42,838 bases of DNA, taken from Planctomycetaceae bacterium (lineage in GTDB: Bacteria; Planctomycetota; Planctomycetia; Planctomycetales; Planctomycetaceae). Positions 1-42,838 of this stretch are shown here, piece after piece (position 1 is the stretch's first letter; the number at the start of each line of letters is the position of its first letter). The notes beneath the pieces were generated by a model. The model made no database searches. It was not told the DNA's origin and was given only the letters and a program-made list of their open reading frames with translations. A program made the translations under genes and the position numbers. The DNA lies in contig JAGQPY010000001.1 of the NCBI GenBank assembly GCA_020426485.1, forward strand, positions 1 through 42,838. Reading direction: 5' to 3'.

Positions 1-1325
1 TTGCCTATACAGAACGTGCGGTCTCGAGTCACTAAAAACACTCGGCCATCGGAAATCGCCGGGGACCCGTAGATTTCATCCAACCCGTTTCCGTCGGCAG
101 CCACGACGGTAACTTTGCTGAGCGACTCGCACTTCTCACGGGACGGTTTCAGGATGTGAATATTCCCGTTCACTTCCATCACGTACAGCTTGCCGTCCGC
201 GATCAGAGGTGACCCCTTACCAACCGTACCCAGAGTATAGTCCCAGAGTTCTTCACCCGACTTGCTGTCAAACGCATGCAGTTTCCCGGTGTCAGCGACG
301 ACATACAAAATGCCGTCGTTGACAACCAGAGCGGTGTAGCCGGCCTTGATTCCGTCTTTCCTCCACACACTGTTGGTGGCCGTGATATTCCCCTGCCCTC
401 GCCCATCGATGCACTGAACTCGACCGAAATCAATCGTGTCGACGTTGTCTTCCCCGTGAGAGATGTAAACAAGATGGCCGTCAACAACCGGAGTCGCGTT
501 CAGACCGCGTTTCGAAAGATCAAAAGACCAGACCGGCTTCCCGGACCGAGCGTTGATGGCGTGAACGCCTCCGTCCGCTCCACCGCAGATCAACAGCCGC
601 TGTCCGTCAATGACGGCGACCACCGGGTTGGAGTACGTGGTGTCCAGAGGTTTGCCACCGACCGGTGAAATCCACAACAGATCGCCGTTCGTCTTGTCGA
701 ACGCATAGAACGTCATCTTTGGCGGAGGAGTCGCGTTGCGTCCCCAGTTCAACCCAAAGAACGCCACAATAATTCGATCTTCATCAATGATGGGTGTGAT
801 CGTGCGACCGCCGTATCCGGAGATCTTTGCGTACTCTTCGGCAAGTGAATGCTCCCACAGCACTTTGCCATCGCGGTCGTAGCATCGAAACAACCCACTG
901 ACCGAATGCAGATAAACGTTTTTGGTCTCCGGATCACCGACCATTGATGCCCAACCCACTCGAGGAGCCGGAATGTCCGTCTGGAACACATTAAACTTGT
1001 CTTCCCAAATCACTTCACCCGTCGCGGCGTCTCGACAGACGACCTGCTCCTGAGCGTGAATCAGTTCCGGATTACCGGCAGCCACGTTGTGATGCGTTCG
1101 ACAGTCCAGATAGACTCGACCATCGATCACAATCGGAGCCGCACGGCCTCCAATAGGAGACTCCCACAGCAGGTTCTTCTTCGACTCCAGATCCCAGGAC
1201 TCGACAAGCCCGGTCTCCGGACTGACACCGTTATGAAGAGGCCCTCTCCATGAAGCCCAGTCGTCAGCCACGCAGTGTGCGCCGACAGTACTCAGAATCA
1301 CGGTCAACAAACAGACGGAACGCAT
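1..1325 (-). CDS. PQQ-like beta-propeller (BamB-type) exported protein, 3' end outside window
   Basis: Reading leftward from an ATG at 1325, one frame stays open to the window edge (about 441 codons, no stop), so the C-terminus is missing. The first ~18 residues form a short signal peptide. It is followed by a WASWRGP motif and an NGVSPETGL stretch, the usual opening of planctomycete PQQ-like repeat proteins. Downstream there are repeated blade-like units of the type 'dG.vY....dG.l.cid..tGe..W', for example [13 protein letters not shown]-like and [11 protein letters not shown]. The family folds as an eight-bladed propeller in the periplasm and acts either as a scaffold (BamB) or as a quinoprotein; nothing here shows quinone-dependent catalysis. 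A GGGGA about 10 nt before the ATG can serve as ribosome binding site. The family call is strong; the function is unknown. Confidence 0.88.
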
Positions 1326-1750
1326 ATTCTTATATTCCCCGTACTACAGGAATGAGGCAACAAAGCTGATTGCGACCAGCCATGCCTCGGAAACGACTGA
1401 TGATCTGAATTCCAGTGTATTGACCGCGCTGGCGATTGCAAACCACCGAAACTGATGACGTCACAGTCTCCACCCTGCGAAAGTTCCTGCGCGTGGACGC
1501 ACACCCCGGCGACCCGGAAAGTCAGTTTTCAATCACAAACCCGTGCATTTGCCGAAATCGGGACCTTAAAACCTGAGCCGCAGCGAAAAACCAAACCGTA
1601 AAAACGGACCGACTCCACGACGAATTGAGCGTTTCGCGTGGTCGTCGAATAGCCGACAGAACAGAGCCGGCACCTCCTGCAAACAGGACAGCAATCCCCG
1701 GATTCCGTCCTTCGCAAAGACGCATTTCACTTCGGCCATTCGAAGGAACG
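1326..1750. other. Intergenic, no gene seen
   Basis: This 425-base gap lies between two minus-strand genes. It contains the leader of the PQQ-like gene. The frames crossing it are short and lack a credible start or family resemblance. I see no terminator with a U-tract behind the gene that ends at 1751. Confidence 0.5.
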
Positions 1751-3607
1751 TCAAATGCGATCCACGGCCGCTGAATTGTCGGCTCGTTCGAAAGAAAAAT
1801 CCGTCGTCTGAAAATCCACAATGCGCCACCGATTTTCAATCGACTGTAGGGAAACCCTTCCGCTGAACTGCATTTGTCGAGGATGAACGTGACCCCAGTG
1901 GAAAACTGCCCCTGACAACTGCCATTCAACGTCGGCCACGATTCTGTCTCTCGCAGTTTGCTCAGCGACCTCGGAAACATGCCGGACATGCAGCTGATCA
2001 ACGTCCACCAGCAGACCGTTGTCCGCATCTGCTGAATACAGTTCAAGTGTGGCCAGATAAGTGCGCTCGGCAAGATCGTCACTGAGTACTGAGGAAAGGT
2101 CCAGCAGGGCCGACATCTGATCATTGTGAGCCGTCGCCCGATAAACCTTCGTCAACAGCTTCTGAAACATCGGAACGGCAGTGTCTTCGCGCAGATGAAA
2201 GTTCCGATCCGGAAACACGCACAGCGCTGCCAGGCCCAGACAGGAAATCGCGGCCTGCACCGGCCATGCTGTCCCTTTCACCAGGAGAAAGCGTTTTCCG
2301 AACCAGGCAACACCAATTGCCAGCCCAAACCCAATGATCCCCCACCGTCCCGGATATCGATTGTTGATCCGAACCGGATCGGGCACCTGCCCTGCGAACT
2401 CGGACTCTTCCACCTGAGCGGGCTCGAACCGTGAGACCACTGAATGCAGTTCAATTTGCGTCCACGGTATGTCAATGCGCCCCGCGTCGACGGGCTCCAG
2501 CGGAAACATAGTCCTGCCAATACTGCTGTCGCGCCCAACCAATTCCACCTGCATCTCATCGAACGAACCAGGAAGATTTTTCAAACGAACTTCCGCCCCG
2601 GAAATCCTGTCTGCGGGCACGAAGAAGCGGGCCTGAACACCCACGAGTGTCCCGTAGACCGGAATCGACTCTGAACTTCCATCAACGAGCACCTGAGCTT
2701 CACTGTCCAGCAAACTGACGCGTTCGCCGATCGGTGTGGCCACCTTGTGATTGATGAAAAGGCCAATGTTGTCCGCAGCCCACTTCACCAGAGCGGCCTT
2801 GAAACTCCTGAGCTGCTCGTGTGACAATCGAGCCGTCGCCGAATCGTCTCCGGAATCAGACGAAGTCGCCCGAAACTTCCGGAGACCAGGCCACACGTGA
2901 TCACACAGAGCCAATGGAGCCAGAATTTCAATGCATGGACCGGAGGGGGATAAAACCAATCGCGTTTTCAAAATGTTCGGCGTCGCTGATTCAACAACAC
3001 CACCTGTCGTCGGAGACGGATTTACAATCAGTGTGAATGGTCTTCCGGGGGCGACCACGGCATCAGACCGACGGCCGGTTTCGCCATTCTGCAGATGCAG
3101 CCGCAGTTCACCGACTGTCGGCAGGGAAGGATGTGTGTAGCCATGCAGAAAGGTCAGCGCGCTGAGATCAGACTGACCTTTGTCGTCATTTCCAATCAGA
3201 AGTGTCCAGGAAATCTTCAGAGAGGCATCGCTGTTCAGATCTGTTGTCTCTGACCGAGGTCGCCACTTCGGAAGCTCCCTGATTTCAATGGAAAGTGGCC
3301 GCCCGGCACGGTCAAAGACCCTCAGTTCCTTCGTCAGCAGGTCGGTGTGATTCTCAATCGCGTTTAAAACAACATCACGGTCGACAAGATGCTGGCCTTC
3401 AGTCAGACAGTCGCTGAAACGCAGAACATCATCCAGAAAGACGTTCAGTTTCAAATCGATAACGTCACTGACTTTACCCCACCCGTCCGTAAACGATACA
3501 GGATGAGCGTCAGAAACCGCTGCAGACAGCGTCCAAACGGCAATGAACACGAACGAATCTGCCCGCAGCCAGGCAAAACACCTTTCGCACTCCGTCCCAA
3601 ATGACAC
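1751..3607 (-). CDS. Unrecognised exported/membrane protein, 618 residues
   Basis: The frame is open much further upstream (to 3820), but the best start is GTG at 3607. It has GGAGAGGG just before it and gives a signal peptide directly: a polar stretch, then a hydrophobic core (FVFIAVWTLSAAVSDA), then HPVSF. A large extracytoplasmic part of about 390 residues follows and probably has a beta-rich fold. Two closely spaced hydrophobic segments lie near residues 420-440 and 448-467, separated by a short basic loop (GKRFLLVKG). The ~150-residue C-terminal part is soluble and ends in an acidic/aromatic tail. The 'AHPVS' start after the signal resembles HupE-like or copper-related membrane proteins, but I could not place it in a family. 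It shares its strand with the PQQ-like gene 425 bases downstream. Exported location is likely; the role is unknown. Confidence 0.75.
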   Translation of the reverse strand: MSFGTECERCFAWLRADSFVFIAVWTLSAAVSDAHPVSFTDGWGKVSDVIDLKLNVFLDDVLRFSDCLTEGQHLVDRDVVLNAIENHTDLLTKELRVFDRAGRPLSIEIRELPKWRPRSETTDLNSDASLKISWTLLIGNDDKGQSDLSALTFLHGYTHPSLPTVGELRLHLQNGETGRRSDAVVAPGRPFTLIVNPSPTTGGVVESATPNILKTRLVLSPSGPCIEILAPLALCDHVWPGLRKFRATSSDSGDDSATARLSHEQLRSFKAALVKWAADNIGLFINHKVATPIGERVSLLDSEAQVLVDGSSESIPVYGTLVGVQARFFVPADRISGAEVRLKNLPGSFDEMQVELVGRDSSIGRTMFPLEPVDAGRIDIPWTQIELHSVVSRFEPAQVEESEFAGQVPDPVRINNRYPGRWGIIGFGLAIGVAWFGKRFLLVKGTAWPVQAAISCLGLAALCVFPDRNFHLREDTAVPMFQKLLTKVYRATAHNDQMSALLDLSSVLSDDLAERTYLATLELYSADADNGLLVDVDQLHVRHVSEVAEQTARDRIVADVEWQLSGAVFHWGHVHPRQMQFSGRVSLQSIENRWRIVDFQTTDFSFERADNSAAVDRI

Positions 3608-3610
3608 GCA

Positions 3611-3618
3611 CCCTCTCC
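3611..3618 (-). promoter_or_regulatory. Ribosome binding site deciding a GTG start
   Basis: On the minus strand this reads GGAGAGGG, with TGC between it and the GTG at 3607. It is the best anti-SD match near this gene and places a signal peptide at the very N-terminus. The in-frame ATGs further upstream (3682, 3673, 3658) would bury that signal 25-50 residues inside. Confidence 0.6.
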
Positions 3619-3865
3619 AAACCGGTGGAACTCCCGATGGCTGACAGCCTGATTGCATCGCTTCTTCCCGCATGGGTTTCATAATACCACGGCAAGAGTC
3701 AGGAAGCTGTTTGAAGCGTACTCGGGACCTCACATTTCTGGTGATGAAACCTGATCTGCCGACAAACTTGAATCGACATCGACAGTGAAAACGACTTCCG
3801 TCTTCAGCGATGTCCCGCAAACAGAACGAATGGAGGCAGCGGGCTCAGCATCGCCATTGCGCATG

Positions 3866-3890
3866 AAAAAAGGCGACATCCCTGCCGCCT
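3866..3890 (-). terminator. Rho-independent terminator of the Cys-rich gene
   Basis: On the minus strand AGGCGGC pairs with GTCGCCT (one G-U) around a 6-nt loop, followed by a run of T. It lies 38 bases after the stop codon at 3928. Confidence 0.75.
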
Positions 3891-3927
3891 GTTGCTTTCA
3901 ATCAGCATTGTGAGGTTGCTGAAGTGA

Positions 3928-4491
3928 TTAAGCCTTTGGAGCCGTTTCAGCTGGAGGAGCTGGTGCATTCTCAGCCGGAGGCGCTGGTGCGTTTTCAGCT
4001 GGAGGAGCTGGTGCGTCAACTGGAGCTGGTGCTTCAGCTGCTGCAGCAGCCGGAGCTTCTGCTGACACTGCACATCCACCAGGACCGCATCCGCCACCAG
4101 CGACACCGCAAGAGCTGCAACCTGCAGATCCGCAGCTGCTGCATGATGAACCACAAGAGCTGCATGAAGATCCACAGCTGCTGCAAGAGCTGCAAGATGA
4201 TCCGCAGCTGTCGCATGATGAACCACAAGAGCTGCATGAAGATCCACAGCTGCTCACGTAGCTACCACAGGAAGAACCACAGCTGCTGCAGGATGAGCCG
4301 CAAGAGCTGTAGCTGCAGGAATCACAGCTGTTGCAGCTGCTGTAACAGCTGCCGCAGGAGCTGTATCCACAGCAGGAAACCTGCACCGGCTGGCAACAGC
4401 TCTGGCTTCGGAAGCAGCAACGTCGCTTCGCTTCAGCAGCCGGAGTTGTCATCAGCACCGCACCAAGGGCGAGCAATACAAAATGTCGCAT
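3928..4491 (-). CDS. Small secreted Cys/Ser-repeat protein
   Basis: 187 residues from ATG 4491, which has GAGGA eight bases upstream; a longer in-frame start at 4566 would put the signal peptide internally. Residues 1-22 form a signal peptide (LLALGAVLMTTPAAEA, cut before KRRCC). The next ~100 residues are almost only Cys, Ser and Gly in units such as SSCGSSCSSCG, with occasional Tyr, Asp and Asn. The tail is Ala/Pro-rich with three copies of APAPPAENA-like units. The coding DNA contains a near-perfect direct repeat (4127-4182 and 4199-4254). No catalytic motif is visible. Extracytoplasmic location and heavy disulfide cross-linking or metal binding are inferences from composition. It is monocistronic, with its own terminator. 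Confidence 0.82.
   Translation of the reverse strand: MRHFVLLALGAVLMTTPAAEAKRRCCFRSQSCCQPVQVSCCGYSSCGSCYSSCNSCDSCSYSSCGSSCSSCGSSCGSYVSSCGSSCSSCGSSCDSCGSSCSSCSSCGSSCSSCGSSCSSCGSAGCSSCGVAGGGCGPGGCAVSAEAPAAAAAEAPAPVDAPAPPAENAPAPPAENAPAPPAETAPKA
4127..4254. repeat. Direct repeat inside the Cys-rich gene
   Basis: Bases 4127-4182 recur at 4199-4254, offset 72 bases (24 codons), with only two mismatches over 56 bases; 42 bases (4141-4182 and 4213-4254) are identical. The offset keeps the reading frame, so this is a duplication of coding units. Confidence 0.85.
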
Positions 4492-4664
4492 CAATTTGTC
4501 CTCTTCGTTCAATGAACCGTTAAACAGAGACCAGGCCTTGGAAAACCGGACCTTAAGTCCCCCCACAAATCCGCAACGTTCGCGGATTCATGAATTCTCG
4601 AGAAGCTGAAAAACTACCGCCAGCAGGCTCCCTGTGTCAAACACTTTACCCATTTTAACAAAAT

Positions 4665-5072
4665 TTACAGATCTGATGTCATTTGAACCAAATTGTTGGG
4701 AATTCGCTGCACTTGTCCTGTGGAATCAACACAGGCGAGGACGGAATCAGCCAGGCAAATCAGATCCGTCCCACGTAACAATTCGTAGTGATGCTCCAGT
4801 TTTGCAGGAGTTATTCGTGAAATTGACGTATTCAGGGTCAGCAGGTCGTCGTAGCGAGCTGGCTTCCTGAACCGCACCGTGAACTGTGCAACCACGAAAA
4901 ACAGCCCCAGTTCTTCCATTCGCCGGTAGTTCCCTCCCTGAGCACGAAAGAGTTCGGTTCTTCCAACTTCAAAATAGGACAGAAAGTTGGAATGGTGCAG
5001 GAAACCCATCGCATCAGTCTCGCTGTACCGGACACGAATTTGAATGGAATGGCTTGTCAGTTCTGAACTCAC
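4665..5072 (-). CDS. YbgC/FadM-type acyl-CoA thioesterase (hotdog fold)
   Basis: 135 residues from GTG 5072, with GGAGAT seven bases upstream. It matches the 4-hydroxybenzoyl-CoA thioesterase group: an N-terminal strand IRVRYSETDAMGFLHHSNFL followed by YFEVGRTELFR. Asp20 in SETDAMG corresponds to the catalytic Asp of YbgC, and the HHSNFLSYFE helix is the usual hot-dog helix. Length is typical for the family. The enzyme hydrolyses acyl-CoA or acyl-ACP thioesters in the cytoplasm; in proteobacteria YbgC is linked to Tol-Pal and phospholipid synthesis, but no tol genes are seen here. It appears to be a single-gene unit. The substrate cannot be inferred. Confidence 0.92.
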   Translation of the reverse strand: MSSELTSHSIQIRVRYSETDAMGFLHHSNFLSYFEVGRTELFRAQGGNYRRMEELGLFFVVAQFTVRFRKPARYDDLLTLNTSISRITPAKLEHHYELLRGTDLICLADSVLACVDSTGQVQRIPNNLVQMTSDL

Positions 5073-5648
5073 GATGTTATCTCCGAAATACTGCTTTATT
5101 CAGGCAGGCTTGAACGTCCCTGCCTCAAACCGGTTTTGTCTCAGCAGGACATGGCTACTCAATCACGACAATTCATTTCTGATCCACGGCCCAGCCAACG
5201 CCACGATCATCTGTCAGGGTATCGCAGTTCCGTCATCAGAGACTTAACAAGGCCATGCTTCAGTCTATTCGGGCTGCCGGCCGAATGCGTTGCAGACTCC
5301 GAAAACCTGATGCAACAGAGACAAGGTTCCGGGCATCAGAAGTCTAACAGAACGGAAATCGATAATTGAAACCGCCTTCGATACCGCGACGTCAGCATTG
5401 CTTTTGCAACCGTATGGAACGTCCGGAATAGAGACTGCGTTTTCAAAGACTGCAGAGCCCGGTCCGTTTTGCGTCCCCGTCAAACTTTGCAACCTTGGTT
5501 TTTCAACGACGTTCCCAATCACGTTACCACGGACTATGCTGAAGTCGACAGCGAACCGTGACACGACCACAGCCATCCGAAGCTCAGGATTTTTACGGGG
5601 CGCTCGGAATTGCCTTCTCAAAGCGACTCCACATCAGGATCAGTGTCC
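5073..5648. other. Intergenic between divergent genes, no supported gene
   Basis: The 576-base gap separates the thioesterase (minus) from the cyclotransferase-like gene (plus) and must hold both promoters. A 118-codon minus frame (5265-5621) has no recognisable family, a poor start and no SD, and I do not call it. Confidence 0.45.
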
Positions 5649-6038
5649 ATGGGATCTTCTGAGTCAACGAAGCTGCGTGAAGAGTTGCTGTTCGTCTACG
5701 GTTCGTTGAAGCGCGGATTCAATCTGCATCATCTGCTCGCCGGAGCAGAATTTGTTCAGGATGCTCTGACCCTGCCACGCTACCGACTGTTTGACTGCGG
5801 CGAATACCCGGCGCTGGTCCCGAGTCCGGATCACGGTTACTCCATAGCGGGCGAAGTGTACCGAGTGACATTGGAGCAACTCAGGATTCTCGATGAGGCC
5901 GAAGGCGTTGAAGAAGGCCTCTATACTCGCAGTCAGGTCCAACTGCTGGGGCGCCTTTCGGAAAGATACGTCCACGGTTATGAATATCTCAAATCTATTC
6001 ACGGATTGAAGGAATGCCGGGGCCGATGGCCCTCCTGA
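5649..6038 (+). CDS. Gamma-glutamylcyclotransferase-like (GGCT/AIG2 fold) protein
   Basis: 129 residues from ATG 5649 (AGGA nine bases upstream); an in-frame TTG at 5610 would add 13 polar residues. The substrate loop YGSLKRG (residues 17-23) and the LDEAEGV segment (81-87), with Glu85 as probable general acid/base, are the two hallmarks of the family, and the downstream LYTR also fits. Family members cyclise gamma-glutamyl peptides or gamma-glutamylamines to 5-oxoproline; many bacterial members are uncharacterised. The protein is cytoplasmic and stands alone, 670 bases before the secretin gene. The fold call is strong, the substrate unknown. Confidence 0.88.
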   Translation: MGSSESTKLREELLFVYGSLKRGFNLHHLLAGAEFVQDALTLPRYRLFDCGEYPALVPSPDHGYSIAGEVYRVTLEQLRILDEAEGVEEGLYTRSQVQLLGRLSERYVHGYEYLKSIHGLKECRGRWPS

Positions 6039-6387
6039 TCGCCCCCTGAAACACAGAATCACAACCTGACTGCAACAGCGCGTGATCGACATTTGGAGAT
6101 GCACAAGGAACCTTGTCCCCGGCTGAGGCGTCACGGTTCCCTTTCACAGCGATCTTGATCAGGCGGTGATGCGGTTTTTCCGGCGGAACGGCACACAGCG
6201 AACGTTTTCGCAGAGAATCAGGGGAAATCTGTCGAGCCCGAGACGCTGCAAGTCGCAGATTTGCAGCTTTCAGCGGGGAACTGGCGAGAATTTTTTCCGG
6301 AAGAGATTTCCCCAGGTCGTTCTCTGCAGCGAAAACTGCGAACAAAAGCGGCAACGTAATCGGCGTTAATCACACGCCGGAATTCAG

Positions 6388-6410
6388 AGTTCGGCAGTGG
6401 TTGCCGAACT
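6388..6410. other. Perfect 9-bp stem-loop
   Basis: AGTTCGGCA, loop GTGGT, TGCCGAACT. There is no T-tract on either side, so a simple terminator is unlikely; it lies about 60 bases before the possible secretin promoter. A protein-binding operator or attenuated terminator of the upstream gene are both possible. Confidence 0.5.
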
Positions 6411-6466
6411 AGCACCCTGGAATTTGAATCCGAAAAAAAAGACGGTTCAGGGCGGTTTGCACCGTA

Positions 6467-6496
6467 TTGACGGCTTCGAAGACATCGGGCTATCAA
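6467..6496 (+). promoter_or_regulatory. Possible sigma70-type promoter of the secretin gene
   Basis: TTGACG, 18-base spacer, TATCAA: five and four matches to the -35 and -10 consensus. It would leave a leader of roughly 205 bases before the GTG at 6710. Planctomycete promoters are poorly defined, so this is tentative. Confidence 0.3.
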
Positions 6497-6694
6497 CCAT
6501 CAGGTCGGCAGGATCTCGCGCTTGTCATCATGAGCGGAGAGAGTCGCTGACTTTCGAAATCGGGTGATCCGAATCGGCGGCAACGCAGAACGGAATCATC
6601 AGACTGATATCAAAGAACAAGCCGCAGAGTCGTTCACTCGATTCGGCGGAAATACGAAGTGCAGACATCCGGACGATTCTGCCGTGCCTGTTTC

Positions 6695-6701
6695 AAGGAG
6701 G
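6695..6701 (+). promoter_or_regulatory. Strong Shine-Dalgarno fixing the secretin start
   Basis: AAGGAGG is followed eight bases later by GTG 6710. It overrides the longer in-frame GTG at 6659 and puts the hydrophobic export signal at residue 4. Confidence 0.8.
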
Positions 6702-6709
6702 ATGCCCAA

Positions 6710-9700
6710 GTGCAAAAGGCCATCGGATTCATCGCGTGCGTCTCGGTGATGGCCATGTCGCTGTACCTGTTCAGCGGCGGTGACCCATCTCGAATGCTGT
6801 CGGCCCAGACGGAAACGGAAGTACCGGACAGCTACGGTTCAGTGGCCCGGCGGTTCATGAATGACGCTCGCCAGCTGGCAAAGCAGGGAGACGTAAAGGG
6901 TGCTCGGCGTCTTGCCGAAACCGCCGCGTCGCTCTCCGCTGTCTGGAAGCCTGGTGAACAGACTCCGGAGCAGTTCCTGAAGGAGCTCGACGGCAACTCC
7001 GCCGAACAGCGGAATCCGTGGAGCCTCGGGGAAGCCGCTGACTGGCCATCTCTGACAGCCAATGCTGAATCGGATTCGAAGCAGGAAGACTTCGCATTCG
7101 AAGAGACTCCGGCCAGCAAAGACGTCCTCAACAAACGCAAGGCTCAAAAGCTGATGCAGGAGGCCCGCAAGGCTCTTGACGAAGGCGATATCGCCCTTGC
7201 GAGAACTCGTGTTATGCAGGCTCGGGGCATGAAAGTGTCCTGGGGACTGTGGGACGAACGTCCGGAACATCTGCTGGCCGAAATCGACCGAGCGGACGGA
7301 GCGACAACATTCTTCGCTGACGCCAAAGCAGGCACGGAAGCGTCAGTGTCCGGTGGCAGCCAAAACGCAGAACAGACTTATCAGCAGGCTCAATCCCTGA
7401 TTCAGCAGGCTCGCGCGGCCATCGACGCGGGCAGGTTTCAGCAGGCAGAATCCCTCGCTGCTCAGGCAGATTCGCTCAACGCAACGTATGGTCTGTTTGA
7501 AGACAGTCCTGCAATGATTCGTCGCGATCTGCAGAGACTGAGTCAGGCAGGTCAGGTTCCTGCGAATGCTTTTGTGAGTGCCACGGAAGCCGACGAACAG
7601 TCTCCGGAAACTCGCCAAGCGAAACAGCTGCTGGCCGAAGCCCGAACGGAATTTCGTCAGGGCAACGTGGCCTCAGCCAGAGAGAAGGCACTGAAGGCAC
7701 AGTCCCTGAGTGCCACTTATTCACTGCTGGAAGACACGCCGGAAAGACTGCTTTCCGAAATCGATTCCGCCGTCGCCGGCCAGGGACAGCAGAATCCGTT
7801 TGAGACACGAAATGAAAATCCGTTCGGACAGCTGAATGCCGGGTTCGCTCAGTCGACTCACTCCGGGCCGATTGATATGACACCGAACCGAACCACTCCG
7901 TCGCCCAAAAAGGACGTGAACGGTTTCACCGGTTTCGACAATCTGCCCGCTCGTGATGGCGTGGCTGTCGTCAATCCGGAAGGCGTTTCCGCTGAAGCAT
8001 CACTTCAATCAGGGATCGCACTGCTGGAACAGGGAGACCGTCAGGGAGCCCTGCGAGCTCTGACCTTGGCATGGCAGCACGCCGGACAGCTTGACGCAGG
8101 CCGACGAGAAACACTGCACGTACTGCTGGAACAGGTGGAAGGCAATCAGAATGAGATTGCACTGACGTCCGGTTCTTCCAACACACGCGTGGCCTTCGAT
8201 GAAAGACGTGGCGATCCCATGGATCCCATGACCGAATCGGACCCCCTCCGGAAAGCTGCCAACGAACTGGAAGTACGAATCACTCGCCTGCGGACGGAAG
8301 TTCTCAACTCCGTCTTCCGAGCCGAGAAGGTGAAGGAACAAAACCCCGAAGAAGCTCTGCAGATACTGGATCGAACTCTGGCGACGGTCGAAGCGGCTGA
8401 TCTGCCGGAAGAATCAGCAAAGGTTCTGGCCGGACACCTGCAGCGAACTCAGAAAAGCATTCAGACTTACATGGAGCAGCGAGCACCGATTCTGGCCAAT
8501 GAAGAACGGAATCGAAATGTTCGCGAACGGATTCAGAATGAAATCGAAAACCAGATTCGCATCGAACAGGAATTCGCTGACCTGACTCAGCAGTTCAACG
8601 ACCTGATGAGACAGCGACGCTACGCCGAAGCGGAACTGATTGCGAACAAGGCCAAGGACCTGAATCCGAATCTGCCGCAGGCCGTCATCATGGTGGAAAA
8701 GGCCAAGCTGCAGCGACAAATCAACTTCATCGAAGAAGTGAAAACCAACAAAGCAGACAATGCTTTGCAGATGCTGAATGAAGTTGACATCGCATTCGGT
8801 AATCCCATCGGTGACTACGTTCTTCCGGATGCCAAGTCATGGGCCGACATGTCCAGTCGTCGAGCCCGCTTTGGTTCGGCCGACGCCAGAACTCGTACCG
8901 AAAGCGAACTTCGCATCGAGAAGAGTCTGGGAGAAACCATCTCTCTGCACTTCCACGACGTTCCCCTGACAGACATCATCCGACACATCGCTACCACGCA
9001 CGGAATCAACATTACGCTTGATACACGTGCGATGGAAACCGAAGGGCTGATGCCAAATCAGGTGGTCAGCATCGACGTTGATGGAATCACGCTGCGAAGT
9101 GCACTGAACCTGTTGCTGGATCAGGCCGGGGGACTGGTTTATGACATCGAAAACGAAGTGTTGAAAATCACCAACCGTCTGGAACAGGACACAACCTTCA
9201 AGACTCGAGCCTACAACGTGGCCGACCTGGTTGTTCCGCTGGGACAGACGTCGGCAGCAAATCCATACAACTCGTCTGCACTCACAGGAGCGACGGCTTA
9301 CGGAAACGGATTGTTCCAGATCGATGACGACCTGACCGTCGGCATCGGTGGAAACGGCATGCCTCGAACGGCCGGCGGAATGAATACACCACAGGCTCGT
9401 GGTGTTGACTTCTCCGGACTTGTAGACCTGATTACCACAACGGTGGAACCGGGAACGTGGGATCTGGATGGTGGTGCCGGACGTCTGGAGGGCAACGAAA
9501 ACACGTTGAGTCTTGTTATTCGCCAGACTCCTGCCGTTCACGATCAGATTGTTGACCTGCTGGGACAGCTTCGAAAGCTGCAGGACCTTCAGGTAACCGT
9601 CGAAGTTCGCTTCATCAGCGTAACAGACCGCTTCTTCGAACGAATCGGTGTGGACTTTGACTTCAACGTTCAGGATACACTGGGCGATCCACCGGGTGTC

Positions 9701-10840
9701 CCGGCATTCGGTTCACGCCAGCTGACCTTCCCCGGAGCAACCGGTGGTGGCAACAACAACAATTCCGGCCTTCGCGGTGGAAACCAACAGGGCAACAATC
9801 AGAATCAGCAGGGAGCCGCGCAGGGACTGTTTGACTCCGTTCCTCGTGTCAACTCACCAAGAGATGATTTCAGTTCAACTGTTGTCGGTCTGGCCAGTCC
9901 GGATTCGTTCACTCAGGACTATGACATTCAGTTCCGACAGGGTTCCTTCGAACTGGGTGTCCCTGACTTCGGCAACTTCAATCCTGATGCCGGTATTCAG
10001 GTGGGAATGGCCATCCTGAGCGATCTGGAAGCCTTCTTCTTTATTCAGGCGGCTCAGGCCGATGAGCGAGCCAACATTCTGTTTGCACCAAAGGTGACGC
10101 TCTTCAACGGTCAGCTGGCGACCATCTCTGACGTGACAACACGACCATTTGTCATCGGGCTGCTGCCTGTCGTGGGTACCGGAGCCGTCGGCTTCCAACC
10201 TATCATTCAGCCGCTGACAGACGGCATTGTGCTGACAGTCGTGGCCGTGATTTCCGCAGACCGACGTTTTGTTCGTCTCTCTCTGTCTCCACAGTTCAAC
10301 AACGTGGTTGACGTCTTCACCTTCTCCTTCGCCAGTGGCGGTGCCGGTGGCGGTGCCATCGGCGGTGGCTTCGGTCAGGGCGGCGGTGGCGGCGGCTTCG
10401 GCGGTGGTGGAGGCGGCTTCGGCGGCGGCGGCTTCGGTGGAGGCGGCGGTGGTCTTGGCTTTGGAGGTATCGGCGGTGCCGGTGGTGGCTTCGGTGGTGG
10501 AGGCGGTGGTATCGGTGGCGGTCAAAACCAGCAGGGACAAGGTGGTGCAGCTGGTGGAACACTCACCGTCCAGCAGCCGGTTCAGGAAAGTATCAACGTT
10601 TCCACAACGGTCAGTGTCCCCGATGGCGGTACCGTCCTGCTCGGAGGCATCAAACGCCTGCGAGAAGGCCGCAACATGGCGGGAGTCCCGATTCTGAACA
10701 AGATTCCTTACATCAGCCGACTGTTCAAGAACAGCGGTGTCGGTCGAGAAACGGAAAGTGTGATGCTGATGGTGACTCCGCGTATCATCATCCACGAAGA
10801 GGAGGAGGAGTTGATCCTCGGAAATTCTGGTCCAAACTAA
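6710..10840 (+). CDS. Giant secretin (type II/IV pilus GspD/PilQ superfamily) with N-terminal helical repeats
   Basis: 1,376 residues from GTG 6710. Residues 4-22 form an export signal or anchor. Four copies of a ~50-residue helical unit follow (about 40-97, 142-193, 221-277, 300-352), each with a pattern like 'A...l..Gd...Ar..a..a.sl...w...e..Pe..L.eid'. A TPR-like stretch is near 430-480 and a charged coiled-coil-like region near 515-690. An STN/secretin N0-type domain (ISLHFHDVPLTDIIRHIA) lies at about 739-822. The secretin core runs from about 1093 to the end, closing with VPDGGTVLLGGIKR and the GVPILNKIPYISRLF signature. A ~75-residue Gly-rich insert (about 1207-1280) sits inside the core. 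The family forms multimeric outer-membrane channels. Classical secretins are 400-750 residues, so the N-terminal half is a large addition. No other secretion genes are adjacent. Confidence 0.93.
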   Translation: MQKAIGFIACVSVMAMSLYLFSGGDPSRMLSAQTETEVPDSYGSVARRFMNDARQLAKQGDVKGARRLAETAASLSAVWKPGEQTPEQFLKELDGNSAEQRNPWSLGEAADWPSLTANAESDSKQEDFAFEETPASKDVLNKRKAQKLMQEARKALDEGDIALARTRVMQARGMKVSWGLWDERPEHLLAEIDRADGATTFFADAKAGTEASVSGGSQNAEQTYQQAQSLIQQARAAIDAGRFQQAESLAAQADSLNATYGLFEDSPAMIRRDLQRLSQAGQVPANAFVSATEADEQSPETRQAKQLLAEARTEFRQGNVASAREKALKAQSLSATYSLLEDTPERLLSEIDSAVAGQGQQNPFETRNENPFGQLNAGFAQSTHSGPIDMTPNRTTPSPKKDVNGFTGFDNLPARDGVAVVNPEGVSAEASLQSGIALLEQGDRQGALRALTLAWQHAGQLDAGRRETLHVLLEQVEGNQNEIALTSGSSNTRVAFDERRGDPMDPMTESDPLRKAANELEVRITRLRTEVLNSVFRAEKVKEQNPEEALQILDRTLATVEAADLPEESAKVLAGHLQRTQKSIQTYMEQRAPILANEERNRNVRERIQNEIENQIRIEQEFADLTQQFNDLMRQRRYAEAELIANKAKDLNPNLPQAVIMVEKAKLQRQINFIEEVKTNKADNALQMLNEVDIAFGNPIGDYVLPDAKSWADMSSRRARFGSADARTRTESELRIEKSLGETISLHFHDVPLTDIIRHIATTHGINITLDTRAMETEGLMPNQVVSIDVDGITLRSALNLLLDQAGGLVYDIENEVLKITNRLEQDTTFKTRAYNVADLVVPLGQTSAANPYNSSALTGATAYGNGLFQIDDDLTVGIGGNGMPRTAGGMNTPQARGVDFSGLVDLITTTVEPGTWDLDGGAGRLEGNENTLSLVIRQTPAVHDQIVDLLGQLRKLQDLQVTVEVRFISVTDRFFERIGVDFDFNVQDTLGDPPGVPAFGSRQLTFPGATGGGNNNNSGLRGGNQQGNNQNQQGAAQGLFDSVPRVNSPRDDFSSTVVGLASPDSFTQDYDIQFRQGSFELGVPDFGNFNPDAGIQVGMAILSDLEAFFFIQAAQADERANILFAPKVTLFNGQLATISDVTTRPFVIGLLPVVGTGAVGFQPIIQPLTDGIVLTVVAVISADRRFVRLSLSPQFNNVVDVFTFSFASGGAGGGAIGGGFGQGGGGGGFGGGGGGFGGGGFGGGGGGLGFGGIGGAGGGFGGGGGGIGGGQNQQGQGGAAGGTLTVQQPVQESINVSTTVSVPDGGTVLLGGIKRLREGRNMAGVPILNKIPYISRLFKNSGVGRETESVMLMVTPRIIIHEEEEELILGNSGPN

Positions 10841-10858
10841 TGGATGGATGTAGCCGCG

Positions 10859-10885
10859 GTTTGTGTGGTGTGCGGCCACACAAAC
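10859..10885 (+). other. 10-bp stem-loop just after the secretin stop
   Basis: GTTTGTGTGG, 7-base loop, CCACACAAAC: perfect pairing but no T-tract. It may protect the 3' end or act as a first, weak terminator ahead of the one at 10997. Confidence 0.55.
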
Positions 10886-10996
10886 TGCCCGATCAAGCTG
10901 AGGGTGCGGTCCACAGCATGATCGAGTCAGACATCCTGACCAGAGTCGTCGTTCCTTGCTGCTCTTTAGGATTCTAAAGTGGCAGTGATGGGGTCC

Positions 10997-11034
10997 GGTC
11001 GTCACGAAATGCGGGTTTCGTGACGACCTTTTTT
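10997..11034 (+). terminator. Rho-independent terminator of the secretin gene
   Basis: A perfect 13-bp stem (GGTCGTCACGAAA / TTTCGTGACGACC) with a 6-base loop, followed by six T. It is one of the strongest terminators in the window and lies about 157 bases after the stop codon. Confidence 0.92.
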
Positions 11035-11237
11035 ATGCGCGACGCGAAATCCTTCAACAACACGAACAACTTCCGGAAGAGCACACACAGTCGACGGCCA
11101 GCCCATCGAAACGTACCAACCACACTCCGCATTCCGGTCCATGGACAGCTCAGGCCGAAGATATTGACGCGGTTCAACGAAACCGTTGCCTGCAACACGC
11201 CTCCGCAGTCTGCGACAGTCAGCCGGCACGGAACGGA

Positions 11238-13379
11238 TCAGATCCCGCGACGTTTCAGCACCAGAAACACTCCGTTGAACTGGTCAGGCAACAGCTCCCA
11301 GCTACCCGAGCCGTCATTAAGTTCCGGTACCTCGGACGGTGTCCTGATTTTGCTGTACCGATGGCCGGTATCAATCACGATATAGTCGGTATCAGGTGGT
11401 ACACCCGGTTTGTAGTTGTTCACGGCTCGCGGATAGTCGCTGTAGTCGTACGACCGCTCACAATGCGTGAGTCGTGTATGTATAAAATCCGTCGAAGCAA
11501 CATGAGCTGACTTCGGGATCATTGCCACAACCTTCTGTGCCAGGCGACTGCGTTCCTGCTGCTGAACGTCCGTGGGAATGTACAACGAATGGACGCCAAA
11601 CGGCGATTCGTCCGACCAGAATGAAGCTCCGCACGGCATTGCAGATCCCGTGACCGCTGTGAGCGCACAGGAAAGAAAGATCAGCGTGGACAGACCAGTC
11701 GATGACTCAGTTTCCAACGCCTTTCCCTGAGGAATCATTCTTCGCAAAGCGTCACCACCGGAACGAAGACCGACGGAGGCTGCCCAAAACAAAACGGGCA
11801 GCATCGGTGCATGAAAGTGATGATACGGAACCGGAGGCAGGTCGCCACCATCTGCAACATTCAGCTGCAGGAGAGCCAGCATCACAAACGTGAATACAGC
11901 AGACAACAGCCGAAGAGGGCTGAACAAAGGAGTCAGACCGAGCGGCAGAAGAAATACACACACGTAAAGCGCAGTCCGAACGCTCAGGACGTGTGCAAGA
12001 ACTCGTGCGGGATCTGTGAATGCCGTTTTCAACAGTTCCCCGGGGCTGCGACCAAGATCTCCGAAATACTGGCTGTAATGAACATCACCACCCGATCGAA
12101 ACGCGGGGATCAAAATCAAAACCGCAATCATCAGATAGGCCAGCGACAGCACAGACAACACTGCGAACACTTTCCCGCAGCTGGCCTTGGTCGACGTGTC
12201 ACTGGCGTCACTGAACACAGCACTTCGCCCCTGCCTGAATTCCAGAACTGCCAGAACCATCAGCAGAGGACACGTGATCAAGGCGACATCTTCTTTGGCT
12301 GACAATGCCAGAATCAGAAAGATGATGGTCCCCCTCACCGAGCGGCGTTCGGCAAATTCGATCATCCAGAAGAGAGCGGGAACCGCCAGCGCGATTGGGC
12401 GGAATGTCTTCTGGTCGATGGCGATATCCAGGTAGTGCATTGGAAAAAACAACAGCCACGCCATCGCAAGCCAGAACGCCGCTTTCTCACTGCCCGAGTG
12501 TCGGCGACCGATCAGAAAGACGGGGACCGTGCAGAACCCGAGAGCAACCGATTCTGTCAGCTCCAGCAGAAGGTGAGACGGCCAGAGAATATGCAGCGGC
12601 AAAAGAAGGAGATGGATCACCTGAATGTGTTCACCCAGAAACAGTCCCTGATCCAGATAACTTCGAAATCCCTTTCCGTGCCAGACGTTCCACAGATGTT
12701 CCTCGTACATCGCAGAATCACCGTGAGGGATAAACAACTGTTCGTAAAGACATTTGTTCATCCAGAACGAAACTCCGGTCCACGCAAGCGTCAGCAGAAG
12801 AAGAGGTATCCGGACACCTGACAGTCTGCCGGCGGAACCAGCACTTGTCGGTCGAATTTCCCGAGACCGGTGGCGGAATGGCAACAGGAGCGAGTCAATC
12901 AGACACGCAAAAATAAACGGCGCCCAGAGAGGCAGGACTCCCACAGCGAAGATTCGCACGGAGCCGGCAGCCTCCGCATTGAAGAAAAACGGCAGCCACC
13001 ATGTGACGCCGACGAATGCGAAAAGCACGATGCGTCTCAGCGAATGCCTGATGACGTTCCAGAGAACCAGCCGATCGCCTGATCCTGTTTGCCGCAGACG
13101 AATGGCCCAACCAAACGCACAGACAACGGAAACAAGCATCAGTCTGCTCAATACGCTCAGAATCGGCAGATCCGAACGCATTTTTCCGACAGCGTCTGTG
13201 GATATCGTTCCGCCGAGCGCCGCGATGACCTCCTGATGAATGTCGCCGGGCCATAGTTGAGAAGAAAACTCCGGTGTTGTCATCCAACCGCTGACCGACA
13301 CGGATAGACAGCATAACCCCGCAATCGCGAGGAACGCGTCTGGCAGAACCTTCTGCTTTGCGGACTTTAATGCTGCCAT
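11238..13379 (-). CDS. DUF2079 polytopic membrane protein
   Basis: 713 residues from ATG 13379. There are many hydrophobic segments (about 11-13), including FLAIAGLCCLSVSVSGW near the N-terminus. The DUF2079 pattern is clear: an early 'YEEHLWNVWHGKGF' segment, then 'GEHIQVIHLLLLPLHILWPS', a 'LAMAWLLFFPMHYLDIAIDQKTF'-type stretch (split here for brevity) and an ALSAKEDVALI motif. The C-terminal ~150 residues are probably outside the membrane and include TDYIVIDTGHRYS. DUF2079 proteins are thought to be GT-C-like glycosyltransferases, based on topology and an acidic loop motif; the substrate is unknown. The gene is convergent with the secretin gene and is not in an obvious operon. Confidence 0.88.
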   Translation of the reverse strand: MAALKSAKQKVLPDAFLAIAGLCCLSVSVSGWMTTPEFSSQLWPGDIHQEVIAALGGTISTDAVGKMRSDLPILSVLSRLMLVSVVCAFGWAIRLRQTGSGDRLVLWNVIRHSLRRIVLFAFVGVTWWLPFFFNAEAAGSVRIFAVGVLPLWAPFIFACLIDSLLLPFRHRSREIRPTSAGSAGRLSGVRIPLLLLTLAWTGVSFWMNKCLYEQLFIPHGDSAMYEEHLWNVWHGKGFRSYLDQGLFLGEHIQVIHLLLLPLHILWPSHLLLELTESVALGFCTVPVFLIGRRHSGSEKAAFWLAMAWLLFFPMHYLDIAIDQKTFRPIALAVPALFWMIEFAERRSVRGTIIFLILALSAKEDVALITCPLLMVLAVLEFRQGRSAVFSDASDTSTKASCGKVFAVLSVLSLAYLMIAVLILIPAFRSGGDVHYSQYFGDLGRSPGELLKTAFTDPARVLAHVLSVRTALYVCVFLLPLGLTPLFSPLRLLSAVFTFVMLALLQLNVADGGDLPPVPYHHFHAPMLPVLFWAASVGLRSGGDALRRMIPQGKALETESSTGLSTLIFLSCALTAVTGSAMPCGASFWSDESPFGVHSLYIPTDVQQQERSRLAQKVVAMIPKSAHVASTDFIHTRLTHCERSYDYSDYPRAVNNYKPGVPPDTDYIVIDTGHRYSKIRTPSEVPELNDGSGSWELLPDQFNGVFLVLKRRGI

Positions 13380-14114
13380 TTCACCAGACTGCTGACCGAG
13401 AAACGAGCTGACTTCACGCTGATACGGGGGATCGACATGCTCCGATGACGAGCAAAAATCAAAATGCTCGCCCAGTCAATCCGGAATGAAGAACCCTGCC
13501 CCGGCAAGGCTCCACCGACACGCTTCGCTGTTCGACATTTCTGCCATGGGCCGCACTTGCGCCCTGACACACCACCAACATTCCCCCCGGTGCCGTGACC
13601 TTTACCAAACCGACCAAGCAGGTTGTCCGTGGAATCGAGTCCGACTCCTTCGTTAAGTGGATCGGAGAGAAATCAAAAACATTTTTGTCAACGGTCTCCG
13701 AGAGTCGTGGATCCGCGGCCCCCACTCAACACAGCCCCCAACCCTCCAGACACACCAAACCACCAATCCTTCCCATCCACATAATACCCCGATCTGACTT
13801 CGGTGTGTTCGCGCAACCGAGCGGAAACCGGACCAACAAACGTCGCTACGTTCGCCCGCCCTACTCTGTTTGCCAAATCAAGTAGACCTATCCCGGTTGA
13901 CTCGAACCGAAAGATTTCGGTCACTGCCGCCCATCGATTCCAGCACGAAACACTGGGATTGACGGATTTTTTGATTCCCAGGACGCTTCCCCCACAGCTC
14001 AACGACTTCCGCCGTTTGTCCGCCCGGGACGGCCATTCCCTTCAGTACGCCCTGAATGCCGCATTCTGAAGCCGACTGGGCATCCACCGAGCGGTTCGTC
14101 TTTCATACCGCCCC
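13380..14114. other. 735-base intergenic region with open but unrecognised frames
   Basis: It lies between divergent genes. Both strands have frames of about 90-105 codons (13595-13885 plus; 13688-14002 minus) overlapping each other, with no SD and no recognised family. The segment around 13845-13865 contains the palindromic core AACGTAGCGACGTT (as read on the minus strand). The composition resembles dispersed intergenic repeat DNA more than a gene. No repeat copy elsewhere in this window was found. Confidence 0.45.
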
Positions 14115-16100
14115 TTGAATCATCGCGCCGTGGCAACCTCTGGAAACCAGTCAGGCACAGCACGCATCGTCCATCTCTTGGCGTGCGCTTATCTGACCGT
14201 GCTTGCCGGCTGCACGACGACCACATTCGTTCAGTTGAGGGAAATTCCTCACAACCCGATTCTTGAACGACTGAAGCACTCTCCACTGGGAGGACGAGGC
14301 CCTTCCGCCAGGTCGGAGGCGTTTCTGGCCGCGACGGCCTACACCGGGGAAAACAACCCGGTTCAGCTGATACATCATTGTCGTCTGTGCTCAACTGGAC
14401 AACACCGCCGGGAAGCGCTGCACACGGCCTCGGAAATCAGCTATCTGACGGCAGAGCGGTCGCGCACCAGCGATCCGGCCTTGTCGATGGAGCTGATGCT
14501 CGACGCAGCTCACTACGCGTGGCTGGGGCTGACAGATCTGGCTCCTTCCGAAGCCAACACGGAACTGAATCCAGCTGATCTGGAGACACTGCAACTTTAC
14601 AACGTCAGCGTTCAGGAGTTGATGCGACTGGTCAAACGATCGGGAAAATACCAGACGGGCCAGCCTGTACGACTGCCGATTTCTCGAAGGCTGATCGGCG
14701 TCACAATTCCACACCCATCAGAGTGGCTGACAGGAGACCAGCTTGGCGACTTTGAGTTCGTCGCCGACTACGAGCTGAAAAATCTTCGCAATCGACACAC
14801 GACGGAAGGAATCGGCGTACCGATCATTGTTCAACGCAAACGACAACCGGATAACGTCCTTCTGGAGGAATACTATCAGGACGGACTGAGTTTTCCTGTT
14901 TCCGTCATCATCCGTTTTCCGTCGGGTTCGCTTCCACAACAGACTGCGTCTTCAGAATCCGGGCGTTTCGAACTCTATGACCCTCGTGACACAACCGAGG
15001 TGACAATTGAAGACGTATCCCTGTCGCTGGAATCAGACCTCAGTACACCCCTTGCCTACTTTCTGACCAATCCGGACCTTTCACTGCTGGATACGTTCGC
15101 TTTCTTTCGGTCCGACAAAGCGCAGCACCTGGAAGGTCTGTACATGGTGCAGCCCTTTGACCCGAATCGAATTCCGGTCCTGATGGTTCATGGAATCTGG
15201 TCCAGTCCCGTCACATGGATGGAGATGTTCAACGATCTTCAGAGCGACCCCGTACTGCGAGAAAAGTACCAGTTCTGGTTTTACATGTACCCAACAGGTT
15301 CGCCGCTTTCCTTTGCCGCAGCAGACCTGCGCGACTGTCTGAAAGAACTTCGCCTGAAGCTGGATCCGGGAGGACAAAACGCCAAACTGGACCAGATGGT
15401 GGTGGTTGGACACAGCATGGGAGGCCTGATGTCTTATCTGCTGACCATCGACAGTGAAGATCGTTTGTGGAATGCCATGAGTCGCGTCCCCGTGGAGGAA
15501 ATTCGAGCCGATGAAGAAACGCGACAGGATATTCAGCGAGTCTTCTTTTTTCACCCGGAAAGCTCTGTCGATCGAATCGTCACCATTGCCAGCCCCTTCA
15601 ACGGCAGCGGTTATGCCAACCGATTTACGCAATGGCTGAGCGGCGGACTGGTATCGCTGCCAACTCGCACATCGTATCTCAGCAAAGTGATCTATCGCCA
15701 GAATCATCACGACTTCTGGGATCGCGTCTTTGCTCCCCGCACCAGCCTCGACTCACTAAATCGGCACTCAGCCATCCTTCGACTCGTGAACGAGACCACC
15801 GTTCCCGATCAGGTCAGACACCACAACGTCATCGGTGCCAGAAAAGGGCGAAGCCTGTCTGACTGGACCGACGGCGTTGTCAAAGCCACCAGTGCACATC
15901 GAGACGACGCGGATTCCGAAATTCAGGTACGTGCTTCACACAGTGACATTCATCGACACCCGCAAACTATTGCCGAAGTCCGTCGCGTTCTTCTGGAACA
16001 CCTCGCTCAGGTCAACCAGATCCGATACCCGATTCGAACCGTCGGTGAAACGCAGGCCCAACCGACCGCCGGTGACCCCGGCGCCGTTCTGCGACTTTAA
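14115..16100 (+). CDS. Lipoprotein with alpha/beta-hydrolase (lipase/esterase-like) domain
   Basis: 661 residues if the TTG at 14115 is used; GTG 14130 is an equally plausible start, as neither has an SD. A signal sequence ends in the lipobox LAGC (Cys near 32), so a membrane-anchored lipoprotein is expected. The middle ~300 residues are a conserved accessory region of unknown function. The hydrolase domain begins near PVLMVHGIWSSPVTW; the nucleophile elbow is GHSMGG with Ser434. Asp in SDWTDGVV (about 583-586) and a His in ASHSDIHRHP (about 610-616) could complete a catalytic triad. The likely activity is ester or lipid hydrolysis in the periplasm; the substrate is unknown. A hairpin without a T-tract follows the stop. 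Confidence 0.85.
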   Translation: MNHRAVATSGNQSGTARIVHLLACAYLTVLAGCTTTTFVQLREIPHNPILERLKHSPLGGRGPSARSEAFLAATAYTGENNPVQLIHHCRLCSTGQHRREALHTASEISYLTAERSRTSDPALSMELMLDAAHYAWLGLTDLAPSEANTELNPADLETLQLYNVSVQELMRLVKRSGKYQTGQPVRLPISRRLIGVTIPHPSEWLTGDQLGDFEFVADYELKNLRNRHTTEGIGVPIIVQRKRQPDNVLLEEYYQDGLSFPVSVIIRFPSGSLPQQTASSESGRFELYDPRDTTEVTIEDVSLSLESDLSTPLAYFLTNPDLSLLDTFAFFRSDKAQHLEGLYMVQPFDPNRIPVLMVHGIWSSPVTWMEMFNDLQSDPVLREKYQFWFYMYPTGSPLSFAAADLRDCLKELRLKLDPGGQNAKLDQMVVVGHSMGGLMSYLLTIDSEDRLWNAMSRVPVEEIRADEETRQDIQRVFFFHPESSVDRIVTIASPFNGSGYANRFTQWLSGGLVSLPTRTSYLSKVIYRQNHHDFWDRVFAPRTSLDSLNRHSAILRLVNETTVPDQVRHHNVIGARKGRSLSDWTDGVVKATSAHRDDADSEIQVRASHSDIHRHPQTIAEVRRVLLEHLAQVNQIRYPIRTVGETQAQPTAGDPGAVLRL

Positions 16101-16127
16101 GCAAGTCACACCGGGCAGCGCAGACAG

Positions 16128-16153
16128 CACGGAGCTGATCGGCAGCTCCCGTG
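16128..16153 (+). other. Stem-loop after the lipase-like gene
   Basis: CACGGAGCTG pairs with CAGCTCCCGTG (one bulged base), loop ATCGG, 27 bases after the stop. There is no T-tract, so terminator activity is uncertain. Confidence 0.45.
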
Positions 16154-16316
16154 AAACGAAGTGCTCACATTGGACTCGCATAGCGCAAAGCACGCGCGGT
16201 GCTCCCATCCTGCCGGGCAGTCAGCGGAAGCGGCAATGCATTTCCGAGCGGCCGCTCGAATGACGTGTGGGCACTGTGCACGCCGGAAACGCATCAAGCT
16301 GGCCGTACTCGCATTT

Positions 16317-16342
16317 CTTTGAATTCGGCGAAGCCTTCAAAG
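16317..16342 (-). other. Stem-loop after the flavoprotein gene
   Basis: On the minus strand CTTTGAA and TTCAAAG enclose an inner GGC-TTC-GCC hairpin. It lies 34 bases after the stop at 16376 and may mark the 3' end of the 16.4-21.7 kb operon, although a T-tract is missing. Confidence 0.45.
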
Positions 16343-16375
16343 ACGTATTCCACCATCGTTGTCGTTTTATGATCC

Positions 16376-17929
16376 TTACTCAGCTAATGGTGCGGCTGTC
16401 TGAGAATACATGCCAGAGGTCGTGGCATCGAGAAGCCCGACGGCGTTCCAGGGCTGAATCATCGCTTTCAGTTCGGATTCGAACGCCGAAGCACCACTTT
16501 CCTGACGAACCTCACCTCGCCGAATCAAATCGGAATACCATCCCAGTCGCTCCCGCGCGCGGCTGACTGTTTCTCGAAAGTCTCGATCGTCAGCCTTCAG
16601 AAACGACGTCCAGCCATTGGTCTGAATTCGTTCAGCAGATGTTGCGGCGGCAAAATAAACCATGCACCAGGCGCACCAGAGTCGGAAGACCGGAAGCGAC
16701 GCGTAACACCCTTCCACCAATGCGTCAACAAGTCGCAACTCGTCTATGAGCGTTTCGGAATAACGGTACAGCTGAGACCGCCTCGTAACATCAGACGCTG
16801 AATCCAACAGCACTCCCGCAAGTCGTTCAATCCCCATCAGTGTGTGAGCAATTCCGGTGCTGTGCAGAGGATCAATGAATCCGGCGGTATTAGGCAGAGC
16901 AGCCCAGTCATCTCCTGCCGCTTTCGTCGTCAGTCGTTGAAGTCGTCCCGAAAACCGCAGACCCGTCGACGGTCGAATCACTTTGGACTCCTGAAACTGC
17001 GAGCGAACAAAGGAACTCTGTTGCAGATACTTCCGCCAGAGTCCTTCCGGTGGCATTGGATTGAAATCTGTCTGTCGCTGGTCCATGACGAACCCCGCAC
17101 TCACAGAATCATCATCGAAGCGCAGCTGCCACATCCACCCAGCATCCAGTACATGGTGTACCGCCGCCGCATCACACAAAAATGGGTGTCGCGAACGACA
17201 AACATTCATCTCATCAAGAACCTCTGCCACCGTCCTCACGTCAGAAAAATGTGCATAGACCGCTGACGAATGTGTTCGCAGCGTATCGGTCTGATCCGGA
17301 ATCCCGAGAAATTCCGGCAGCACCCGGGAAGCCCCCGAAGCGTCGACAGCAAAGTCTGATTCAACGCAGAAGTCACCGGTACCGGAACTCCCGCTGAAAT
17401 TCCAACCCGGATTCTGGTGGCAAATCGAATAACGTGCCTGCTCAATCTGCTGAACGCCATATCCTGCGGACAGTCCGAACAGGAGCTGGTCCACATCACT
17501 TCGCAGCCAGTGTGTGTCCGCAACAAGATCATTGGCGCTCGCGGCAACCAGCAACTGCCCGTCGCCGATTGGTGTCAATGAATCCTCGGTGACCGAGACA
17601 CCGGATGTCGCCCCGAGCCCCAGCGTTGACCGCGTTGTCTGATCAAAATAACTGAACCCGCGTTTCAGACCGCAGACAACATCCGGATAACCCTGACACC
17701 ACGCGCCGTAAGAACACAGCGGACGGAGTTCAGGAATCTCATAACGATCCGCCAGTCGGCGCAGAGTCTGATCAGCCAGTGGCGTGGAAGATTCGCCGAT
17801 CGCAAACCGAGGATGAGTGGCTCGGTCGATCACGGCAACGGAACGTCCGGATCGCGCAAGAATTAAGCTGAGCAGACTGCCTCCAAAACCGGAACCCAGA
17901 ATGACGACATCAACCCGTCGCTGGTTCAC
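16376..17929 (-). CDS. Flavin-dependent halogenase-like FAD oxidoreductase
   Basis: 517 residues from GTG 17929, with GGAG eight bases upstream. An N-terminal Rossmann FAD site, VVILGSGFGGSLL (GxGxxG at 12-17), is followed by IDRATHPRFAIGESSTP, matching the 'IGE(A/S)T.P' segment of tryptophan-halogenase-type flavoproteins. Lys89 in GLKRGFSYF sits where these enzymes carry their catalytic lysine (Lys79 in PrnA). The WxWxIP signature is altered: GWMWQLRF near 263-268. A late FAD-binding segment reads GFIDPLHSTGIAHTL. The enzyme could halogenate, hydroxylate or dehydrogenate a substrate; the altered WxWxIP leaves halogenation open. It is the last gene of a run with an Asn-synthetase-like ligase and a radical SAM enzyme. 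Confidence 0.82.
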   Translation of the reverse strand: MNQRRVDVVILGSGFGGSLLSLILARSGRSVAVIDRATHPRFAIGESSTPLADQTLRRLADRYEIPELRPLCSYGAWCQGYPDVVCGLKRGFSYFDQTTRSTLGLGATSGVSVTEDSLTPIGDGQLLVAASANDLVADTHWLRSDVDQLLFGLSAGYGVQQIEQARYSICHQNPGWNFSGSSGTGDFCVESDFAVDASGASRVLPEFLGIPDQTDTLRTHSSAVYAHFSDVRTVAEVLDEMNVCRSRHPFLCDAAAVHHVLDAGWMWQLRFDDDSVSAGFVMDQRQTDFNPMPPEGLWRKYLQQSSFVRSQFQESKVIRPSTGLRFSGRLQRLTTKAAGDDWAALPNTAGFIDPLHSTGIAHTLMGIERLAGVLLDSASDVTRRSQLYRYSETLIDELRLVDALVEGCYASLPVFRLWCAWCMVYFAAATSAERIQTNGWTSFLKADDRDFRETVSRARERLGWYSDLIRRGEVRQESGASAFESELKAMIQPWNAVGLLDATTSGMYSQTAAPLAE

Positions 17930-18027
17930 CGATGATTCTCCGTTCGTTCACGACATGGAAGGCAACATGCACCAGACATGATTTCAGACTCTTCCGCTAT
18001 CAGGAGCGAAGCAGTAAACCAGGGCAC
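17926..18027 (-). CDS. Possible small ORF between radical SAM and flavoprotein genes
   Basis: The frame directly after the radical SAM stop codon (TAG) stays open for 36 codons and ends in a TGA that overlaps the flavoprotein GTG as GTGA. From GTG 18027 it encodes 33 residues with a hydrophobic start (PWFTASLLIA) and a CCLPC cluster; from ATG 17979 it encodes 17. SD support is weak. It could be a translational-coupling leader, a precursor peptide, or chance. It is listed because of the stop/start overlap and the cluster context; confidence is low. Confidence 0.22.
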   Translation of the reverse strand: MPWFTASLLIAEESEIMSGACCLPCRERTENHR

Positions 18028-18039
18028 TTCCGACGACGA

Positions 18040-18996
18040 CTAACCGCAGACCGGGCACGTCACTTGCCTCGATACCCTCTGAGTCAGATTGGTCTGTTCC
18101 AGTCGCCGAATCCGCTTGTCCACACACGCGGCACACGTTGAAAACTGAGCCAAATCCCACAGGTCTGCGAAGACACGGCCTCGATGCAGGGCCAGCGTTT
18201 CGTCAACGACGGTTTCCAGTGAACTGAGTTTCGGAGGAGAAAATCGGCCAGTGACCTGAAGATGGTCCATGATACCATTCCCCGCTCGAACCGGAATGAC
18301 GACGCAGCACTGAACCCCGCAGTCGAATGCAAACCTAACAGATTCAATGGCACGTTCAATGCCCTGTTGCTCGGTGGTCTGTGGGGGACGAAGCAGAATG
18401 AAAGCCCGAAGGTCGATTGACTCCTGCAGCAGTTCTTCGCACGCTCGAGCAAAGTCTGCAGTTGTCATTTGCTTATTGAGCAACTGCAGAGTCTCAGCGT
18501 GTGACGTCTCCAGCCCCATGGCAACTTCCAGCTGCGTTCCGACGAGCTGCTGGAACTTCGCGCAGTGGATTCCAGTCAACTTTGGGTGACATTCGACGAT
18601 GACTCGCTGAAAGTGGGCAACTTGCGCTGCAATTCTCGGGAAGTCTTCTGAAGGAATCGCCTGACGGTCGAAAAAGTTACCGCTGTTATACAACTTGATC
18701 TGATCGCCCGGCGGAAGCTCGGCCAAAGCAAACCGGATTTGCTCCGGGATTGCCCCGGAGGGGACACGACTGGTCGTCGTATTCTTCCACAGGTCGCACA
18801 TCAAACATCGGAACGGGCATTCCCGGTTTGAAAGCAGTATGGTTGTCGTTTGCAGGACGGCCCCATCCGCCGCACGCTCCGGCTCAACGAAAAAGCCGTA
18901 CGGGCGAAAAGGATCAACCTCATTTCGTCGCCCACGAAAACCCAGCACATCCGAATCAGTCAACACAACATCAGCGTCCTGCGACAGAAAATGCAC
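18040..18996 (-). CDS. Radical SAM protein related to the RaSEA/TIGR01210 type
   Basis: 318 residues if GTG 18996 is used (26-base overlap with the upstream gene); GTG 18966, just after the upstream stop, is an alternative. The [4Fe-4S]-binding motif is CPFRCLMC (Cys60, 64, 67). The downstream segment KLYNSGNFFDRQAIP strongly recalls the 'SGSF.D..E.P' stretch of the archaeosine synthase radical SAM subunit and its bacterial relatives. VAMGLETSH is the usual later radical SAM strand. The C-terminus carries two CxxC pairs (288/291 and 314/317), the last just before the stop, suggesting a zinc ribbon or a second cluster. Radical chemistry on a nucleobase- or amino-acid-derived substrate is plausible; the actual reaction is unknown. 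Confidence 0.85.
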   Translation of the reverse strand: MHFLSQDADVVLTDSDVLGFRGRRNEVDPFRPYGFFVEPERAADGAVLQTTTILLSNRECPFRCLMCDLWKNTTTSRVPSGAIPEQIRFALAELPPGDQIKLYNSGNFFDRQAIPSEDFPRIAAQVAHFQRVIVECHPKLTGIHCAKFQQLVGTQLEVAMGLETSHAETLQLLNKQMTTADFARACEELLQESIDLRAFILLRPPQTTEQQGIERAIESVRFAFDCGVQCCVVIPVRAGNGIMDHLQVTGRFSPPKLSSLETVVDETLALHRGRVFADLWDLAQFSTCAACVDKRIRRLEQTNLTQRVSRQVTCPVCG

Positions 18997-20311
18997 TCCT
19001 CAGAACGTCGCGATAGGATTCCTCGTCCTTGGGGAACAACGATTCAAATACCGAGTCGACGGTCGCTCCGTGCTGAAAACGACGCTTTTCAAAAACGGGC
19101 ATCTTCAGACCAGTCACCTGTTCGACTCCGCGCCGAACGATTTCGCCTTTCAGTGAGTAGAGCTTCTCATTGTCCCAGCTCGTCAGATCAACAAACGGAA
19201 TGCCCTCGGAAACCTCGATCACGTTCGGTAAGGCAAACGGGCTGAACCCCCGAAAGCCGAAGTGTCGTGCCGGTGCCCAGCTTCGAACATGGCCTCGACT
19301 TTGCCCACCTGAATACGTCAGCGAATGTTTGACGGCGTTAATTCCCCACCCTTCGTGGTACAACATCAGATTGTTCAATACGCTGCGAATCGTCAGTTCG
19401 CTGTTCTCCTCGATCGGATAATCCTTCAGATTTTCATCGCCACCATCACCATCCAGCAGATAAACCCAGTCAGGATATCGAGCCCTGATCTCTCGACACA
19501 GAGCCAGCCCCATGGCCGCAGCCTGAACGTCCAGCGGTTTGTAATCCTCCATGACTCGAACGGCCTCGCGGTAGTCGATTTCTGATGCGGAAACGTCAAC
19601 AACTTCCAGAAACAGGCTCAGTCCCAGCTCCCGGAGGAACTGATGAGCCTGTTCTGCATCGCGGCCGTGGTCGTCAATTGACAGCGTGAATGCCTTCAGG
19701 CGAGCAGGTGATTCGCCGCGTTTCAACAAACAGTCATATGCGGCACAGAACACCGCTCCGCTGTCGACACCACCGCTGAACAGCACCCCCAAAGGTGCGT
19801 CGGAAGGAGTCTGATCCAGCCACTTCGCAATCTCAGTTTCCAGAGCAGCGATGTAGGCATAGCCGATTTCGTCCAGACTCGTCGACAATCGATTTCGCTC
19901 CGGAGTAAAGTATCGAGTGTACGTTGGATTGGGATCCGGACATCCCAGCAGAGCGATTTCGACGATGTGATGAGCCGGCACCATTCGGGTATACGACGGG
20001 TGGAACTGTGCATCGAGCCCTTCATGTTTCAACCAGTCAAGAATCTGATCCATGCGTTCAGCCACAATCAGACACGGGCCGTCAACCTGCTTCGCAAGGA
20101 AATATCGCAGAGGACGACCGATCGACCTTGCCATACGGATGATGTTTCCATTGCGGTGAACAAGTGCAAACTGCCCATCGAGTGCCCGTACCCTCGCCGG
20201 ATCACCCGAACCAACACATTCAATGGCCTCTTCGACAGTCGCGTTGAACAGAAAGTTGGCTTCGCTGTCCAGAAGGTTGACGAACCGTTCAACATATTGA
20301 TGTGAGTGCAT
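18971..20311 (-). CDS. Asparagine-synthetase-like ATP-dependent ligase lacking the glutaminase Cys
   Basis: 446 residues from ATG 20311, with GGAG seven bases upstream. Residues 1-120 look like a degenerate class-II amidotransferase domain (DGQFALVHRNG, RSIGRPLRYFL), but the protein starts MHSHQ and lacks the Cys2 nucleophile, so it should not use glutamine directly. The synthetase domain has the PP-loop LFSGGVDSGAV (SGGVDS at 179-184), LDGDGGDEN (287-294) and a late FEKRRFQHG segment like the K-R-F-Q of AsnB. Cys-less relatives include beta-lactam synthetase, carbapenam synthetase and lasso-peptide cyclase, which adenylate a carboxylate and join it to an amine. AsnB is usually 500-650 residues. 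It sits 43 bases after the GlmM-type gene and overlaps the radical SAM gene. Confidence 0.88.
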   Translation of the reverse strand: MHSHQYVERFVNLLDSEANFLFNATVEEAIECVGSGDPARVRALDGQFALVHRNGNIIRMARSIGRPLRYFLAKQVDGPCLIVAERMDQILDWLKHEGLDAQFHPSYTRMVPAHHIVEIALLGCPDPNPTYTRYFTPERNRLSTSLDEIGYAYIAALETEIAKWLDQTPSDAPLGVLFSGGVDSGAVFCAAYDCLLKRGESPARLKAFTLSIDDHGRDAEQAHQFLRELGLSLFLEVVDVSASEIDYREAVRVMEDYKPLDVQAAAMGLALCREIRARYPDWVYLLDGDGGDENLKDYPIEENSELTIRSVLNNLMLYHEGWGINAVKHSLTYSGGQSRGHVRSWAPARHFGFRGFSPFALPNVIEVSEGIPFVDLTSWDNEKLYSLKGEIVRRGVEQVTGLKMPVFEKRRFQHGATVDSVFESLFPKDEESYRDVLRSAFSVAGR

Positions 20312-20354
20312 GACAAAACTCCAATCCCTCCGACCTCACCGGGTCGACTTGTTT

Positions 20355-21704
20355 TCACTGGACGACTGAGCGAACAACATCCATGGCTCGACGACACAAC
20401 TGCTTTGCATCGTCTGTCTCAGGAGCTTCGGCAATAACGCGAAGAATGGGCTCCGTGTTACTTGCACGAACCTGTACCCATCGATCGGGCCAGTCCAACC
20501 GCAGACCGTCGCCATCCGTCGCTTTGGCATCCGAAAACATGTCTCGCAGAGCAACACAGGCGTCAGAAACGGCCTCCCGAGGACACTCCAGTTTGTCCTT
20601 CACAATGGTATAGAACGGAAGCTCATCAGCCCATTGCTCCAGCGAAGTACCACGTTTCACAAGCCCGTCAAGAACATAGGCCATTGACACAAGGCTGTCC
20701 CGCACATAGCCAACGCGCGGCTCAATGACCCCGCCGTTACCTTCGCCGCCCAGAACGGCCTGAACCGATCGCATCTTTGCACACACGTGAGCTTCACCCA
20801 CAAACGATCGATGAAAGTGGCAGCCATGTTTGGCAGCAATGTCGGCGGTCACGCGACTGGTGGAACCGTTCACAACGAAAGGACCTTTCCGCGTTGCCAG
20901 AACATGATCCGCCGCCAGCGCCAGAGTCAGTTCCTCGCCGATGTATCGCCCGGTGTTATCCACAACGGCAAGGCGATCCGCATCGGGATCCTGAGCGAAA
21001 CCTGCGTCTGCTTTGTTGACGACGACCGACTGACAGAGTTCTGTCAGATTCTTTTCCACTGGCTCCGGAATATGTTCGAATCGTCCATCCGGCTCACCTC
21101 CCAGAACAACGACGTCACACCCCAACTCTTTCAGAAGCCGGGGACCACATGTAGCACCACTGCCGTGATTGCAGTCAAGAACAACGCGAAACCGGCGCTT
21201 GCGAATGGCGTCCGTATCAACGAGTGACAGAACTCGCTCGATATGAGGGCCAGCCGGATCTTCGATCGGAGTAACACGCCCCAGACCGATCCAGTCTTTC
21301 CAGGCGGGATTCCGTTCCTCCAGAAGCTGCAGCAGTTGCTGACCGAGATCACGATTAAAAACGGAACCATCAGGAGCAAACGGTTTCAAACCATTCCACT
21401 CAATCGGATTGTGGCTGGCGGTAATCTGCAGCCCCCCGGCGGCTTCCAGATGTCTTACAAGCACGCCACAGGTTGGCGTCGTCGCAATGCCCGCATCCAG
21501 TACTTCACATCCCGTTGCCAGCAAACCCGAAACGACAGCGTGGTAAACCATTGGGCCAGTGCTCCGGCCGTCCCGAGCGACGACAACACGACCTCCGGCA
21601 AACATGGTCCCCAAAGCCGCTGCAAACTCAGCCGCGTACAGTGGGTCAAGACCATCGCCGATGATGCCTCTCAACCCGGAAATGCTCAGAATCCTTGTAC
21701 TCAC
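20355..21704 (-). CDS. glmM: Phosphoglucosamine mutase (GlmM-type phosphohexomutase)
   Basis: 449 residues from GTG 21704, with GGAG eight bases upstream. All four alpha-D-phosphohexomutase sites are present: the active serine loop TASHNPIEWNG (Ser97), the Mg-binding DPDADR (239-244), the sugar loop GEGNGG and the phosphate-binding RASNTEPILRV near the C-terminus. The N-terminal FGTxGxRG-type segment is ISGLRGIIG. GlmM interconverts glucosamine-6-phosphate and glucosamine-1-phosphate, supplying UDP-GlcNAc for peptidoglycan or LPS. A phosphomannomutase/phosphoglucomutase specificity cannot be excluded. It leads the tight run that continues into the Asn-synthetase-like gene, so it may be transcribed with it without sharing its pathway. 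Confidence 0.9.
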   Translation of the reverse strand: MSTRILSISGLRGIIGDGLDPLYAAEFAAALGTMFAGGRVVVARDGRSTGPMVYHAVVSGLLATGCEVLDAGIATTPTCGVLVRHLEAAGGLQITASHNPIEWNGLKPFAPDGSVFNRDLGQQLLQLLEERNPAWKDWIGLGRVTPIEDPAGPHIERVLSLVDTDAIRKRRFRVVLDCNHGSGATCGPRLLKELGCDVVVLGGEPDGRFEHIPEPVEKNLTELCQSVVVNKADAGFAQDPDADRLAVVDNTGRYIGEELTLALAADHVLATRKGPFVVNGSTSRVTADIAAKHGCHFHRSFVGEAHVCAKMRSVQAVLGGEGNGGVIEPRVGYVRDSLVSMAYVLDGLVKRGTSLEQWADELPFYTIVKDKLECPREAVSDACVALRDMFSDAKATDGDGLRLDWPDRWVQVRASNTEPILRVIAEAPETDDAKQLCRRAMDVVRSVVQ

Positions 21705-21997
21705 ATCCTGCTCCCATGTGCAAACGGTTCGAGTGTATGGCCCGGCGGAAGGCTACCACATCCACAGACACCTCACTAACGGTTTGACCGACTTCCCATC
21801 AGTGAATCGTTCGCGTCTGACGAAGTCGTGAGCGAATACGGTGCGCGGGTTGCCTGCGTCAGCAGCCCGGCCTGATCATTCTCAGTGCCGGCCTCACCAA
21901 TCCGCAAAATGCGCCAGCGTCAGACCGCCGGACGACCGAGCCACCACCACACACGGAAAATGGTTCACACATTCGAGAACAACCGCAGCCGTCAGCC

Positions 21998-22786
21998 TCA
22001 ATCCAGCGAATCTGCAGACTGAAACAAGCGGAGCACTTTCTCCTGAACAAATGCCGCGACTTGGTCTTCATCATCAGGTGCCTGAACCTCTCCGCCCGGC
22101 ACCCGAATACCCGTTTTGAGGTAATCCATTTCGGAATCGGTCAAAGGTTCTCCATAGACAACCCGAACCTCACCCGGCCTGACAAACCACGCCCCCTTCG
22201 GGAAAACCCTGTCAGCGCCCCAAATGGCCACCGGATAGACAGGGACATTGGAACGACGAACAAGTGACAGAAATCCCGCTCGAAAACGGCTGGGGGGCCC
22301 ACTGGACCTTGTTCCTTCGGGGAAGATTCCAACCAGATATCCCTGATCCAGCCGCTCCATGGCCGCTCGAATACTTCCTCCGCGAAACGCCGTCCGACTG
22401 ATTGGAATGACAAACGTCTTGCGAAGAATCCAGCCCAGGCAGGGAACACGAAACAACGAGTCTCTGGCAAGATACGAAACAGCTCGTGAGAGACGCACGC
22501 CGACAAGCAACGGATCCAGATAACTCTGGTGATTCACAAGCAGGATGCCACCACAATCAGCTCGAAGGTTCTCTCGCCCAATGACCCTCGTCCGACACCA
22601 TACTCGACACGGAATGTAGACGATCGCGTGAATCAGCAACCAGACAAGACTCCGGAAGTGTCGTGTCCGCGTGAACGCTTGAGATGCTTCGGAACTGCTT
22701 TCTGAAATTTCCTGAACACCGCCACCTGGCGAAGCGGAGCTCGGCTGACCTGCAGCGGTCGAACTGGATTCTTCGGAAACGGACAT
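21998..22786 (-). CDS. plsC: 1-acyl-glycerol-3-phosphate acyltransferase (PlsC family)
   Basis: 262 residues from ATG 22786, 11 bases after the stop of the HAD gene; longer in-frame starts would overlap that gene heavily. The first ~40 residues are Ser/Gly/Pro-rich and probably disordered. Next comes a hydrophobic segment (LVWLLIHAIVYIPCRVW), then the acyltransferase motifs: NHQSYLD (NHx4D), the ISRTAFRGG block, FPEGTRS and the VPVYPVAIWG block. It transfers an acyl chain to lysophosphatidic acid or a related lipid at the inner membrane. It is probably co-transcribed with the HAD phosphatase. Confidence 0.92.
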   Translation of the reverse strand: MSVSEESSSTAAGQPSSASPGGGVQEISESSSEASQAFTRTRHFRSLVWLLIHAIVYIPCRVWCRTRVIGRENLRADCGGILLVNHQSYLDPLLVGVRLSRAVSYLARDSLFRVPCLGWILRKTFVIPISRTAFRGGSIRAAMERLDQGYLVGIFPEGTRSSGPPSRFRAGFLSLVRRSNVPVYPVAIWGADRVFPKGAWFVRPGEVRVVYGEPLTDSEMDYLKTGIRVPGGEVQAPDDEDQVAAFVQEKVLRLFQSADSLD

Positions 22787-22797
22787 AGAAATCGAAG

Positions 22798-23481
22798 CTA
22801 ACAGCAGATCAAAGACGAAACGAACTGAGTGTCCTGAAAATCTTCCAGCAGAAAATCGGGTCTGCATTCCGCCAGCTCATCGACAGAATAAGCCCCGGTT
22901 GCAACCGCAACCGCAGTTGCCCCCACTGCTCTCGCACATTGAACATCGGCGGGAGTGTCTCCAATAATCACGGCATCTCGCCCGGTCACCACCCGCATTG
23001 AGTACGACGCTGCCGCTGTCAATGCGAGGCGAGCGACATCATTTCGATCCGGAGTGTCGTCCCCGAATCCACCGCAGCGAAAAAAATGATCAATGCGAAA
23101 GTGTCGCAGCTTGGCCCAAGCACCGTCAGTATAGTTACCGGTCAACAAAGAAAGCAGCAGTCCGGAATCTGCCGACAGATGATGCAGCAGTTCCTGCACG
23201 CCGGGCAGAAGTGTGCCCGCGAAATCAGGCAGCACTTTCATCAGGTTGCTGAGGTATGTCTGACGAAAAACCTCGCGATTCTCGGGAGAATTCTCGATAC
23301 CAAATCGCTGAAAAAGCTCGTCTGTGATTCCTCGATCCGTGCGTCCCGCCGTCAGAACTCCATCAAACGGAACCTGAAGGCCAAAATGAGAAATCAGGGT
23401 CTGCTCCATTGCTTTCTGACCAGCCCCTCCGGTACTGAGCAGTGTTCCATCAATGTCAAAAAAGACGAATCGAACGGGCAT
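22798..23481 (-). CDS. HAD-superfamily hydrolase (phosphoglycolate-phosphatase-like)
   Basis: 227 residues from ATG 23481. Motif I is FFDIDGTLL (nucleophile Asp9, acid/base Asp11), motif II lies in LLSLLTGNY and motif IV in VIIGDTPADVQCA. A helical cap lies between motif I and II (subclass I), as in Gph and beta-phosphoglucomutase-like enzymes. Length is typical. It probably dephosphorylates a small metabolite in the cytoplasm; the substrate is unknown. It is followed after 11 bases by the PlsC-type gene and is divergent from the 34-residue protein gene. Confidence 0.9.
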   Translation of the reverse strand: MPVRFVFFDIDGTLLSTGGAGQKAMEQTLISHFGLQVPFDGVLTAGRTDRGITDELFQRFGIENSPENREVFRQTYLSNLMKVLPDFAGTLLPGVQELLHHLSADSGLLLSLLTGNYTDGAWAKLRHFRIDHFFRCGGFGDDTPDRNDVARLALTAAASYSMRVVTGRDAVIIGDTPADVQCARAVGATAVAVATGAYSVDELAECRPDFLLEDFQDTQFVSSLICC

Positions 23482-23635
23482 TTGTGGTCGTTGAAACTGG
23501 CTGAGAATTGATGAATCAGGGCAACTTGACCCTTTTCCCGGAAACTAAAGATGGGTATCTTACCGATCTACTTCGCATGAGATCGACCCACTTTGCTGAA
23601 ACACGCAAAGTGCAGGAAACTTCAGGAAAATCGTA

Positions 23636-23740
23636 ATGGCCAAGACTCAAAGAAAACTCCACAAGGCGAATCACGGCCGTCGTCCGGCCAGCTCCAAGGC
23701 AAGAAGACTGAAGCGACGACACGTCCGCTTGTCTCGCTAA
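23636..23740 (+). CDS. 34-residue Arg/Lys-rich basic protein
   Basis: ATG 23636 has AGGAAA eight bases upstream (spacing to the A of ATG includes TCGTA). The product begins MAKTQRKLHKANHGRRP and contains about 15 Arg/Lys in 34 residues with no acidic residue. The gene is followed 28 bases later by a textbook terminator, which argues for real expression. Composition and size resemble small ribosomal proteins (bL34, bL36, bTHX type), but the sequence is none of those I recognise. Binding to rRNA or other nucleic acid is an inference from charge. It is transcribed divergently from the HAD gene. Confidence 0.75.
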   Translation: MAKTQRKLHKANHGRRPASSKARRLKRRHVRLSR

Positions 23741-23768
23741 AGTTGGATTGCAGGAACAAAAGAAACGG

Positions 23769-23797
23769 ACCCACACTCCATTGAGTGTGGGTTTTTT
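23769..23797 (+). terminator. Rho-independent terminator of the 34-residue gene
   Basis: ACCCACACTC, loop CATT, GAGTGTGGGT: a perfect 10-bp stem followed by six T. Confidence 0.92.
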
Positions 23798-23854
23798 CAT
23801 TGGTGACAACAAACGACTTCCAGCGCGCTTGGGACGCTCGCGAAAGCCGGACTT

Positions 23855-23898
23855 CCGATTTTTTCAGGCAGTTTTCGTTTTACCGATTAAAAAATCGG
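23855..23898. repeat. 10-bp inverted repeat
   Basis: CCGATTTTTT at 23855 and AAAAAATCGG at 23889 are perfect inverted copies, 24 bases apart. An internal smaller hairpin (CCGATT..AATCGG, 23883-23898) overlaps it. Function unknown. Confidence 0.55.
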
Positions 23899-23917
23899 CC
23901 CTCATCCGTACTGAAAG

Positions 23918-23941
23918 GCCCCCGCGCTGCCACTCGGGGGC
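23918..23941. other. GC-rich 7-bp stem-loop
   Basis: GCCCCCG and CGGGGGC separated by 10 bases; no T-tract on either side. Confidence 0.45.
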
Positions 23942-24425
23942 AACTGGATATCCGGAGTTTTGTACAATCACCGTACGTTCGCTCGTTACCACCAAATTCA
24001 TTGACTTCCGTAGGAATCCTTGTCGACGGCCGTCTGTTGTTGTGGTTTAGAGTTCAACCTCCGACAAGACGCGATTCCGGGGCCGAATGTTGGACTAAAC
24101 GGGTCATAGGCGACTTTTCAGACTCTGGCTCAGCAGTTTCTGCAGATTGACACTCAGTGAGAATCCCCTTAACGTAGTTGCAGCTGAATCGTCGACTGAA
24201 GCAGTGTGCAGTTCTGATGTGGAGTAAAACTTCCCGTAATCGACGGGAAAACAAATTCGTCGGGTTCTGGTTGTTGAAACCATCATTCAGCCGGACGATT
24301 CTATTTAACCCCTTGCTGACAAAGTATTTCAGGCGAAAATGGCTCGCAGGCCCCTGCGTACGACCGCGATCGCCTTCGGGCCAACCAACCTTCACAACGA
24401 ATCACTCTGAGTGTGGATCATTTCA

Positions 24426-25421
24426 ATGCGACACCTCTTATCCATTCTTCCAGCAGCCTCACTTTTTATCCTCGTTGCCCCGTCACCAGCCTCGGCGGAT
24501 CAGTGGTCAGACGCAATGATCTCCACAAAGCTGGTGGACTTTGAGGTCATTGCAACCGGGTCCGAGGCGAAAAAGCAGATCGAGGTGAAGAATGTGTACG
24601 ACCAGCCTGTCCACATCGCCAGCGTTGGTACCACGTGCGGCTGTTCAGCGGCTGCGCTTGGGCAAAATACGATCGGCCCGGGCGAATCCGTTTTCGTTGA
24701 AGTTCAGATGAATACATCGAAATTCCGTCAACGCAAAGACTCAAACCTGGTCATCAAATTTGACAGTCCTCGATTTGTCGAACACCGCATTCCTATCACA
24801 GCTTATATTCGAACAGACGTTGTTTTCAGCCCTGGCCTTGCCCAGTTCGGTGAAGTGGAACTTGGCAGGGAAGGCACAGCAACCGTCAACATTGCTTACG
24901 CTGGCCGAACAGACTGGGACATCGTAGATATTCGAATTTCAAACCCTGATTTGAAGGCCACACTGGCCCCGGTGAGTCGTCAGGGAGGCAACGTCAACTA
25001 CAAGCTGACCGTCGCGCTGAGTCCCGATGCACGTCAGGGACGACTGAGAGACTTGATCACGATCGTCACCAACGATCGCACAAACCCCTATGTTCCATTG
25101 ATGGTCGAAGGCGTCATTGTTCCCGATATTGTTGTGACGCCACCCACGATCGCCGTACGTCCACTCGCACCCGGTCAGTCGACACAGGTCCGCGTCATCG
25201 TGAAGGGGAAGGCCCCGTTTCAGATTGAAGACATCGACTGCGAGGGTATGTCGGACTGCTTTAAAGCGACTCTCGACCCGGTGGCAAAGAACCTTCACGT
25301 GGTACCGATCGAATTCAGTGCTCCGAATCGCCCCGGGAAATTTGCCGAAGAGATGTTCGTGAAGATTACCGGTCGACCGGAACCGCTTAGGTTTCAGGTA
25401 ACAGGTGTCATCAATAACTGA
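24426..25421 (+). CDS. Exported DUF1573 protein
   Basis: 331 residues from ATG 24426; an in-frame GTG at 24411 would add five residues. A signal peptide (about 1-24, ending SPASA) is followed by an Ig-like DUF1573 domain whose hallmark TTCGCSAA (Cys71, Cys73) is present, then two or three more beta-rich repeats of about 90 residues. DUF1573 proteins are abundant in Planctomycetes and Bacteroidetes and resemble ASH/HYDIN-type Ig domains; they are probably periplasmic or surface-located, and no enzymatic activity is known. The gene is alone on its strand and runs convergently into the lipoprotein gene with only 15 bases between stops. A paralogue lies at 32427. Confidence 0.88.
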   Translation: MRHLLSILPAASLFILVAPSPASADQWSDAMISTKLVDFEVIATGSEAKKQIEVKNVYDQPVHIASVGTTCGCSAAALGQNTIGPGESVFVEVQMNTSKFRQRKDSNLVIKFDSPRFVEHRIPITAYIRTDVVFSPGLAQFGEVELGREGTATVNIAYAGRTDWDIVDIRISNPDLKATLAPVSRQGGNVNYKLTVALSPDARQGRLRDLITIVTNDRTNPYVPLMVEGVIVPDIVVTPPTIAVRPLAPGQSTQVRVIVKGKAPFQIEDIDCEGMSDCFKATLDPVAKNLHVVPIEFSAPNRPGKFAEEMFVKITGRPEPLRFQVTGVINN

Positions 25422-25436
25422 TCACCAACCAAATCG

Positions 25437-26876
25437 TTACGGCCTCGCGTTCTGCGAAAGATGGACGCGGGTTGAGCCGCTGCCGACGCGCGAGTGCAGG
25501 ACAAACGAATTACGTCCGTCTTCAACTCGAACGCTGATTCTTTCCGGCGGCTGGACCACGGAGGCCGCCCCGACCGGGACGATCTCCAGCGTATGAGTGC
25601 CGACCGGCAGCTCCAGCTGAGCCACATCAATCCTTTCCGGCAGCAGAGAGATGTGCCGTGTATCAGGCTTCTCCAGGGCTTCCCAAAGGACGCCTCCGAC
25701 GTTAAGCAGCAGGTCGATCCCGCCGCCGCTGTTCACAGACAGCTGATCCTTTGCTGCGTAGACCGTCCCCTTCTTCACGACACGACGACAGACGGCCCGA
25801 GCAATCTGGTCATCGCGTCCGGCGAGGTATGAGTCCCAGGCAGCTTTGTTGAGATCGACCAGCGTGCGACTCGACACAGCCACAGCAGGCTCTCCATCAG
25901 TCAGCCGAACCACCGTCGGCGAGGCTGCTGAGCTGCAGCAGGCCGTCGGTCGAGCAATCAGCACGGGTGCAATCGTCGGTGGCAACGAATATTTGCCCGC
26001 AGCACTCAGAATTCTGTCAGCAATCAACAAGGCTGCCGAAGTTGGCTCTGCGCGTTCCGCAGCCCAGTCAGCCACCCGTCCAACAAACGTGACCACATGA
26101 ACTACGCCATGTCCTTTGGCCGTGTGAGTCCCGAACGGAATTCGCAGATCGTCAGAATGTTCGCCGGCATCCTCTCGCTGAGCCACCTGATTTGCCGGGT
26201 TCCAGAAACCAACCTGACGAATAGCGCCCAAAGTTACGTCGGAATCCATCGGCTTTTCTGAATGGACGGCGGCGTGAAGGTAGGCAGAAAATGCGTTGGG
26301 CGAATAGCGATCCGGAACAACCGGCCCAAGTGACGGTTCGCTGCTGGAAGTTTCCTGATACGCGACAGGCTTCACCTGAACACCGTCACCTGCCACCTCC
26401 AGACGATCAGAATAAACGTTGTCCATCACCTGTGACGAGTAAGCGTAGGCGTCCTGCTGGTCGGCCATCAGACTGGAGAAGATCAGCAGATTGTCGATCA
26501 TGCGCCGTTCATATTCTCGCCCCTTCCACGCGACCGCCTTGTCGTCTGTCAGGACGGACTCAGCCTGTTCTTTCAGGTCTTTTTGAGCCAGGTATTCCAA
26601 CTGCCGACGAGTCTCACGAAGGATGGCCTCACAACTGGCAGGTTGACCATCCAGCAAAGCGGCGACCGCTCGGTCTGTGGCGATCAGCTCTTTCTCTGCG
26701 CGAAGCTTTCCCTCTGCTTCGTCCAGAAGACTCAACGCCGCCACGGAGTTTCCTCGATCAAACTCACTGATTGCCGACGAATGCAGGCGCTCTGAGCTTT
26801 GACATCCGGTGAAGAACAGCAGCTGCATTGCCAACAACATTCTTCGACACGCTGATGACTCGCTGAACGACCACAT
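25437..26876 (-). CDS. Lipoprotein of the COG3014 type, partner of an LpoB-like gene
   Basis: 479 residues from ATG 26876, 6 bases after the stop of the LpoB-like gene; ATG 26840 would give a shorter signal. The signal sequence ends in a lipobox-like FFTGC (Cys25). The N-terminal third is helical and TPR-like (EFDRGNSVAALSLLDEAEG), followed by ERRMIDNLLIFSSLMADQQDAYAY-type helices (described in part), a hydrophobic-rich middle and a beta-rich C-terminus. This matches uncharacterised lipoproteins found next to LpoB homologues in several phyla. It is probably anchored to the outer or inner membrane and acts together with the LpoB-like protein. Its biochemical role is unknown. Confidence 0.78.
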   Translation of the reverse strand: MWSFSESSACRRMLLAMQLLFFTGCQSSERLHSSAISEFDRGNSVAALSLLDEAEGKLRAEKELIATDRAVAALLDGQPASCEAILRETRRQLEYLAQKDLKEQAESVLTDDKAVAWKGREYERRMIDNLLIFSSLMADQQDAYAYSSQVMDNVYSDRLEVAGDGVQVKPVAYQETSSSEPSLGPVVPDRYSPNAFSAYLHAAVHSEKPMDSDVTLGAIRQVGFWNPANQVAQREDAGEHSDDLRIPFGTHTAKGHGVVHVVTFVGRVADWAAERAEPTSAALLIADRILSAAGKYSLPPTIAPVLIARPTACCSSAASPTVVRLTDGEPAVAVSSRTLVDLNKAAWDSYLAGRDDQIARAVCRRVVKKGTVYAAKDQLSVNSGGGIDLLLNVGGVLWEALEKPDTRHISLLPERIDVAQLELPVGTHTLEIVPVGAASVVQPPERISVRVEDGRNSFVLHSRVGSGSTRVHLSQNARP

Positions 26877-26882
26877 GGGAAG

Positions 26883-27548
26883 TCAGTCCCGACCATACTG
26901 ACGAAATGCCGCCAGTCGAGACTTGTGGTACCCTTTCCGCAGCGTCGCCGATTCCTTCAGAGACACCCCGGAATGAATGTCAAGCAGTTCGAGAGTCAGC
27001 AGGTAGTCTCGCTGATAATCTTTGTTGCTGCGTGTGGTCCCCGACGTAATCTGAGCGAACAGCAGAAAGTCAAAGGGCTGGTCCACACGCTCCAGAGCGG
27101 CCTGAAGTTCACGCTGTTTCTCAGGAAGCACCAGCAGGTCAGGACGGCAGCGGCACTCCTGCATCGCCGCTTCCACATATCGTCGGCTGATCATCTGAAT
27201 ATGGGGTGCCTGCCCAACCTGCGAATCAATGTGCTCGTAGATCTGCTCGCGGAAGTCACCAATCTCCTCACTGCTGCGGTTTTCAACCCCGACGAAGCAG
27301 ACAGTTCGAACAGCATCTCCACCTGGTCCAACATAGGAGACCGTCTGCACATCCGAACAGGCTCGACCGAGAAGTTTGGCGACAGATTCGTCGATCAACG
27401 GCTTCCAGGTTTCGGCACCTGCTTCATGGCTTCCGACCATGTCGGCGTCATCACGGTCGAGGACGTGAGCGTACTGCTTACCTCGACAGCCGCAACAGAT
27501 TGCCAGCAGCAGCAAAAGACCGCACGAGAGAGCCTGGAGGCGTTTCAT
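26883..27548 (-). CDS. LpoB-like lipoprotein (penicillin-binding-protein activator fold)
   Basis: 221 residues from ATG 27548. The signal peptide is LLLLLAICCGC, with the lipid-modified Cys probably at 21. The core has the LpoB layout: VCFVGVENRSSEEIGDF, then IYEHIDSQV, then MISRRYVEAAMQE, a FDFLLFAQITSGTTRS strand and YLLTLELLDIHSG near the end. In enterobacteria LpoB activates PBP1B, which makes peptidoglycan; more distant homologues have unknown partners. No penicillin-binding protein gene is in this window. It is tightly coupled to the downstream lipoprotein gene (6-base gap). The fold assignment is good; a role in peptidoglycan synthesis is only inferred. Confidence 0.82.
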   Translation of the reverse strand: MKRLQALSCGLLLLLAICCGCRGKQYAHVLDRDDADMVGSHEAGAETWKPLIDESVAKLLGRACSDVQTVSYVGPGGDAVRTVCFVGVENRSSEEIGDFREQIYEHIDSQVGQAPHIQMISRRYVEAAMQECRCRPDLLVLPEKQRELQAALERVDQPFDFLLFAQITSGTTRSNKDYQRDYLLTLELLDIHSGVSLKESATLRKGYHKSRLAAFRQYGRD

Positions 27549-27890
27549 GGCTTCGTTCCATCCTGGAATATCAAATGATCAATCCGTGATCATTTCAGCA
27601 TCGGTATCCTGCACTCGAAATTGCTGAACGCCGGGCAAAAGCCAGATCTGAATCCAGAGGATTCAGACCCGGGCCGGCAGCCGTCCTTCAGGAGCCCAGC
27701 CATTCACGGTGCTCACGTCCAATCTTCGATGGCAGAATGAGTAGAGTATTGGTCCATGTCAGATCAGCCAATACTTACTTCGGCCAGAATCGAGCGCTGA
27801 AATCAGCGCATGAAAAAGGTCTCCAAACGTGATTTCGGAGACCTTGAAGGGAGAGGCAGACGCTGAAGTGTTACCCTGTCAGCACTTACG
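27549..27890. other. Intergenic upstream of the LpoB-like operon
   Basis: 342 bases holding the LpoB-like promoter region and the terminator of the TPR gene (27813-27845). No gene is supported. Confidence 0.5.
27813..27845 (-). terminator. Rho-independent terminator of the TPR gene
   Basis: On the minus strand AAGGTCTCC pairs perfectly with GGAGACCTT around a 12-base loop, then T-rich sequence. It lies 46 bases after the stop at 27891. Confidence 0.85.
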
Positions 27891-28292
27891 TCAAATTGTT
27901 TCCGTTGCTTCTTCTGTCGACGTGATGCGAAGTTCTGCTTCGGGCAGTGCAATTCTCAATTCATAGCCCTGAGTTCCGCCGAGGTTTTCGGCAAGATCGG
28001 CCAGTTCTTCGCTGCCAACATGACGGTAACAGGCCGCGAGTTCGCTCCACACGAATCTGCGAACGGCAGACGGCATCAACCGAGCTGCCTGCTCAAAGTG
28101 AGGAATCGCGGTTTCCAGCGATCCGCTGCGTTTCATGGCAAGCCCCATCAGAAGGCGTCGCGGGCCTTCCAAAGGCCCAGCCTCACCGGCCTTTTCGAGT
28201 TCCAGAATCGCCTGCTGGGGCATTCCAAGTTCAAGGTAGCCGTCAGCGGCAACAATTCGTCGGATTGATTTGGGGGTCAGTTGCGTTCTCAT
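27891..28292 (-). CDS. Small TPR-type protein
   Basis: 133 residues from ATG 28292 with AGAGG five bases upstream. Three helical repeats are visible: ADGYLELGMPQQAILELEKA, then LLMGLAMKRSGSLETAIPHFEQAARL, then SELAACYRHVGSEELADLAE (each given as a TPR-like A..y...g....A...l..A pattern). There is no signal peptide, so it is probably a cytoplasmic adaptor. The C-terminal ~25 residues are acidic. It forms a single-gene unit with a strong terminator. Confidence 0.82.
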   Translation of the reverse strand: MRTQLTPKSIRRIVAADGYLELGMPQQAILELEKAGEAGPLEGPRRLLMGLAMKRSGSLETAIPHFEQAARLMPSAVRRFVWSELAACYRHVGSEELADLAENLGGTQGYELRIALPEAELRITSTEEATETI

Positions 28293-28782
28293 GACGGCCT
28301 CTTTCTCATTTTGATTGCATAAGAATGATGACTGTGTCGATCTGACGACTCATCATTCGCAACTGCCGCGCCAATGAACACCACCGTTTCTGAATTTAGC
28401 CACAAGTCCTTTCCAGAACAGATGATACAAAAATGCAATTATCACGTTCGCTTCGAGCAGGTGACTGCCAAAAGTACAATCGAGCCTCAGAATCGCGGAG
28501 TGAATTGCAATTGTGACATTGAATGGCCAGCTTCACGTCGTCGACGACAACTGTCCTGCTGACGCTCACAGCAAGTGAAATCCCAGCTCTGCCGCGGATC
28601 TCAGCGGGATTTCCTTAACATAATTCTGGGTTTTGCGTACTTCCGGTTAGCCCACAAATGTGTCCCGTATTTTCAAACGCCTGACCTTATCCGCCGCGGG
28701 CGTTCGTTCAGACCAAGGAATCCAGTCGAGTGACCAACACCAACCGTGCTCGAAGTCCGCATTCTGACAGGCACGCCCCTCT
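28293..28782. other. 490-base divergent intergenic region
   Basis: It lies between the TPR gene (minus) and the sugar-phosphate transferase gene (plus) and should contain both promoters. No gene, strong hairpin or repeat was identified. Confidence 0.5.
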
Positions 28783-29946
28783 ATGATCATTTTCATCGTC
28801 GGGACCTACATGAGTGCGTTTCTTGTCAGTGTCGTGGGAACCCCCATCATTCGACGTCTGGCTCCCGCGCTGGGTTTGGTTGACCAGCCCGGACACCGAA
28901 AAGTTCATTCGAACCCCACCCCGATGGGCGGAGGGATTGCCGTGTTTCTCGGACTGCTGATCCCGGGCATCGTGCTGACCTGTTCCGCAAATTTCACGGG
29001 GGCGTGGGAGATCGTTCAGCGGATGCTGGATGATCTTCAATCGGCGACAGGCCTGAAGAAGCAAATCATGGCTATTTCGGCAGGTGCCACTGTTCTTTTT
29101 CTGACGGGTTTGGCCGACGACCGCTGGAATCTGTCCTGGAAGCCTCGACTTGGCATTCAGTTCCTCACAGCACTGTTCGTCGTCTTTTCAGGCGTTCAGG
29201 CAACGCTGTTCGTGAATCAACCCTGGATTGGAATCGCTCTGACCGTCCTGTGGATCATGGTGCTGACGAATGCCATGAATTTCCTGGACAACATGGATGG
29301 ACTGTCGGCTGGAATCGGGGTGATCGCCTCCCTGATGTCGGCGGCCATTCTGCTGCTGATGGTGCGCGAACCACATTGGGCTGTCGCATTTTTGCTGTTG
29401 CTGTTGAGCGGATCGCTCAGCGGATTCCTGTGCTGGAATCGACCTCCCGCCAGCATCTTCATGGGGGACAGTGGCAGCAATCTGATCGGCTTCCTGCTGG
29501 CAACTCTGACTGTCAGCGGGACTTTCTACGAGCGAACAGGAAGTCGGCATGTGATCCTGGCTCCCCTGTGTATTCTTGCGATTCCGCTTTATGACTTTGT
29601 CACCGTCATACTGATTCGATTGAAAGCCGGCCGCAGCCCCTTTCACGGCGACAAGAGCCATTTCTCTCATCGACTGGTCGAACTTGGACTTCGACCAGCG
29701 CGAGCTGTTCTGACCATTCATCTGGCCACACTCATGACCGGTCTTGGGGCATTGCTGCTCTACAAGGTTCAGGACTGGACGGGGGCACTGCTGATCATTG
29801 CCTTGATTCTGTGCATTCTTTCGCTGGTTTCCATTTTGGAAACGGTTGGCCGAAAATCGCTGGCCAGGCACGTGAACCCTGCGGCACCTCCCAACATCTC
29901 CGAAACAAACCATGAGGCACCTGTTTCACCGGCTTGTCAATCATGA
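28783..29946 (+). CDS. Polyprenyl-phosphate sugar-1-phosphate transferase (WecA/TagO/MraY superfamily)
   Basis: 387 residues from ATG 28783, with about 10-11 membrane segments. Superfamily motifs in order: HRKVHSNPTPMGGG near residue 39, LADDRW (about 110-115), NAMNFLDNMDGLSAG (about 163-177), FMGDSGS (about 225-231) and HGDKSHFSHRL (about 287-297). The HxxxH-type end and the DNMDGL variant fit WecA/TagO rather than MraY. These enzymes attach a HexNAc-1-phosphate to undecaprenyl phosphate in the inner membrane and start O-antigen, teichoic acid or exopolysaccharide synthesis. It overlaps the ligase-like gene by 4 bases (ATGA), so the two are translationally coupled. Confidence 0.93.
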   Translation: MIIFIVGTYMSAFLVSVVGTPIIRRLAPALGLVDQPGHRKVHSNPTPMGGGIAVFLGLLIPGIVLTCSANFTGAWEIVQRMLDDLQSATGLKKQIMAISAGATVLFLTGLADDRWNLSWKPRLGIQFLTALFVVFSGVQATLFVNQPWIGIALTVLWIMVLTNAMNFLDNMDGLSAGIGVIASLMSAAILLLMVREPHWAVAFLLLLLSGSLSGFLCWNRPPASIFMGDSGSNLIGFLLATLTVSGTFYERTGSRHVILAPLCILAIPLYDFVTVILIRLKAGRSPFHGDKSHFSHRLVELGLRPARAVLTIHLATLMTGLGALLLYKVQDWTGALLIIALILCILSLVSILETVGRKSLARHVNPAAPPNISETNHEAPVSPACQS

Positions 29947-32270
29947 AGCCTCCGAACACCAACGCGTGGATCGGCATGCTGGTCATCGCCAGCGCGATGT
30001 GGCCGTCCGAAGGAGCAATGCAGGGTGATGGACTGCACCTGTCTCTGCTCTGGCTGCTGACCGCGAGTATTGCCGCCTGGAATCAGTTTCGAGACCGCAG
30101 CAGCCTGCGATTACCTCCCAACAATTCAACCAATCGTCTGGCCGAGTGCAGCGTCATTCTGATCGCCGCCGGCTTCTGGGCCGGCCTGCTCTTTGTGTTC
30201 TTCGATCGCGGAAATCGGCGATCAGCAATGAACCTGACGCTTGAATGGTCGGCCATCTGCGCGGCGTGGTGGCTGGTAAGAAGCCGTCTTTCGCAGGGCG
30301 AACTGCGCAGGTTGCTTGCAATCATTCTGGTTGGGACAGGCCTTGGGACCGCCGCATTGGGGATTTGCCAGTATCATGTTCGCAATCCGCAGCTCCGCGC
30401 GTGGTATCAACAGAGACGAATGGAACTCGACGACGCGATCGCCACCCCCGGCGCTGCGGGCTCACTTCGCAGGTCAGCCATCGAGGCGGAGTTCGTCAAG
30501 CGAAGCATCCCTCTGATCGGCAGCGCCCGCGTGCTGTTCGAAAACCGCCTCCTTTCCAGCACGGAACCAACGGGCCCGTTTGCTCTCGCCAATACTCTCG
30601 GTGGCGTGCTGGCGGCGACAATGACTTTAATCGTCTGCATCTGGAGCGAAGCACGCAGCAGTTGGCATCAAAGCCGCGTGAGGTCGGCAGGAATCATCCT
30701 GGCGTCAATGGTTGTGACATACGCTCTTGTGTTGACGAAAAGCCGAACGGCATGGATCGGTGCCGCCTGCGGAATCGGCTGGTATTTCCTCGTTCAGCGC
30801 GGAAATCGATTCCCCTCACGAAAACTGTTCGCGACGATCTCTGCGGCAGTGCTGACCATCGCAGCCGCAGCCGGAGCAGGCATTGCATTCGGAGCAATTG
30901 ATCGCGAAGTGATCCTGGAGTCGCCGAGGTCACTGCAGTTTCGCCTGCTGTACTGGTCGGGCGCTGCCGGTGTCATTGGCGAATCACCAATCTGGGGATC
31001 CGGACCAGGCAATTTTCGCCAGCACTACCTGGCACATAAACCGGTCGAATCCAGCGAAGACATTCTTGATCCGCACAACGTAATTCTGGATGCATGGTGC
31101 ACGAGCGGCATCATTGGATTGACGGGATTCATTCTGCTGATACTGAGCGCCTGTTCTGTGAAAGCGCGTGAAGAACCTGCGGAGAAGCTGAATTCTGTCT
31201 CATCACGAAGGCCCAACGTTGCATTAATCATGAAAGCAGCCACAGGAGCCATCGTTGTCGTGTTGCTTTGGAAATGGATGACGGGGCAGGATCTGTCTTT
31301 TTCAGATGAGGTTGGCCAAACGACAACAGACCTGCTCCTGATACCAGCGATGGTGATCGCAATGGCGATGGTTTGGCCGACGAGCATTGACTTGACAATG
31401 AATGCAGCGTCCGCCGCCTTTGTCGCACTGCTGGTTCATCTGATGGGAGCCGGCGGTCTGCAGATCACTTTCCCCTGCTTATTACTGTTGTTGTTTCATG
31501 CAGCTGCATCGACCATCGCCGAACAACAAAACAGGCAGCCGCTGGAACACTCAGAGAAAAATATGGTGGCCCCCTCCGTTTCAAGCCTCTTGATGACAGG
31601 GGGATTTCTGGTCGTCGCGGGAATCTGCGTCGTGATGGGCATCTATCCGGTTGCACAGAGCCAACACTGGAAAAACATTTCATCCGCAATGCTTGCCCGA
31701 AATGATCCCTCCGCTGCTGCAAGCGCCATAGAACGAGCCGTCTCTGCTGACCCGTGGGATCCGGAATTGCGCCAACAGCAGCTTCAACAAAAAACGTATG
31801 AGTTTTTGACGTATTTAAACAGAAATCAGGGTTCGCTTCGCGCGCAGGTGGATTTCCCGAAGGTTCAGTCTGATCTCACAGAACTTCAGCGGCTCAGCGA
31901 AGAGTTGTTGAGAGCAGATCAGCGAAATATCGGTGCCCTGTATTTGCCGGCGAAGGCGTTTGAACGGGCCGCCGAGCTGGAAAAGGGAACGGAATTCGCT
32001 GAAATCGCCGTAGAATGCCTGAAATCAGCCACTGAGCGAGATCCGACAAATGTAAGATTCCGGGTCGAACTGGCCGACCTTCAGAACCGAGAGAACATGG
32101 TGTCGGAAGCGAAGAATTCCGCTGAAATGGCACTGGAAATTGATTCAGTAAATCGTGCCTGGGGACATATTGACCAATTCATCTCGGACGATGAACGACA
32201 GAGAATGGAGTCTATTCGACACAGCGCCAACAGCAAAATGAATGCTGAACCGTTGGTGCCTCGCGAATAG
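29943..32270 (+). CDS. O-antigen ligase/Wzy-like membrane protein with C-terminal TPR region
   Basis: 775 residues from ATG 29943, overlapping the upstream stop by 4 bases. About 12 hydrophobic segments fill the first ~560 residues. The Wzy_C/O-antigen ligase signatures are TKSRTAWIG and the large periplasmic loop GSGPGNFRQHYLAHK followed by LDPHNVILDAWCTSGIIGL. The C-terminal ~180 residues are soluble and TPR-like (SAAASAIERAVSADPWDPEL, ATERDPTNVRFRVELADL). The family polymerises or ligates polyprenyl-linked glycans at the periplasmic face; with the upstream transferase this makes a minimal surface-polysaccharide unit. No glycosyltransferase or flippase follows, so the rest of the pathway must lie elsewhere. 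Confidence 0.9.
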   Translation: MKPPNTNAWIGMLVIASAMWPSEGAMQGDGLHLSLLWLLTASIAAWNQFRDRSSLRLPPNNSTNRLAECSVILIAAGFWAGLLFVFFDRGNRRSAMNLTLEWSAICAAWWLVRSRLSQGELRRLLAIILVGTGLGTAALGICQYHVRNPQLRAWYQQRRMELDDAIATPGAAGSLRRSAIEAEFVKRSIPLIGSARVLFENRLLSSTEPTGPFALANTLGGVLAATMTLIVCIWSEARSSWHQSRVRSAGIILASMVVTYALVLTKSRTAWIGAACGIGWYFLVQRGNRFPSRKLFATISAAVLTIAAAAGAGIAFGAIDREVILESPRSLQFRLLYWSGAAGVIGESPIWGSGPGNFRQHYLAHKPVESSEDILDPHNVILDAWCTSGIIGLTGFILLILSACSVKAREEPAEKLNSVSSRRPNVALIMKAATGAIVVVLLWKWMTGQDLSFSDEVGQTTTDLLLIPAMVIAMAMVWPTSIDLTMNAASAAFVALLVHLMGAGGLQITFPCLLLLLFHAAASTIAEQQNRQPLEHSEKNMVAPSVSSLLMTGGFLVVAGICVVMGIYPVAQSQHWKNISSAMLARNDPSAAASAIERAVSADPWDPELRQQQLQQKTYEFLTYLNRNQGSLRAQVDFPKVQSDLTELQRLSEELLRADQRNIGALYLPAKAFERAAELEKGTEFAEIAVECLKSATERDPTNVRFRVELADLQNRENMVSEAKNSAEMALEIDSVNRAWGHIDQFISDDERQRMESIRHSANSKMNAEPLVPRE

Positions 32271-32375
32271 CTTCAGAGAAGAGACGTTTCACCAAATTAA
32301 AGGCTGTCTGAGAACGAGGTCTGAACCACTCTGTGTGATCGACTGGTGCCGTTCGATTGATTGCCGCGCCACTGT

Positions 32376-32409
32376 GTTAAGGGCTTTGTAGCGTTAAGGG
32401 CTTTGTAGC
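32376..32409 (+). repeat. Perfect 17-bp tandem duplication upstream of a DUF1573 gene
   Basis: GTTAAGGGCTTTGTAGC occurs twice without spacer (32376-32392 and 32393-32409), 17 bases before the ATG at 32427. It lies in the leader or promoter. Confidence 0.9.
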
Positions 32410-32426
32410 TGTTTGGGGTGAGAAAG

Positions 32427-33623
32427 ATGAAGAATCTCGTATTCGGAATGATTGCGGTTGCCGCAGCCTTCGGCGGTGCTGCCTACATTTTCATGGGCGA
32501 CGACCTTCTCGAAGATTCATCAGCAGCGGCGACAGAAACTTCGGAGGGCGATACGTCGAGCACATCGGCCTCCACTGAAACCAGTCCGGAAGATGAACGC
32601 CCGAAGCCTTCAGAGCAAGGCCCATGGCCAAAAGCCATCTTCGATGAAACCGAATACAGCTTCGGCAGCATGCAGGTTGGCACAGAGAAGGAACACGAAT
32701 TTATCATCCGGAACGAAGGCGATGCAGAACTGAAACTTCAGGCTGGTCAGCCCACATGCAAATGCACGGCATTCGAGCTTTCGGATACGGTTGTCGGCCC
32801 GGGAGACCAAACGAAGCTCCTTGTCCGATGGATCGGCAAGTTCAAGGACCAGAACTTCAGCCATGGCGGACCCGTCTACACCAACGACCCCGCCAATCCG
32901 GAGATACGATTCTCCGTCGGAGGCCTCGTTGACGCAGCCGTGGACCTGCTGCCGGAAGAAACATGGCACATGGGAGGTATGAGCGGGGAAACATCACTGA
33001 AGACCGACGGTTACATCATTTCTCGAGTCTTCGAAGACCTGAAAGTCGACAACATCGAATGTGACTCCCCGTTCATTCAGACAACCGTCGAGAAAATCAG
33101 CTCTGACGAACTGACCGAGTTTAAGGCTGTCGCGGGATTCAAAGTTCTGGTCACAGCAACATCCGATTTGCCTCCCGGTCTGCTGGAAACCAAACTGCGA
33201 TTCAAATTAAACAGAGTTGAAGAACTGGTGTCAGTAGATCTGCGAGCAAGCAAGCCGGGCCCAATTCGACTGCTGCCGATGCCCGGAGTGACGTTCAGTG
33301 AGGCATCCAATGGCCTGATGATGGGGCAGTTTCCCGCTTCAGAAGGCCAGAAAGTATCTCTACTGATGCTGGTCAACGCTGAGGGGATGACTGAGGACCT
33401 GCAGCTGAAAACCGTCGACTGTAACCCATCGTTCGCCTCGGTCAGCATGGAACCGATGGGAAGTGGCAGCGGCGAAACAAAACGCTACAAACTGACTCTG
33501 GAGATACCACCGGGCATCCCGCGCACGAACAGAGACGCATCAAACCCGGGACGGATCAACATCGAAACGAATCACCCTTCCGGTCAGTCACTTCAGATTC
33601 GATTCGCATTCAAAGCCTTCTGA
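32427..33623 (+). CDS. Membrane-anchored DUF1573 protein
   Basis: 398 residues from ATG 32427, preceded by GGGGTGA; GTG 32418 is an alternative. Residues 2-22 form a hydrophobic anchor or signal. A Ser/Thr/Glu-rich linker (about 30-65) follows, then the DUF1573 domain (about 68-170) with the PTCKCTAF motif (Cys111, Cys113) and the GDQTKLLVRW strand, and two further beta-rich regions. It is probably tethered to the inner membrane and extracytoplasmic. No enzymatic motif is visible. It is a distant paralogue of the protein at 24426: both keep the CxC hallmark but differ in anchoring. A 17-base duplication precedes it. Confidence 0.88.
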   Translation: MKNLVFGMIAVAAAFGGAAYIFMGDDLLEDSSAAATETSEGDTSSTSASTETSPEDERPKPSEQGPWPKAIFDETEYSFGSMQVGTEKEHEFIIRNEGDAELKLQAGQPTCKCTAFELSDTVVGPGDQTKLLVRWIGKFKDQNFSHGGPVYTNDPANPEIRFSVGGLVDAAVDLLPEETWHMGGMSGETSLKTDGYIISRVFEDLKVDNIECDSPFIQTTVEKISSDELTEFKAVAGFKVLVTATSDLPPGLLETKLRFKLNRVEELVSVDLRASKPGPIRLLPMPGVTFSEASNGLMMGQFPASEGQKVSLLMLVNAEGMTEDLQLKTVDCNPSFASVSMEPMGSGSGETKRYKLTLEIPPGIPRTNRDASNPGRINIETNHPSGQSLQIRFAFKAF

Positions 33624-34143
33624 TCAGAATGTCATGTCACTCCACCTCGCCGCGAACCGGCAATTTGAGTAGATTTCGGGTAGAGACTGCCTGAAAAAGG
33701 GGACAGGCACCTTCCATATGGTGCATAAGCGGGCTGACAGCCACGACATCGAGGAGTCCGGTCGCCTTCTTCAGACAGCCTTGGCGGAGGACGTGAAGAT
33801 GTCATGGCCACAATGATTCTCGGTCGACTGCAACAGGTTTCAGAACAGTTTTCAGATTCCGAGGCCCGCACAAAGCCGGGACGGGCTCCCGAAACGGGGC
33901 ATCCACCCCGTGAAATGCCTGTCGGGAAGGATGCCTGCCGTGTTTTGGAAGCCGCTTGAGTGGCAAAAGTGGCCAGACTGAGTCTGCCGGAAAACATTCC
34001 CCCGGTACCGTTCGCCACCGCAGAAGAGCATTCGTCGCATCTCACGTGCCCCCCTGTATTGTGTGGCTGTGCCCATGTATGATTCCGCCGAGTATGTTTT
34101 CTTTACGACATAAATCGATGTCATTGAAGATGATGGAGTGCCA
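33624..34143. other. 520-base intergenic region with a REP-like motif
   Basis: It contains AAAAAGGGGACAGGCACC (33694-33711) followed by a short hairpin with GGTGC, and a frame-open GC-rich part to about 34040. Overlapping minus frames there have no family resemblance. The last 100 bases are the leader of the cytochrome fusion gene. Confidence 0.5.
33694..33716. repeat. GGGGACAGGCACC-type REP half-site (probable)
   Basis: The string AAAAAGGGGACAGGCACC matches, from memory, a widespread palindromic motif that accompanies REP-associated (RAYT/Y1) transposases in many bacteria, usually as GGTGCCTGTCCCC. Only one arm is complete here; GCACC..GGTGC forms a 5-bp hairpin. No transposase gene is nearby. 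Confidence 0.4.
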
Positions 34144-35817
34144 ATGCCCCGCCTGAACCGCCATGGAAATGCGTCCGGCCCGCTGTTAGTGATATTTGGC
34201 CTCGTTTGTCTCGGACTGCTGTTTTACCTGTCACTGAATCGAAACGAGAGTGCTCCTCAAACATCGAACAGTCCACAGGAGATCTCCGAAGTATCCGAAA
34301 CGACCTCCAGTCATGGTGATGTTCCGCCATCGGCGACATCTGTGATGCCTGATGTTGCCAATACTCCGGCGGCCTCCGCGAAGGGGCCGATATGGGAAAC
34401 GTGGGATAAACCGGTATTGGCTCTGATGCTGACTGGTGAGCAGCATGGCTATTTTGAACCGTGCGGCTGCACGTCCAACCAGCTCGGTGGAATGTCGCGC
34501 AGAGCTGACCTTTTTCAGAAACTCAAGGATGCCGGATGGGCGGTACGCGGCCTTGACGCCGGAGGCCTGGCACGCCGCAGTGTTCGACAGTCGCAGATTA
34601 AGTTCGAAACCACACTGACAGCTCTGCGTGATCTTAACTATGCCGCCATCGGACTCGGTCCGGAGGAGCTTCGCCTGCAACCGGATTTCCTTCTCAGTCA
34701 GCATCTGACGACCGGCGAGTCTCCACTCTTTTTTCTGTCAGCCAATCTGACCTTCTTCGGAACTCCGGAGCTCGGCACCCCCGTCCCCAGCGCTGTGTTC
34801 GAAGAAGGAGGACTGAAGATTGGCGTCACGAGCGTCATGTCGGAAGAAATGCAGAAGGAGGTTCTGCCGCACCCTGACGTCAATTGGAAAGAACCCTCCA
34901 GTGCCCTGGAGGCTGTTCTGGCTTCTTTCGACGAACAGAATGTCGATGTCCGAATTCTGCTTTGTCAGGGAAGAGTCGGTGAGGACTTTGAAAATGAAAC
35001 GCTTCAACTTGCCCGACAGTTCCCCCAGTTTCAGATTGTTCTTACCGCCAACGGAATCGGTGACCCGGATCCCAATGCAGCTCCCAGGAAGGTAGGTGAT
35101 ACCCTGATCATTGAATCGGGCAGAAAAGGGAAGTACGTCGGGGTGCTCGGGGTTTACAAGTCACAGAATGGCGAACCATCATTTCGATACAAGCTCGTTG
35201 CCCTCGAACGTGACGACTTTAACGACACGCCTTCCATGGTTGAATTAATGCAGGCCTACCAGACGCGGCTGAAAGATGAACAGATCGTTCTGGCAGATGC
35301 TGTGTCCGCCCCACATCCGTCGGGTTCGACGTTTGTTGGAGCGGATAAATGCGGCGAATGCCACAGCAAGGCCTTCGATGTCTGGAAAAATTCCGCCCAC
35401 GCTCATGCTCTGGAAAGTCTGGACCCATCGAATCAGCGTGAGGGATTCGAACGTCTCAATGGAGTGGTGCGGGAATACGATCCGGAATGCCTGGCGTGTC
35501 ACGTGAACGGCTGGGACCCGCAGGAATATATTCGTTTTCGTTCCGGATTTTTGAACGAAGAGTTTGCTTCGACACAGACGGAGAAGTCACTGCACACTCT
35601 GATGGCAGGCAACCAGTGTGAAAACTGCCATGGTCCGGGAAGCCGACACGTAGAGCTTATCGAAGCGGATAATGTGGAAGAAGCCAGGAAACTTGTTCGA
35701 GTCACGCTTGAACAGGCCAGGCAGGGGATGTGCGAAAAATGCCACGATTCTGACAACAGCCCGAAGTTTCAGTTTGATGAATACTGGGAATTGATCAAGC
35801 ACCCTGGACTGGACTGA
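34144..35817 (+). CDS. Metallophosphatase/5'-nucleotidase-like protein fused to a tetraheme cytochrome c domain
   Basis: 557 residues from ATG 34144, with GGAG five bases upstream. An N-terminal membrane anchor (LLVIFGLVCLGLLFYLSL) and a Ser/Thr-rich linker precede a ~270-residue region related to bacterial 5'-nucleotidase-like metallophosphatases. That region has the EPCGCTSNQLGGMSRRADL-type opening and AIGLGPEEL, although several metal ligands of the classical family are not obvious. The C-terminal ~170 residues carry four CxxCH heme motifs: CGECH (403), CLACH (449), CENCH (492) and CEKCH (530), resembling cytochrome c-554 domains. The protein should be periplasmic and heme-loaded. A redox role is likely; the substrate is unknown. 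The SMI1/KNR4-like gene starts 4 bases after the stop. Confidence 0.88.
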   Translation: MPRLNRHGNASGPLLVIFGLVCLGLLFYLSLNRNESAPQTSNSPQEISEVSETTSSHGDVPPSATSVMPDVANTPAASAKGPIWETWDKPVLALMLTGEQHGYFEPCGCTSNQLGGMSRRADLFQKLKDAGWAVRGLDAGGLARRSVRQSQIKFETTLTALRDLNYAAIGLGPEELRLQPDFLLSQHLTTGESPLFFLSANLTFFGTPELGTPVPSAVFEEGGLKIGVTSVMSEEMQKEVLPHPDVNWKEPSSALEAVLASFDEQNVDVRILLCQGRVGEDFENETLQLARQFPQFQIVLTANGIGDPDPNAAPRKVGDTLIIESGRKGKYVGVLGVYKSQNGEPSFRYKLVALERDDFNDTPSMVELMQAYQTRLKDEQIVLADAVSAPHPSGSTFVGADKCGECHSKAFDVWKNSAHAHALESLDPSNQREGFERLNGVVREYDPECLACHVNGWDPQEYIRFRSGFLNEEFASTQTEKSLHTLMAGNQCENCHGPGSRHVELIEADNVEEARKLVRVTLEQARQGMCEKCHDSDNSPKFQFDEYWELIKHPGLD

Positions 35818-35821
35818 ACCT

Positions 35822-36295
35822 GTGGTGAACAGTCATGCAATCGCCGAACTGTCGTCGATCGTCGGGAAAGAAATACCAGCGGAGTATGTCCGGCTGCTCA
35901 CCAACTACCCGCCTTCACTGCAGCATCAGACACGAAGCCAGGACGACCCCGATTTACAGGCGACGGTTTCAGACGTCGAACTTCTGAACAATCAGGAAAT
36001 GCTTGTCGCGATCAACCTGGAAGTTCGACGGGAAGCCCTTGTTGATCCCGCAGGACAGGAACTGGAATGGCCAAATCAGTTCCTCGTCATCGGAGAAACC
36101 GGGACCGGTGATTACTTCTGCATTGATGTGGAAGGTGATGTCACGGGTGTCATTCAGTTCAATCATCAGGCGGTCGAGTTTGAGGTCATCGCAGAGTCTC
36201 TGACAGAGTTCATCGAAATTCTGGAGGAGACATTCGATGAGAATTCATCCCTGACGGACGACGATCTTGATGATGATGAAGACGACCTGTTCTGA
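35822..36295 (+). CDS. SMI1/KNR4 (SUKH)-like protein
   Basis: 157 residues from GTG 35822 (GTG 35825 also possible), 4 bases after the cytochrome fusion gene. The SUKH-type pattern is visible: IPAEYVRLLTNYPPSL near the N-terminus, then FLVIGETGTGDYFCIDVEG (the 'G..g.GD.y.ld' core) and VIAESLTEFIEIL at the end. The C-terminal tail is strongly acidic (DDDLDDDEDD). In other bacteria such proteins serve as immunity proteins of contact-dependent toxins, but no toxin gene is adjacent. Cytoplasmic. Translational coupling to the upstream gene is likely from the spacing. Confidence 0.75.
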   Translation: MVNSHAIAELSSIVGKEIPAEYVRLLTNYPPSLQHQTRSQDDPDLQATVSDVELLNNQEMLVAINLEVRREALVDPAGQELEWPNQFLVIGETGTGDYFCIDVEGDVTGVIQFNHQAVEFEVIAESLTEFIEILEETFDENSSLTDDDLDDDEDDLF

Positions 36296-36387
36296 AACCC
36301 AGTCTTTTCAGGCAGCGATTCGTTCAACAACAGCAACACCAACGACATATCGGGTTGAATCATATCCCCGTGAAACACGGATCAGTC

Positions 36388-36702
36388 ATGAGAACGCCTC
36401 AGAACATCAGAGTCCACAAAGAACGTAGTGTCCTGGAAATCGTTTGGAGTCACGAAGAGGTCTCCATGCTTCCGTTTCAAACATTGCGACAGAATTGCCG
36501 GTGTGCGGCCTGCGTTGACGAATTCACTGGTCGCCAGCTTCTCGATCAGAGTTCTGTCCCATCAACGATCCAGCCGGAGGACGTCAGCCTGGTTGGCAAC
36601 TACGCAATCAAATTTCGGTGGTCGGATGGCCACGACAGTGGGCTGTTTACGTTCTCTCATCTCGGCGATATTGCTGGCCTTCAGAGTCAACAAGCCGACT
36701 GA
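36388..36702 (+). CDS. DUF971 (GBBH-like N-terminal domain) protein
   Basis: 104 residues from ATG 36388; a TTG at 36355 would add 11. The domain pattern is complete: a strand ending VLEIVWSHEE, MLPFQTLRQNCRCAACVDE with three cysteines (37, 39, 42), and YAIKFRWSDGHDSGLFTF at the end. DUF971 domains bind metal through such cysteines; free-standing members are often found beside or fused to Mrp/ApbC-type Fe-S carrier proteins, although none is seen here. Cytoplasmic. Length is typical. Confidence 0.88.
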   Translation: MRTPQNIRVHKERSVLEIVWSHEEVSMLPFQTLRQNCRCAACVDEFTGRQLLDQSSVPSTIQPEDVSLVGNYAIKFRWSDGHDSGLFTFSHLGDIAGLQSQQAD

Positions 36703-37081
36703 CGACCCGCTTCAAAGTGTTTTTCATCAGCGTCCTCAATGGCCCGACTCTGCAAACCGCTCCTCCGCAGACGGGACATCGCTGAGCCCCGTTTTCCACT
36801 TGGTCCGGGACCGAAAAACAGCGACGGCTCGGGGCATCAGGTCCCGCCTTTTTCGCTGGATCGCTCAACAGCCCTGCCGGATCACAGACGGTTTCTGCTG
36901 CGACCGTAAAGATCCGACACAGGATAGATTCCCCGCGGGAGGGAGATTCGCTACGCTCCCCGCTAAACTGCCACAACACCACAAACCTCGCAATCTCCCA
37001 GCCACCATCTTTGTGGGATAACAAGGTGGCGAAAAGTGGGCATGTGCAACGCGGGGGGTTTTATTCAGGAAGGATGTGACA
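36703..37081. other. 379-base region upstream of recA
   Basis: No gene is supported, though the minus strand is open for 125 codons (36647-37024) and an additional minus frame ends near 36743. Short inverted repeats occur around 36930-36965 (GGGAG..CTCCC types). It must contain the recA promoter; I could not identify a LexA-type operator. Confidence 0.45.
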
Positions 37082-38158
37082 ATGGCAAAAGGACGCGGAA
37101 AATCAACGCCGGCTCGGCATGAATCAACTTCGGGCGACCGTGCTCTACTGGACAACGCCGTGGGGCAGATTGAGAAGCTCTTCGGCCAGGGCTCGATCAT
37201 GAAGCTGAACACAGCTTCTGACATCGGCGGGTTCCCCGGAATTTCAACAGGGGCGCTGTCGCTGGACTTGGCACTGGGTGGCCGCGGTTTCCCTCGTGGC
37301 CGAATCATTGAACTGTACGGCCCTGAATCCAGTGGAAAGACGACGCTGGCCCTGCACGCGATTGCCAGCGCGCAGAAGGAAGGCGGGGTTGCCGCATTCA
37401 TTGATGCGGAACACGCGTTGGACCCGTCATGGGCCCGGCGTATTGGAGTCAACCTGGACGAACTGCTCGTTAGTCAGCCTTCCTACGGCGAAGAAGGACT
37501 GCGCATCGCGGAGATGCTGGTTGTTTCGAATGCCGTGGACATCATCGTGATCGATTCGGTTGCCGCCCTGGTGCCGAAAGCTGAACTGGATGGGGAAATC
37601 GGTGATACTCATGTCGGCCTTCAGGCACGAATGATGAGTCAGGCGATGCGAAAGCTGACGGGAGCGATCGCCAAAGCGAAAACAACCGTGATCTTCATCA
37701 ACCAGATTCGCGAGAAGATCGGAGTGATGTTCGGAAGCCCCGAAACAACACCGGGGGGACGGGCACTGAAGTTTTACAGTTCGGCTCGCGTCGAAGTTCG
37801 CCGCGCCAGTTCCATCAAAGACGGCGACAACCAGATTGGCATTCGAATGAAGGCCAAGATCGTCAAGAACAAAGTTGCACCGCCGTTTCAGGTCGCAGAG
37901 TTTGATATGTACAACAGCGGTGGAATCAGTATGGAAGCTGATTTGCTGGATCTGGCAGTGGAAGACAAGATTATCGATCGCAGTGGAAGCTGGTTTAGTT
38001 ACGGCAAAGAAAAACTTGGACAGGGTCGAGATCGAGCCCGTGTTTTTCTGGAAGAAAACCCGGAAATCACTGCGGAAATTCGACAAAAAGTGCTCGAAGC
38101 CCGCGGATTTTCAGCTGCAGAACCCGCCGCTGCGGAAGAAACAACAGCGCCCGAATAG
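37082..38158 (+). CDS. recA: Recombinase RecA
   Basis: 358 residues from ATG 37082, preceded by GGAAGGA; GTG 37076 is less likely. The Walker A motif GPESSGKTT is at residues 80-88, the catalytic FIDAEHALD follows, then the Walker B strand [10 protein letters not shown], the L1/L2 DNA-binding regions ([32 protein letters not shown]) and the [12 protein letters not shown] segment. Length is normal and the C-terminus ends in an Ala/Glu-rich tail. RecA forms filaments on ssDNA, drives homologous recombination and triggers the SOS response. A strong terminator follows, so it is a single-gene transcript or the end of one. Confidence 0.98.
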
Positions 38159-38190
38159 CCTCTGCGGTCCGCAATTCAAATGTTCGTTCC

Positions 38191-38225
38191 CGGAACGCTC
38201 GATTTTCCGTCGGCGTTCCGTTTTT
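38191..38225 (+). terminator. Rho-independent terminator of recA
   Basis: CGGAACGC pairs perfectly with GCGTTCCG around a 14-base loop, followed by five T; 32 bases after the stop. Confidence 0.88.
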
Positions 38226-38515
38226 GCTCGACAGCCCGCACAGACCTTGCCTGGAGGGCAATCGGCGTATGTCCGGCATGCCTTTCCGGAAAGCGAGAAC
38301 GAAATCTGGAAATGGTGTTCGATGCCGTTCAGATATCTCCCGGCGTTCCCGTGTGATATCGTTCGGCGCGTCGGGTTTTTCGGGTGTGGCGGGAAGTGGA
38401 GTTGATCGATAGAAAATCTCCCTTTGAACGATCATTTCACCCGATAAACATCCGGCACAAGGCCACAAGACAGCTCAGTCGCCGGTCACAAGTGGCTTGC
38501 CTGCCCCGGCGTCAG

Positions 38516-38546
38516 GCTGCCGCAACGAGTCCATGAGGGCGGCAGC
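38516..38546 (+). other. 8-bp stem-loop in the alaS leader region
   Basis: GCTGCCGC and GCGGCAGC pair perfectly around 15 bases, 230 bases before the alaS ATG. There is no T-tract. A regulatory role is only a possibility. Confidence 0.4.
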
Positions 38547-38775
38547 TGAATCATGCCGGGCGTTTGGAGCCTGAAACCTTCTTCGAGCAACGGATCAGCT
38601 GGTGGGCTTCGATTTTTTCGAAGAGCAACCGCACCATTCTGGTGACCACTTCAGGGAAACAAGCCACCAACAGGTATCCTCCACTGTTGAGTCATCCATC
38701 CTGACTTCAGCTCAGCTTCTGATTTCAGACACAACACCGTCCTCACGTCAGATACCGAAATTTCGACATCTACAA

Positions 38776-41418
38776 ATGAAAACAAACGAACTTCGCGAAA
38801 AGTATCTTTCGTTCTTCGAATCCAGGGGCTGTGTTCGCCGCCCGAGTGACGTGTTGGTTCCCAAAGACGATCCAACCGTTCTGTTCACGCCGGCGGGCAT
38901 GAATCAGTTCAAAAATGAGTTCATGGGAATCGGCAAGCTGGAATTCACCGCCGCCACGACCTGCCAAAAATGTCTGCGTACCGGAGACATCAGCAACGTA
39001 GGCGTCACAGCCTATCACCACACGTTTTTTGAGATGCTGGGGAATTTCTCGTTTGGGGGCTACTTCAAGCGGGAGGCGATTCACTGGGCCTGGGAATTCC
39101 TGACAGATCCTCAATGGCTGGGGCTGGACAGGAATCGACTGACCGTCAGCGTGTACAAAGGGAAATGGGGATTCGACGAAGAGGCATTCAACATCTGGAA
39201 GGACGAAATCGGGCTTTCCCCGGATCGAATCGCCTGCCTGGAAGAAGATGAGAACTACTGGCCGGCCAGTTCGCCATCCGAAGGTCCGGACGGCGTCTGT
39301 GGGCCATGCAGCGAGATCTTCTTTCATCCTCCCGGAATGGACGGCGACGTCGAAATCTGGAATCTGGTGTTCACGCAGTTCAATCGTGTCGGTCCGCCGC
39401 CCAATAATCTGCGTCCTTTGCCGTCAAAGAATATTGACACCGGAATGGGACTGGAACGCACTGCTGCAGTGCTGCAGGGAGTATTGAGCAACTTCGAAAA
39501 CGACGTCCTGAAGCCACTCTGTCTGGCGGCAGCCGATGTGGTGGGGGTGAAGTACGATTTCAATGCACCATCAGGTCGACCGATTCGACGCATTGCCGAC
39601 CATGTCCGTGCCGCTACGTTTGCGATGCACGAAGGAGTCGTTCCGGACCGGGATAAGGAAAGCTACGTCATTCGACAGTTACTGCGGCGAGCTCTGCTGG
39701 AAGGCTTTCTGCTGGGGCGTCAGGAGCCATTCCTGTACCGAATCGTGCCCGCTGTCATTGATGTCATGAAGGATGCATACCCGGAACTGACAGAAACCGT
39801 TGACAGTGTCCAGAATTCCATGAAGGAGGAAGAAAGTCAGTTTCTGGGAACCATCGAACGCGGACTCAGTCGTTTCAACAAATGCGCGGAAGCCGCAAAG
39901 GCTGCGGGCGGAAAAACGATCAGCGGAGCGGACGCATTTTCCCTGCATACCGAAGACGGTTTTCTGATTGAGCTGACAGAAGCCATCGCCGCTGACCGTG
40001 GTCTGTCCGTGGATATGAAGGACTTCCATGTTCGGATGACTGAACACGAAGATGTCAGTCGAGGCGGAAAAACCATTTCCGTGATGGCTGCAGGCCCTCT
40101 GGATCTGATCCGAAAGGAACATGGAGACACAGAGTTCGTCGGATATGACTCGCTCAGCTGTGACGCCAAAGTTCTGGGCCTGATTGTCGACAAGCAGGCC
40201 GTCAACGCTGTGCCATCGGGCTTCACCGGACCGATTGGCATCATCCTTGATCGAACGCCGTTCTATGGCGAATCCGGTGGCCAGGTCGGTGACTCAGGTC
40301 GGCTGACTTCCGCGACGGTCGAAGTCGAAGTCAGTGACTGTCAAAAGCATCAACAGACCCTGTTCGTCCTGGAAGGCCGCATCAGAAGGGGCCAGATGAG
40401 CGTCGGGGATCAAGTCACGGCTGAAGTCAATGCCGAGAGACGAGCAGGCATCCGCAGGGCCCATTCTGCAACACATATCCTGCACCATGCTCTGCACCAG
40501 ACGATTGGTGACAAGGCAACACAGCGAGGCTCAAAAGTCGAAGACGATACTCTGCGGTTCGACTTTGCTCACAAGCAGGCACTGACTCCGGATGAACTAT
40601 GTCGAGTGGAAGACATCATCAATGAATGTGTCGCCACCGGATCGCCTGTTCGCACGGAACTCCTGCCGATCAAAGAGGCTAAAGAACGCGGCGCAATGGC
40701 ACTGTTCGGTGAAAAGTACCCGGACCATGTCAGAGTTGTCACGATGGGTGACTTCAGCGTCGAACTGTGCGGGGGCACTCACCTGAGTAATACCGGGCAG
40801 GTGGGACTTTGTCGAATCGTTTCCGAAGAACCGGTCGCCAAAGGCGTTCGAAGAATCACGGCGGTCACCGGCCCACGAGCCCTGAGAAAAGGACGCGATG
40901 CCGATGAATTGATCCTGAACCTGCAGAAGATGCTCAAGGCAACTCGGCCGTCTGACCTGCCCGGACGCATCGAGTCGATACAGAACCAGCTTCGCGATCT
41001 CAGCAAACAACTGGCAGAACACCAGAAAGCATCCGTCTCGGACGCAGTCGGAGAAATCGTGGAATCAGCGGAATCAATCGGTGGAGTGAAGCTGATTGCT
41101 CGCCGGCTGGAAAACGCCACACGAGAATCGCTGCGAGACTTTGTTGACCAGCTGCGTGATAAACATGGCCCCGTTGCCGTCGTTCTGGCCGCGAATGTTG
41201 ATGGCAAGGTCGCATTGATCTGCGGTGTGACGAAATCGCTGGTCAAAGAGCGGGGACTCAATGCAGGGCTGGCCGTCAAAGCGGCCGCCGAAGCAGCCGG
41301 CGGCGGTGGCGGTGGTCGCCCCGATATGGCCGAAGCGGGGGCTCGCCTTGTGGAGAACATTGGTCAGGCCATTGAAGCCGGTGCCGAAGTTCTTCGAAAG
41401 CAACTCAGTGGATCCTGA
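38776..41418 (+). CDS. alaS: Alanyl-tRNA synthetase
   Basis: 880 residues from ATG 38776, where the normal AlaRS start ([19 protein letters not shown]) aligns; no clear SD precedes it. The class II catalytic core shows [44 protein letters not shown] (motif 2) and [14 protein letters not shown] (motif 3). The editing domain has HSATH (His563, His567) and CGGTH (Cys665), the four zinc ligands being largely intact. The C-terminal C-Ala domain ends with [14 protein letters not shown]. Length matches the family. It charges tRNA-Ala and hydrolyses mischarged Ser/Gly. An alanine-responsive leader was not detected. A TauE/SafE gene follows 127 bases downstream. Confidence 0.98.
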
Positions 41419-41545
41419 TCTTCGCCTGCGCTGCAGGAAAACGACGACAGGAAGATCGCATCTGCCTGCAACAGGATATTGCTGATTTGAATGGACTTCC
41501 ACTGCGGAGATCCATCAGCTTTGGCAGTTTCGGCAACCATGTGCC

Positions 41546-42574
41546 ATGACGACCAGCAAAAGTTTGCGTGACGGAGGCTCACTTCGCCCCTTCGTCCTGT
41601 GGCTCGCCTTCTTCTATACGGCGTGGCTGACCCTTGTCGTTGCCGGTGGGTTCTGGCACGTCGTCAGGGCGCACTGGCCCATTGCTCTGTCCATGGCGTT
41701 CGGCTCTTACATCGCCGGTTCCACGCCGATGGGCGGAGGCACCGTGGGATTTCCGGTGCTTGTTCTGCTGTTCGACCTGCCAGGAACTCTGGGAAGGAAT
41801 TTCGGACTGGCAGTACAGTCCATCGGCATGGTCTCAGCCAGCATCTATATCCTGTCCGTCAGGCAGCCGATTGATAAAACGCTCTTGCGTCCTGCCATGT
41901 GGGGCGCAGTCATCGGTACGCCGCTGGGAGCCGCATTCATTGCTCCCATCCTTCCCGATTTGTGGATCAAACTGACATTTGCCGTCGTCTGGGCAAGTTT
42001 TGGAATGATGCACCTGGTCAAGCTGTCGGAACTGGTTTCGGCTTCAGGAATCGGTGAAACGATCAAGGCCCCCAGATGGCTGACCGGATTTCTCACAGGC
42101 ATCATCGGCGGCATCGTCTCGTCAATCACGGGCGTTGGAATCGATATGATGATCTACGCAGTCATGGTCCTGCGATATCGAGCAGACCTGAAGATCGCCA
42201 TTCCAACATCGGTCGTGCTGATGGCCTTCACATCCGTCATCGGAATCTCAACAAATCTTCTGCTGTCGAAGCTTGCCCCTGACGTTTACCATGTCGATGT
42301 GGAGGTGTTCTACAACTGGCTTGCGGCGGCCCCGGTGGTTGCTGTCGGAGCTCCGTTTGGTGCTGTCGTTGTGAGTCTCATCTCAAGAACACCAACACTG
42401 ATCATCGTCTCCGTTCTTTGCATCGTTCAGTACGTCTGGACAATCGTTCATGAGCGTATCGGCGGCAGCGTACTAATCATATCCATCCTTGCCATCGGTT
42501 TGATTAACGCCGCATTCATGGCCCTGTACGATCGCGGACATCCGGGCAATGTTCCACCGGAAGGCAATCATTGA
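41546..42574 (+). CDS. TauE/SafE-family anion permease
   Basis: 342 residues from ATG 41546, with about 8-9 membrane segments. The first family repeat carries GSTPMGGGTVGFPVLVLLF, and the second GIIGGIVSSITGVGIDMMIY, the paired 'G..gG.iG.G' half-motifs typical of TauE/SafE transporters. Family members move sulfite, sulfoacetate or other organosulfonates and related anions across the inner membrane. The substrate cannot be told from sequence, and no sulfur-metabolism gene is adjacent. It lies 127 bases behind alaS on the same strand; a separate promoter is possible. Confidence 0.9.
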   Translation: MTTSKSLRDGGSLRPFVLWLAFFYTAWLTLVVAGGFWHVVRAHWPIALSMAFGSYIAGSTPMGGGTVGFPVLVLLFDLPGTLGRNFGLAVQSIGMVSASIYILSVRQPIDKTLLRPAMWGAVIGTPLGAAFIAPILPDLWIKLTFAVVWASFGMMHLVKLSELVSASGIGETIKAPRWLTGFLTGIIGGIVSSITGVGIDMMIYAVMVLRYRADLKIAIPTSVVLMAFTSVIGISTNLLLSKLAPDVYHVDVEVFYNWLAAAPVVAVGAPFGAVVVSLISRTPTLIIVSVLCIVQYVWTIVHERIGGSVLIISILAIGLINAAFMALYDRGHPGNVPPEGNH

Positions 42575-42589
42575 TGCCAATGACCTGCG

Positions 42590-42832
42590 TCAGGGACGGA
42601 GATCATTGGCCAGCAGATCCGTCGATCTGCGAAACTCGACGGTCAGCGTTGAAGCATTCGGGCCGGCCGACTGCAGAGTTCGGGTGGTCCCAAAGTAATC
42701 CAGTTGAACGTGAACACCGGCTGGGAAGTCCAGAGCCTGACGACACACATAATCGGCCTCCATCGCAGGATCATCAATCATCCGCAGCAGCCGATCCAGA
42801 GACATGGCGGCTCTGGCATGTCGAGGTTTCAT
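42590..42832 (-). CDS. Unrecognised small protein, possibly 5'-truncated by the window edge
   Basis: The frame runs from the stop at 42590 to ATG 42832, 80 residues, and stays open to the window edge, so the true start may lie outside. The N-terminal part is basic and helical (RHARAAMSLDRLLRMIDD), followed by VCRQALDFPAGVHVQLDYFG and a beta-rich end (TLTVEFRRSTDLL). No family recognised. It is convergent with the TauE/SafE gene (15 bases between stops), which fits a real gene end. Confidence 0.5.
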   Translation of the reverse strand: MKPRHARAAMSLDRLLRMIDDPAMEADYVCRQALDFPAGVHVQLDYFGTTRTLQSAGPNASTLTVEFRRSTDLLANDLRP

Positions 42833-42838
42833 TGTGTC

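Follow-up and report, generated by a model that had tools for sequence, protein, structure and literature searches.

Three adjacent planctomycete genes, encoding a ligase, a radical SAM enzyme and a flavoprotein, form a conserved unit that is co-inherited across Planctomycetota, Bacteroidota and other bacteria. Since this trio is almost always accompanied by one large exported lipoprotein (the partner), it probably makes a cofactor for the lipoprotein or modifies it; the functional link between trio and partner is well supported, and the chemistry is inferred.

Results

Three intact genes in an operon

The trio occupies the minus strand of the 42,838-nucleotide stretch of planctomycete DNA that was analyzed (the window) and consists of a Cys-less Asn-synthetase-like ligase (446 aa, 18971..20311), a radical SAM enzyme of the RaSEA/Elp3 clan (318 aa, 18040..18996, GTG start) and an FAD-dependent flavoprotein with a halogenase/hydroxylase fold (517 aa, 16376..17929, GTG start). 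All three ORFs are intact. The ligase and radical SAM genes share 26 bases, and a gap of 110 bases lies between the radical SAM stop and the start of the flavoprotein gene. A first-pass annotation, made from the letters of the window alone, had described these three minus-strand genes with their overlap and 110-base gap, and its layout holds. The motifs that it listed (SGGVDS, absence of Cys2, CPFRCLMC, SGNFFD, GSGFGG, GESSTP and Lys89) are likewise present, and those that were counted are kept in orthologues. Conservation of the orthologues across genera excludes a chance origin of the trio.

A phosphoglucosamine mutase gene (20355-21704) lies 43 bases ahead of the ligase gene and adjoins the ligase only in related genomes; its product passes the archaeal-type model TIGR03990 (490 bits, cut-off 439) and fails the bacterial model. 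The genes glmM, plsC and HAD were considered as members of the unit and dropped, glmM adjoining the trio in a Fuerstiella-like clade only. Elsewhere in the window are a multiheme cytochrome gene (34138-35814, plus strand) matching Cytochrome_C554 and C7, and a gene for a very long protein of 1393 aa with a secretin domain (6659-10837), a homologue of which has the same relative place in genome G307 (locus L028).

The trio is inherited together

In an evenly drawn phylum-wide sample of 392 genomes, radical SAM orthologues (at least 39% identity) were found in 21 genomes besides that of the window, all from the same family or class. The ligase was present in every one of these 21 and in none of 18 radical-SAM-negative genomes of the same class (Fisher p=2e-11; this and the Fisher values below are not corrected for kinship among genomes, hence inflated, and are descriptive only), and the flavoprotein in 20 of the 21. 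Genus g3 (probably Gimesia) has its flavoprotein gene at a separate site, and the ligase and radical SAM genes are apart in three further genomes (G087, G216, G365); because the scattered genes still co-occur, the association does not depend on linkage. An aldehyde dehydrogenase (65-68% identical) adjoins the flavoprotein in the Gimesia-like g3 (L099-L107) and at L132:10203-11786, that is, in two lineages only.

A GTDB scan with the ligase yielded at least 551 confirmed stretches that encode relatives, the best 80 of which include Chitinophagaceae, Mucilaginibacter segetis, Rhodothermales and an Acidobacteria MAG. At 28 of these best 80 loci all three genes fall within 6 kb, almost invariably arranged as ligase, radical SAM, flavoprotein, an order seen again in Bacteroidota. 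A genome-wide search of a second ligase-positive set, unlinked cases included, recovered the radical SAM enzyme in 31/33 and the flavoprotein in 32/33 genomes. The trees of the three proteins from 48 genomes are largely congruent (r=0.75-0.78, where permutations reached at most 0.27). The earlier proposal that the three genes belong together is thus borne out beyond the strain, both in the phylum sample and in Bacteroidota. Among the neighbors screened, at minimum lengths of 50-90 aa and within the immediate surroundings, no fourth enzyme or small ORF was conserved beside the trio, and carrier-protein, NRPS or precursor genes were not seen.

Features of the three enzymes

Pfam assigns the ligase a single domain, Asn_synthase (56 bits), and its score lies far below the cut-off for glutamine-hydrolyzing asparagine synthase (TIGR01536; 47.9 bits, cut-off 267). 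Its orthologues in other genera are 62-78% identical to the window protein, and the PP-loop motif SGG[VI]DS is present in 53/53 of them. The N-terminal Ntn-type domain is truncated and lacks the Cys2 glutaminase nucleophile, the first 15 aligned residues being free of Cys in 52/53 orthologues. The structural model is weak overall (pLDDT 66) and confident in the PP-loop core; its best structural match is beta-lactam synthetase (1mc1; E=3e-11, TM about 0.5), followed by asparagine synthetase. The ligase is therefore a Cys-less enzyme with an SGGxDS PP-loop and a modeled Asn-synthetase fold, with the features of the beta-lactam synthetase-like enzymes, and amide formation, intramolecular in that group, is its predicted activity. 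It shares with beta-lactam synthetase, carbapenam synthetase and lasso cyclase the PP-loop ATPase core, the absence of Cys2 and the nearest fold, but differs from them in its truncated N-terminal domain, in an identity of about 18%, and in its company, which is a radical SAM enzyme and an FAD protein rather than a precursor peptide or beta-lactam genes.

In the radical SAM enzyme, whose orthologues across genera are 39-62% identical to it, the CxxxCxxC motif (CPFRCLMC in the window) is kept in 52/52 orthologues, and the window protein carries the segment KLYNSGNFFD. It scores 96.1 bits with the RaSEA model TIGR01210, below the cut-off of 212. Sequence searches of the PDB gave no match for this protein; its model is confident (pLDDT 93), with Elp3 as the closest structure. 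A second metal site formed by C-terminal Cys residues was considered and dropped, as these are missing from several orthologues. A RaSEA-like bacterial protein from another planctomycete family (genome G131, L049:9522-10556; also at L256) comes close to the TIGR01210 cut-off (195.6/212 bits) and occurs without the trio ligase.

The flavoprotein has orthologues of 37-55% identity across genera and carries the motifs GSGFGG and GESSTP, as well as K89 within a KRGF motif that is present in 48/49 orthologues. Its nearest characterized relatives, which are also the nearest sequence family with solved structures, are the halogenases PltM and tetracycline 7-halogenase (CtcP), whose substrates are small phenols and tetracyclines. 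K89 aligns with K87 of PltM, the catalytic Lys of flavin-dependent halogenases, which is essential in PltM since the Ala mutant is inactive (PMC6424973). The catalytic Lys is thus common to these enzymes and the trio flavoprotein, whereas the halogenase motif WxWxIP is replaced by WMWQLRF in the window protein and mostly by WxWxLR in orthologues, its Pro surviving in just 3 of the 46 orthologues for which a match to the motif was obtained; the gene company also differs. With this replacement, the protein may either hydroxylate or halogenate. The NCBIfam models of the maturases QhpG, GoxB and LodB gave 56, 42 and 34 bits, below their cut-offs of 240, 400 and 400, and the QhpG score rose to at most 84 bits with the Mucilaginibacter orthologue. 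All three trio enzymes accordingly fall far below the cut-off of the nearest named NCBIfam family.

A large exported lipoprotein accompanies the trio

The partner is an exported protein of about 1200 residues with TPR repeats, FG-GAP propeller repeats and a UnbV/ASPIC segment (CRTAC1-like), followed by a conserved C-terminal region of about 430 residues that has no Pfam match. Many N-termini carry a lipobox-type signal, so that the protein is usually a predicted lipoprotein. The Mucilaginibacter and planctomycete proteins are homologous over nearly their full length, at roughly 30-37% identity. Several lineages have the partner gene next to trio genes, in varied arrangements (L030, L143, L163, L178, L180, L181), and in four Chitinophagaceae genomes and Mucilaginibacter the ligase, radical SAM and flavoprotein genes are followed by a convergent partner gene. 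In the window genome it lies outside the window and unlinked to the trio (G000:C610:12446-16066), again with a lipobox-type N-terminus. There it is followed by an NHL/SMP-30-type propeller gene (L293:7770-12556), which adjoins the partner in 7 other loci. One Chitinophagaceae genome has two tandem partner copies (L308:8766-15942), and G432, G655 and G663 also have two copies.

A partner profile (A4) detected the protein in 24/24 trio-positive genomes against 5/18 trio-negative genomes of the same class. Scores above 790 bits were reached by all 22 trio genomes of the phylum sample and by only three others (G024, G266, G361), in which the partner subfamily is present and the trio was undetected (same-class Fisher p=2e-8, descriptive); about 75 further genomes of the sample hold lower-scoring homologues. 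Chitinophagaceae provided an independent and stronger test: among 296 of their genomes, the ligase occurs in 10 and the partner in exactly those 10 plus G699 (Fisher p=9e-18, descriptive). In G699 the partner has the flavoprotein and radical SAM genes as neighbors, after which the contig ends inside the locus.

Three residues distinguish 27 trio-associated partners from 20 homologues encoded in trio-negative genomes: the Trp of a DxLW motif (100% vs 0%), that of an ELWE motif (96% vs 0%) and the Pro of a GWxxPTD motif (100% vs 0%). Both Trp residues are also present in 16/16 further Bacteroidota copies checked. The trio-negative genomes G024, G266 and G361 carry the same residues in their partners, and the residues may therefore be mere subfamily markers.

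Redox proteins and a transporter in some lineages

Next to the partner, some planctomycetes encode a 600-residue CRTAC1 protein and a c554-like pentaheme cytochrome in the membrane: both are at L300, L303 and L304 have members of the same families, and L030 combines them with the full trio and the partner. In Bacteroidota (L359-L362), genes in the vicinity of the partner encode a 600-residue CRTAC1 protein as well as an RnfD/NqrB-like membrane protein. A CRTAC1-type FG-GAP protein has also been reported beside hydrazine synthase homologues (PMC12758564), and together with the redox neighbors this suggests an extracytoplasmic redox role. An MFS gene adjoins the ligase in several Bacteroidota loci (L177, L180, L184, L357, L359-L362), and no conserved transporter was seen next to the planctomycete trios; the redox neighbors and the MFS gene are thus lineage-specific. 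The Chitinophagaceae loci L359-L362 also contain, in conserved order, genes for AhpD-like proteins, a kojibiose hydrolase, a trehalase and an IcmF-like N-terminal part. The carbohydrate genes among them (kojibiose hydrolase, trehalase) were considered as part of the unit and dropped as lineage-specific.

Discussion

We tentatively favor the view that the trio is a self-contained cytoplasmic pathway that supplies the exported lipoprotein with a small cofactor or ligand, probably a redox-active one. For its substrate, order of steps, export and redox role we propose that the ligase would adenylate a carboxylate and couple it to the amine of a free amino acid or of some other small acceptor, that the radical SAM enzyme would then cleave or rearrange the intermediate so made, and that the FAD protein would hydroxylate (or halogenate) an aromatic ring. 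The product may be exported, which fits the MFS gene beside many Bacteroidota ligase genes, and the lipoprotein would use it in an extracytoplasmic electron-transfer module, by a logic like that of PQQ and its propeller dehydrogenases. PQQ biosynthesis is a cytoplasmic radical-SAM pathway that serves exported beta-propeller dehydrogenases; it offers an analogy only, its enzymes being different and no PqqA-like peptide having been seen beside the trio. An unusual amide-containing small molecule, one of the products suggested in the first-pass annotation, could be what is made.

The main competitor of this cofactor pathway, which we judge rather unlikely, is that the trio matures the lipoprotein itself while it is still in the cytoplasm. 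It might, for instance, hydroxylate or cross-link one or both subfamily-specific Trp residues to create a redox cofactor derived from the protein. Sec export of a 1200-residue lipoprotein would be impeded by an intramolecular amide cross-link, which counts against this reading, as do the small phenol and tetracycline substrates of the flavoprotein's closest characterized relatives and the presence of the same Trp residues in three partners without the trio. In its favor are the near-complete restriction of the DxLW and ELWE Trp residues to trio-associated partners in our comparison, the sub-threshold similarity of the flavoprotein to QhpG, GoxB and LodB, the lack of a conserved precursor peptide or fourth enzyme, and the precedent of the radical SAM enzyme QhpD and the flavoprotein QhpG, which likewise modify a later-exported protein, QhpC, in the cytoplasm (PMC7876137). 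Tryptophylquinone maturation by QhpD/QhpG, LodB and GoxB resembles the trio in that an FAD protein, joined in the Qhp case by a radical SAM enzyme, serves a redox enzyme, but the trio adds an ATP-dependent ligase, its associated protein is a TPR/CRTAC1 lipoprotein, and its flavoprotein reaches only 56-84 of the 240 bits required by the QhpG model. Less likely than either the cofactor or the maturation reading, and improbable in our estimate, is a specialized metabolite (a signal, metallophore or antibiotic-like amide) with the lipoprotein as its receptor, carrier or self-protection protein. The MFS gene of Bacteroidota, the halogenase-like catalytic Lys and the ligase fold closest to beta-lactam synthetase would suit such a product, but the unusually high conservation of the ligase, the largely congruent gene trees and the absence of carrier-protein, NRPS and precursor genes nearby set the trio apart from typical variable biosynthetic clusters. 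The ammosamide pathway also pairs a flavin halogenase with a putative Asn-synthetase-type amidating enzyme, Amm20, but is a large variable cluster that uses a precursor peptide with PEARL enzymes and has no typical radical SAM enzyme (PMC12715798).

Two further products raised by the first-pass annotation are not supported. That the trio builds an archaeosine-related modified tRNA base is very hard to credit: the radical SAM enzyme does belong to the RaSEA/Elp3 clan and is structurally closest to Elp3, but it stays below the RaSEA cut-off, the trio is tightly associated with an exported protein, and a search for the preQ0 gene product QueC, detected in controls, did not detect it in five trio-positive Chitinophagaceae (G414, G539, G659, G439, G609). 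All planctomycetes tested have QueC, trio or no trio. Given the 96 vs 212 bits and the missing QueC, preQ0 or tRNA chemistry was dropped. The archaeal ArcS-RaSEA pathway, in which RaSEA works with ArcS on preQ0-Lys in tRNA, does resemble the trio in that a radical SAM enzyme of the same clan acts after an amino-acid-attaching enzyme; in the trio, this companion is an Asn-synthetase-like ligase, QueC is not required, an FAD protein is added, and an exported lipoprotein accompanies the set. A modified peptide finds no support either, since no small fourth gene is conserved beside the trio, whereas RiPP pathways (lasso peptide and others) have a precursor peptide gene near their enzymes, which was not found here among ORFs of at least 50-90 aa.

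The trio enzymes belong to known superfamilies, and their logic resembles that of known cofactor or maturation systems. The first-pass annotation knew of no described pathway with these three enzymes, and we matched none in the libraries searched or in the literature, of which our coverage is incomplete; a literature search for UnbU/UnbV in enediyne clusters also returned nothing. With relatives of the ligase encoded in at least 551 stretches, a pathway with one dedicated exported partner, present in many Planctomycetota and some Bacteroidota, appears to have escaped naming. With still more reserve than for the cofactor pathway as such, we consider that the trio might make a cofactor of a class not yet known, either free or derived from protein side chains, for an unrecognized family of extracytoplasmic redox lipoproteins in Planctomycetota, Bacteroidota and other phyla; if its product is such a new class, the system would be categorically new. 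The trio could thereby reveal a new redox cofactor, and it provides a testable handle on the function of the CRTAC1/UnbV-ASPIC propeller proteins, which are very abundant.
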